A program made the position numbers and the translations under genes. A DNA stretch of 47,837 bases from Bacteroidales bacterium (GTDB lineage: Bacteria > Bacteroidota > Bacteroidia > Bacteroidales > NBLH01), in contig JAFGWC010000080.1 in assembly GCA_016937695.1 (NCBI GenBank), positions 1-47,837 on the forward strand, in the 5' to 3' direction. Under the pieces are notes generated by a model that had not been told where the DNA came from, ran no database searches, and worked only from the letters and a program-made list of their open reading frames with translations. Positions 1 to 47,837 of this stretch are shown piece by piece. Within the stretch, counting starts at the first letter, position 1. Every line of letters starts with the position of its first letter.

Positions 1-1
1 A

Positions 2-655
2 CTAATTGCAGCAGAAAAAGCTCAATTGGAAAAAGAATTAGCTGAAAAAGAAGCTAAAGAAAAAGAACGCCAATTAGCAGAAGAAAAACGAAAAAATCTA
101 ATTGAATTAGAAAAGAAAAAGCATGAAGAATATTTGGCTGAAATAAATGTTGTTGATTACAAAGGGAAAGATATTTCTAGTGAAAACAAATTTAAAGAAC
201 AAGAAGAATTATTTATTAAAGAAATTGAAAAATACGTTGTAAATAAAAACTGGGATTTAGTTATTGAAACATGTAATGCTGCAATAGAACAAATTCCAAA
301 TTTTTATTGGGCTTATTATCGATTAAGTACAGCTGAAGGAAATAGAGGTAACTTTGAAAATGTTATTAAATATTGCTCAAAGTCCATTGAACTAAATTCA
401 GATTTTGCCGAATCGTTTTATAATAGAGCAACTGCTAATTTTTTCAAAAAAAATTATCAAGATGCTATTTCTGATTATGAAAAATCAATAGAACTAGAAT
501 CTTCAAATATTGCTGAAGCATATTTTAATAAAGGCTTATGTTTTCAAAAGTTAGATTTAAATAAAAAAGCTTATAGAGAATTTTTAAAAGCAAAAGATTT
601 TGGAAGTAAAAAAGCAGAAGAGCTGATAATATTGCAATATATGAATAAACAGTAG
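2..655 (+). CDS. Coiled-coil / TPR-repeat protein, N-terminus cut by window edge
   Basis: The reading frame is open to the left edge, so this is the 3' part of a longer gene; a TTG at 26 could be read as a start but the frame runs on upstream with the same composition. The first 60 or so residues are almost pure Ala/Glu/Lys/Leu/Gln, typical of a long coiled coil. From about residue 75 there are at least three tetratricopeptide (TPR) units, recognisable by the W-AYYRLS, A-SFYNRATANF and AYFNKGLC type helices. TPR arrays mediate protein-protein contacts; no catalytic motif is visible, so the partner and role are unknown. The stop codon at 653-655 falls inside the terminal helix of the convergent RNase P RNA gene. 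Sure that it is a real gene; function not assigned. Confidence 0.75.
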   Translation, partial: LIAAEKAQLEKELAEKEAKEKERQLAEEKRKNLIELEKKKHEEYLAEINVVDYKGKDISSENKFKEQEELFIKEIEKYVVNKNWDLVIETCNAAIEQIPNFYWAYYRLSTAEGNRGNFENVIKYCSKSIELNSDFAESFYNRATANFFKKNYQDAISDYEKSIELESSNIAEAYFNKGLCFQKLDLNKKAYREFLKAKDFGSKKAEELIILQYMNKQ

Positions 656-1016
656 GTCTGTAAGCCGGGTTCTGTTTCCACAAAAGTGGATTTCTATCAT
701 TTCTCTAGACCCAACATCACTATTGGGTTCTATCGATCTACCCCCCGACATTGGACGAGCAATCCTTAATTGTCGGTATATTTGATCTTTCAACCCATAA
801 GGTCTACGGCTATATCGGTTGCCCGAAATACCGGTGAGCTCTTACCTCACCTTTTCACCCTTTCTTCATTACAATAAATTGTAGCAAAGTGGTTATTTTC
901 TGTTAAACTAGCTATCCTTTCGCAAAGATCTTCCCGTTAGGAAGTATGGCGCTCTGTGTTGCCCGGACTTTCCTCTGATTAATAAAATTTAACCAGCGAT
1001 AGAACAACCTACTGTT
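648..1016 (-). ncRNA. rnpB: RNase P RNA (class A)
   Basis: RNase P RNA is the catalytic subunit that trims the 5' leader from pre-tRNAs. Read on the minus strand, the conserved blocks occur in the right order: GAGGAAAGTCCGGGC soon after the 5' end, the GGTGAAAAGGTGAGGTAAGAG region in the middle, and ACAGAACCCGGCTTACAG close to the 3' end. The two ends pair perfectly (AACAGTAGGT at the 5' end, ACCTACTGTT at the 3' end), forming helix P1 and setting the boundaries at 1016 and 648. A short reading frame across 584-793 on this strand is a by-product of the RNA. The 3' end overlaps the stop codon of the convergent TPR gene by about 8 bases. Confidence 0.95.
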
Positions 1017-1020
1017 AGTG

Positions 1021-1028
1021 CAAAAGTA
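1021..1028 (-). promoter_or_regulatory. -7 element of the rnpB promoter
   Basis: On the minus strand this reads TACTTTTG, a perfect match to the Bacteroidota -7 consensus TAnnTTTG. It ends five bases before the first base of helix P1 of RNase P RNA, exactly where a transcription start at about 1016 would need it. No clear TTTG is seen at the -33 position. Confidence 0.6.
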
Positions 1029-1242
1029 TAAAATAATATTGGTAGAACTATAATTGTTGAAGTTTTTGTTCTAATTTTAATTTTTTATAAAGTACAATTT
1101 GCAGATATTTGTTTTATTTCAGAAGTAAACAAATTATTACAATTTTACATATAATATTCTATATCATAGCTTTATAAAATTGATATAAATAGCGATTTTA
1201 TATAAAAATATTAGTTGAAACAAAATAATATACTTGAGTTTA

Positions 1243-1273
1243 TTTGTTTAATGCTAAAATATTTATACTTTTG
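1243..1273 (+). promoter_or_regulatory. Promoter of the rpsF-rpsR-rplI operon
   Basis: TTTG at 1243-1246 and TACTTTTG at 1266-1273, separated by 19 bases, match both halves of the Bacteroidota primary-sigma promoter (TTTG / TAnnTTTG). The predicted start near 1279 would give a leader of about 30 bases before rpsF. This is one of the two best promoter matches in the window and suits a highly expressed ribosomal-protein operon. Confidence 0.7.
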
Positions 1274-1310
1274 CGAGCTCAAAATTAGTATTAATTAAAT
1301 TATTTTTATT

Positions 1311-1661
1311 ATGAATCGTTACGAAACCGTTTTCATTGTAACTCCCGTTTTGTCTGAAGCACAGATGAAGGAAGCGGTAGATAAATTCAGAAATGTTCTG
1401 ATTGATTCAGGAGCAAATATTGTTCATGAAGAAAATTGGGGACTAAGAAAATTAGCCTACCCAATTCAACATAAATCTACCGGATTTTATTATTTGATAG
1501 AATTTGAAGCCGAAGGTTCTCTTATTGAAAAACTTGAAATTCAATTTAGGCGAGATGAAAAAATTATTCGATTCTTAAATATGAGAATGGATAAATACGC
1601 TATTGAATATAGTGAGAAAAAACGTAAAATGAAAAAAGAAGAAATTAAGGAGGAGAAATAA
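1311..1661 (+). CDS. rpsF: 30S ribosomal protein bS6
   Basis: Small-subunit ribosomal protein that binds 16S rRNA as a heterodimer with bS18. The N-terminus ([16 protein letters not shown]) and the [18 protein letters not shown] segment are diagnostic of bS6; 116 residues is within the family range. The C-terminal tail is charged and ends KKEEIKEEK. In other bacteria RimK adds glutamates to the bS6 tail, and a rimK gene lies in this window at 41055. The stop codon overlaps the rpsR start by one base (TAATG), so the two are translationally coupled. The last codons use AAG GAG GAG, whereas the Lys-Glu pairs just before use AAA and GAA; that choice creates the Shine-Dalgarno of rpsR. Confidence 0.97.
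1647..1653 (+). promoter_or_regulatory. Strong Shine-Dalgarno of rpsR
   Basis: AAGGAGG, fully complementary to the canonical 16S 3' tail, with 7 bases before the rpsR ATG at 1661. It is embedded in the last codons of rpsF. Other starts in the window that I examined have no comparable motif, which fits the general neglect of SD sequences in Bacteroidota and makes this one stand out as regulatory. Confidence 0.75.
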
Positions 1662-1930
1662 TGAGCCAAAGTCAATCAGAAATTAGATACCTTACACCTC
1701 CAACCGTTGAGGTGAAAAAGAAGAAATATTGCCGTTTTAAAAAGAATAAAATTAGATATATCGATTATAAAGATCCTATCTTCTTAAAAAAATTCTTAAA
1801 CGAGCAAGGTAAAATTTTACCTAGAAGATTAACAGGTACGTCTCTTAAATTTCAACGAAAAGTAGCTCAAGCAATTAAGAGAGCGAGACATTTGGCTCTT
1901 TTGCCATACGTAACAGACTTAATGAAATAA
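1661..1930 (+). CDS. rpsR: 30S ribosomal protein bS18
   Basis: Basic 89-residue small-subunit protein that docks on bS6 at the 30S platform. The segments [40 protein letters not shown] and [11 protein letters not shown] are the bS18 signature. It has an N-terminal extension with a Lys-rich stretch before [10 protein letters not shown]. It starts one base inside the rpsF stop codon and has a perfect SD, unlike its neighbours. In structures of Bacteroidota ribosomes bS18, bS6 and bS21 form a pocket that hides the anti-SD; a strong SD on bS18 itself therefore suggests feedback control, an inference discussed in the findings. Confidence 0.97.
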
Positions 1931-1961
1931 TCTGTTTTTTTTTTAGTAGAATTATTAATTC

Positions 1962-1978
1962 AGCTGTTATTAGCAGCT
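1962..1978 (+). other. Small hairpin in the rpsR-rplI gap
   Basis: AGCTGT and GCAGCT flank a five-base loop TATTA (six pairs including one U-G), ending 14 bases before the rplI start. It follows a run of T at 1934-1944. It could tune rplI translation or be an RNA-processing site; it lacks a following T-tract, so it is not an intrinsic terminator. Confidence 0.35.
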
Positions 1979-1992
1979 AAAAATTAAATGAA

Positions 1993-2439
1993 ATGGAAGT
2001 TATTTTAAAACAAGATATAACCAAAATTGGCCTAAAAGACGATATCGTTGAGGTTAAAAACGGCTATGGCAGAAATTTCCTTATTCCAAAGGGTTTTGCT
2101 ATTTTAGCTACAAAAATGGCCAAAAAAGTTCATGCTGAAAATTTAAAGCAAAGAGCTCATAAAGAAGAGAAAATTAAAAAAAATGCTTATGAATTAGCAG
2201 ATAAATTAAAAAATCAAATAATTAAAATTGGTGCTAAAACTAGTACTACTGGTAAAATATTTGGTTCTGTTAATACTATTCAAATAGCTGATATTCTTAG
2301 TCAACAAGGCTTTGAGCTAGATAGAAAGAGAATTTATATCAAAGAAAAAGAAATCAAAGAAGTTGGTAATTACACCGTGTTAATTAAATTACACAGAGAG
2401 GTTGAAGTAGAATTAGCTTTTGAAGTTTTTTCCGAATAA
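1993..2439 (+). CDS. rplI: 50S ribosomal protein bL9
   Basis: Large-subunit protein with two globular domains joined by a long helix. The N-terminal domain shows MEVILKQDITKIGLKDDIVEVKNGYGRNFLIPKGFA, compared with the classic bL9 pattern of V-L...G..G....V..GYARN-L-P.G.A. The central Lys/Glu/Ala-rich helix and the C-terminal domain with GKIFGSVNT and VELAFEVF are present. At 148 residues it is full length. It is the last gene of the rpsF operon and is followed by an intrinsic terminator. An ATG five bases upstream (1988) is out of frame. Confidence 0.97.
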   Translation: MEVILKQDITKIGLKDDIVEVKNGYGRNFLIPKGFAILATKMAKKVHAENLKQRAHKEEKIKKNAYELADKLKNQIIKIGAKTSTTGKIFGSVNTIQIADILSQQGFELDRKRIYIKEKEIKEVGNYTVLIKLHREVEVELAFEVFSE

Positions 2440-2460
2440 AATTTATCAATCTAAAATATG

Positions 2461-2492
2461 AAGGCGAAGCATTTTAATGTTTCGCCTTTTTT
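2461..2492 (+). terminator. Intrinsic terminator after rplI
   Basis: AAGGCGAA and TTTCGCCTT pair around a loop of about ten bases and run into a T-tract, closing the rpsF-rpsR-rplI operon. Confidence 0.8.
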
Positions 2493-2614
2493 TATTTGCT
2501 TTTTTTCGCAGAATGTTTAATAAGATGTTTGTAAAAAAAACATTAACTTCAGTTTGGTTTTAATATTTTTTACTATGTTTATAGCTTAATTTATAATGAA
2601 ATTTAGAACAAAAA

Positions 2615-4036
2615 ATGAAAATTGAACTTCACTGGCAAATTCTTATTGGATTAATCTTTGGAATTATATTCGGAATAATTTTTCCTACAAATTTTAAATT
2701 GACGAATGAAGCTATAGCTAGGTTAGAAGAAAAACAAATACCTAGCGAACTTATATTTCAATTAAAAGAAAGCGAGAAAAACTTTGTTGAAACAGAAACA
2801 GAATTTCTTAAAAGTATTCATCAGTTAATAGGAGAAAAAGAATATGCTAAATATGAAAAAAGTATATTAAAAGAATCTGCATATAATCCATATTTACCTT
2901 ATGTTAGTTGGATGGGCGATTTATTTATGAGAGCATTAAAAATGATTATTGTGCCTTTAATTTTAACTTCAATTATTTCTGGAGTTGCAAATATTGGTAC
3001 GGCTGATAATTTGGGTAGATTAGGTGTTAAAACCATGGTTTACTATATGTTAACAAGTACACTTGCAATTTTAATAGGGTTGTTTTTTGTGAATGTTCTA
3101 AAACCCGGTGTAGGAGTTGATATAGGATTAAGCAATTCAGTTGATAGTCTTGATATTGTTAGGCTCTCGTTCAGTGATACTTTAATGAATATTGTACCAA
3201 CAAATATATTTAAAGCTTTTACTGAAGGAAATATGCTTTCTATTATATTTTTCTCAATATTTTTCGGTTATTTTATAACCAGAGTATCAGATAAATACAG
3301 GCTTTTCTTAACTACTTTCTTTAACTCTGCTTTTGAAGTAATGATGAAATTAACCTATTTCATTATACTTTTCACGCCTATTGGAATATTGGGAATTGTA
3401 GCTTCTGTTGTTTCTGAACAAGCCGGAGATATTAATAAATTATATACTTTAGCTGCAAGCATGGGAACGTATATGTTTACTGTGATTATCTCACTTTTTT
3501 TTCATGCAGTTATAACTTTACCATTAATTATGAAATATGGGTTTAAAGCTAATCCATGGGCTCATTTTAAAGCAATGAGAAGTGCTTTATTAACAGCTTT
3601 TTCTACTTCATCATCTGGTGCAACTCTTTCTTTAACAATGAGTTCTGTTCAAGAAAATAGTGGAGTTTCAAATAAAATATCTAGTTTTACTTTACCTTTG
3701 GGAGCAACAATAAATATGGATGGAACTGCTCTTTATGAATGTATTGCTGCAATTTTTATTGCGCAGGCATATGGAATCGAATTAAGCATACTTGACCAGT
3801 TAATTGTTGTAGCAACAGCACTTTTAGCTTCTGTTGGAGCAGCTGGAATTCCAATGGCCGGTTTGGTAATGATTACAATAATTCTGACTGCAGTTGGATT
3901 ACCTCTTGAAGGTGTTGGGCTTATTTTAGCAGTCGATAGAATTCTAGACATGTTTAGGACTTCAGTAAATGTATGGAGTGATAGCTGTGGTGCTGTTATA
4001 GTTGCAAAATCTGAGGGTGAAGTTTTAAATGTATAA
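2615..4036 (+). CDS. Dicarboxylate/amino acid:cation symporter (DAACS family)
   Basis: Inner-membrane secondary transporter of the GltPh/GltT/DctA family that takes up dicarboxylates or acidic/neutral amino acids with Na+ or H+. Family landmarks are all there: the Ser-rich hairpin HP1 (STSSSGATLSLTMS, about residues 330-343), the NMDGT motif of TM7 (TINMDGTALYE), the HP2 segment (GAAGIPMAGLVM) and the TM8 signature DRILDMFRTSVNVWSDSCGA. The length of 473 exceeds the common 410-430 because about 60 residues of charged helix-forming sequence are inserted between TM1 and TM2 (about residues 28-88). The gene stands alone between the ribosomal operon and the bat cluster. The substrate cannot be decided from the sequence; Asp in DRILDMFRTSVNVWSD is compatible with an acidic or a neutral substrate. 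Confidence 0.92.
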   Translation: MKIELHWQILIGLIFGIIFGIIFPTNFKLTNEAIARLEEKQIPSELIFQLKESEKNFVETETEFLKSIHQLIGEKEYAKYEKSILKESAYNPYLPYVSWMGDLFMRALKMIIVPLILTSIISGVANIGTADNLGRLGVKTMVYYMLTSTLAILIGLFFVNVLKPGVGVDIGLSNSVDSLDIVRLSFSDTLMNIVPTNIFKAFTEGNMLSIIFFSIFFGYFITRVSDKYRLFLTTFFNSAFEVMMKLTYFIILFTPIGILGIVASVVSEQAGDINKLYTLAASMGTYMFTVIISLFFHAVITLPLIMKYGFKANPWAHFKAMRSALLTAFSTSSSGATLSLTMSSVQENSGVSNKISSFTLPLGATINMDGTALYECIAAIFIAQAYGIELSILDQLIVVATALLASVGAAGIPMAGLVMITIILTAVGLPLEGVGLILAVDRILDMFRTSVNVWSDSCGAVIVAKSEGEVLNV

Positions 4037-4172
4037 CACTTTTTTTCCTAAATTAAATATTTTTGTTTATATATGTAAAAAAACATCATTGTTTAAGATT
4101 TTGTTTTTCATCTATAAAAACTAATGGCTTGAATATTAGTGATTTAGCATAAATTTTTTAGTTGTATTTATA

Positions 4173-4218
4173 AGTTAAAAAAAGTTAAAGTTTATTTAAA
4201 AAATTCTAAAACACTTTG
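4173..4218 (+). promoter_or_regulatory. Candidate bat-cluster promoter with paired AGTTAA sites
   Basis: Two AGTTAA hexamers start at 4173 and 4183 (10-bp step), and ACACTTTG at 4211-4218 resembles the -7 consensus TAnnTTTG with one mismatch. The distance from the second hexamer to the -7 is 22 bases. The same hexamer in the same phasing occurs four times at 45234-45271. In DNA this AT-rich a pair could be chance, so this is a weak call. Confidence 0.3.
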
Positions 4219-4287
4219 CTTTTAGACTTCTCATTTATACATTTGTTCTACAAGTCAATATTAAATAACAACAATTAGTAATAACCT

Positions 4288-5283
4288 ATGAATCAAACAG
4301 ATAATTTAAAAGAATTGAATGAACGCATTCAAAAGGAAAGTTCCATAGTAGATTTAATATCTATGGAGATGAATAAAGTTATTATTGGGCAAAATCATTT
4401 AATTGAAAGTCTTTTAATAGGCTTATTAACCAAAGGACATATTTTACTAGAAGGTGTTCCTGGCTTAGCTAAAACACTAGCTATTAACACATTAGCTAAT
4501 ATAATTGATGCAAAATTTAGCAGAATCCAGTTTACTCCGGATTTATTACCTGCCGATTTACTTGGTACGATGATTTATAGCCAGAAGAAAGAAGAATTTA
4601 TTGTAAAAAAAGGACCTGTTTTTTCAAATTTTATTTTAGCTGATGAAATAAACAGATCGCCTGCAAAAGTACAAAGTGCATTATTGGAAGCTATGCAAGA
4701 AAAGCAAATTACAATAGGCTCAGAAACTTTTAAATTAGAGGAACCTTTTTTAGTTCTTGCAACTCAAAATCCAATTGAGCAAGAAGGAACTTATCCATTA
4801 CCTGAAGCACAGGTTGATAGATTTATGTTAAAAGTTATTATCAATTATCCTAAATTTGAAGAAGAAAAGCTTATTGTAAGAGAAAATCTTGCTAAAACTT
4901 TTCCTAAAGCAAATAAAATTTTAAAATCTGAAGATATTATTAAAGCTCGTGATGTTGTTAGTGATGTTTATATGGATGAAAAAATTGAAAAGTATATTCT
5001 CGATATTGTTTTCGCTACAAGATTTCCCGAAGATTATAATATTAACAAATTTAAAAGTCTAATCGCATTTGGTGGATCGCCTAGAGCTAGTATAAATCTT
5101 GCATTGGCCTCAAAAGCATACGCTTTTATAAAAAGAAGAGGTTATGTAATTCCTGAAGATGTTCGTGCAATTTGTCATGATGTTTTACGCCATAGAATTG
5201 GATTAACATATGAAGCCGAAGCTGAAAATATCACTCAGGAAGAAATAATTAGCGAAATTCTTAATACTGTTGAAGTACCTTAA
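4288..5283 (+). CDS. MoxR-family AAA+ ATPase of the bat cluster
   Basis: AAA+ ATPase thought to act as a chaperone for VWA-domain partners. Walker A is GVPGLAKT at residues 56-63, the usual MoxR variant; Walker B ends ILADE at 116-120 followed by INRSPAKVQSALLEAMQE, the MoxR signature. The ATQNPIEQEGTYPLPEAQ-type sensor-1 and arginine-finger region follows, and the C-terminal lid has GGSPRASINLA. At 331 residues it is full length. It is the first gene of the cluster, with the VWA proteins it probably services (DUF58, BatA, BatB) directly downstream on the same strand. Confidence 0.95.
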   Translation: MNQTDNLKELNERIQKESSIVDLISMEMNKVIIGQNHLIESLLIGLLTKGHILLEGVPGLAKTLAINTLANIIDAKFSRIQFTPDLLPADLLGTMIYSQKKEEFIVKKGPVFSNFILADEINRSPAKVQSALLEAMQEKQITIGSETFKLEEPFLVLATQNPIEQEGTYPLPEAQVDRFMLKVIINYPKFEEEKLIVRENLAKTFPKANKILKSEDIIKARDVVSDVYMDEKIEKYILDIVFATRFPEDYNINKFKSLIAFGGSPRASINLALASKAYAFIKRRGYVIPEDVRAICHDVLRHRIGLTYEAEAENITQEEIISEILNTVEVP

Positions 5284-5305
5284 ATATTGTAATTAGTAAA
5301 TAGAA

Positions 5306-5330
5306 ATAAGTTCCTAATTATAAGTTCCTA
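5306..5330 (+). repeat. Short direct repeat in the bat cluster
   Basis: ATAAGTTCCTA occurs at 5306-5316 and again at 5320-5330, a 14-bp step, in the gap between the MoxR gene and the next small gene. The rest of this gap is also made of near-repeats of TAATTA and AAGTTATTAATTAA. It probably reflects slippage in AT-rich spacer DNA; no function is implied. Confidence 0.5.
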
Positions 5331-5375
5331 TTTAATTACAAGTTATTAATTAACTAATTTCTAGATTAATAGATT

Positions 5376-5624
5376 ATGAAATTAATATTTAAATTAAAAG
5401 CAGATGAAAGAAAATGGGATGTTTATCTATCTGAAATGCTTGGCGAAGAAATAGCAAAAAAATGCTCTTTTGAAGTAGATGCTACTGCATCTGAACATTG
5501 GGCGAGAGTTTTGATTTTAAATTTTAATAATGACAAAGCTTTATTAGACAAGTTAGAAAAGAACGAAAATGTTATTTCTGCTTATTTAGTTGAAAACAAA
5601 GTAATTACTAAGAGAATTAGATAA
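5376..5624 (+). CDS. Small conserved-looking protein in the bat cluster, unknown function
   Basis: An 82-residue cytosolic protein without signal peptide or membrane segment. The composition is balanced, and the pattern of short beta-like strands (MKLIFKLKA, RVLILNF, ISAYLVEN) alternating with two helices suggests a small alpha/beta fold, perhaps ferredoxin-like, as in protease propeptide/inhibitor domains; that resemblance is only impressionistic. It ends with a basic tail (KVITKRIR). It sits 92 bases after the MoxR gene and 10 bases before the DUF58 gene, so it is cotranscribed and its product may act with the MoxR/DUF58 pair. I do not recognise the family with certainty. Confidence 0.75.
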   Translation: MKLIFKLKADERKWDVYLSEMLGEEIAKKCSFEVDATASEHWARVLILNFNNDKALLDKLEKNENVISAYLVENKVITKRIR

Positions 5625-5634
5625 ATATTTCAAA

Positions 5635-6498
5635 GTGGAAACTTCAGAATTATTAAAAAAAGTAAGAAAAGTCGAAATAAAAACTCGAGGTTTATCTAAG
5701 CATATTTTTGCTGGCGAATATCATAGTGCTTTTAAAGGACGTGGTATGGCATTTAGTGAAGTTCGGGAATATCAATATGGAGACGATGTAAGAAATATTG
5801 ACTGGAATGTTACTGCACGTTTTAATCATCCATATATTAAAGTTTTTGAGGAAGAAAGAGAACTTACTGTAATGCTTTTAGTCGATTTAAGCGATTCTAA
5901 AGAATTTGGAAGCAAAACAAGATTGAAAAGAGAAACTATAACTGAATTATCAGCTGTTTTGTCTTTTTCTGCTATTCAAAATAATGATAAAATCGGTGTT
6001 ATATTCTTTAGTGATAAAATTGAAAAATATATTCCGCCCAAAAAAGGTCGTAAACATATTTTAAGAATAATCAGAGAACTTATTGATTTAAGACCTGAAA
6101 ATAAAGGAACTAATATTGCTGAAGCACTTAGATATTTAAATAATATTCAAAAGAAAAGAACAACTGCATTTATTATTTCTGATTTTATTGATCAAGGTTT
6201 TTCAGATGCATTAAAAATTGCAAATCATAAGCATGATCTTATTGCATTACAGGTTTATGATAAAAGAGATACTGAATTACCAAATGTGGGTTTAATCAAA
6301 TTACGTGACGCTGAAACTGATAAATTTATGTGGATTGATACATCTAATAAAAAAATAAGAGATAAATACAGAAATACTTGGATAGAAGCTGAAAAACAAA
6401 TAGTTGAAATTTTCAACAAAACAGGTGTCGATAATGCTAAAATTAGAACCGATGAAGATTATGTTAAGCCATTATTAAAACTTTTTAAACAGAGGTAA
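5635..6498 (+). CDS. DUF58 domain protein of the bat cluster
   Basis: DUF58 proteins carry a VWA-like fold and accompany MoxR ATPases. The start is a GTG; METSELLKKVRKVEIKTR is the usual N-terminus of this family, and no ATG is available upstream before the stop of the previous gene 10 bases away. The signature RGMAFSEVREYQYGDDVRNIDWN, then ARFNHPYIKVFEEERE and LLVDLSDS (an MIDAS-like Asp-x-Ser-x-Ser variant, here DLSDS) are clear. The length of 287 is normal. No membrane segment is seen, so it is probably cytosolic or peripheral. It probably works with the upstream MoxR ATPase. Confidence 0.93.
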   Translation: METSELLKKVRKVEIKTRGLSKHIFAGEYHSAFKGRGMAFSEVREYQYGDDVRNIDWNVTARFNHPYIKVFEEERELTVMLLVDLSDSKEFGSKTRLKRETITELSAVLSFSAIQNNDKIGVIFFSDKIEKYIPPKKGRKHILRIIRELIDLRPENKGTNIAEALRYLNNIQKKRTTAFIISDFIDQGFSDALKIANHKHDLIALQVYDKRDTELPNVGLIKLRDAETDKFMWIDTSNKKIRDKYRNTWIEAEKQIVEIFNKTGVDNAKIRTDEDYVKPLLKLFKQR

Positions 6499-6506
6499 AG
6501 ATAAAG

Positions 6507-7535
6507 ATGAGAGGATTTTTAAAAATATTTTGTATTGGTTTTTGTGTTATTTTTTTCCTTTTAATCAATAATAACATAAATGCTCAAGAAGTAAGTGCCA
6601 AATTAGATACTTTTCAAATAGAAATTGGCGATCAGGTTTATTTATATCTGTCTGTAAGTCAGGATGATAATGAAATTGTTAAATTTCCCGATTTAAAAGA
6701 TAATATAATTGATGGAGTTGAAATAATTTCAAAATCTACAATTGATACAAATAAACTTGCTAATGGAAAATTAAATTTGAAACAAAGCTTATTAATTACT
6801 TCATTTGAAGATAGTTTGTATTTTATTCCGCCTTTCCCATTTATATCAGGAAAAGATACATTATATACTAATTCATTAAGTTTTGATGTACTTATGATGC
6901 GTATTGATTCTGCTACTGTTTCTAAAATAGACACTAATCAGATCTTAAGAATCTTTGATGTTAAAGAGCCAATAAAAACACCTTTTACTTTTGAAGAATT
7001 TTTAAAAAACTATTATTTGTATATGATAGGAATTTTAGCTTTAGCATTAATTACGTTTCTAATTTGGTATTATATAAAGAAAAAAAGAGAGAATAAACCA
7101 TTAATTGAGATTAAAAAACCACAAGAACCTGCTCATATTATTGCTTTAAGAAAATTAGGAAATCTTAAAGAGAAAAAATTATGGCAATCTGGTAAAGAAA
7201 AGGCTTATTATTCTGAACTTACTGATATAATAAGAGAATATATTAAAAACAGATTTAATATCCACACATTTGAAAAGACTAGCTATCAATTATTAGAAAA
7301 CATAAAGATTTCAAAAATCGTTGATAATGAGAGATATAATGAATTATCAAATCTTTTAAACTTATCAGATTTAGCGAAATTTGCTAAGTACAAACCTTTG
7401 CCGGATGAAAATGATTTAAGCATGAAAAATGCAATCATTTTTATAAAAGAAACATTAGTTGAAAAAAAAGAAGTTAAAAATGATGATGAAAATTCTAATG
7501 TTATTGAGAATATTGAAAATAATATTCAAAATTAA
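6507..7535 (+). CDS. DUF4381-like membrane protein of the bat cluster
   Basis: A 342-residue envelope protein: N-terminal signal sequence (about residues 1-26, ending NINA), an extracytoplasmic beta-rich region to about 170, a single transmembrane helix (YLYMIGILALALITFLIWYYI, about 171-190), and a cytosolic helical tail. The tail contains the stretch AYYSELTDIIREYIKNRFNI, resembling the DUF4381 and BatD C-terminal regions in which TDIIR-Y-..RF is recurrent. Its layout therefore mirrors BatD on a smaller scale. It begins 8 bases after the DUF58 stop, and such a gene between DUF58 and BatA is common in Bacteroidota. Role unknown; probably a membrane partner of the VWA proteins. The last 30 residues are Asn/Glu-rich and look disordered. 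Confidence 0.8.
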   Translation: MRGFLKIFCIGFCVIFFLLINNNINAQEVSAKLDTFQIEIGDQVYLYLSVSQDDNEIVKFPDLKDNIIDGVEIISKSTIDTNKLANGKLNLKQSLLITSFEDSLYFIPPFPFISGKDTLYTNSLSFDVLMMRIDSATVSKIDTNQILRIFDVKEPIKTPFTFEEFLKNYYLYMIGILALALITFLIWYYIKKKRENKPLIEIKKPQEPAHIIALRKLGNLKEKKLWQSGKEKAYYSELTDIIREYIKNRFNIHTFEKTSYQLLENIKISKIVDNERYNELSNLLNLSDLAKFAKYKPLPDENDLSMKNAIIFIKETLVEKKEVKNDDENSNVIENIENNIQN

Positions 7536-7571
7536 AATCTTTCGGGTAATATTTTAATTAAGTATTTAAAA

Positions 7572-8564
7572 ATGAGAAATATAGTATTTGCAAATCCGGA
7601 ATTTTTTTATGGATTTTTAATTATAATTCCAATTATTGTTTGGTATATAATAAAAGATAAAAAGAGCCATGCTTCAATACAAATTTCTAGTTTAAGAGCT
7701 TTTGATAAAGTTCCTAAAACTTATAAATTTTATTTGAGACATTTATTATTTGCTTTTAGAATTATTATAATTGCTCTGCTAATAACTATTTTGGCAAAAC
7801 CACAAACTACAAATAATTGGGAAGATAAAATTGCAGAAGGAATTGATATTGTAATTGCACTTGATGTGTCAAGTAGTATGTTGGCAAGAGATTTTACTCC
7901 AAATAGGCTAGAAGCTTCAAAAGATGTTGCAGTAGAATTTATATCCGGCAGAGAAAATGATAGAATAGGTTTAGTTATTTTTAGTGGCGAAAGCTTTACT
8001 CAATGTCCTTTAACTACAGATCATACAGTTTTAATTAATTTGTTTAATGATATTAAACAAGGAATGATTGAGGATGGAACTGCTATTGGAATGGGACTTG
8101 CAAATAGTGTAAATAGATTAAAGCAAAGTGAAGCTATTAGTAAAGTTATTATTTTGCTTACTGATGGAGTTAATAATATGGGCGCAATTGACCCAATTAC
8201 AGCTGCACAAATAGCAGATAAATTTGGAATCAGAGTTTACACAGTAGGAGTTGGAAGAAATGGTTATGCGCCTTATCCTGTGCAAACAATGTTTGGAATT
8301 CAATACCAAAATATGGAGGTTAAAATAGATGAAGAAACTCTTAAAAAAATTGCTGAAATAACTGATGGTGAGTATTTTAGAGCAACTAATAATAAAAAAT
8401 TGAAACAAATTTATAAAGAAATTGATAAGCTTGAAAAATCAAAAATCGAAGTGAAAAAATATAGTAGCAAGAATGAAGAATATTTACCTTTTGCTATTGT
8501 TGTTGCTGTTTTATTATTATTTGAAATTATTGTTAAAAATACAATTTTAAGAAGTATACCTTAA
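7572..8564 (+). CDS. batA: BatA, VWA-domain membrane protein
   Basis: Aerotolerance-cluster protein with a von Willebrand A domain facing the periplasm between membrane helices. The N-terminus has FANPEFFYGFLIIIPIIVW (first helix), a second hydrophobic helix at about 57-75, and a third at the C-terminus (FAIVVAVLLLFEIIV). The VWA MIDAS motif DVSSS is at residues 98-102, followed by MLARDFTPNRLEASK, then GLVIFSGESFTQCPLT and the TAIGMGLANSVNRL block with the MIDAS threonine. Length 330 is standard. It is followed by its paralogue BatB, with the two differing mainly in the C-terminal half. Confidence 0.95.
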   Translation: MRNIVFANPEFFYGFLIIIPIIVWYIIKDKKSHASIQISSLRAFDKVPKTYKFYLRHLLFAFRIIIIALLITILAKPQTTNNWEDKIAEGIDIVIALDVSSSMLARDFTPNRLEASKDVAVEFISGRENDRIGLVIFSGESFTQCPLTTDHTVLINLFNDIKQGMIEDGTAIGMGLANSVNRLKQSEAISKVIILLTDGVNNMGAIDPITAAQIADKFGIRVYTVGVGRNGYAPYPVQTMFGIQYQNMEVKIDEETLKKIAEITDGEYFRATNNKKLKQIYKEIDKLEKSKIEVKKYSSKNEEYLPFAIVVAVLLLFEIIVKNTILRSIP

Positions 8565-8627
8565 TTAATTTATTATTTGTTATTTATTATTTATAAAAAT
8601 TTTCAGTTTGTAATTTTATAAAGTATT

Positions 8628-9656
8628 ATGTTTAATTTAGCTAATCCTCAATATTTATACGCATTTGCATTAATTCCTATACTTATTGTAATTTATATTA
8701 TTACAAAAAGAATAAGAAAAAAGCAAATTGAAATTTTTGGCGAAGAAGAGATTTTATCAAAAGTAATGCCTTTAGTTTCAACAAGAAGGCCAAATTTAAA
8801 ATTTATATTATTAATTATTGCTCTTTCTTTAGTTATTTTTTCTATTTCCAGACCACAATTTGGCTCAAAGCTTAAAGAAGTTAAAACAGAAGGTGTTGAA
8901 ATTATTATTGCTCTTGATGTTTCAAATAGCATGCTTGCGCAAGATATTAAACCAAATAGATTAGAAAAAGCTAAAAGGTCAATATCTAAATTATTAGATA
9001 ATCTTCATAACGATAAAATTGGCTTGATAGTGTTTGCAGGTAAAGCATATACACAAGTTCCTATAACAACAGACTATTCTGCTACAAAAATGTTTTTATC
9101 TTCTATAAATACAGATTTTATTCCCGTACAAGGAACTGCTATTGGTGAAGCTATTAGGTTGGGAATCAAGTCTTTTGGTCCTGAAAACGAAAGTAAAAAA
9201 GTTCTAATAATTATTACTGATGGCGAAAATCATGAAGATAATCCTTTACAAGCTGCTGTTGAAGCAAAAGAAAAAGGAATTTTAGTTTATACAATTGGAA
9301 TGGGAGATAATAGAGGAGTTCCAATTCCTATTGTTGGAAGCTCTGATTACAGAAAAGATAATAATAACAATGTGATTATCACAAAACTAAATGAAAATAT
9401 GCTAATTGATATTGCCAATGCTGGAGGTGGAATTTACATCAGAGCTAATAATTTTAGAACTGGCTTATCTAAACTCTATGATGAAATAGAAAAATTAGAT
9501 AAAACAGAACTTGAAGCATATGTTTATTCAGATTATGAAGATGTTTTTCAATATATTATATTTTTAGCTTTGATGATTATTTTATTCGATTTCTTGATTC
9601 TTGAAAGGAAAAACAGAAAACTTGAAAAACTAAAATTATTTAATTTAAGATTATAA
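8628..9656 (+). CDS. batB: BatB, VWA-domain membrane protein
   Basis: Paralogue of BatA with the same topology: N-terminal helix (FNLANPQYLYAFALIPILI), second helix at about 58-75, VWA domain, and a C-terminal helix (YIIFLALMIILFDFLIL). The MIDAS motif DVSNS is at residues 97-101, then MLAQDIKPNRLEKAK and GLIVFAGKAYTQVPITTD, and the TAIGEAIRLG block. In other Bacteroidota BatA and BatB form large membrane complexes. The 64-base gap to batA is made of repeated TTATT units and contains no promoter that I can defend. Confidence 0.95.
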   Translation: MFNLANPQYLYAFALIPILIVIYIITKRIRKKQIEIFGEEEILSKVMPLVSTRRPNLKFILLIIALSLVIFSISRPQFGSKLKEVKTEGVEIIIALDVSNSMLAQDIKPNRLEKAKRSISKLLDNLHNDKIGLIVFAGKAYTQVPITTDYSATKMFLSSINTDFIPVQGTAIGEAIRLGIKSFGPENESKKVLIIITDGENHEDNPLQAAVEAKEKGILVYTIGMGDNRGVPIPIVGSSDYRKDNNNNVIITKLNENMLIDIANAGGGIYIRANNFRTGLSKLYDEIEKLDKTELEAYVYSDYEDVFQYIIFLALMIILFDFLILERKNRKLEKLKLFNLRL

Positions 9657-9743
9657 TTTTGATAGAAGAGATTTTAAAAACAGAATTTATATATTCTTAA
9701 ATGCCTTATATTGTTATAATAAAAGATAAAAGTAAAAAAAATT

Positions 9744-10739
9744 ATGAATAAGATTATATTATTAATATTTACATTACTTATCGGATTAAATTCATTTTCT
9801 CAAAAGGAAAGAAAGTATATAAGAGAAGGAAATGAGGAATATATATCAAAAAATTATGATAATTCTGAACTTGCTTATGAAAAAGCTTTAGCGAAAAATC
9901 CTAAATCTTTTGAAGCAAAATTTAATCTTGGCGATGCTTTTTACAAACAAAAAAAATATAAAGCAGCTATTGATGAATATAACTCGCTTTTAAAAGATGA
10001 ATCTGATAAAATAAAATTATCTAAACTATATCATAATATTGGAAATTGTGAATTAAAGCAAACTGAAGAAATGCTTCAACAACAAAAATTGAATGACGCA
10101 ATAAAACAAATTGATAAAGGAATTAATTCGTATAAACAAGCTTTAAAAAATAATCCTAAAGATAGAGAAACAAAATATAATCTTGCTTATGCTCAGCAAG
10201 TTAAAAAGCAATTGGAAAACAAAAAAAATAAGCAAAATCAGCAAAACCAAAACGATAAAAACAAGGATAATAAAGACAATCAAAATCAAGATAATCAAAA
10301 TAATCAGGAAAATCAAGATAATCAAAATCAAAAAAGTGAGAACGATAGCGATGGAGATGGAATTCCTGATGATGTTGAAAAAGGCCAAGACAAAAATAAA
10401 CCAAGAGATACTGATAATGATGGCACGCCTGATCATCAAGATCAAGATTCTGATAACGATGGCAAATCCGATTCTGAAGAAGCAGGTAAAAACCCTGAAA
10501 AACCTCAAGATACTGATAAAGACGGAACTCCTGATTACAGAGATTTAGATTCAAATAACGATGGAAAACCTGATTCTGAAGAAAAAGCATCTGAAAATAA
10601 GCAGAATATAAATCAAATTTCTAAAGAAGATGCTATGAGATTGTTGGAAGCTATTGAAAACGATGATAAAAACGTACAAGATAAATTGAAAAAAATAAAA
10701 GCTAATGTTAAATCAGTTAAAACAGAAAAAGATTGGTAA
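9744..10739 (+). CDS. batC: BatC, TPR protein with inserted calcium-binding-type repeats
   Basis: Periplasmic TPR protein of the aerotolerance cluster. It has a signal peptide (residues 1-20, ending NSFSQ) and TPR units at about 21-155 (AKFNLGDAFYKQKKYKAAI and ETKYNLAYA are typical). A Lys/Asn/Gln/Asp-rich disordered linker covers about 158-200. Residues 201-280 then contain five Asp-rich units of thrombospondin-type-3 form (DSDGDGIPDDVE, DTDNDGTPD, DSDNDGKSDSEE, DTDKDGTPD, DSNNDGKPDSEE), a calcium-binding pattern well known from OmpA-type surface proteins but not a usual part of BatC. The C-terminus returns to the BatC pattern (ISKEDAMRLLEAIENDDKNVQDKLKK). The reverse strand and other frames are open through the low-complexity part; these are not genes. 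Confidence 0.92.
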   Translation: MNKIILLIFTLLIGLNSFSQKERKYIREGNEEYISKNYDNSELAYEKALAKNPKSFEAKFNLGDAFYKQKKYKAAIDEYNSLLKDESDKIKLSKLYHNIGNCELKQTEEMLQQQKLNDAIKQIDKGINSYKQALKNNPKDRETKYNLAYAQQVKKQLENKKNKQNQQNQNDKNKDNKDNQNQDNQNNQENQDNQNQKSENDSDGDGIPDDVEKGQDKNKPRDTDNDGTPDHQDQDSDNDGKSDSEEAGKNPEKPQDTDKDGTPDYRDLDSNNDGKPDSEEKASENKQNINQISKEDAMRLLEAIENDDKNVQDKLKKIKANVKSVKTEKDW

Positions 10740-10832
10740 AATTTAGTAATTTGTTTATTAGTAATTTGTAATTAGCATGGAAAGAGAGCTATTCAGGATA
10801 TAAATCTAGAAGGGCTATAAAAAAATAGAAAT

Positions 10833-12629
10833 ATGAAAAAGTATATAACTTTAATATTATTGTTGATTTTTGCTTTTAATCAAGTTTTTGCTCAGGTTTC
10901 TTTTAAAGCTTCTGCAAATAAAGTTGTTGAAATGGGCGAAAATTTTAGACTTAGCTTTGCCGTAAATGCAAATGGTGCAGGATTTAAACCTCCTTCTATT
11001 AACGATTTTACTGTATTAGCAGGACCTAGCACTTCAACAAGTTCTAGTTTTCAGTATATAAATGGTACCACTAGCCAAACTCTTACTGTTTCATATAATT
11101 ATATAATTCAGGCTACAAAAACAGGTAAATTTACTATTGATAAAGCTGAAATTACTGTTGATGGAAATAAATATTTCACCGAACCAATTGTTATTGAGGT
11201 AATTAAAGGCGGAACTTCAAATACAAATAATAATATTGAAGCTTCTACACCAAGTGTTTCTGATGAAAACGATGATATTTTTGTCAGAATTAATTTGAAT
11301 AAATCTACTGTTTATCAAGGCGAACAGTTAATTGCAAACATAAAAGTATATGACAGAATGGGTTTAAAATCTTTGACAGATTATAAATTTCCCTCATATA
11401 CTGGTTTTTGGACTCAAGACATTGAATCGCCCGGAAATATTTCATTGCAAAGAGAAAATGTTAATGGCAAATTATATCAAACAGGATTATTAAAACAAAC
11501 AATACTTTTTCCTCAACGATCTGGTAATCTTATAATTACACCTTTTGAACTTGAATGTATTGTGCAAAAAAAAGCCGGAAAAAGACGGAACTTTTTTGGT
11601 GATTATGTTGATACTTACGTTGATATTAACAAAAAAATGAAAAGTTCTGCCAGAAGCGTAAAAGTTCTTCCGCTTCCTGAAAATAAACCAGCTTCTTTTA
11701 ACGGTGCTGTTGGTGAAAATTTTAGTATTTCTGCTATTGTTGACAGAGATAATATTAAATCTAACGAAAGTATTACTTTGAAAGTTAAAATTTCTGGTTC
11801 TGGTAATATTAAATTGATTGATGAAATAACTGTAAATTTTCCTAATACTTTTGAAGTTTTTGATCCTAAAATTAATAATAATATAGAAAATTCTTTAGCA
11901 GGCTCGAAAGGAAGTAAAACTTTTGAATATTTGTTAATCCCTAGAGAACAAGGTGAATATACAATTCCTCAGATTAGTTTTAGTTATTTTGATATTATTT
12001 CTAAATCATATAAAACGCTTAATACCAAAGAGTTAAAAATAAATGTTGAAAAAGGAAATCTGATTAATACAGCAAACAATAATTTAACTGTTTCTAAAGA
12101 AGATGTTCAATCAATTGGAACTGACATCAGACATATAGAATTAGATGATTTTGATTTAAAAGAGATTAACTATAACTTTTTTGGAAGTATTGAATTTTAT
12201 CTTTTTTATATAATTTCTATTTTACTTTTTGCAATATCTATTCTGATTTTAAGAAGAAGATTGAAGTTTAATTCAAATATTGCACTTCAAAAAAATAAAT
12301 ATGCCAATAAAGTATCAAAAAAACACTTAAAAACCGCCAATTCATTTTTAAAACTAAATGATAAAGAAAAATTCTACAATGAAGTTATAAAGGCTCTTTG
12401 GGGATATTTAAGTGATAAATTAAATATTCCTGTTTCAGAATTATCGCGTGATAATGTTAAAGAAACTTTAATAAAATATAAAGTCAACGAAGATGTAATT
12501 TTTGATTTTATTTCTGTAATTGATAGTTGCGAATTTGCTAAATATTCTCCTGCCTCTGAAAATAATGGCTTAACAGAAGACTATGAAAAAGCTAGTAAAG
12601 TAATAAATAAAATGGCTCAATTAATTTAA
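10833..12629 (+). CDS. batD: BatD, large extracytoplasmic membrane protein
   Basis: A 598-residue protein with a signal peptide (to about residue 21, VFAQ), a long beta-sandwich periplasmic region (ASANKVVEMGENFRLSF, the FTVLAGPSTSTSSSFQYING block, and VRINLNKSTVYQGEQLIANIKVYDR are BatD hallmarks), one transmembrane helix near residue 455-473 (YLFYIISILLFAISILILRRR) and a cytosolic helical tail with VIKALWGYLSDKLNIPVSELSRDNV. The tail resembles the DUF4381-like tail of the gene at 6507. It follows batC by 93 bases and precedes batE, the standard order. It probably scaffolds the BatA/BatB VWA complex on the outside of the inner membrane. Confidence 0.95.
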   Translation: MKKYITLILLLIFAFNQVFAQVSFKASANKVVEMGENFRLSFAVNANGAGFKPPSINDFTVLAGPSTSTSSSFQYINGTTSQTLTVSYNYIIQATKTGKFTIDKAEITVDGNKYFTEPIVIEVIKGGTSNTNNNIEASTPSVSDENDDIFVRINLNKSTVYQGEQLIANIKVYDRMGLKSLTDYKFPSYTGFWTQDIESPGNISLQRENVNGKLYQTGLLKQTILFPQRSGNLIITPFELECIVQKKAGKRRNFFGDYVDTYVDINKKMKSSARSVKVLPLPENKPASFNGAVGENFSISAIVDRDNIKSNESITLKVKISGSGNIKLIDEITVNFPNTFEVFDPKINNNIENSLAGSKGSKTFEYLLIPREQGEYTIPQISFSYFDIISKSYKTLNTKELKINVEKGNLINTANNNLTVSKEDVQSIGTDIRHIELDDFDLKEINYNFFGSIEFYLFYIISILLFAISILILRRRLKFNSNIALQKNKYANKVSKKHLKTANSFLKLNDKEKFYNEVIKALWGYLSDKLNIPVSELSRDNVKETLIKYKVNEDVIFDFISVIDSCEFAKYSPASENNGLTEDYEKASKVINKMAQLI

Positions 12630-12715
12630 GCTGTTTTGAGTTTAATAAAACTAACTCTTAATATTGAAAATGAACAATTATTAACTGTAAATTGTTAATT
12701 GTAAACAAACTGAAA

Positions 12716-13501
12716 ATGAAAAATTTATCTTATAGAATTAAAATAATTACTTTATCGATTCTGTTCATATCTTTAAATGCATCTTTTACTTTTTCGCAAG
12801 CTGATTCTTTGTACAAAGTTATTAAGCTTGCAAATGATGCTTATAATAAATCTGAATTTGAAAAAGCTTTAGATTATTATAAAATTGTTATTAATCAGGG
12901 TTTTACATCATCAGAATTATATTATAATATTGGCAATTCATACTATCGTTTAAAAGATTATAAAAATGCTATTCTTTTTTATGAAAAAGCAAAACTACTA
13001 GAGCCTGATAATGAAGATATTACAACAAATCTTGAACATAGTTATAGATTCATTCAAGACAAAATTGACGACATTCCTGAAATCTTTTTTTTAAGATGGA
13101 TTGATGGTTTTGCAAGCATGTTTTCAACAAAAATTTGGAGTTGGATAAGTATAGTAAGTTTTATTCTGTTTTTATTGTCGGGTTTAATTTTTCTTTTCTC
13201 ACCTAAAGTAGTTTTTCGTAAATTATCTTTTTATTTCTTATTTATACTAATTTCAATTTCCATATTAAGTTATTTTAATGCTTATCATCAAAATAATAAA
13301 TACAATAAACATAAAACTGCAATAGTTTTTAGTTCTTCAGTTAGTGTTAAAAGCTCACCAAATATAAATGGTACAGATTTGTTTATTATTCATGAAGGTT
13401 TAAAAGTTACAATTATAGATATATTAGATAATTGGTGCGAAATAAAACTTAGCGATGGAAGAGTTGGCTGGTTGCATAAAGATACTATTGAAGAAATTTA
13501 A
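12716..13501 (+). CDS. batE: BatE, TPR and SH3-like protein
   Basis: Last gene of the aerotolerance cluster. I start it at the ATG at 12716 (MKNLSYRIKIITLSILFISL); a TTG eight codons upstream would spoil the signal peptide. Order: signal sequence to about residue 28 (TFSQ), two TPR units (ELYYNIGNSYYRLKDYKNAILFYEKA), a pair of membrane helices around 138-190 (WSWISIVSFILFLLSGLIFLF and FYFLFILISISILSYF), and a C-terminal bacterial SH3 domain (VFSSSVSVKSSPNINGTDLFIIHEG then WCEIKLSDGRVGWLHKDTIEEI). SH3b domains of this kind often bind peptidoglycan or peptides. Full length; no promoter of its own is visible. Confidence 0.92.
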   Translation: MKNLSYRIKIITLSILFISLNASFTFSQADSLYKVIKLANDAYNKSEFEKALDYYKIVINQGFTSSELYYNIGNSYYRLKDYKNAILFYEKAKLLEPDNEDITTNLEHSYRFIQDKIDDIPEIFFLRWIDGFASMFSTKIWSWISIVSFILFLLSGLIFLFSPKVVFRKLSFYFLFILISISILSYFNAYHQNNKYNKHKTAIVFSSSVSVKSSPNINGTDLFIIHEGLKVTIIDILDNWCEIKLSDGRVGWLHKDTIEEI

Positions 13502-13529
13502 CTGTTAATTAATACTAAAATATTTTAGA

Positions 13530-14582
13530 ATGAAATACAATATTGGAGATAAAGTAAAGTTTTTAAATGAAGTAGGTGGAGGCAAAGTTGTAAAATTTAT
13601 AGATAATGAAACAGTTTTGGTTTTAAATGACGACGATTTTGAAATTCCGGTTCATGAGGCTGAGTTAATACCAGATAATTCGGTAGGAATTAGTGTAAGT
13701 TCTAATAACGAAATATCAATAAATGAATTAACTAATTACAGTAATAGTGGTGATAATGAGGAAGTTGTAGAGGAAGAATTTGAAAAAGAAGATGATAATA
13801 TTTATTTATTTTTAGCCTTTGTTCCAGAAAATCAGGATAACTTAAGCGATAGTGATTTAGTTCTTCATTTCATAAACGATAGTAATTATAATGTTTCATA
13901 TAATTTAATGATAAAATATGGTGCATTTCATGTCAGCTATCCCGGAAATATTAATGCAAATTTAAAAACCTTTATTAAGAAATTTACAAAAAAAGAAATT
14001 AATGATTTGGATTCGTTGGTATTTCAAGCAATGTTTTATAAAAATACTCCGCACCAAGTAAAACCTGTTTTTTCAGATGAAATAAAATTTAATCCAATTA
14101 AGTTTTTTAAAGATTCAACATATACAGAAAATGATTTTTTTGACGAAAAAGCTTATTTATATTCTGCCTATGACGAAACAACTGTAAATGAGCAAATTAT
14201 GCCTGAAATTAGCGCTGAGGAAATTAAAATGGCAATGCTCGAAAAAAACAAAAGTGAAAAAATAAATAGACCAAGAATATCCAAAACCTCTAAATCAACA
14301 GAACAAAGAGAAATTGATTTACATATCCATCAATTATTAGATAATTATAATGGACTTTCAAATTCAGAAATGGTTGAAATTCAATTAAATACATTTAAAA
14401 CTGAAATGGAAAGTGCAATAACTGACAGAGTAAAAAAAATCATTTTTATTCATGGAGTAGGAGCTGGAACTTTAAAAATTGAATTAAGAAAAGAATTAGA
14501 AAGAAACTATAAAAAATATAAATTTCAAGATGCTTCTTTTAAAGAATATGGTTATGGAGCAACAATGGTTTATATTTCTTAA
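13530..14582 (+). CDS. DUF2027 and Smr domain protein
   Basis: A 350-residue cytosolic protein with two recognisable parts. The N-terminus (YNIGDKVKFLNEVGGGKVVKFIDNETVLVLND) is the DUF2027 beta-barrel common in Bacteroidota. The C-terminal 85 residues form an Smr (small MutS-related) domain: IDLHIHQLL carries the DLH motif and IFIHGVGAGTLKIELRKEL the HGxGxGxL motif. Smr domains bind or nick nucleic acid, and recent work on related proteins links them to mRNA cleavage at collided ribosomes; whether this one cleaves is not shown by the sequence. It starts 28 bases after batE and may be cotranscribed with the cluster, though it probably has an unrelated job. A strong bidirectional terminator follows. 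Confidence 0.9.
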   Translation: MKYNIGDKVKFLNEVGGGKVVKFIDNETVLVLNDDDFEIPVHEAELIPDNSVGISVSSNNEISINELTNYSNSGDNEEVVEEEFEKEDDNIYLFLAFVPENQDNLSDSDLVLHFINDSNYNVSYNLMIKYGAFHVSYPGNINANLKTFIKKFTKKEINDLDSLVFQAMFYKNTPHQVKPVFSDEIKFNPIKFFKDSTYTENDFFDEKAYLYSAYDETTVNEQIMPEISAEEIKMAMLEKNKSEKINRPRISKTSKSTEQREIDLHIHQLLDNYNGLSNSEMVEIQLNTFKTEMESAITDRVKKIIFIHGVGAGTLKIELRKELERNYKKYKFQDASFKEYGYGATMVYIS

Positions 14583-14605
14583 AATATTGTTTATTAATGA
14601 TTTAC

Positions 14606-14649
14606 AAAAAAAAAAAGAGGCTGTTTTAAAAACAGCCTCTTTTTTTTTG
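14606..14649. terminator. Bidirectional terminator between DUF2027-Smr and isocitrate dehydrogenase
   Basis: A-tract, then AGAGGCTGTTTT pairing with AAAACAGCCTCT, then a T-tract. The A/T tracts on both sides make it work in both directions, ending the bat-cluster transcript on the plus strand and the isocitrate dehydrogenase transcript on the minus strand. Confidence 0.9.
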
Positions 14650-14664
14650 TAAAGGAATCTGAGT

Positions 14665-15858
14665 TTACAATTTTGCAATAATTGCATCCGCCATTTCTTT
14701 TGTAGATGCTGCTCCATTATTTACAACATCAGCTTTTCCACGCATTTTTTTCATGTCATAAGTTCTGACTTTTCCTTCTTCAATTACAGCTGCAATAGCA
14801 ATTCTGATTTTTTTAGCAATTGACTTTTCATCTATAAAATCTAACATCATACAAGCTGATTCTATCATTGCAATTGGATTTACAATTGAAGTTTCATAAT
14901 CGGCATATTTTGGAGCTGAACCATGTGTTGGTTCAAAAACAGCTATGCCTTCTTTCGACCATTGTGCGCTACAAGCAAAACCCAAACCACCAATTAAACC
15001 TGCAAATCCGTCAGAAACTATATCGCCAAACATATTTCCGGCAACTATAACTCCGTAATCTTCAGGGTTTTTAGTCAGCCACATCATTTGTGCATCAATG
15101 TTTGTGTTCCAAAGTTCAATATTCGGATAATCATTTTTTTGCATTTCTAAAGCCATTTTATACATCATCCCTGATGTTTCACGAATTACATTCGGTTTTT
15201 CGCAAAGTGTTACTGATTTATATCCGTATTTTTTTGCATGTTCAAATGCTTCTTTTAAAATGTTATAAGTTCTTTCTTTTGTGAAAATTCTGGTTGAAAT
15301 TGAAACTTCTTCTTTTGGAGTTTTTCCAAAATTCAGTTTAAATTTAGGATGAGTCATAAATGCATCATATACTTTTTCGCTTGGATTTGACCACTCAACT
15401 CCGCCATATAAACCTTCAGTGTTTTGTCTGAAAATTACAACATCTACTAATGGTTCTTCTACTTCATCTCCTTTTCCTCTTCTAATAAAATTTAAAGGAT
15501 TGCCTTTATAAGTTTTGCATGGACGAGCACAAATTTCAAGATTAAAATGTTGACGTAAACCAACAATTGGACTTGAATATACAAGACTTTTATCTTTAAG
15601 TTCGTCAGAAAGTTCATCAAATGCTTCATCCTTTGGTTTAGATGTTATTGCACCAAAAAGTCCGATTTTGTGTTTTTCAAGTAATTTAATTGTTCTTTCC
15701 GGAAGTGGATTTCCTTCTTTTTTCCAAAATTCCCACCCAATATCTCCTTCTACATAATCAGCTTCAAATCCTGATGCTTCAAGCACTCTTAAGGTTTCAT
15801 CAAGTACTGCTTTTCCAATACCATCACCAGGCATTGTAACTATTGTTCTTTTTGCCAT
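14665..15858 (-). CDS. icd: Isocitrate dehydrogenase, isocitrate/isopropylmalate dehydrogenase family
   Basis: Beta-decarboxylating dehydrogenase that probably oxidises isocitrate to 2-oxoglutarate in the TCA cycle. Family marks: TMPGDGIGKAVLDE at the N-terminus, VGLRQHFNLEICARPCKT with the substrate-phosphate arginines, RQNTEGLYGGVEW, CEKPNVIRETSGMM, and the metal-binding GNMFGDIVSDGFAGLIGGLG. The coenzyme loop reads HGSAPKYADYE; Lys-Tyr after AP is as in NADP-dependent E. coli Icd, not the Asp-Ile of NAD enzymes, so NADP use is likely. The substrate-recognition Ser-x-Asn is here SSPIV, without the Asn, so a related 2-hydroxyacid cannot be excluded. A second, unrelated isocitrate dehydrogenase lies 8.3 kb downstream. 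Length 397 is normal. Confidence 0.88.
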   Translation of the reverse strand: MAKRTIVTMPGDGIGKAVLDETLRVLEASGFEADYVEGDIGWEFWKKEGNPLPERTIKLLEKHKIGLFGAITSKPKDEAFDELSDELKDKSLVYSSPIVGLRQHFNLEICARPCKTYKGNPLNFIRRGKGDEVEEPLVDVVIFRQNTEGLYGGVEWSNPSEKVYDAFMTHPKFKLNFGKTPKEEVSISTRIFTKERTYNILKEAFEHAKKYGYKSVTLCEKPNVIRETSGMMYKMALEMQKNDYPNIELWNTNIDAQMMWLTKNPEDYGVIVAGNMFGDIVSDGFAGLIGGLGFACSAQWSKEGIAVFEPTHGSAPKYADYETSIVNPIAMIESACMMLDFIDEKSIAKKIRIAIAAVIEEGKVRTYDMKKMRGKADVVNNGAASTKEMADAIIAKL

Positions 15859-15897
15859 TTTATTTATCTGTTTAATTTGTTTTCAATTTTAAAATCC

Positions 15898-15905
15898 CAA
15901 AAATA
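15898..15905 (-). promoter_or_regulatory. -7 element for isocitrate dehydrogenase
   Basis: Minus strand reads TATTTTTG, matching TAnnTTTG, 39 bases before the start codon. No clear TTTG is seen upstream at the right distance, so the promoter may need an activator or be a chance match in AT-rich DNA. Confidence 0.4.
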
Positions 15906-16035
15906 GCATAAATTTTCTTTTTAAAAATGGATAAATGTCAGTTTTGTAATTAAATTTAGAATTATTACTAAATAATTTTAAATGTGTGTTAAAATCTTTT
16001 AATTTTGAAAAAATGTTAATTTTAAATATAATAAA

Positions 16036-17487
16036 ATGAGTGATATAAGCAATTTAAAACCAAACTTGATTTGGAAATATTTTGATGAAATAACAAAAAT
16101 ACCCAGACCTTCTAAAAAAGAAGAAAAAATAATTCAATATCTTCTTAATTTTGCTAAAAATAATAATCTTGAAGCTGAAAAAGATGATGTTGGTAATGTA
16201 GTTATTAGAAAAAAAGCTACTAAAGGAATGGAAAATGTTCCTATTGTTATTTTGCAAAGTCATTCCGATATGGTTTGCGAAAAAAACAACGATGTAGATT
16301 TTAATTTCGATACTGATTCTATAAAAGCCTATGTAGATGGCGATTGGGTAACTGCAACAGGAACAACTTTAGGAGCTGATGATGGAATTGGCGTAGCAGC
16401 TGCATTAGCTATTTTAAGTTCTGATGATTTGCAACACGGACCAATTGAGGCTTTATTTACATCTGATGAAGAAACTGGCATGACCGGTGCTTTTGGATTA
16501 AAAGAAGGCTTTTTAAAAGGCTCTGTATTAATTAATTTGGATTCAGAAGACGAAGGACAAATTTTTATCGGTTGTGCCGGCGGAAAAGATTCTGCAGCTG
16601 AATTTGAATATAAAAAAGAAAAAATTAATGATAACTGTTATTCTTGTAAAATATCTATAAGTGGTTTAAAAGGTGGGCATTCTGGCGATGAAATTGATAG
16701 TGGCCTTGGTAATGCAAATAAAATTTTAAATAGATTTTTATGGAGATTATCCGAAAAAATAGATTTCAGACTAAGTAATTTTGATGGTGGAAACCTTAGA
16801 AATGCTATTGCAAGAGAAGCATATGCTATAATCTCTGTAAAACAGCATGATAAAGAACAAATTCGGCTTGCTTTAAACATTTACAGTTCTGAAATTACAA
16901 ATGAATTGGCTGTAACTGAACCAGATTTAAATATAGAAATGGATACTGTTGATAATCCTGATTTTGTTATAGATAAAGAAACTCAAAAACGTTTAATTCA
17001 ATCAATTTATGCTTGTCCTCATGGTGTTATTGCTATGAGCCAAAGTATTGATAATTTAGTTGAAACTTCAACAAATCTGGCTTCAGTAAAATTTATTGAT
17101 GATAAAATCATAATAGGAACAAGTCAAAGAAGTTCTGTTAATTCTGCTTTAATTGATATCTCAACAATGGTTAAATCAGTTTTTGAATTAGCAGGTGCAA
17201 AAGTTATTCAATCTGAAGGATATCCAGGATGGAAACCTAAATTGGATTCAAAAATATTGCAAATTGCAAAAAAATCATATCAAAATCTTTTCACTCAAGA
17301 TCCGCAAATATTAGCAATTCACGCAGGTTTAGAATGTGGTTTGTTTTTGAAAAAATATCCGCAATTAGACATGGTTTCTATTGGTCCTACTGTAAAAGGA
17401 GCTCATTCTCCAGACGAGAGAATATATATACCTTCGGTTGTGAAATTTTGGGATTTATTGATTGATATATTAAAGAATATCAAATAG
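16036..17487 (+). CDS. pepD: Aminoacyl-histidine dipeptidase (M20C metallopeptidase)
   Basis: Cytosolic Zn-dependent exopeptidase that splits dipeptides such as beta-Ala-His and Xaa-His. The M20 metal ligands are visible: QSHSDMV (His and Asp), LGADDGIGVA (bridging Asp), SDEETGMTGAFGL (catalytic and metal Glu), NLDSEDEG, and the late IHAGLECG and GAHSPDERI motifs, which hold the last glutamate and histidine. The N-terminal WKYFDEITKIPRPSKKEEKI is typical of PepD. Length 483 matches the family. A TAATTTTG at 16000-16007, 29 bases before the ATG, may be its -7 element. It converges on the RRM gene with a shared terminator. Confidence 0.95.
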   Translation: MSDISNLKPNLIWKYFDEITKIPRPSKKEEKIIQYLLNFAKNNNLEAEKDDVGNVVIRKKATKGMENVPIVILQSHSDMVCEKNNDVDFNFDTDSIKAYVDGDWVTATGTTLGADDGIGVAAALAILSSDDLQHGPIEALFTSDEETGMTGAFGLKEGFLKGSVLINLDSEDEGQIFIGCAGGKDSAAEFEYKKEKINDNCYSCKISISGLKGGHSGDEIDSGLGNANKILNRFLWRLSEKIDFRLSNFDGGNLRNAIAREAYAIISVKQHDKEQIRLALNIYSSEITNELAVTEPDLNIEMDTVDNPDFVIDKETQKRLIQSIYACPHGVIAMSQSIDNLVETSTNLASVKFIDDKIIIGTSQRSSVNSALIDISTMVKSVFELAGAKVIQSEGYPGWKPKLDSKILQIAKKSYQNLFTQDPQILAIHAGLECGLFLKKYPQLDMVSIGPTVKGAHSPDERIYIPSVVKFWDLLIDILKNIK

Positions 17488-17498
17488 TTATAAAAAAA

Positions 17499-17529
17499 AT
17501 AAGCAAAGCATAATTTATGCTTTGCTTAT
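17499..17529. terminator. Bidirectional terminator between pepD and the RRM gene
   Basis: A 31-base palindrome around a single central T (ATAAGCAAAGCATAA and its complement), preceded by A8 on the plus strand, which is a T-tract for the minus-strand RRM transcript. It lies between convergent genes. Confidence 0.8.
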
Positions 17530-17549
17530 ATATAAAAATATTTTTTAAT

Positions 17550-17795
17550 TTATTTCTTTTCTCTTGCTTCATTTACTTTCATTACTCGGCCACCAACATC
17601 TTTGCCGTTTAGTTCTTCGATAGCTTTTTTGCCATCTTCATCGTTTTTCATCTCGACAAATGCAAAGCCCTTACTTTTTCCTGAATATTTATCGATAATG
17701 ATTTTAACAGAAATTACTTCTCCAAATTCTTCAAAAACTGATTTTAATTCATCTTCACTAATTTTATAGTTAAGATTTCCTGTGTAAATGTTCAT
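17550..17795 (-). CDS. RRM RNA-binding protein
   Basis: An 81-residue single RNA-recognition-motif protein of the type found in Bacteroidota and cyanobacteria. RNP2 is NIYTGNLNY at residues 2-10 and RNP1 is SKGFAFVEM at about 42-50, with the aromatic residues that stack on RNA bases in place. The rest of the beta-alpha-beta-beta-alpha-beta fold is recognisable (ELKSVFEEFGEVISVKII, AIEELNGKDVGGRVMKVNEA). It ends with ARE-KK right after the fold, without the Gly-rich tail of many homologues. One of the best promoters in the window lies upstream, so it is probably well expressed. In Bacteroides relatives these proteins influence post-transcriptional control, but the targets here are unknown. Confidence 0.95.
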   Translation of the reverse strand: MNIYTGNLNYKISEDELKSVFEEFGEVISVKIIIDKYSGKSKGFAFVEMKNDEDGKKAIEELNGKDVGGRVMKVNEAREKK

Positions 17796-17826
17796 AGTAT
17801 GGTATAATTTGATTATTTAATTATAA

Positions 17827-17856
17827 CAAAGATATACATTTTTTTAAAATAACAAA
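17827..17856 (-). promoter_or_regulatory. Promoter of the RRM gene
   Basis: On the minus strand TTTG (17856-17853) is followed after 18 bases by TATCTTTG (17834-17827), matching both halves of the Bacteroidota promoter. The predicted start is near 17821, giving a leader of about 26 bases. Confidence 0.65.
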
Positions 17857-18024
17857 TATATTTTGCTTCTATACTTATTTGTAATTTTAATATATAGTAA
17901 TCTAAAAATTAAATTTAAATGATATATTTAAGTATACATTTTTGTTATTAAACAGTATGAAATATTTTGGTATAGAATTTGATTGATTACAAAATGTAAA
18001 TAATTATGTAAAAACAAATTTGCA

Positions 18025-19080
18025 ATGAAGAAAAAAAGCTATAGTTTTCCAAGTGTTTTTGAAGCAACAGGAATGCAATTAAATTCAGTATCTAATGATT
18101 TATTAAACGGAATAGAAATTTATGATACTGATAATCAGGCATATATAGTTGGTAATTTAGCATTAACTGAAGGCTCTTCTCCTCATAAAGCGATTAACAG
18201 TTCGCCAAGAGAATTAGATTATAATTTATTTCTAAAAGCTGGTATATTACTAGCTACAAACATGAACAACAGACCTTTAACTGTTACTACAGGTTTTCCC
18301 TTTTCCACATATCAAATTTATAAAGATATCGCTAAGGAAACCATAAAAAACTTAGAAAATATAGATTATAATCCAAAAACTTTCTCTGAAGAAGACAGAA
18401 CTAGAATAAAAACAAATATTCAAAATGTTGAAATTCTTCCTGAAATGATTGGTAATATTATTGCCTTAAGAGTTGGTGAACATACAAAAGAAGGCAATTT
18501 TTTTGTTGTTAGTTTGGGTTATGGAACTTGCGAGGCCGTATTAAGTACTGAAAGTGGTATTGTTCATAGAACTTCGGTTAGTATAAATGGAATGCAATAT
18601 GCTGTTGAAATGCTTATGCGAGCCTTATCTACAAAATATTATTTGGGATTTAAAACTGAAAAACATATTGATATGTTATTCAGGAATGATTATATAATTC
18701 TTGACAGAAAACGTATAAATATAGTTGATGTTAGAAAGGCTGTTTTACATAGATATTACAAAGAAGTTGTTTCGCCTGTATTAAGAAAATCATTTAGAGA
18801 TGCTGACTTTGAAATTGCAAATAGAATATATTTAACTGGCGGTGGTGCATTATTTCCCGAATTAGTTCAGGCTTTTGATGATGAATTTAACGATATTGCT
18901 AGTGTTGAAGTAGTTTCTAATCCTTTAACATTAACTAGTGAAGGATATAGCTTTAATTCTATTATGCTTGCTGGAGGTGATAAATCAACAGCTATAGGTC
19001 TAGATATCGGAAATGCAAACACTGTTTTAACTCAATATGAAAATGAAGCGGTTAAAGATTTTGAACCTACTTTTTCATAA
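18025..19080 (+). CDS. ParM/MreB-like actin-fold ATPase, apparently circularly permuted
   Basis: Predicted filament-forming or ATP-switch protein of the bacterial actin family, 351 residues, cytosolic. Seen directly: no phosphate-1 loop at the N-terminus, which begins SYSFPSVFEATG, the strand that normally follows that loop. Then come VTTGFPFSTYQIYKD and VEILPEMIGNIIAL, typical of ParM/Ta0583-type proteins, phosphate-2 at 161-172 (VVSLGYGTCEAV, Ser replacing the usual Asp), and the adenosine motif IYLTGGGALFPEL at 268-280. The phosphate-1 motif AIGLDIGNANTVL is at 323-335, followed by a hairpin and EPTFS at the end, strikingly like the MreB N-terminus (GIDLGTANTLV...EPS). A stop at 18001 in frame and no other start exclude a longer N-terminus. 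No ParR-like partner lies nearby; function unknown. Confidence 0.85.
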   Translation: MKKKSYSFPSVFEATGMQLNSVSNDLLNGIEIYDTDNQAYIVGNLALTEGSSPHKAINSSPRELDYNLFLKAGILLATNMNNRPLTVTTGFPFSTYQIYKDIAKETIKNLENIDYNPKTFSEEDRTRIKTNIQNVEILPEMIGNIIALRVGEHTKEGNFFVVSLGYGTCEAVLSTESGIVHRTSVSINGMQYAVEMLMRALSTKYYLGFKTEKHIDMLFRNDYIILDRKRINIVDVRKAVLHRYYKEVVSPVLRKSFRDADFEIANRIYLTGGGALFPELVQAFDDEFNDIASVEVVSNPLTLTSEGYSFNSIMLAGGDKSTAIGLDIGNANTVLTQYENEAVKDFEPTFS

Positions 19081-19119
19081 ATTTTTTATAGAGCTTTTTT
19101 TCGTTTATCAATACTGTTT

Positions 19120-19148
19120 AGCTGTCTGATTTTCAGGCAGCTTTTTTT
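19120..19148 (+). terminator. Intrinsic terminator after the actin-like gene
   Basis: AGCTGTCTGA and TCAGGCAGCT pair (one U-G) around a TTT loop and are followed by a run of seven T. It isolates the actin-like gene from the next gene. Confidence 0.85.
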
Positions 19149-19211
19149 GTTTTTACTGGCTTATTCATTAATTTTGATAATCTGTAAAATATTAATTTAA
19201 TATTATTTACC

Positions 19212-19640
19212 ATGAAAATAATTATAACTTTAACAATAATACTTTATTCATTTTCAAATGTGTTTTCTCAAGTCGAAGAAGACAATGATTACAATTTTTT
19301 AAACGATTTTCTTGTTGGTGAATATACTATTATAGGAAAAAAAATAGAATGCAATGAAGCCTACACAGGTTTTATGAAAATAGAAAATACCAATGGTAAA
19401 TTTAATGTTACAAGACAAATTGGTGATGACAAAATTATATGCGAAGCAGGTATTAAAGAAACTTTATCAGAAAAAATTAAAGTTTTTGTAATTAGTTTTT
19501 ATGAAAATAATATTAATTATGAAATTACATATCTGATTGATACTGATTTTGATAACTATCCTAGATTAAGCGGATTTTTATATTTTAAAAATAAAGAGAC
19601 CGAAAAACCTGGACTGGAAGCTGCTTTTTGTAATCATTAA
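19212..19640 (+). CDS. Small secreted protein, unknown function
   Basis: A 142-residue protein with a signal peptide (residues 1-20, hydrophobic core IIITLTIILYSFSNVFSQ). The mature part is acidic with a beta-strand-rich pattern (LVGEYTIIGKKIECNEAYTGFMKIENTNGKFNV, VFVISFYENNINYEITYLIDTDF), suggesting a small beta-barrel or lipocalin-like fold. Three cysteines are present (in IECNEAY, KIICEAG and AAFCNH), of which two could form a disulfide. It is a single gene between two terminators. I do not recognise the family. Confidence 0.7.
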   Translation: MKIIITLTIILYSFSNVFSQVEEDNDYNFLNDFLVGEYTIIGKKIECNEAYTGFMKIENTNGKFNVTRQIGDDKIICEAGIKETLSEKIKVFVISFYENNINYEITYLIDTDFDNYPRLSGFLYFKNKETEKPGLEAAFCNH

Positions 19641-19724
19641 TTAAATTATGCTGAATGCTTTTTTTTATTTAATTTCTTTCTTTTGACATTGGCTTTAGCC
19701 AAAACTAATTTAAAATTTGCATAG

Positions 19725-19764
19725 AAAAAAGCCAGACAAGTTTTAACAACTGTCAGGCTTTTTT
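19725..19764. terminator. Bidirectional terminator between two small envelope genes
   Basis: A6, then GCCAGACAAGTT pairing with AACTGTCAGGC (one A-A mismatch and one bulge), then T6. It lies between the plus-strand gene ending at 19640 and the minus-strand gene ending at 19862. A second small hairpin, TTGGC-TTTA-GCCAA, is at 19689-19702. Confidence 0.75.
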
Positions 19765-19861
19765 GTAGAATAATAATTCTTCTTTTTTATCATAATAAAA
19801 AAAACAGCAAGCTTTTGTTATTAACTACAATAATTTATAATATAAGTTGAAAATTTTATTT

Positions 19862-20182
19862 TTAGAATAAAATAACTAGTAAAAGAACAATAATTATTAT
19901 TGCACCTAAAGAGACATAAATACCATGCCCCATTGTTTGAAGCTCTTTTTTAATTGAACGTACCTCTTTGCGTAAAACTCTTTTTTCAGGTGATTTTAAA
20001 TTAGTCTTATCCATTGCTTTTATTTCGTCTAAACGCAACAATAAAACTTTAGCTCTTGCCGATTCTGCCGGTTTATCAGCTACTAATGTCGAAGGTGTAA
20101 CTTTTGTTGTTGCATTTGACTGAATAGGGTAAAACGCTAATAATGTGCATATTACCATTAAAATAAGAATTAATTTTTTCAT
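19862..20182 (-). CDS. Small envelope protein with signal peptide and C-terminal membrane helix
   Basis: I start at the ATG at 20182 (MKKLILILMVICTLLAFYPIQSNA), which gives a clean signal peptide; a start 13 codons upstream would put extra residues before it. The 106-residue product has a short helical middle rich in Lys/Arg/Glu (VLLLRLDEIKAMDKTNLKSPEKRVLRKEVRSIKKEL) and a C-terminal transmembrane helix (GIYVSLGAIIIIVLLLVILF) ending at the last residue. Similar small tail-anchored proteins are widespread in Bacteroidota and often carry no assigned role. It may be envelope-stress related, but nothing here proves it. Confidence 0.75.
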   Translation of the reverse strand: MKKLILILMVICTLLAFYPIQSNATTKVTPSTLVADKPAESARAKVLLLRLDEIKAMDKTNLKSPEKRVLRKEVRSIKKELQTMGHGIYVSLGAIIIIVLLLVILF

Positions 20183-20221
20183 TTTGTTAATTATAAGTGT
20201 GTAAATAATTTTAAAAAACAT

Positions 20222-20766
20222 CCATATTACTTTGTGAATCTAATTTATTGCAAAGGTCCTCTGATTTGCAATAAAATGTGTTACACAACTATTAATATCT
20301 TTTATATAATTCACACATTTTGCTAATAGATACTTAACCCGAATTATTCATATAATTCGAGAGTTATATAGTTAAATGTTTAAAGTTCATAAATTTGTGT
20401 GATATTTACTTGTATTTCAGTAGCTCAAATTTGGGCTATAAAATTAGAACAAAAAATCAACATCAACTTTTTGACTTTCACCTTTATAAACTTTCAACTC
20501 CACATTTTATTATCACAGTAGTTTTTAATTACTATTCGGTAGCATTTTTTCATATTTACGAATAAGTTATTCATGTTAATATTAATAATTTTTACGTTTT
20601 TCAAGCCTTTTTAAAATGCTAGCGCATTTTGTTAGTTAAAAACCACCTTTATTATTCGACATAGTTACAAACTTCGCCGAACTTCCTCGCTTTTAATCAG
20701 CCTTTACGTTGAGCAGTGGGTTTTACATTGCGTTTTCTAATTTTTTTTACTTCTTTTATTAATAAT
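20222..20766. other. 545-base noncoding stretch with three hairpins and a GC-richer patch
   Basis: No coding frame is supported here. Three short inverted repeats are visible: CGAATTAT-TCAT-ATAATTCG at 20340-20359, TAGCTC-AAATTT-GGGCTA at 20421-20438, and AAAATGC-TAGC-GCATTTT at 20613-20630. The part from about 20640 to 20740 is less AT-rich than the other spacers (for example ACTTCGCCGAACTTCCTCGC and TTACGTTGAGCAGTGGG), as if it were a remnant of something acquired or a decayed gene. I could not match it to any known element. Confidence 0.45.
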
Positions 20767-22662
20767 CTATAAAACTCTTATTTCAATATATGATGCATTA
20801 TCTTTTGAGCAATAAATTTTATGTGTTGCTTTTACAAAATCTTCTTCTTTAGCTTTATAAATATTGTCAACATATTTTTGCGGATTAACATCTACAAGTG
20901 GAAACCATGTACTTTGGACTTGAACCATTAATTTATGTCCTTTTTTAAAAGTATGCAATACATCTTGAAGCTCAAATTTAACTTTTGTTATTTTATTTGG
21001 AACAAAAGCTTCCGGTTTTTCTAATGAATTGCGATATCTGCCTCTAAAAACTTCGCTCCGTAACATTTGTTGATATCCTGCCATTTTAATGCTGTCAGGA
21101 TTGTGCTCAAAGTTTTTAAAATTATCAGGATAAACATCAATTAATTTTACAATCCAGTCTGCATCAGATTGATTTGTAGATACATACAAACAGACTTTTA
21201 TTTTTCCTGCTATAGTTTTATCATTATCTAAAACAATTGTTTTATACGAAATAACATCTTCTCTTTTATCTGCAAATCGTTGATCATCAGTCATATACTC
21301 TTTAGTCATTTTTGTAGAAACAGCTTCTGTATATGGAACAGGATTTTTTGGATTACTGATAAATTCATTAAACTCCTGATTAATTGGAATTTGTGTGTTT
21401 AAATCTCCGTTTTTATGAAAAAACAATTTTTCTGTTTGTGAATTTTTTGGTGGCCATTCATTAAATGCCTGCCATTTATTATTTCCTGTTTCGAACATAA
21501 GAGCTTTTGGTAAATCTAAATTGCCTTCGCCTTTTAAATAATATTTGAAAAACGGAAATTCTATGCTATCTCTGTAATAATCTGATGGAGCAGGAGAGTT
21601 GCCAAAAAACACATTCCCCAAAGTTGAACCATTACCACGAGCAAAACCTCCATGTATCCATGGTCCCATTACAATTTTATTGTTATTATTTTCTGTGCTT
21701 TTTTCAATAGCCTCAAAAACATGTAGCGGACCATATAAGTCTTCTGCGTCAAACCATCCGCCAATTGTTAAAACAGCAGGTTTTATATCTTTAAGATAAG
21801 TAATTAAGCTTCTTTTTTGCCAAAATTTATCATAATTTGGATGTTCCATTAATGTATCCCAGAAAGCAATTTTATAATAATATAAATTTTTGTTGATTTT
21901 CGATAGAGGTATTGCATTTTCTAAATAAAATTCATATCCATCATCAGTATTAAATTCAAAAAGAGGAGCGGGCCATTCTTTTACGGTATCTGTTCTTACT
22001 TGTCCAAAATATTGTCCAAAATTAAAATAATGCGCAGGCAGAAAAGCTCCATTATGATGAAAATCTTCAAAAAACCAGTCTGTTACCGGACATTGTGGTG
22101 TTGATGCAATATAAGCAGGATGTGCATTTATTAAAGCCATGGCTGCATAAAATCCGGGATATGAATTTCCCCACATTCCAAGTTTTCCGTTATTATTTTT
22201 AATGTTTTTTATTAGCCAATCTATTGAATCCCAAGCATCTGTGCTTTCATCAATTTTTGTAGAATCATTATAATTATCGGCTAAAGGTCTAACATCTTCA
22301 AATTCTCCTTCCGACATAAATTTACCTCTAACATCCTGATAAACAAAAATATATAAATCTTTAACAAGCTTCATTGAAGAGCCGATAGATTCAGCCAAAT
22401 TATTTTCACCGTATGGAATACAGCTATATGGTGTTCTTTTAAATAAAATCGGATATGTTTTGCTTTTATCTTTTGGAGAATATACTGATGTGAAAAGCTT
22501 TACGCGATCTCTCATCTCAACAAAATATTCATTTTTAGTATAGTTTTCAGCAATAAAAAGTGAATCTCCATTTATTGCTGTAACTATATTTTTATTTGTG
22601 TTTATACAAGCTAATAAGCTAGTTATTAACACTATAGTTATTAAAATTATTTTATTTTGCAT
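20767..22662 (-). CDS. CocE/NonD-family (S15-like) hydrolase, lipoprotein
   Basis: Alpha/beta-hydrolase of the X-Pro dipeptidyl-peptidase/cocaine-esterase superfamily, 631 residues. The N-terminus is a lipoprotein signal with a lipobox LLAC (Cys19), so it is probably anchored in the envelope. Catalytic elements: the nucleophile elbow GMWGNSYPGFYAA (Gly-x-Ser-Tyr-x-Gly type, here GNSYPG), the acid in GGWFDAEDLYGPLHVF, and the His in GPWIHGG. The C-terminal jelly-roll domain (LQDVLHTFKKGHKLMVQVQSTWFPLVDVNPQ) is as in the family. It may be a peptidase or an ester/amide hydrolase; the substrate cannot be decided. It stands alone, with no obvious partner gene. Confidence 0.9.
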   Translation of the reverse strand: MQNKIILITIVLITSLLACINTNKNIVTAINGDSLFIAENYTKNEYFVEMRDRVKLFTSVYSPKDKSKTYPILFKRTPYSCIPYGENNLAESIGSSMKLVKDLYIFVYQDVRGKFMSEGEFEDVRPLADNYNDSTKIDESTDAWDSIDWLIKNIKNNNGKLGMWGNSYPGFYAAMALINAHPAYIASTPQCPVTDWFFEDFHHNGAFLPAHYFNFGQYFGQVRTDTVKEWPAPLFEFNTDDGYEFYLENAIPLSKINKNLYYYKIAFWDTLMEHPNYDKFWQKRSLITYLKDIKPAVLTIGGWFDAEDLYGPLHVFEAIEKSTENNNNKIVMGPWIHGGFARGNGSTLGNVFFGNSPAPSDYYRDSIEFPFFKYYLKGEGNLDLPKALMFETGNNKWQAFNEWPPKNSQTEKLFFHKNGDLNTQIPINQEFNEFISNPKNPVPYTEAVSTKMTKEYMTDDQRFADKREDVISYKTIVLDNDKTIAGKIKVCLYVSTNQSDADWIVKLIDVYPDNFKNFEHNPDSIKMAGYQQMLRSEVFRGRYRNSLEKPEAFVPNKITKVKFELQDVLHTFKKGHKLMVQVQSTWFPLVDVNPQKYVDNIYKAKEEDFVKATHKIYCSKDNASYIEIRVL

Positions 22663-22862
22663 GATAATTATTTTAATATTTAAAAAAATGTTTTACGAAT
22701 ATATGAAATTGCTTTTTAAAATGATAATTTGATTTCTTAAAATAAATTATTTTGAATTAATACGCATTACTGTATTTCCCTTAATATCTAATATTTGCGT
22801 AATACAATTTATATTTTCGACTAATCCATCTGTTCGAATTAAAAAATAATCTATAAACTAGA

Positions 22863-22894
22863 TTTGGCCAAGTAAATAAATAGTTGTATTTTTC
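22863..22894 (+). promoter_or_regulatory. Candidate fabH promoter
   Basis: TTTG at 22863-22866 and TATTTTTC at 22887-22894 with a 20-base spacer, one mismatch from the TAnnTTTG consensus, 25 bases before the fabH start. Confidence 0.45.
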
Positions 22895-22919
22895 GACCCG
22901 AAAATAAATTCAAATAAAT

Positions 22920-23924
22920 ATGTTCAAATCAAAGATAACAGGAGCAGGCCACTATTTGCCTGAAAAGGTTGTTACTAACAAAGACCTTGAAAAAATAATG
23001 GATACCACTGATGAGTGGATTAGAGAACGCTCAGGCATTGAAGAAAGAAGATTTGCAGAGTATGGCAAAGATACTACTGCCAATATGGGAACAAAAGCTT
23101 CTAGAATAGCAATTGAAAGAGCCGGTTTAACAGTTGATGATATTGATTTTATCATTTTTGCAACCCTTAGTCCGGATTATTATTTTCCTGGACCTGGAAC
23201 TACTGTTCAGTACGAACTTGGTGGAAAAAGAACTATTGCTGCATTGGATGTTAGAAATCAGTGTTCAGGCTTTATTTATTCTTTGTCGGTTGCGGATCAG
23301 TTTATTAAAACAGGAATGTATAAAAATATTCTTGTAATTGGCTCAGAATTACATAGTTCAGGTTTAGATTTAACAACCAGAGGAAGAGCAGTTAGTGTTC
23401 TTTTTGGCGATGGTGCAGGTGCTGTTGTTCTTTCAAGATCAGAAGAAGAAGGTAAAGGTATTTTATCTACACATTTACATTCGCAAGGTGAATTTGCTGA
23501 AGCACTATATGTTAGAGGACCGGGTAATTTTACTCCTAGAAAATATTATCCTAAAATGGATGAGGATTATATAAATACAACTCCTCAAATGGATGGACAA
23601 TTAGTATTTAAAAATGCTGTTGTTAGATTTACAGAAGTTATTATGGAAGCTCTAAAAACTAATAATTATACTCCTGCTGATTTAAATATGTTTGTTCCTC
23701 ATCAAGCTAATTTAAGAATTAGCCAGTTTGTTCAAAGACAATTAAAACTTACTGATGATAGAGTGTATAATAATATTCAAAGATTAGGAAATACAACTGC
23801 AGCTACAATTCCAATTATAATTAGCGAAATGTGGGAAAAAAATATGATTAAAGAAAATGATTTACATGTACTAGCTGCTTTTGGAAGTGGATTTACATGG
23901 GCGTCTGCTTTAATAAAGTGGTAA
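22920..23924 (+). CDS. fabH: 3-oxoacyl-ACP synthase III (FabH family)
   Basis: Condensing enzyme that starts fatty-acid synthesis by joining an acyl-CoA primer with malonyl-ACP. The thiolase-fold catalytic triad is complete: Cys115 in DVRNQCSGFIYSL, His261 in VPHQANLRI, Asn291 in RLGNTTAATIP. The N-terminus ITGAGHYLPEKVVTN and DEWIRERSGIEERR are classic. NQCSGF replaces the AACAGF of E. coli FabH, as in many paralogues, so a specialised primer (branched or longer chain) is possible. It has a gap, not an operon, with both neighbours and no acpP or plsX nearby, which also fits a paralogue over the housekeeping copy. Length 334 is normal. Confidence 0.92.
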   Translation: MFKSKITGAGHYLPEKVVTNKDLEKIMDTTDEWIRERSGIEERRFAEYGKDTTANMGTKASRIAIERAGLTVDDIDFIIFATLSPDYYFPGPGTTVQYELGGKRTIAALDVRNQCSGFIYSLSVADQFIKTGMYKNILVIGSELHSSGLDLTTRGRAVSVLFGDGAGAVVLSRSEEEGKGILSTHLHSQGEFAEALYVRGPGNFTPRKYYPKMDEDYINTTPQMDGQLVFKNAVVRFTEVIMEALKTNNYTPADLNMFVPHQANLRISQFVQRQLKLTDDRVYNNIQRLGNTTAATIPIIISEMWEKNMIKENDLHVLAAFGSGFTWASALIKW

Positions 23925-24000
23925 TGCTTGTTATATAATAGTTTTTCATAAAATTAATTTTTGTTGTTGATTAAAACTAAATTTTTGAAAAACTTATTTG

Positions 24001-24032
24001 AAAAAGATGTGATTTATATTACATCTTTTTTT
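24001..24032 (+). terminator. Intrinsic terminator after fabH
   Basis: AAAAAGATGT and ACATCTTTTT pair across a ten-base loop and run into T-rich sequence. Confidence 0.7.
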
Positions 24033-24039
24033 GTTTTAA

Positions 24040-26373
<2,334 letters not shown>

Positions 26374-26385
26374 TAAAACTTTATT

Positions 26386-26421
26386 AAAAAAAAAGCTGCC
26401 TTAATAGCAGCTTTTTTTTTT
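26386..26421. terminator. Bidirectional terminator between isocitrate dehydrogenase and dnaX
   Basis: A8-GCTGC pairs with GCAGC-T9 around the loop CTTAATA. A/T tracts on both sides suit both strands. Its last T bases touch the dnaX stop codon (26420-26422). Confidence 0.85.
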
Positions 26422-28075
26422 AGAAATCTAAATTAAATTTTTGTTTCAATTTATTTAAATTTTCATTTTTTTCGGTTAAATATTTATACTTATCAGAATC
26501 TGTATAAAGTTGTTTTTTAACATCACCTTCTTTTATTACAAAAATAAGCTTTATATTGTTGTTATTAAGCGATTTAGTTAAATAATTAATGATTTCATTC
26601 TTAATTTTAATCACAGCATCTTCCTGAAGATTATTACTTAAAGAAAACTCAATTGCTGAATCCTCTTTCAAATCAGGTTTATTTGCTTTTAAAATAGCAA
26701 ATATTCTAGGTTTAGTGCTCTTAATTGTTTCAGCAAATTCATCCCAAGCTTTAGTTAGCATTTCTATTGTAAATTCGGATGTTTGTTTTTCTTTAATTTC
26801 AGCAACTACAACTTTTTCTTCAATTTTTATATCTTTTTTTATTTCCTGTTTGTTAGATAATGTATCTTTTATTGAGATTGAAGATAAATTTTCATTTTTT
26901 TGTTCTTTAATTTCTGTTTTAGTTTCTGATTTAACAATATTTTGTTTTTGATTTTGAACTGTGTTTTGCTGCTTAATTATATTTATTGTAATTTGATTCA
27001 AATTTATAAGTGCAAGTTCTACCAATAATCTTTTATTTTGACTTGTTTTATATGATAAATCGCAAGTATTTAAAATATTTAATGCCTGAAATAGAAAAGG
27101 AACAGTACATTTTTTGGCTTGAATTAAATATTTTTCTTTAATTGATTTTCCAACTTCAATTAATTCAATAGTTTTTTCATCTTTACTTACAATAATATCT
27201 CTTATGTGTTTTGAAAGTCCATTTATAAAGTGGTGACCATCAAAGCCTTTGTTCAAAATTTCATTAAATATTGAAAAAGATTCAGAATGGTCGTTTATAA
27301 TAAATGCATCAATCAGTCTAAAATAGTAATCATAATCTAAAACATTAAGATTGTCAATAGTCTTCTCATATGTAATATTTTTGCCCGAAAAACTAACAAT
27401 TTGGTCGAAATATGATAATGCATCTCTCAAAGCACCATCTGCCTTTTGAGCAATTATATTTAATGCTTCAGGATCTGATTTAATCGATTCACTATTAGCC
27501 ACAAATTCAAGATGTTTACTTATATCTTCAACAGTAATTCTGTTAAAATCAAATATTTGACATCTAGAAAGTATTGTTGGGATTATTTTGTGCTTTTCGG
27601 TTGTTGCTAAAATGAAAATTGCATGTGGTGGCGGCTCTTCAAGTGTTTTTAAAAAAGCGTTAAAAGCCTGAGAAGAAAGCATATGAACCTCGTCTATTAT
27701 ATATATGCTGTATTTTCCAATTTGTGGTGGAATTCGTACTTGGTCTATTAAGCTTCTTATATCTTCAACTGAATTGTTTGATGCAGCATCTAATTCATGA
27801 ATATTATACGAACGACTGCTGTTGAATGATGTACATGATTCGCACTCGTTACATGCTTCTGTATCATTAGCTAAATTTTGACAATTAATAGTTTTTGCAA
27901 AAATTCTTGCACATGTTGTTTTTCCAACTCCTCTTGGTCCGCAAAAAAGATAAGCATGTGCTAAATGATTATTTTTAATTGCATTTTTTAAAGTAGAAGT
28001 AATTGATGCTTGACCAACAACAGAATTAAAAGTTGAAGGTCTATATTTTCTTGCTGATACTATAAAATTATCCAT
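26420..28075 (-). CDS. dnaX: DNA polymerase III subunits gamma/tau
   Basis: ATPase of the clamp loader that also dimerises the replicative polymerase. MDNFIVSARKYRPSTFNSVVGQ is the usual start; Walker A CGPRGVGKTT is at about residues 45-54, the four zinc-binding cysteines are 65, 75, 78 and 81 (CQNL...CNECESC), Walker B is IYIIDEVHMLS with SRC...LRDALS following. The C-terminal tau part (about 370-551) starts with a disordered Gln/Lys/Glu-rich linker and ends with a folded block (AWDEFAETIKSTKPRIFAILK). Length 551 is normal for Bacteroidota. No A-rich slippage site comparable to the E. coli dnaX frameshift signal was recognised. Confidence 0.96.
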   Translation of the reverse strand: MDNFIVSARKYRPSTFNSVVGQASITSTLKNAIKNNHLAHAYLFCGPRGVGKTTCARIFAKTINCQNLANDTEACNECESCTSFNSSRSYNIHELDAASNNSVEDIRSLIDQVRIPPQIGKYSIYIIDEVHMLSSQAFNAFLKTLEEPPPHAIFILATTEKHKIIPTILSRCQIFDFNRITVEDISKHLEFVANSESIKSDPEALNIIAQKADGALRDALSYFDQIVSFSGKNITYEKTIDNLNVLDYDYYFRLIDAFIINDHSESFSIFNEILNKGFDGHHFINGLSKHIRDIIVSKDEKTIELIEVGKSIKEKYLIQAKKCTVPFLFQALNILNTCDLSYKTSQNKRLLVELALINLNQITINIIKQQNTVQNQKQNIVKSETKTEIKEQKNENLSSISIKDTLSNKQEIKKDIKIEEKVVVAEIKEKQTSEFTIEMLTKAWDEFAETIKSTKPRIFAILKANKPDLKEDSAIEFSLSNNLQEDAVIKIKNEIINYLTKSLNNNNIKLIFVIKEGDVKKQLYTDSDKYKYLTEKNENLNKLKQKFNLDF

Positions 28076-28155
28076 TTATAAAGCTTATGTTTATCAGTAA
28101 TTTAACTTTTTTTACAAAAAACACTTATGATATTTTATTATAAAAATATCAATTG

Positions 28156-28163
28156 CAAAAATA
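28156..28163 (-). promoter_or_regulatory. Candidate -7 element for dnaX
   Basis: TATTTTTG on the minus strand, 80 bases before the dnaX start; consensus match but no clear -33 element. The leader would carry the hairpin at 28129-28150. Confidence 0.35.
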
Positions 28164-28387
28164 TAACTATTAAATGATAAATAAAATTTACATATTAAGC
28201 TTTTTAGATTATTTATTAACAATATTAAATGTAAATATTAAGTATGATGTTTCTATAATTAAAATTTACATCCAAAATTTATTGAAGTATTATAAATTGA
28301 GCAATTTTAAGTATTTTTAATGCAAAAGGCTTATTTAATTTATCTTTTTCTTATATCGAACTCAAGTTATTTTATAATTATTTTATT

Positions 28388-28395
28388 TACTTTTG
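28388..28395 (+). promoter_or_regulatory. -7 element for queA
   Basis: TACTTTTG, a perfect TAnnTTTG identical to the rpsF and rnpB -7 boxes, 18 bases before the queA ATG. The -33 region is degenerate (GTTAT). The leader would be only about a dozen bases. Confidence 0.45.
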
Positions 28396-28413
28396 CATCC
28401 CAAATAAAAAAAT

Positions 28414-29652
28414 ATGCTTGACCAAATAAAAAATATATTAATTGCAGATTATACTTACGAGCTGGCGGATGAGAAAATTGCTAAATATCCAGTGGAGATA
28501 AGAGATCAATCAAAATTGCTTTATTACAAAAATTCTGATATTAACACATATAAATTTAGTGATATTACTGATTTTTTTGATAAAAATGATTTGTTGATTT
28601 TTAATAATGCTAAAGTTATTCAGGCTAGATTAGATTTTTATAAAGAAACAGGTTCTAAAATAGAAATTTTTTGTCTTGAACCACATAATCCTTCCGATTA
28701 TAATTTGGCTTTTCAAGCTAGTGAAACATGCGAATGGAAATGCATGGTTGGAAATTTAAAGAAGTGGAAAAACAATTTTTTAAGTAAAGAAATTAATTTC
28801 GGCAATGAAACTTTTATTTTAAGTGCACAAAAACAAGAATTAATTGGAAATTATGTAATAATAAAATTTAATTGGAAACAAAAAAATAACTCAAATGCTT
28901 CATTATCAATTACTTTTGGTGATGTTTTAGATGATGCCGGTAAAACTCCATTACCTCCTTATTTAAACAGAGAATCTGAAAATGAAGACAAAAACAGATA
29001 TCAAACTGTTTATGCAAAAAATAAAGGCTCTGTTGCTGCTCCAACCGCCGGACTTCATTTTACTGATAATGTTTTAAAAGGAATTGAAAAAAAAGGAATT
29101 AAAAAGCTTGAATTAACTTTACATGTTGGTGCTGGTACTTTTCGTCCTGTTAAATCCGAAAGTATATCAGGACATGAAATGCATGAAGAACATTTTATTG
29201 TGGAGAAGTCCTTTTTAAAATCTTTAATTGAACATCATGGTAGAGTAGTGGCAGTTGGTACAACTTCTGTTCGTACTTTAGAAAGCTTATATTGGATTGG
29301 TTTACAGATAATTAATAAAAAAATAAATGGTTCTTTTATTAAAATAAATCAATGGGAAGCATATGAAAAAAATAATGCTGTTTCAAAAACAGAATCTTTA
29401 AAAGCAATTTTAACTTATCTTGAGAACAATAAATATGAATTTTTAAGTGCATCAACTCAGATTATTATAGTTCCAACTTACGAATTTAAAATAGTTGATG
29501 CAATGGTAACTAATTTTCATCAGCCACAAAGTACTTTACTGTTATTAGTTGCTGCAATGGTGGGAAACGATTGGAGAAAAATCTATGATTATGCATTAAC
29601 GAATAATTACAGATTTTTAAGCTATGGAGATAGTTCGCTAATAATAAAATAA
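28414..29652 (+). CDS. queA: S-adenosylmethionine:tRNA ribosyltransferase-isomerase (QueA-like)
   Basis: Penultimate queuosine-pathway enzyme that transfers and isomerises the ribosyl group of SAM onto the 7-deazaguanine base in tRNA, making epoxyqueuosine. Signature blocks: ADYTYELADEKIAKYPVEIRDQSKLL, DLLIFNNAKVIQARL, PLPPYLNR, DKNRYQTVYAKNKGSVAAPTAGLHFT, LTLHVGAGTFRPV, HEMHEEHF, and TNFHQPQSTLLLLVAAM. At 412 residues it is longer than the 340-350 of E. coli QueA; the extra sequence is in the first half (about residues 85-170), the Bacteroidota form. No tgt or queF is adjacent, so the pathway genes are dispersed. Confidence 0.94.
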   Translation: MLDQIKNILIADYTYELADEKIAKYPVEIRDQSKLLYYKNSDINTYKFSDITDFFDKNDLLIFNNAKVIQARLDFYKETGSKIEIFCLEPHNPSDYNLAFQASETCEWKCMVGNLKKWKNNFLSKEINFGNETFILSAQKQELIGNYVIIKFNWKQKNNSNASLSITFGDVLDDAGKTPLPPYLNRESENEDKNRYQTVYAKNKGSVAAPTAGLHFTDNVLKGIEKKGIKKLELTLHVGAGTFRPVKSESISGHEMHEEHFIVEKSFLKSLIEHHGRVVAVGTTSVRTLESLYWIGLQIINKKINGSFIKINQWEAYEKNNAVSKTESLKAILTYLENNKYEFLSASTQIIIVPTYEFKIVDAMVTNFHQPQSTLLLLVAAMVGNDWRKIYDYALTNNYRFLSYGDSSLIIK

Positions 29653-29654
29653 AA

Positions 29655-29696
29655 AAAATGGTACAATGATATAAAAAAACACCATTGTACCATTTT
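29655..29696. terminator. Bidirectional terminator between queA and clpC
   Basis: A perfect 14-bp stem, AAAATGGTACAATG with its complement CATTGTACCATTTT, around a 14-base loop. It lies between convergent genes, and its A/T ends give tracts on both strands. The stem is longer than those of the other terminators here. Confidence 0.8.
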
Positions 29697-29710
29697 GCAA
29701 TTATAATATA

Positions 29711-32248
29711 TTATTCAGTTTGGCTATCGTTTTTAGATTTTTCGATATCCTTTTTTTGTTTTTTTTGCTTTACAAATTCTACTTTTATTTTTTCTTCTTT
29801 TTTATCAAAACCAACTTTTATTTCATCACCTTCAGAAATTGATGCCTGAATAATAACTTCAGCCATTTCATCTTCTAAATATTTTTGTATTGCTCTTTTA
29901 AGTGGTCTTGCACCAAATTTAGTATCATAACCTTTTTCAGCAATGAAATTTTTAGCTTCTTTAGAAATAATTAATTTATAGCCTAAATCATCAACTCTCT
30001 TATATAAACCTTCAAGTTCGATATCAATAATTTTATGGATATCTTCCATTGTAAGAGAGTTAAATAATACAACATCATCAATTCTATTTAAAAATTCCGG
30101 TGCAAAAGCTTTTTTTAAGGCTTTTTGTATAATACTATGGTTTCTTTCTTCGTCAAATGAACTAGTTGAAAATCCAACTCCTCTGCCAAAATCCTGTATT
30201 TGTCTCGAACCTATATTCGAGGTCATAATTATAATAGTATTTTTAAAATCAATTTTTCTTCCAAGACTATCTGTGAGCATGCCTTCATCAAGTACATGAA
30301 GTAATAAGTGAAATATATCAGGATGAGCTTTTTCTATTTCATCTAAAAGTATAATTGAGTATGGTTTACGTCTAACTTTTTCTGTTAATTGTCCACCTTC
30401 TTCATAGCCAACATATCCCGGAGGTGCGCCAACTAATCTGGAAACAGAAAATTTCTCCATAAATTCACTCATGTCAACTCTGATAAGAGCATCTTCTGTA
30501 TCAAATAAATATTTTGATAACACTTTAGCTAACTGCGTTTTACCTACACCTGTTGGACCTAAAAATATGAAAGAACCAATAGGCCTTTTAGGGTCTTTTA
30601 AACCGGCTCTATTACGTTGAATAGCTTTTACAATTTTAATTAATGCTTCATCTTGTCCAACAATTTTTCCAACAAGCTCGTCTTTCATTTTTAAAAGACG
30701 TGCACCTTCAGTTTGGGCAATTCTTTGAACAGGAACACCTGTCATCATTGCTACAACTTCTTCAACATTCTGAATATCAACTGTTTCGCGATTGTTTGAT
30801 AAGTCTTTTTCCCATTTAATTTTTTCGTCATCAAGTTGTTTCAACAAATCTTGTTCTTTATCTCTATGAAATGCTGCAAGTTCAAATTGTTGATTTTTAA
30901 CTGCCGATAGCTTTTCTTTTTTTATATCCTCTATCTTTTTTTCAACTTCTTCTATTTTAGCAGGAATTTTTATTTTTGAGATATGAACTCTAGATCCTGA
31001 TTCATCTAAAGCATCAATTGCTTTATCTGGTAAGTGTCTGTCGCTTATATATCTGGCTGTTAAATTTGCACACGATTTTAATGCTTCATCTGTATATATC
31101 ACATTGTGATGATCTTCGTAACGATTTTTTATATTATGAAGAATTTCAATGGTTTCGTCAATAGATGTTGGTTCAACCATTATTTTTTGAAATCTTCTTT
31201 CCAAAGCACCATCTTTTTCAATATGTTGTCTGTATTCGTCAAGTGTTGTTGCGCCAATGCATTGTATTTCACCTCTCGCTAGTGATGGTTTTAACATGTT
31301 TGATGCATCTAAAGAACCACTTGCACCACCTGCGCCAACAATTGTATGTATTTCATCTATAAACAAAATTACATTGTCTGTTTTAGCAAGTTCGTTTATT
31401 ATTGATTTCATTCTTTCTTCAAACTGTCCTCTGTATTTTGTTCCGGCAACAACTGAAGCTAAATCCAGCGTTACAATTCTTTTTCCGAATAATACTCTTG
31501 AAACTTTTTTCTGTATAATTCTGATAGCCAAACCTTCTGCTATTGCTGATTTCCCAACTCCTGGCTCTCCAATAAGTACAGGATTATTTTTTTTCCTTCT
31601 ACTTAATATTTGTACTAATCTTTCAATTTCTAAATCTCTTCCAACAATTGGGTCAAGAGCATCAGCTTCAGCTGCAGAAGTTAAATCTATACCAAAGTTA
31701 TCTAAAACAGGTGTTTCTGATTGAGATTTTGTAGGATTTGAATGTGATTTATTTTCTTTACTAATATTTTCATCACTTGCAGCATCATCTTCATCATCAA
31801 GTTCTGCTTTTGGAACGTTTATTAAAGCATCTTTAAGCTTATTATAATCAACATTTCTTGAGTTTAATACCTGTGTTACAACGCTTTGCTCATCTTTCAA
31901 TATTGCAAGAACCAAATGCTCTGTGTCGGGAACATTTCTTTTAAAATCTATGGCTTCTAATTGAGTTAATTTTAATGCTCTTTCTGTTGATTTTAACAAT
32001 GGCAAATTTTGTTCAATAATTTCCATTGTGTTAACTGTATCAATTCTGATTTTGTCTTCAATTTCTTCTTTTACATCTCTTAAATCAATACCTAATTCTA
32101 TCAGTTGCTCTAAAACATCAGCTTCTCCTTCTCTTAAGATGCCTAAAAATAAGTGTTCTGTGCCAATATATTTATTACCTAATCTTATAGCTTCTTCTTT
32201 ACTATAAGTAAGGATTTTTTTTATTCTATTTGTAAATTTTGGATCCAT
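29711..32248 (-). CDS. clpC: ATP-dependent Clp protease ATP-binding subunit ClpC
   Basis: AAA+ unfoldase that feeds proteins to ClpP. Domain order: N-terminal double Clp repeat (about 1-145), first AAA with Walker A IGEPGVGKSAIAEG and IHTIVGAGGASGSLDASNMLKP, a middle region with a UVR-type motif (AAFHRDKEQDLLKQLDDEK), and the second AAA with FLGPTGVGKTQLAK, the DMSEFMEKFSVSRLVGAPPGYVGYEEGG block and a C-terminal sensor-2 region (GARPLKRAIQKYLED). The UVR motif marks it as ClpC, not ClpA or ClpB. Length 845 is normal. The Lys/Glu-rich tail is probably disordered. Antisense open frames within it are shadows. It stands alone, with no clpP or mcsAB nearby. Confidence 0.96.
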   Translation of the reverse strand: MDPKFTNRIKKILTYSKEEAIRLGNKYIGTEHLFLGILREGEADVLEQLIELGIDLRDVKEEIEDKIRIDTVNTMEIIEQNLPLLKSTERALKLTQLEAIDFKRNVPDTEHLVLAILKDEQSVVTQVLNSRNVDYNKLKDALINVPKAELDDEDDAASDENISKENKSHSNPTKSQSETPVLDNFGIDLTSAAEADALDPIVGRDLEIERLVQILSRRKKNNPVLIGEPGVGKSAIAEGLAIRIIQKKVSRVLFGKRIVTLDLASVVAGTKYRGQFEERMKSIINELAKTDNVILFIDEIHTIVGAGGASGSLDASNMLKPSLARGEIQCIGATTLDEYRQHIEKDGALERRFQKIMVEPTSIDETIEILHNIKNRYEDHHNVIYTDEALKSCANLTARYISDRHLPDKAIDALDESGSRVHISKIKIPAKIEEVEKKIEDIKKEKLSAVKNQQFELAAFHRDKEQDLLKQLDDEKIKWEKDLSNNRETVDIQNVEEVVAMMTGVPVQRIAQTEGARLLKMKDELVGKIVGQDEALIKIVKAIQRNRAGLKDPKRPIGSFIFLGPTGVGKTQLAKVLSKYLFDTEDALIRVDMSEFMEKFSVSRLVGAPPGYVGYEEGGQLTEKVRRKPYSIILLDEIEKAHPDIFHLLLHVLDEGMLTDSLGRKIDFKNTIIIMTSNIGSRQIQDFGRGVGFSTSSFDEERNHSIIQKALKKAFAPEFLNRIDDVVLFNSLTMEDIHKIIDIELEGLYKRVDDLGYKLIISKEAKNFIAEKGYDTKFGARPLKRAIQKYLEDEMAEVIIQASISEGDEIKVGFDKKEEKIKVEFVKQKKQKKDIEKSKNDSQTE

Positions 32249-32277
32249 TATTATATAATGTATTAATGTTTATTTTA

Positions 32278-32285
32278 CAAAAATA
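32278..32285 (-). promoter_or_regulatory. Candidate -7 element for clpC
   Basis: TATTTTTG on the minus strand, 29 bases before the start codon, matching TAnnTTTG. No clear -33 motif, and no recognisable heat-shock (CtsR or CIRCE) operator in the spacer 32249-32504. Confidence 0.4.
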
Positions 32286-32504
32286 CATAATTTCTTATTA
32301 TATAAAAAAAACGAGTGTTAAATAGTTTTAAACATGAAAAGTGGATAAAGTTTAAATTTATAATGGGCAATTAATATTTTAGATAACTAATTGTATTTGT
32401 TGTAGTTATAATATTTGTAGAATTATTATTTATATTTTCATTAAAATAATTATATTAATTTATCATTCTTAGTTATTTTTGATTAATCTTCGAAATAAAA
32501 AAAT

Positions 32505-34061
32505 ATGAATTTTAACATTAAAGATTTAGAACAATTTAAGAAAAAAAATATTGATCTAAAAGTTATTGAAAAACAAATTGATGATTTTGAATCCGGGTTT
32601 CCATATTTACAGATTATAGAAGCTGCAACTATAACAAATGGAATACAAAAGATTGATAATGAGCTAATTGAAAAATATATTAGAGTTTACAATCACTATG
32701 GGCGAGATAAAAAAATATTGAAGTTTGTTCCAGCTTCAGGAGCTGCAACTAGAATGTTTAAAAGGTTATTTGAGTTTTATGAAAATAATTACACAAAAGA
32801 CCAGCTTATAAATTTACTTAAAGACCAAGATTTAGATTCTTTGGGTTATTTTTTTAATAATATAGAAAAATTTGCTTTTTATCACTTATTGATTGAACTT
32901 CCTACTTTTAAAAATCTAAATATTACTGATGAAATAAAAATCGGAAACTGGATTAAAATTCTTGATAATATTTTAAAAAAAGAAGGTTTAAATTATGAAA
33001 ATTTGCCAAAAGGCTTACTCCAATTTCATAAATATTCTGAAAAAAAAACAAGAACATCAGCACAAGAGCATATGGTTGAATGTGCTTTATATGCAACACT
33101 TAAAAATACTGCAAATCTGCACTTTACTGTTTCACCCGAGCATATAGAATTATTTAAAAAACATATAAAAGATTCGAAACCAGATTTTGAAAAAAGATTT
33201 GCTTTGAAATATAAAGTGGATTTCTCAATTCAAAAATCATCTACAGATACTATTGCTGTAGATGAAAATAATATTCCTTTCAGAAATAGCGATGGGAGTA
33301 TATTATTTCGCCCGGGCGGACATGGAGCTTTAATTGAAAATTTGAATGATTTAGATGCTGATATTATTTTTATCAAAAATATTGATAATGTTGTGCCCGA
33401 TATTTTAAAAGAGGAAACTATAAAATATAAAAAGTTGATTGGTGGCGCTTTAATCGATTATCAACAAAAAATATTTAATTATTTAGAAGATATAGAAATT
33501 GGTAAAAATTCACCTGAATTTATTAATGAAATAGAAACTTTTTTTAAGTCAGATTTGTGTGTTATTTTTGATGATAAATATTATGAATATCATGAAAATG
33601 AGAAACTTATATATTTAAAAAATAAGCTAAACAGGCCAATTCGCGTTTGTGGAATGGTTAAAAATGAAGGTGAACCTGGTGGCGGACCATTTTTGGCAAA
33701 AAATAATGATGGAAGTATATCCTTGCAAATTGTTGAAAGCTCACAAATTGATTTGAAAAATGAAGATATAGCTCAAATAGTTAAAAAATCAACACATTTT
33801 AATCCTGTTGATTTAATTTGTTCTGTAAAAGATTATAAAGGAAATAAATTTGATTTAAATAAATTTATCGATAAAAAAACAGGTTTTATATCTGAAAAAT
33901 CTAAAAATGGAAAATTTTTAAAAGCATTGGAATTGCCAGGTTTGTGGAATGGCGCCATGTCTGATTGGAATACGGTTTTTGTTGAAGTGCCATTAATAAC
34001 ATTTAATCCTGTTAAAACAATAAACGATTTATTAAGAAAAGAACATAAAGCAGAATGTTAA
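32505..34061 (+). CDS. DUF4301 family protein
   Basis: A 518-residue cytosolic protein of a family almost confined to Bacteroidota. The block VPASGAATRMFKRLFEF near residue 76 resembles the nucleotide-binding Gly-rich loop of sugar nucleotidyltransferases, and DADIIFIKNIDNVVPD and the GGHGALIENLNDLD stretch are characteristic. Also distinctive: EGEPGGGPF, GGALIDYQQKIFNYLE, and the end LWNGAMSDWNTVFVEVPLITFNPVKTINDLLR. The fold suggests NTP-dependent nucleotidyl transfer, but no activity is established to my knowledge. A TATTTTTG at 32474-32481 may be its -7 element. It stands between clpC (divergent) and mscL. Confidence 0.9.
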   Translation: MNFNIKDLEQFKKKNIDLKVIEKQIDDFESGFPYLQIIEAATITNGIQKIDNELIEKYIRVYNHYGRDKKILKFVPASGAATRMFKRLFEFYENNYTKDQLINLLKDQDLDSLGYFFNNIEKFAFYHLLIELPTFKNLNITDEIKIGNWIKILDNILKKEGLNYENLPKGLLQFHKYSEKKTRTSAQEHMVECALYATLKNTANLHFTVSPEHIELFKKHIKDSKPDFEKRFALKYKVDFSIQKSSTDTIAVDENNIPFRNSDGSILFRPGGHGALIENLNDLDADIIFIKNIDNVVPDILKEETIKYKKLIGGALIDYQQKIFNYLEDIEIGKNSPEFINEIETFFKSDLCVIFDDKYYEYHENEKLIYLKNKLNRPIRVCGMVKNEGEPGGGPFLAKNNDGSISLQIVESSQIDLKNEDIAQIVKKSTHFNPVDLICSVKDYKGNKFDLNKFIDKKTGFISEKSKNGKFLKALELPGLWNGAMSDWNTVFVEVPLITFNPVKTINDLLRKEHKAEC

Positions 34062-34133
34062 TTAGTTGATTATAAGTAATATAAAAATAAGATTTAATTG
34101 TAATTTTAAGTATAAATATAAAAAATAAAAAAA

Positions 34134-34532
34134 ATGAAGATAATTAATGAGTTTAAAGCTTTTGCAATGAAAGGCAATGTTATTGATATGGCTGTTGGTA
34201 TTATAATTGGTGCAGCTTTTGGTAAAATTGTAAGTTCAATTGTAAATGATATTATAATGCCACCAATAGGCTTGTTGGTTGGTGGTGTAAATTTTTCTGA
34301 TTTAAAGTTTGTAATGAAAGATGCTGTTGGTGAAATTCCGGCTGTTTCTATAAATTATGGTAATTTTATTCAGGTAACATTTGATTTTTTAATTGTTGCA
34401 TTCGCAATTTTTTTGGTTATTAAATTTATGAATGCAGCAAAGAAAAAAGAAGAAGAAAAAGAAGCAATAATTCCAACTTCTACAAAAGAAGAAACTTTGC
34501 TATCAGAAATAAGAGATTTATTAAAAAAATAA
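34134..34532 (+). CDS. mscL: Large-conductance mechanosensitive channel MscL
   Basis: Pentameric inner-membrane channel that opens under high membrane tension after osmotic downshock. The N-terminus [40 protein letters not shown] is diagnostic: the pore-lining first helix with its Gly/Ala packing pattern. The second helix ([22 protein letters not shown]) and the charged cytoplasmic helix bundle (KKKEEEKEA ... [11 protein letters not shown]) complete it. Length 132 is normal. It follows the DUF4301 gene by 72 bases on the same strand and may be cotranscribed. Confidence 0.97.
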
Positions 34533-34710
34533 GAGAACACTTTTTTTTAGCGTTTTATTTTTAAATTTATTATTGTTTCGAATCTAAATGCTATATTAAT
34601 TTGTCTTTTTATAATATATAAATTGTGAAAAGTTAATCTCAATTTAGCATTTGAAATTTGATTTTCTAATTTCTTTTATTATTTTTAAAAAGTCTTATGA
34701 TATACCAAAT

Positions 34711-35304
34711 ATGAATAATTTAAATAAAATTGAGAAAACATTTGTAGAAGGAGTAGAAATTATCTATGATAATTTTCTTGAAAATGGAGTTAGTTTGGTT
34801 TATATCGGAAAGTTTAATCATCAAGTAATCAAGATGTTTACCGGAATGGCAGAGAATGAGATGGAAGAATCTGTCGATAATTCAACAAAAAGAATAGTAT
34901 ATCATGCAATGGTTGAAATTCTGCAAAATATGAACAAACATTCCGATGAAATTGCTGATGAAAAAAATATTGGACGCGGCTTATTTATGATTGGAATAAA
35001 AAACGGAAAGTATTTTATAATAGCATCTAATAAAATTAAAAATGGAAACATTACTAAATTAAAATCAAATATAGAAGAAGTAAATAATTGCAGTCTCGAT
35101 GAGCTAAACACTCGGCATCACGAACAATTACGAGGTGGAACACTTAGTGAAAAGGGCGGCGCAGGTTTAGGATTAATTGATATTGCCAGAAAAACTTCTA
35201 AAAAAATCCAATACGATTTTATTCCTATAAATGCTCGTTACTCATATTTCCTGATGAAAGTTGTAATTGATAAAAGGAAAATAACTCTTAGAAAAGTTGT
35301 ATAA
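34711..35304 (+). CDS. SiaB-like histidine-kinase-fold protein (DUF6272)
   Basis: I start at the ATG at 34711 (MNNLNKIEKTFVEG); the frame opens 60 bases earlier only with a TTG. The 197-residue protein has a GHKL ATPase core without histidine phospho-acceptor or sensor domain: HAMVEILQNMNKHSD is an N-box and SEKGGAGLGLIDIARKT a G-box with the Gly-rich lid. The pattern GRGLFMIGIKNGKYFIIASNKI and the helix SLDELNTRHHEQLRGG are typical of SiaB, the kinase of the Sia partner-switch system that phosphorylates SiaC. No SiaC (DUF1987), SiaA phosphatase or cyclase gene is adjacent, so its partner must be elsewhere if the system exists. Confidence 0.82.
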   Translation: MNNLNKIEKTFVEGVEIIYDNFLENGVSLVYIGKFNHQVIKMFTGMAENEMEESVDNSTKRIVYHAMVEILQNMNKHSDEIADEKNIGRGLFMIGIKNGKYFIIASNKIKNGNITKLKSNIEEVNNCSLDELNTRHHEQLRGGTLSEKGGAGLGLIDIARKTSKKIQYDFIPINARYSYFLMKVVIDKRKITLRKVV

Positions 35305-35377
35305 TATTAATTTATACTAAAAAAGTATAAATATCCTGCTATATAAGTTATTGATTTACTGGCGATTAATAAAAAAA

Positions 35378-36040
35378 TCACCATGAAATTTTTTCGATAT
35401 TCTTTTTATTTAAAAAATCATTTGTCATACTAAAATGTTTATTTCCTAAAAAACCGCGATGAGCAGAAAAAGGAGAGGGGTGAGCCGATTTTAAAATATA
35501 ATGTTTTGATGAATTTATTAATTCTTCTTTCTTCTGTGCATAAGCTCCCCAAAGCAAAAATACGATATCTTTTTTTTGTTCAGATATTTTTTTAATTAAA
35601 GAATCGGTAAAAATTTCCCAACCTTTATTTTGATGAGAACCAGGCGAGCTTGCTCTTACAGTTAAAGTTGCATTTAAAAGTAAAATTCCCTGTTTTGCCC
35701 ATCTTTCCAGATTTCCACTTTCTGGAATTTCTAAACCTAAATCATCTTTTATTTCTTTAAAAATATTTACTAATGAAGGTGGCTTTTTTATACCATTTCT
35801 AACCGAAAAACATAAACCGTTTGCTTGTCCTTTTCCATGATAAGGATCTTGTCCTAAAATAACAACTTTTAAATTATCTAAATGACAAAAATCAAAAGCA
35901 TTAAAAATTTTATTTCCAGGCGGATAAATTGATTGAGTTTTATATTCAGATTTAACAAATTCAACTAAATTTTTGAAATAATCTTTTTCAAATTCATCTT
36001 CTAATAATTTTTTCCATGAATCTTCAATTTTTATATTCAT
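35378..36040 (-). CDS. ung: Uracil-DNA glycosylase
   Basis: Removes uracil from DNA to start base-excision repair. The catalytic water-activating motif GQDPYHGKGQANGLCFSV is at about residues 63-80 (Asp65), PSLVNIFKEI follows, the GVLLLN-type block is GILLLNATLTV, and the late HPSP loop that inserts into the minor groove is SAHPSPFSAHRGFLG with the catalytic His. Length 220 is normal for family 1. It converges on the SiaB-like gene; small inverted repeats between them (TTATAC...GTATAA at 35311-35330 and GGCGATT...AATCACC at 35358-35380) may terminate transcription but are weak. Confidence 0.97.
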   Translation of the reverse strand: MNIKIEDSWKKLLEDEFEKDYFKNLVEFVKSEYKTQSIYPPGNKIFNAFDFCHLDNLKVVILGQDPYHGKGQANGLCFSVRNGIKKPPSLVNIFKEIKDDLGLEIPESGNLERWAKQGILLLNATLTVRASSPGSHQNKGWEIFTDSLIKKISEQKKDIVFLLWGAYAQKKEELINSSKHYILKSAHPSPFSAHRGFLGNKHFSMTNDFLNKKNIEKISW

Positions 36041-36259
36041 TTTGATTAAAATTTGTATTTTTTAAAATATATAAATTATTTATAATAACGATAATTATTA
36101 CTTTGTATTTATCTGATTATAAGAGACATGTATTTTTTTATATTAATAAAATTATTCTATTCAAAACTAAGAAATTTTAATATGAAAATATAACTGAGTT
36201 TTTAACAATAATTGTTGATAAACAAGCAAAAAAAACTTAATAAATTGCCGATAATTCAT

Positions 36260-36316
36260 TACTTTAGCGGACTTATTTAATTCTATAAATAATTTATTAT
36301 TGCATACGGCAATAAT
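36260..36316 (+). promoter_or_regulatory. gyrA leader: putative -7 element and hairpin
   Basis: TACTTTAG at 36260-36267 is one mismatch from TAnnTTTG. A perfect hairpin ATTATTGC-ATACG-GCAATAAT lies at 36296-36316, ending 27 bases before the gyrA ATG, so it would sit in the leader. Part of its 3' arm plus loop (CGGCAAT, 36307-36313) is also complementary to ATTGCCG at 36244-36250, upstream of the predicted start. The rest of the 303-base spacer 36041-36343 shows no other signal. Confidence 0.4.
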
Positions 36317-36343
36317 GAAAAATAAAATATAAATAAAAATTAA

Positions 36344-38830
36344 ATGTCGGATAAAGAAAGAATAAAAATTGTTGATATAAGAGAAGAGATGAAATCATCT
36401 TATATCGATTATTCAATGTCGGTAATCGTATCAAGAGCATTACCAGATGTGAGAGACGGATTAAAACCGGTTCATAGACGAGTTTTATTTGGAATGAGAG
36501 AACTGGGAATAACTTCAAGTAAAGCATATAAAAAATCTGCAAGAATAGTTGGGGAAGTTCTCGGTAAGTATCATCCACATGGTGATAGTTCTGTTTATTT
36601 TGCAATGGTTAGAATGGCTCAAACATGGTCATTACGTTACCCAATGGTTGACGGACAAGGAAACTTTGGCTCTGTTGATGGAGACAGTCCTGCAGCAATG
36701 CGTTATACAGAAGCCAGATTGAAAAAAATAGCAGAAGAATCTCTTGCCGATTTAGATAAAGACACAGTAGATTTTAAGCTGAATTTTGATGATACTCTTT
36801 TAGAACCAACAGTTTTACCAACCAAAATTCCTAATTTATTAATTAACGGCTCATCTGGAATTGCTGTTGGTATGGCAACAAATATGGCGCCTCATAATTT
36901 AACTGAAGTAGTTGATGCCATAAATGCTGTAATTGAAAATCCTGAAATTGACATTGATGGAATAATGCAGTATATTAAAGCTCCGGATTTTCCAACAGGT
37001 GGCATTATTTATGGATATCAGGGTATAAAAGATGCATATCATACAGGAAAAGGACGAGTTGTTATAAGAGCAAAAGTTGAAATTGAAACTACTGAATCAG
37101 GTAAAGAAAAAATAGTTATTACTGAAATCCCATATTTGGTTAATAAAGCTGAATTAATTCAGAAAGTAGCCGATATGGTTAACGAAAAAAAACTTGAAGG
37201 CATAAGCAATGCAAATGACGAGTCGGATAGAACTGGTATGCGCATTGTTTTTGATATTAAAAGAGACGCTATTGCAAATATTGTTTTAAATAAGTTATTT
37301 AAATATACTGCATTACAATCTACTTTTAGTATAAATAATATTGCTTTGGTAAAAGGAAGACCTATGTTGCTTAATCTCAAGCAGATGATTGAAACTTTTA
37401 TCGAACACAGGCATGAAGTTGTTTTTCGCAGAACTAAATTTGAACTAGAACAAGCTGAAAAGAAAGCGCATGTTCTTGAAGGTTTAATAATTGCAATTGA
37501 TCATTTAGATGAAGTAATTAAATTAATTAGAGCATCAAAAACTCCTGAAGAAGCCAAAAATGGTTTAATGGAAAAGTTTGAACTGTCTGAAATTCAAGCA
37601 AAAGCTATTTTGGATATGAGATTGCAAAAACTTACCGGTCTTGAAAGAGATAAACTTAAAGCTGATTATGAAGAATTAATGAAACTTATTACAGAACTTA
37701 AAGCAATACTAGAAGACAAAGCTTTGAGAATGCAGATTATAAAAGATGAGCTTTTTGAAATAAAAGAAAAGTATGGTGACGAAAGAAGAACTGAAATTCA
37801 ATATTCATCTGAAGAATTTAATCCTGAAGATTTTTATGCTGATGAAGAAGTAGTAATTACAATTTCAAATTTAGGATATATAAAACGCACAGTATTAACA
37901 GATTATAAAACTCAACATAGAGGTGGTACTGGTTCAAAAGGAAGTACAACCAGAGATGAAGACTATTTAGTGCATATGTATATCGCATCCATGCATAATA
38001 CTATTCTATTCTTCACCGAAAAAGGCAAAGTATTTTGGTTAAAAGTGTTTGAAGTACCTGAAGGAAGTAGAACATCAAAAGGCCGTGCAGTTCAAAACTT
38101 ATTGAATTTAGAACAAGATGATAAAGTAATGGCTTTTGTTAATGTTGATTCAATAACAGATAAAGAATATGTTGATAAGCACAATATTATTTTATGTACA
38201 AAAAAAGGAATTGTTAAAAAAACATCGCTTGAAGCATATTCAAGACCACGCCAAAATGGAATAAATGCAATTACTATTAAAGAAGGAGATACATTATTAC
38301 AAGCTAGATTAACAGATGGAAGTCACGAGGTTTTTATAGCTGCAAAATCAGGAAAAGCAATTAGATTTAACGAAAGTAATGTTAGAAGCATGGGCAGAAC
38401 TGCTTCTGGAGTTAAAGGAATTAAAATTACTGAAAAAGATGAAGTTATCGGCATGGTTTGTATAAAAGAAGATGAGGAAGAAATATTGGTGGTTTCGGCT
38501 AAAGGTTATGGAAAGCGCTCTAAATTAGAAGATTACAGAGTTACAAATAGGGGTGGAAAAGGTGTGAAAACACTTAGCATTACTGAAAAAACAGGAAAAC
38601 TTATTTCAATTAAAAATGTAAAAGACACAGACCATTTAATGATTATAACTCGCACGGGTATAGCAATTCGACTTGCAGTTTCTTCAATTAGACTATCTGC
38701 CAGAGCAACACAAGGTGTTAAACTGATTAGTTTTAAAGGAAAAGATAAAATTGCTGCTGTTGCAAAAGTTGAAATTAATGGTGTAGACGAAGATTTAAAT
38801 GAAGATGTAATTGAAAATTCTGAAGATTAA
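36344..38830 (+). CDS. gyrA: DNA gyrase subunit A
   Basis: Topoisomerase subunit that cuts and rejoins DNA. The catalytic Tyr is Tyr121 in [10 protein letters not shown]; the DNA-gate helix region [19 protein letters not shown] at about 75-93 contains the quinolone-resistance-determining residues, with Ser82 equivalent to E. coli Ser83 and Phe86 at the E. coli Asp87 position. The GyrA-box that allows DNA wrapping, here [11 protein letters not shown], starts the C-terminal beta-pinwheel, which shows several GxGxKG-like blades ([30 protein letters not shown]). This box marks it as GyrA, not ParC. Length 828 and an acidic tail are usual. It is a single gene; gyrB is elsewhere. Confidence 0.96.
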
Positions 38831-38859
38831 TGATTTGTAAAAATGTTTTATAAAATGTT

Positions 38860-38886
38860 TTTGGTTTAATAAAATATTTAACTTTG
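38860..38886 (+). promoter_or_regulatory. Candidate promoter of the secreted TPR gene
   Basis: TAACTTTG at 38879-38886 is a perfect TAnnTTTG. The nearest TTTG (38860-38863) is 15 bases upstream, shorter than the usual 18-21, so strength is uncertain. Predicted leader about 65 bases. Confidence 0.4.
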
Positions 38887-38958
38887 TAATTTATAATAAT
38901 AAACAGAAATTATAACCGTCAAAGATTATATGTCATTGACTAATAAAAATTTAGACTG

Positions 38959-40317
38959 ATGAGAAAAATAACTTTATTAATTTTAACTACTTTGTTTAGT
39001 TTTACATTTGCTTATTCGCAAACTTCGCAAACTGTTGAAGGCTTACTAAAAGATAAAGCAAAAAGCGATGAGGATATATTAAATCCTAAAAAGAATGTAA
39101 AATCTGCAACATGGGAGAAACGAGGAGATATATTCCTTGATATTGCTCAATTTAATACCAAAGGTATATATAAAAGCATGCCACAAAAAGGTTTTAATGG
39201 AGCCGAATTTATAGCCGGAAAGCCAAATGAAATTTTGACCGAAGGTGATGAAGAAATATGGGTTTATGAAAGAATAAAGTTAACTTTTGTAAATGGATTA
39301 TTGACTAACTGGCTGGAAACAAAGCCAATAGTCGAAAATGCAATTGATATTTCAAGAGATGCTTATTTAAAAGCTTTTGATCTTGACGAAAAAGGAAAAG
39401 TAAAAGAAAAAGATTTAGTTAAGCAAAATATTGCTACATTAAGAGGTTTATATGCAGATCAAGGCATAAAATATTTTCAGGAAAAAGACAATAAAAAGGC
39501 ATACCAATCTTTTGAAGAAGCTTTAAAATTAAATAAATTTCCTAAAGTTTCAGGCGATACTGTTTTTGATGCTGGTTTATTAACATATTACGCTGGGGTT
39601 TTTGCTCAAAATGCTAATGATATTGATAAAGCTGAAGAATTTTATAAAACGGCTGTTGATAATTCATATCAAGAAGGTCTTCCTTATCATGGTTTAGCTT
39701 CTATATATTCTGAACAAGGAAAAGAAGATAAAGAATTAGACATTCTTACTAAAGGATTCGAAAAATATCCTGATTCAAAAGAACTTTTATTTGATTTTAT
39801 TAATTTTTACTTAAGAATTGGTAATTCACACGGAGCTTTAGAGAATATTGATAAAGCGATTCAAGTTAATCCTGAGAATTTTTCTTTATATTTTGCTAAA
39901 GGAACATTGTTTGATTCTATGGCAAAAGATACTACTGGTAAATACACTGTTGATGAGAAAATACAAATAGAAAAGGATGCTGTTACAGCTTATGAAAAAT
40001 CATTGGAAATTAAGCCAGATTATTTTAATTCTCTATATAATCTTGGTGCTTTATATTATAATAGAGCTGCTGCAATTCTTAAAAAAGCTGATGATTTACC
40101 TCTAAATGCAAAAGCAGAATACGATGCTTTAAAAGAAAAAGCTGATGAAAATTTTAAATTATCGATTCCATATTTGGAAAAAGCGAGTGAAGTGCAAGAT
40201 GATAGAATGACATTACAAACTTTATCTACAATGTACAGAAGATTAGGAATGTATGAAAAAAATAATGCAGTAAAGGAAAAAATTGAAAATCTTCCTGCAG
40301 AAGGCGAAGGTTTTTAA
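38959..40317 (+). CDS. Secreted TPR-repeat protein
   Basis: A 452-residue protein with a signal peptide (MRKITLLILTTLFSFTFAYSQ, cleaved near residue 21), so it lies in the periplasm or on a surface. Several TPR units follow from about residue 155: KAYQSFEEALKLNKF, DAGLLTYYAGVFAQNANDIDKAEEFYKTAV, GLPYHGLASIYSEQGK, GALENIDKAIQVNPENFSLYFAKGTLF and NSLYNLGALYYNRAAAI. The first 120 residues have no repeat and include the block GAEFIAGKPNEILTEGDEE. Proteins of this form in Bacteroidota often assist envelope assembly; the role here is not known. A terminator follows and a promoter match precedes, so it is a single unit. Confidence 0.85.
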   Translation: MRKITLLILTTLFSFTFAYSQTSQTVEGLLKDKAKSDEDILNPKKNVKSATWEKRGDIFLDIAQFNTKGIYKSMPQKGFNGAEFIAGKPNEILTEGDEEIWVYERIKLTFVNGLLTNWLETKPIVENAIDISRDAYLKAFDLDEKGKVKEKDLVKQNIATLRGLYADQGIKYFQEKDNKKAYQSFEEALKLNKFPKVSGDTVFDAGLLTYYAGVFAQNANDIDKAEEFYKTAVDNSYQEGLPYHGLASIYSEQGKEDKELDILTKGFEKYPDSKELLFDFINFYLRIGNSHGALENIDKAIQVNPENFSLYFAKGTLFDSMAKDTTGKYTVDEKIQIEKDAVTAYEKSLEIKPDYFNSLYNLGALYYNRAAAILKKADDLPLNAKAEYDALKEKADENFKLSIPYLEKASEVQDDRMTLQTLSTMYRRLGMYEKNNAVKEKIENLPAEGEGF

Positions 40318-40327
40318 TAAAAATTAA

Positions 40328-40359
40328 TAAAAACAGGTTCTGAAAAGAGCTTGTTTTTA
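40328..40359 (+). terminator. Intrinsic terminator after the TPR gene
   Basis: AAAACAGGTTCT pairs with AGAGCTTGTTTT (two G-U pairs) around a GAAA tetraloop, followed by T-rich sequence. Confidence 0.75.
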
Positions 40360-40519
40360 TTTTATATTCTCTATTTAACATAATAATAATTATAAGACAA
40401 TTTTGATTTGTTAATTTATGCTAATCATATTAATAAAATTTTCTAATATATTTTTTTATATGTAGTTTTACTCAATTATTTACACACCAGCATATTCCTT
40501 CAAACTAATATAGAGATAT

Positions 40520-40963
40520 ATGAAAAAAATAATAGGTAAAATAGATAAAGCTGATTTTCCGGAATTATTTTTATCAAATCTTAATATAAAAGTTGATACT
40601 GGAGCATATACATCAGTAATTCATAGTCATAGCATTAAAGAAGTTGAAATTGATGGAGAAAAATATATTAAATTTAAACTTTTAGATCCATCTCACCCAC
40701 AGTATAGAAATAAGGAGTATATAGTAAAACAATACAAAAAAAAAATAGTGAAAAGCTCGTTTGGTAAGTCAGAGCAAAGATTTATAATTAAAACTAATAT
40801 TTTAATTTTTGATGAAGAATATCCAATCGAACTGTCTCTTAGTGAAAGATGCGAAATGAAATTTCCTATTTTGCTTGGAAGAAAATTATTAAACGGAAGA
40901 TTTATTGTAGATACTTCAAAAAGTAATCTGTCCTTTAAATTAAAACAAAATAAAAACAAATAA
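40520..40963 (+). CDS. RimK-associated retropepsin-like protease (RimB/DUF785 type)
   Basis: A 147-residue aspartyl-protease-like protein of the family annotated as ATP-dependent zinc protease, which accompanies RimK. The active-site motif is VDTGAYTSVIHS (Asp-Thr-Gly), with FPILLGRKLLNGRFIVD as the second conserved block, the hydrophobic-hydrophobic-Gly motif of retropepsin folds. In Pseudomonas, RimB removes the glutamates that RimK adds to bS6. Here the gene precedes rimK by 92 bases on the same strand, which supports the pairing. The older zinc-protease name does not fit the visible active-site motif. Confidence 0.87.
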   Translation: MKKIIGKIDKADFPELFLSNLNIKVDTGAYTSVIHSHSIKEVEIDGEKYIKFKLLDPSHPQYRNKEYIVKQYKKKIVKSSFGKSEQRFIIKTNILIFDEEYPIELSLSERCEMKFPILLGRKLLNGRFIVDTSKSNLSFKLKQNKNK

Positions 40964-41054
40964 TAATATTTTTTTCTTCTAGTAATATCATATAAAATTG
41001 TGATGAAAAAATATATCTGTTTCATTTTAACTATTAAACAAATTGAAAATTAAT

Positions 41055-41927
41055 ATGAAAATTGTAATATTATCAAGAAATGCTAAGTTGTATTCAACCA
41101 GAAGGTTATGTGAAGCAGCAAAAGAAAAAGGACATGATACAATGGTTGTAGATCATTTAAAATGCATTATAGAAATTGAGAAGAAGAAACCAAAAATTTA
41201 TTACAATGGTGCTTATTTAGATGATATTGATGCTATTATACCAAGAATAGGTGCTTCCGTTACATTTTACGGAACTGCTGTTGTTCGTCAGTTTGAAATG
41301 ATGAAAGTGTTTTCAGCTGTGGAATCGCAAGCCTTAATAAGATCTAGAGACAAACTAAGAAGTTTACAAGTGCTATCAAGAGCTGGAGTTGGATTACCAA
41401 AAACTGTATTTACAAATTATACTAAAAATGTTGAACATGTTATAGAATCTGTTGGTGGTGCACCTTTGGTGTTAAAACTTTTGGAAGGAACTCAGGGATT
41501 GGGTGTTGTTTTAGCAGAAACTCAAAATGCTGCAACTTCAGTAATTGAAGCTTTTAACGGATTAAAAGCCAGAGTAATAGCTCAACAATTTATTAAAGAA
41601 TCAGCTGGTGCTGATATTAGAGCTTTTATTGTTGATGGAGTTGTGGTTGGTGCGATGAAACGACAAGGGAAAGAAGGCGAATTTCGTTCTAATTTACACA
41701 GAGGTGGCACAGCTTCATTTATAGAGTTAACAGATGAAGAAGAAAATACAGCTTTAAAAGCTGCAAGAGCGATGGGACTTGGTGTTGCAGGAGTTGATAT
41801 GTTGCAGTCATTAAATGGTCCTTTAGTCTTAGAAGTAAATTCTTCTCCAGGTTTGGAAGGTATTGAGGCTGCAACTAAGAAAGATATCGCAAAAGAAATA
41901 ATAAAATATATTGAAAGAAATGTCTAG
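41055..41927 (+). CDS. rimK: RimK, ATP-grasp glutamate ligase (ribosomal protein S6 modification)
   Basis: I start at the ATG at 41055 ([18 protein letters not shown]), the standard RimK N-terminus; the frame could begin four codons earlier only at a TTG. ATP-grasp landmarks are all present: [42 protein letters not shown] (nucleotide-binding loop), [36 protein letters not shown] and the metal-binding [15 protein letters not shown]. RimK adds glutamates to the C-terminus of bS6 in other bacteria. The bS6 at 1311 has a Glu/Lys-rich tail that could be its substrate. Length 290 is normal. It forms a pair with the protease gene upstream. Confidence 0.95.
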
Positions 41928-42055
41928 ATTTCATATAAGTCTTGAAGAAATTTTAAAATTTAGCTTTTTTAACTTTTAATAATAAATTTTCATTATAAAA
42001 TTAAATATGTTTGTTAAATATTATAAAAATATATTAATACTAAAAAACAAACAAC

Positions 42056-42853
42056 TTGAATCCAAAAAGAAATTTTATTTTAATTTTTACTCTTACTTTA
42101 TTTTCTTCAATTTCATTATTCTCTCAGCAAAATATTAATAATCAGACTGTTGATAGTGCTATTTTAAAATTTAAAGGTCAGTTAATTGATGATGAAGGAA
42201 ATTTTATTTCTTTTGCCCATATTGTAAATTTTAAAAGAGATTATGCTACTATTAGTGATTCTCTAGGAAAATTCAGAATGCCGGTTATTATAAATGATTC
42301 TATTAGAATTTCGGCAATTGGCTTTGAAACTAAATTTATTTCTATAAAAAAACAAAATATAATAAACGACAGTATTAATTTAAAAATTGTATTTAGAAGA
42401 AAGACTTATAATATTTCAGAAGTAAATATTTATCAATTGCGTTGGCTAGTTTTTAAAGCAGAATTTATGGCTGAAAAAGTGATTGAAGATAAAGTTACAA
42501 CCAGATTAACTGAATGGTTAAAGAATTTGATTCCTGCAAGTGAATTGCTTATGATGGACAAAGCTGTTAGAGGCTCGTCTTTACAATTTAACTATATGAC
42601 TAAACGAGAAAAACAAAAGGAAAAAGTAGCTTATTTAGTAAAAAAATATAGAATTATTCAACCTAAATTTAATGACAAGCTTATTCAAGATGTTACAGGA
42701 CTTTCAGGTACAGATATTTACAAGTTTATAAATTATTGTAATTTTAGAGAAGGTTTTTTGCTAAATGCATCGGAATACCAAATTATTGACAAAATTCAAA
42801 ACTGCTGGAAAGAATACAAAATAATTATGGCTGATGATATAAATAAATTATAA
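42056..42853 (+). CDS. Secreted protein with CarboxypepD_reg-like domain
   Basis: The only start that keeps the signal peptide is the TTG at 42056 (MNPKRNFILIFTLTLFSSISLFSQ): an in-frame stop lies at 42041 and there is no ATG between. After the signal, residues about 38-115 form the seven-stranded domain of TonB-dependent-receptor and carboxypeptidase regulatory type: KGQLIDDEGNFISFAHIVN, TISDSLGKFRM, DSIRISAIGFETKFI and the INLKIVF strand. A helical part follows (about 120-265) with RWLVFKAEFMAEKVIED and FREGFLLNASEYQII. Similar two-part proteins are common in Bacteroidota; the function is unknown. It is convergent with the next gene. Confidence 0.82.
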   Translation: MNPKRNFILIFTLTLFSSISLFSQQNINNQTVDSAILKFKGQLIDDEGNFISFAHIVNFKRDYATISDSLGKFRMPVIINDSIRISAIGFETKFISIKKQNIINDSINLKIVFRRKTYNISEVNIYQLRWLVFKAEFMAEKVIEDKVTTRLTEWLKNLIPASELLMMDKAVRGSSLQFNYMTKREKQKEKVAYLVKKYRIIQPKFNDKLIQDVTGLSGTDIYKFINYCNFREGFLLNASEYQIIDKIQNCWKEYKIIMADDINKL

Positions 42854-42911
42854 GAAATTGTGCAAAAATCAATTATAGTCTCCTACTCTAGCGCTATTTC
42901 TTAATTTTTTA

Positions 42912-43154
42912 TCAAATAATACAGCCGTTTGATATTTTTATTATAAAAACTGCCTTGTTTTTTTCAAAAAATATCTTCATTTCAGTATTTATTAATTCCA
43001 TAACTTGTTGATATTCACCGCTTATTATTGTACTCATACTATTTGTTTCTATTTTTAAGTTTGGATGAGAATAAAGCTTTTCAAGGAAAATATTTACATC
43101 TTCGCTATAATCATCAGCAAAAGGATAAAGGCTTAATTCTAAAGATATTTGCAT
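42912..43154 (-). CDS. Small thiamine-binding-like protein (YkoF/MTH1187 type)
   Basis: An 80-residue protein with the pattern ISLELSLYPFADDYSED ... LKIETNSMSTIISGEYQQVM ... VFIIKISNGC. The ETNSMST motif and the SLYPL-type start are characteristic of the thiamine-binding YkoF-like and MTH1187 proteins, which have a ferredoxin-like fold; binding of thiamine or its hydroxymethylpyrimidine is known for some members. It lies 27 bases downstream of the methyltransferase gene on the same strand, so the two are probably cotranscribed. No other thiamine gene is seen here. Confidence 0.8.
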   Translation of the reverse strand: MQISLELSLYPFADDYSEDVNIFLEKLYSHPNLKIETNSMSTIISGEYQQVMELINTEMKIFFEKNKAVFIIKISNGCII

Positions 43155-43181
43155 GATTTATTTGTGGTTTTTAAATTGTAA

Positions 43182-43835
43182 TTATTTGATTTTCTGTACA
43201 ATAGCTGCAATAAAAGCTCCTTTTTCAAGCTTTTGTTCTTCAGAATATTTATTATCTGTAAATTCTGAATTCTCAATTACTACAGCAGCTTTGAATTTAG
43301 GCTCTCCAAATTTTGATAAAATCTCGTTTAAGTTATTGTAAGTGAAAAACTTAGCGTTTTTATAAACTTCGTCATTGGCTTTGTTTTTTCCTAAATCTGA
43401 ATTTAAATTAAGTCCTGCGCAAATAAAGTATCCATTTGGTTTTAATATTCTATATATTTCATTTACAGCTAGTTGCTGATTTTCAACAAATTCCAAAGAC
43501 GTTACAGCGATTATATTATCTGCTGAATTGTCGGGATAATTTAACTGTTCTGCATTTTTAACCGAAAATTCTGCATTTTTAATATTTTTATTTTGTGCTT
43601 CCAAAAGCATTTTTTCCGAAATATCACTTGCATCAATTATAAATCCTAAATCTGATAAAAAATTTGTCCAATGTCCTGTACCACAGCCTATTTCAATTAT
43701 TTCTTTTGATTTTAGTTCTTGTAAAAATTCTTTAATGATATTTTTTTCAATTTCATCTATTTTAATTCCAAAATCTGTTTGATAATATTTATCATATTCT
43801 GTTGCAATGTTATCAAAGTTAAATTGTTTCACCAT
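43182..43835 (-). CDS. Class I SAM-dependent methyltransferase
   Basis: A 217-residue Rossmann methyltransferase. Motif I is IIEIGCGTGHWTNFL at about residues 45-59, followed by IIDASDISEKMLLEA (acidic residue binding the SAM ribose), NAEFSVKNAEQLNYPDNSADNIIAVTSLEFV (motifs II-III) and EIYRILKPNGYFICAG. It matches the ubiE/Methyltransf_11 group. The substrate cannot be decided from the sequence. The next gene, the small thiamine-binding-like protein, is just downstream; a shared function is possible but not shown. Confidence 0.9.
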   Translation of the reverse strand: MVKQFNFDNIATEYDKYYQTDFGIKIDEIEKNIIKEFLQELKSKEIIEIGCGTGHWTNFLSDLGFIIDASDISEKMLLEAQNKNIKNAEFSVKNAEQLNYPDNSADNIIAVTSLEFVENQQLAVNEIYRILKPNGYFICAGLNLNSDLGKNKANDEVYKNAKFFTYNNLNEILSKFGEPKFKAAVVIENSEFTDNKYSEEQKLEKGAFIAAIVQKIK

Positions 43836-43920
43836 TATTTTATTTTAAATTATTTGGCTGCTAATTTAGCAATATTAATTGTTTAAAATAAATATTTAAA
43901 GTAATTATTTACATTTAAAT

Positions 43921-43949
43921 AAATAAAAAAAGCCGGATAACCGGCTTTA
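43921..43949 (-). terminator. Terminator of the Asp-rich secreted protein gene
   Basis: AAAGCCGG-ATAA-CCGGCTTT: a perfect 8-bp stem with a four-base loop, preceded by A-rich sequence on the plus strand that becomes a T-tract on the minus strand, 18 bases past the stop of the gene at 43967. Confidence 0.85.
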
Positions 43950-43966
43950 ATTGTTTTTAAAATTAT

Positions 43967-45124
43967 TTATTTAACGATTGTAATTTTTTTATGAAAATAA
44001 TTTTTGCCTTGATTTACTTCTAAAATAAATTCTCCTTTGTCAATATCAATTTCTTTTGTGTATTTACCAGAAAATTTCTTTAATTCATCAGTAAAAATTT
44101 CTTTTCCATTTTTATCATACAATTTGATATTTGTGTTTGCTTTATTAATAATATCGAAATTTAATTTTACTTTATTTTCTTCATGCGTAATCTGTAAATC
44201 ATTAATATCTAATTGTTTATAAGATTTTGGCAATTTAATATTAGCTAAATCATCTTTTTCTGCATCAGTAATAGAGATATTTATTGATTCTTCTTCTGAA
44301 TTATAAAAGAAAACATCTTCGTTTTTATGCATCTTTTTAATCTTGTGCTTTTTATCTGTGTCAATATCTGTTTTAATGATATATTTTTTCTTAATTTGTT
44401 TATTATCAGAATTTTGGATGAATATTGTTTTATGCATATTGTTTATAGAATCGCTTATTATAATTTCTTTTTCACTTACATTTTCTTTTCCGTTAATCGA
44501 AGCAATAGTTTTGATTTTTAATGTATCACCAGGTTTAGCATCTTTTAAAATGTCTTGATGTTCTTCCATTTCAGGAAAAAAATGCATGTTTCCATTATCT
44601 ATAATATGCACATTTCCATTGTTTGAATGCCAAATTTTATTCCCTTTTATTTTTATGATTTTTATTAAACTATCAGAATCGTCAGACTTTACATTAAAAT
44701 TCATCACGTCGTCATCATCTATATCTATGTCTATATCAAATGTTTGCATTTTATCATCATCATCACCAATAAAAATCATTTTTTCATACTTGTCAATTTT
44801 TTTTGTATCGCCATCTTCATCAATTTCTACTATTATTTTTTTTAATTCTTTCTTATTTGAATCATCATCGATACTAATCCAAACATTTTTTTTCTTTTCA
44901 CTTTTTATGCCTTTTTCAGCCATAATTTTATCAATTACTTCCTGAGCGTTTTGGCCTTCTTCTAGCACAAACGAAGTGTCTATTTTTATTAATTCGCCGG
45001 CTTCATTTTTTTGTTGAAGTTTAATTTCAATTTTCTTCTCTTTTTTCTTGTCTTTTTGTGCAAATGCAACTGTGCTTAGCATCGAAAACAATAAAATTGT
45101 ACTTAGTATTGCTATTTTTTTCAT
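43967..45124 (-). CDS. Asp-rich secreted protein with T9SS-like C-terminal domain
   Basis: A 385-residue protein with a signal peptide (MKKIAILSTILLFSMLSTVAFAQ) and an extremely Asp/Lys-rich mature part: short runs such as IGDDDDKMQTFDIDIDIDDDD near 117-137 suggest metal binding. There is no known enzyme motif. The C-terminal 75 residues, with IKLYDKNGKEIFTDELKKFSGKYTKEIDIDKG and the end HKKITIVK, resemble the type IX secretion sorting domain (type A) used to export surface proteins in Bacteroidota, or a related Ig-like tail. The gene is divergent from the histidine kinase and regulator, and its likely promoter lies under four phased AGTTAA repeats, so it is probably the main target of that two-component system. 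Confidence 0.82.
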   Translation of the reverse strand: MKKIAILSTILLFSMLSTVAFAQKDKKKEKKIEIKLQQKNEAGELIKIDTSFVLEEGQNAQEVIDKIMAEKGIKSEKKKNVWISIDDDSNKKELKKIIVEIDEDGDTKKIDKYEKMIFIGDDDDKMQTFDIDIDIDDDDVMNFNVKSDDSDSLIKIIKIKGNKIWHSNNGNVHIIDNGNMHFFPEMEEHQDILKDAKPGDTLKIKTIASINGKENVSEKEIIISDSINNMHKTIFIQNSDNKQIKKKYIIKTDIDTDKKHKIKKMHKNEDVFFYNSEEESINISITDAEKDDLANIKLPKSYKQLDINDLQITHEENKVKLNFDIINKANTNIKLYDKNGKEIFTDELKKFSGKYTKEIDIDKGEFILEVNQGKNYFHKKITIVK

Positions 45125-45204
45125 CTGTATAAAATTTTTATACTGTTTTTACAGTACTGATTAATATTCCTTTGTAATTAATTTTACCATTTTAATTTCT
45201 AACA

Positions 45205-45212
45205 CAAAGATA
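45205..45212 (-). promoter_or_regulatory. -7 element of the Asp-rich secreted protein gene
   Basis: On the minus strand TATCTTTG, a perfect TAnnTTTG and identical to that of the RRM gene. The normal -33 TTTG is missing; the four AGTTAA repeats start 21 bases upstream, at the place a bound activator would replace the -33 contact. Predicted leader about 75 bases. Confidence 0.5.
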
Positions 45213-45233
45213 TTTTCAAATTTTAATAGTAAT

Positions 45234-45271
45234 AGTTAAGGTGCAGTTAATTAAAGTTAAGGAAAAGTTAA
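45234..45271 (+). promoter_or_regulatory. Four phased AGTTAA repeats, likely response-regulator operator
   Basis: AGTTAA occurs at 45234, 45245, 45255 and 45266, steps of 11, 10 and 11 bp (about one helical turn). OmpR/PhoB-family regulators bind tandem direct repeats in exactly this way, and the repeat read on the minus strand, TTAACT, resembles the TTAACA boxes of B. subtilis PhoP. It lies between the divergent promoters of the Asp-rich protein and the histidine kinase-regulator pair, whose regulator is of the OmpR family. Confidence 0.6.
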
Positions 45272-45383
45272 AGTTTGGGTTTTGAATTTTATTTATTTGT
45301 AATTTAGCATTATCAATTTTTAAATAACAATTAAATATTAAAAATAAAATATAATTTACAGAATATCAGCAATTTAAAATTAC

Positions 45384-47039
45384 ATGAGTAAAAAACTTCT
45401 TATTTTAATTATTGTTTTAATGAGTATTTCTTTAAGTGGAATAATTGTGGTGCAATTATATTGGAGCAATAATGCCATAAAACAAAATGAAGAAAAATTT
45501 GATAGAAAAATTAACGAAATACTTCGTTCAGTAATAAAAAAAACTGAAAAAAGTGAAACCGCTTTTTTTATTGAAAAAGAAATTAATAAAGCAAAACATC
45601 AAAATCATAAAATAGATATTTCTTTTACTAACAACTTGAATGATAGCTTGTTAGCTATAAACATTAGCGACTCTTTAGTAAATGAGCTTATAATATTAAA
45701 CGAAAATTTTGACAATAATATAAATTGGGAAATTGATACAACAAAAAACTTTTTTAAAATTAAAAATTCTGAAAAAAATCATAATAATATTAGAACTATT
45801 ACAGAAATAATCGAAAATAATGATAGTATTAAAACCTATGCAAATAGTTATTACATCAGTAATGGGAAAAAATACAGCAATAATAATATAGTTATTCAAA
45901 AAAAGAAAATAAAAACAAAAGCCAAACAGATAAATAATGTAATAAAAAAAATGGTGTTCGAATATGATGCTGATTATAACACCAAAAGAATGAAAATAAA
46001 ATACGATTTAATCGATTCTTTACTTAAAAATGAACTAAAAGAAAGAGAAATTTTTATGCCTTTTGAATATGCAATAATCAGTGGAATTTACAAACAGAAT
46101 TTTATTTATCAAACCAAAAAATTCAATCAAAACTCTCATTATAAGCAATATAGTATTAATTTATTTCCTGATGATATTATTCCAAAAACAGACGAACTTA
46201 TTATTTATTTTCCTGAAAGAAAAACGCATATTTTAAAGTCTTTATCGATAATGTTTTCGGCTTCAGTTTTTTTTATAATTGTGATTTTATTTGCCTTTTC
46301 AATCAGCATTTATATGATTATTAAACAAAAAAAGATTTCGGATATAAAAACTGACTTTATAAATAATATGACTCATGAATTTAAAACACCAATTGCAACT
46401 ATTTCATTAGCAGCCGATTCTGTAATCAATCCAAAAGTTATTAATGATAAAAACAGAATTGAAAGCTTTATGAAAATTATAAAAGATGAAAATAAAAGAA
46501 TGAATTTGCAAGTTGAAAAAATTCTACAAATGGCTTTGCTTGAAAATAGTGATTTAGATTTAAATTTAGAACCAATTGATGCTCATCTGTTTTTACAAAA
46601 AGCTGTGGATAATATAGGTATACAAATTGTTGAAAAACAAGGCGAAATTTCAACTGATTTTTTAGCCAAAAATTATATTATAAATGCTGATGTAATGCAT
46701 TTTTCTAATATTATCAATAATTTGCTCGATAATGCAATTAAATACTCAAAAGATAAACCTAAAATTTTAATTAAAACAATTAATGTAAATAAAGGTATAC
46801 TTATTTCTATTGAAGACAATGGAATTGGTATGACTAAAGATGAAATTACTAAAATTTTCGAAAAATTTTACAGAGTAAGCAAAGGTAATATTCATAATAC
46901 AAAAGGATTTGGACTTGGATTAAGCTATGTAAAAGCTATTGTTGAAGCGTTAAACGGAAAAATATTTGTAAAAAGTGAAATAAATAATGGAAGTATTTTT
47001 AGTATATATTTACCTGTATATCAACAAGTTGAAATATAA
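45384..47039 (+). CDS. Sensor histidine kinase, RprX-like
   Basis: A 551-residue membrane kinase: first helix at about residues 5-25, periplasmic sensor to about 285 (Asn/Lys-rich, no recognised ligand domain), second helix at about 288-313 (MFSASVFFIIVILFAFSISIYMI), then the HisKA domain with phospho-acceptor His331 in FINNMTHEFKTPIATISLA, and a HATPase domain with N-box INNLLDNAIKYSKDK, G1 ISIEDNGIGM, F-box FEKFYRVSKGN and G2 KGFGLGLSYVKAI. Its N-terminus (LYWSNNAIKQNEEKFDRKI) and kinase-before-regulator order resemble RprX of Bacteroides. The regulator gene begins 11 bases downstream. Weak promoter match near 45274-45307, overlapping the AGTTAA repeats, which suggests autoregulation. Confidence 0.93.
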   Translation: MSKKLLILIIVLMSISLSGIIVVQLYWSNNAIKQNEEKFDRKINEILRSVIKKTEKSETAFFIEKEINKAKHQNHKIDISFTNNLNDSLLAINISDSLVNELIILNENFDNNINWEIDTTKNFFKIKNSEKNHNNIRTITEIIENNDSIKTYANSYYISNGKKYSNNNIVIQKKKIKTKAKQINNVIKKMVFEYDADYNTKRMKIKYDLIDSLLKNELKEREIFMPFEYAIISGIYKQNFIYQTKKFNQNSHYKQYSINLFPDDIIPKTDELIIYFPERKTHILKSLSIMFSASVFFIIVILFAFSISIYMIIKQKKISDIKTDFINNMTHEFKTPIATISLAADSVINPKVINDKNRIESFMKIIKDENKRMNLQVEKILQMALLENSDLDLNLEPIDAHLFLQKAVDNIGIQIVEKQGEISTDFLAKNYIINADVMHFSNIINNLLDNAIKYSKDKPKILIKTINVNKGILISIEDNGIGMTKDEITKIFEKFYRVSKGNIHNTKGFGLGLSYVKAIVEALNGKIFVKSEINNGSIFSIYLPVYQQVEI

Positions 47040-47050
47040 TTTATAAAAAA

Positions 47051-47728
47051 ATGAGCAAAATATTTTTGGTAGAAGATGACCTTAGTTTTGGCAGTGTTTT
47101 AAAATCATACCTTGAATTAGACGATTTTAGTGTAAACTGGATTAATGATGGACTTGAAGCTGTATCTGCTTTTGAACCAAATATTTATGATATTTGTATT
47201 TTAGATGTGATGCTTCCGAATTTAGATGGTTTTTCAATAGCTAAAAAAATTAAATTGATACAAAATGATATTCCCTTAATATTTTTAACTGCAAAAAGCT
47301 TAAAAGAAGATTTTGTTGAAGGTTATAAAATTGGAGCAGACGACTACATAACAAAACCTTTCGATTCTGAGCTTTTACTCTATAAAATTAGAGCTATTTT
47401 AAAGCGAGATTCAAGCATTAAAGAAAAAGAGCAGATAAAATTTGAAATTGGCGAATTTTATTTCGATTATTTTTCAAGAATAATTAAACATGATGATAAA
47501 ATAAAAAAGCTTTCGCCAAAAGAAGCAGATTTGTTAAAATTGCTTTGCATAAATAAAAATAAAATTTTATCGCGCAGCGAAGCTTTATTAAAAATTTGGG
47601 GCGATGATAACTATTTCACTACCAGAAGTATGGACGTTTACATAACCAAACTTAGAAAATATCTGAAAGATGATAAATTAATTGAAATTGAAAACATACA
47701 CAGTAGTGGTTTCAGATTAAAAGCTTGA
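47051..47728 (+). CDS. OmpR-family response regulator, RprY-like
   Basis: A 225-residue regulator. Receiver domain: acidic pocket VEDD (8-10), phospho-acceptor Asp52 in ICILDVMLPNLDGF, Thr in LIFLTAKSLKEDFVEG, and Lys in GADDYITKPF. C-terminal winged helix of OmpR/PhoB type: KLSPKEADLLKLLCINKNKILSR and the recognition helix region TRSMDVYITKLRKYLKDD then IHSSGFRL. The receiver resembles RprY of Bacteroides. It is the second gene of the kinase-regulator operon. Its DNA target is probably the AGTTAA repeat array at 45234. Confidence 0.94.
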   Translation: MSKIFLVEDDLSFGSVLKSYLELDDFSVNWINDGLEAVSAFEPNIYDICILDVMLPNLDGFSIAKKIKLIQNDIPLIFLTAKSLKEDFVEGYKIGADDYITKPFDSELLLYKIRAILKRDSSIKEKEQIKFEIGEFYFDYFSRIIKHDDKIKKLSPKEADLLKLLCINKNKILSRSEALLKIWGDDNYFTTRSMDVYITKLRKYLKDDKLIEIENIHSSGFRLKA

Positions 47729-47752
47729 TTTACTGTGTTTTAAAACAAAAAA

Positions 47753-47837
47753 AGGAGTATCCAATAAACTGTGTAAAGTTGATTTTCCACAATCAATCAT
47801 TTGACGTCAAATGATTGATTGTGGAAAAATTATTAAA
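47753..47837. mobile_element. Possible end of an IS256-like insertion sequence
   Basis: The sequence GGAGTATCCAATAAACTGTG continuing with TAAAGTT resembles the terminal inverted repeats of IS256-family elements, which often carry a TGTGTAAA core about 15-25 bases from the tip. No transposase is in the window because it ends 85 bases in. If correct, the element starts about 25 bases after the response regulator gene. This is recalled from family patterns, not matched to a named element. Confidence 0.3.
47783..47828. repeat. Perfect 46-bp palindrome
   Basis: Each 23-base arm (beginning TTTTCCACAATCAATCATTT) is exactly complementary to the other, meeting at GACGTC with no loop base. There is no T-tract directly after it on either strand, so it is not a normal terminator. 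It may belong to the adjacent putative insertion-sequence end, or be a dimer-binding site. Confidence 0.85.

Follow-up and report, generated by a model that had tools for sequence, protein, structure and literature searches.

Among proteins of known structure, one of the closest matches to the protein described here is Dh-cParM1 (PDB 8x1i), a chromosomal protein with an actin fold that was the top VIA match to our structure model (Z 26.1, rmsd 3.1, 302 residues). A ParR partner has been described for Dh-cParM1 and other chromosome-encoded ParMs, in a paper whose main text does not contain the words 'permut', 'bacteroid' or 'bactofilin' (PMC12270681). The phosphate-1 (P1) motif of Dh-cParM1 lies in front, as residue 2 of our protein aligns to its residue 23; P1 is also N-terminal in Ta0583, in which chain residue 18 aligns to model residue 1. 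MreB shares the fold (VIA Z 20.9), and an envelope role is plausible for MreB and for our protein alike, but our protein scores below the cut-off of the Pfam family MreB_Mbl (24.1 vs. 27 bits), and a true MreB coexists with it in the same genome, as in 18 of the 18 other genomes checked. Two described bactofilin systems are also relevant. In the BacA–LmdC module (eLife RP86577, PMC10945521), a bactofilin gene and an M23 peptidase gene stand side by side. A few of the loci below share this arrangement but differ by adding an actin-like gene and a bactofilin that ends in tryptophan; such an actin is unmentioned in the available sections of that paper. In the BacNOP–PadC–ParA system of Myxococcus, the available text describes a bactofilin tail that recruits a nucleotide-driven protein, although through an adaptor and a ParA ATPase and not an actin (PMC5703909).

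The gene studied here lies on the forward strand at 18025–19080 of the window, the whole 47,837-nt stretch that we analyzed, which is one complete contig of a 3.95-Mb genome in 159 contigs. ORF reading gives 351 residues and a stop codon from an ATG start, and the gene is single copy in that genome. The chain begins with KKKSYSFPSVFEA (residues 2–14, 18028–18066; modeled strands E2–8 and E11–13), which the VIA alignment equates with the strand placed after the P1 hairpin in ordinary actins. It continues through Glu140 (18442–18444), which is aligned with the Glu of the MreB HEPMAA motif and invariant (34/34), to the phosphate-2 (P2) motif VVSLGYGTCEAV (residues 161–172, 18505–18540), which aligns with the genome's own MreB, and the adenosine motif IYLTGGGALFPEL (residues 268–280, 18826–18864), whose G272 and G273 are also invariant (34/34). 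A connector, IMLAGGDKST (residues 313–322, 18961–18990), then leads from the old C-terminal part to the P1 motif AIGLDIGNANTVL (residues 323–335, 18991–19029), and the chain closes with TQYENEAVKDFEPTFS (residues 336–351, 19030–19077), comprising the end of the second P1 strand and a tail modeled as disordered. All of these features are on the forward strand, as is a terminator-like hairpin with a T-run shortly 3′ of the gene (19120–19142); the region has two sites of this kind, where shuffled sequence gave a mean of 0.7. The ORF reading thus bore out the order P2–adenosine–P1 given in the initial annotation, as well as its argument against a hidden N-terminus: The frame is closed by a TAA on the same strand (18001–18003), seven codons 5′ of the ATG, so an N-terminal P1 is excluded in that frame.

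An actin fold is confidently predicted for the protein. Pfam ALP_N matched residues 4–143 to profile positions 17–148 of 148 (E = 4.7e-11) with 43.5 bits, above the gathering score of 26.3 bits that served as cut-off, and PHROG 691 ('partition protein') matched residues 5–308 to positions 25–318 of 329 (E = 3.2e-23, 83.4 bits). Pfam MreB-like_C (archaeal MreB-like, Ta0583) was a near miss, at 27.5 bits below its cut-off of 27.8 bits. The AlphaFold model, built with 34 sequences, has an actin fold (pLDDT 88.1, pTM 0.87) in which strands E323–328 and E333–339 form the P1 hairpin (block pLDDT 90 and 87); a second model, of the relative L093, has the same C-terminal hairpin and leaves its Trp-ended tail disordered. 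Besides Dh-cParM1, VIA matched the model to pCBH ParM (Z 25.9) and Ta0583 (Z 24.4), and the best Foldseek match was Ta0583 (2fsj, E = 3.9e-14). In the alignments to these three proteins and MreB, model residues from 1–2 to about 315–320 pair with chain residues from 18–28 on, in agreement with the earlier claim that the protein starts at the strand that follows the P1 hairpin. The sequential superposition omitted the P1 hairpin on both sides. A sequential aligner must do so if the chain is permuted, and the result therefore fits a permutation; it bears indirectly on the refuting condition named in the initial annotation, a C-terminal segment that fails to pack next to P2.

We then asked how widely the protein is distributed. 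It is present at 70%–73% identity in four of the six other genomes of the window's genus; the other two (G002 and G003, 82% and 87% complete) had no match, and a match in G027 in the genus scan (E = 9.6e-4) was taken as spurious and dropped. More distant lineages have 38%–56% identity to the window protein. Counting the window genome, a five-sequence profile found the protein in 22 of 393 genomes and 13 of 206 genera in a scan of the order, and a wider profile found it in 23 of 395 genomes and 12 of 171 genera in a scan of the phylum. A further scan of genome_contigs yielded 143 relatives, of which the best 80 were used to analyze loci; these 80 include Bacteroidales, Roseivirga, Cyclobacterium and kin, Mucilaginibacter, Daejeonella, Parapedobacter, Dysgonomonas mossii, Odoribacter, Balneolaceae, and Salinibacter altiplanensis. 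Scans with the window protein as a single sequence found no match in genome_contigs, no relative in phages, and only one weak canonical ParM (1e-3) in plasmids, and a profile scan of viral_contigs found no relative. A search of 247 genomes of the class with phrog_691 had matches in 246. Judging from frame length, most matches are other members of the wider actin/Hsp70 superfamily; among those listed, the window protein was by far the best (5.3e-24 vs. 4.5e-13). We rejected the possibility that this is a mobile-element gene, given that these scans found no viral relatives and that the neighbors are chromosomal (such as gyrase A, a Clp ATPase, and isocitrate dehydrogenase). The 129 full-length ORFs collapsed to 104 distinct proteins, including the window's own and excluding a broken copy in genome G036. 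That copy (L006/L028; G036:C131, about 41398–42467) is split by an in-frame TAG and a frameshift, and is either a decayed copy or an assembly error. The distribution is patchy yet wide, and every full-length member that we read is permuted.

P1 is C-terminal in all 104 distinct full-length proteins; a pattern placed it there in 102, and L105 and L129 were read by eye. An N-terminal P1 pattern occurs in none of the proteins (0/104). The order P1–P2–adenosine expected of the superfamily is accordingly absent, with P1 last throughout. The distance from the conserved Ser312 to the P1 motif is 10–31 residues in the 86 of 104 proteins where it was measurable. We rotated proteins in silico, placing the C-terminal P1 segment ahead of the rest of the chain, and rescored them; the profile score rose in nine out of nine comparisons. 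Against PHROG 691 (five out of five), scores went from 68.9 to 72.4, 62.7 to 67.2, 78 to 84.8, 83.4 to 89.8 (window), and 70.2 to 77.4 bits; against ALP_N (four out of four), they went from 39.3 to 42.8, 41.4 to 48.7, 53.5 to 62.2, and 43.5 to 47.8 (window) bits. The gains are uniform, though modest because P1 is short. Rotation also moved the start of the match, from profile position 25–52 to 4–5 for PHROG 691 and from 17–21 to 1 for ALP_N, indicating that the unmatched start of both profiles is the place of P1. Natural and rotated sequences scored equally in hhalign (67.5 vs. 67.4 against a four-sequence ParM profile, 36.8 vs. 36.8 against the genome's own MreB), with other rotation points likewise uninformative; the local alignment never reached P1, so these scores speak neither for nor against permutation. 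The position of the P1 hairpin did not emerge from a mean-field coupling analysis (104 rows, Neff 43.5). Taking together the position of P1 in the 104 proteins, the modeled fold, and the uniform gain on rotation, a natural circular permutation of the family, as first proposed from the window alone, is near certain. The conservation of the C-terminal P1 among homologs, which had been named as a check, is complete in these 104 proteins.

The initial annotation had left the role of the protein open. A partial lead comes from relatives in several orders, where a bactofilin gene accompanies the permuted actin, although in the window's own lineage the gene is unpaired. In 49 of 79 loci (from the best 80 of 143 relatives), the next downstream gene, on the same strand, encodes a bactofilin, as confirmed on samples by Pfam PF04519; with L091, a pair that our ORF script missed and that was added on a separate reading, the count is 50 of 80, leaving 30 of 80 unpaired. 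With starts chosen mechanically, 40 of the 49 actin–bactofilin gaps in this set are within −4 to +31 nt, and starts and stops often overlap or touch. Because many paired loci come from Roseivirga and Cyclobacterium, they do not count as independent cases. A tree was built from 81 of the 104 proteins, leaving out those with a first copy from the order sample (L002–L031) and scoring L091 as unpaired; on it the pair state changes at least eight times. Pairs occur in Cytophagales, Sphingobacteriales, Rhodothermales, and Balneolales, and within Bacteroidales in Dysgonomonas and Massilibacteroides. In the phylum sample, which shares species with the first (genome_contigs) locus set, 13 of 24 loci have their bactofilin partner within 450 bp, and in four more a bactofilin lies 1.0–1.2 kb downstream. 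Of the 28 locus rows in the order sample, some of which coincide in place, only three have a directly downstream bactofilin, all from genome G374. Of 18 other genomes that carry the permuted actin, 17 have at least one bactofilin match; the exception is G149, in which the permuted actin is present but bactofilin gave no match. Among the best 80 relatives, the arrangement bactofilin–actin–bactofilin is seen at L092, L094, L098, L104, and L106, and an M23-type gene is a neighbor in five of 79 loci (L060, L068, L069, L077, and L098; L060 and L098 checked with Pfam). The pairing in many relatives suggests an undescribed cytoskeletal partnership of actin and bactofilin. Our main explanation is that the protein is a permuted actin-like ATPase that in many relatives works with a bactofilin scaffold, probably in envelope morphogenesis, and we consider this reading likely.

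Several observations on individual loci are worth recording. Genome G374 has three cassettes of bactofilin, permuted actin, and Trp-ended bactofilin (L016, L029, and L031), and two of its actins appear identical to L092 and L106 of Dysgonomonas mossii. At L024, L026, and L027 a bactofilin-like frame instead lies upstream of the actin, with lengths of 476, 246, and 197 residues; that of L024 reaches 27.5 bits and so narrowly misses the Pfam cut-off of 27.9.

Paired bactofilins carry a distinctive C-terminus. All 48 complete downstream bactofilins at the loci of the best 80 of 143 relatives have a Trp within the last three residues, which is the last residue in 43 (the 49th is cut by a contig end), and the nine other bactofilins in the same loci have no Trp end. 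In 17 genomes that we read whole, with 30 bactofilins, a Trp end was found in eight out of eight directly downstream of the actin and in none of the 22 others. Among those 22 are three that lie immediately upstream of the actin and two located about 1.2 kb downstream of it (G617 and G736); three of the eight are from one genome and so lack independence. The reading of seven additional genomes, together with the bactofilin of the window genome, added no Trp end (0/8); two of those genomes repeat earlier-read ones by coordinates. The exceptions are L131 and L132, whose directly downstream bactofilins end in LLF or LIF. This pattern ties the tag to the actin system. In paired lineages, the permuted actin would then dock on the bactofilin scaffold through the C-terminal Trp peptide, as a polymer or a nucleotide switch, and may act there near cell-wall enzymes. 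At two loci without a paired bactofilin, L073 and L093, the actin's own linker ends in Trp (KFLKTGMW and KFLISGTW), and the single bactofilin match of each of these genomes lacks a Trp end, so the tail might bind something other than actin. The Trp peptide, on the bactofilin or on these two actins, could accordingly be an anchor to the membrane or to a third partner, with the two proteins acting side by side. We regard this reading as plausible, though less likely than not: The Trp end tracks the position directly downstream of the actin and not bactofilins generally.

The same pair of proteins can be read with the actin as something other than a filament former, and here the nucleotide site is informative. 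An Asp at the P2 position is usual in the actin-like superfamily and helps hold Mg in actins. In the window protein, Ser163 of VVSLGYGTCEAV occupies the position of this Asp in the genome's own MreB, and across the family the residue is Ser in 99, Gly in four, Asn in one, and Asp in none of 104 proteins (ten rows by eye). The P1 Asp is present in 104 of 104 (two by eye), and the MreB Glu to which Glu140 aligns has a catalytic role. The primary sequences thus combine a changed motif order conserved family-wide and a lost P2 Asp with a retained P1 Asp, Glu140, and Gly-Gly pair. Since Ser replaces the P2 Asp, hydrolysis of ATP is expected to be slow or altered, and we infer that the window protein binds ATP and would hydrolyze it in that manner. 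The loss of the P2 Asp in all 104 proteins, and the VIA Z of 20–21 for DnaK/Hsp70 structures against the window model, would suit a permuted protein that forms no filaments, either a soluble Hsp70-like ATP switch or a nucleotide sensor whose sole task is to regulate the assembly of bactofilin. The best structural matches are instead ParM-type proteins and Ta0583 (Z 24–26), and the P1 Asp and Glu140 are conserved, leaving such a protein plausible but less probable than an actin-like ATPase working with a bactofilin scaffold.

There is also a larger proposal, which we offer tentatively and at somewhat less than even confidence: Bacteroidota and relatives may have a hitherto undescribed composite cytoskeleton in which a permuted actin, polymerizing or switching with ATP and tethered by a C-terminal Trp tag to nucleotide-free bactofilin filaments, steers local remodeling of the cell wall. 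As in our main explanation, its actin component is a chromosomal protein with a predicted actin fold, nearest in structure to Dh-cParM1, pCBH ParM, and Ta0583. The circularly permuted chain of that protein begins at the strand that follows the P1 hairpin in ordinary actins and carries the hairpin on a short connector behind the old C-terminal part. If true, permutation frees new chain ends, making new filament contacts possible. The genetic tie to bactofilin would join two cytoskeletons that are usually studied apart, and Bacteroidota would gain a module testable in cultured organisms. A permuted family this widespread is a test of which connections along the chain are required by the ancient actin fold and by its polymers. 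Among the literature matches listed (titles and abstract openings, with subscription papers and bioRxiv mostly outside this scope), none reports a natural circular permutation of the actin fold, and none reports an actin or ParM with a bactofilin; earlier work on either may exist.

A role in DNA segregation appears unlikely. The protein would then be a chromosomal ParM-type segregation protein for which bactofilin serves as a positioning scaffold, in the way that bactofilins hold ParA in Myxococcus (PMC5703909), with an unseen DNA adaptor; the PHROG 691 'partition protein' match and the top VIA match to Dh-cParM1 both point in this direction. Within five genes of the actin, however, no neighbor except bactofilin is shared by more than 15 of 79 loci (best 80 of 143 relatives), and the scans described above found no relative in phages or viral contigs and the one weak canonical ParM in plasmids. 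A misassembly, fusion, or frameshift artefact of one genome, which the initial annotation had named as grounds for abandoning its proposal and which the broken G036 copy might seem to favor, is refuted and can be set aside as wildly improbable, as the 104 distinct intact proteins, none with an N-terminal P1, come from many assemblies, including Roseivirga thermotolerans CGMCC 1.15111 and Cyclobacterium jeungdonense KCTC 23150.

The window's own lineage departs from the paired arrangement. No bactofilin gene lies directly downstream of the permuted actin at the window locus, and the sole bactofilin match in the genome (G000:C78; L175:6249–6686, minus strand) is on another contig, near ATP-synthase genes, and has no Trp end, so the partnership does not hold there as such. 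The protein ends in EPTFS, which the initial annotation had read as a second copy of the FPS strand left by a tandem duplication. We rejected this reading. Among the relatives aligned, the motif is seen only in the window's genus, as [FY]xPxFS, and relatives outside the genus end in unrelated letters. In the congener L004/L033 the motif ends a charged tail of 130 residues, and in the model of the window protein residues 343–351 are disordered (pLDDT <50). EPTFS is therefore better described as a brief motif at the end of a variable-length linker than as a second FPS strand. Long tails also occur in the L073 and L093 actins (99 and 101 residues), and the other 99 proteins measured end six to 23 residues after the 10-letter P1 motif. 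The protein of the window's lineage is an orphan in which the permuted order is intact and which has its own terminal motif; with the Trp-ended bactofilin missing, this tail may dock instead.

Finally, we noted other genes on the same contig. DUF58/VWA, BatD, and TPR genes at 5635–13501 look like what we take to be a Bat (aerotolerance-type) operon. A 397-residue frame at 14665–15858 reads by eye like an isocitrate-dehydrogenase-type enzyme, and a monomeric isocitrate dehydrogenase (PF03971) is encoded at 24073–26373.
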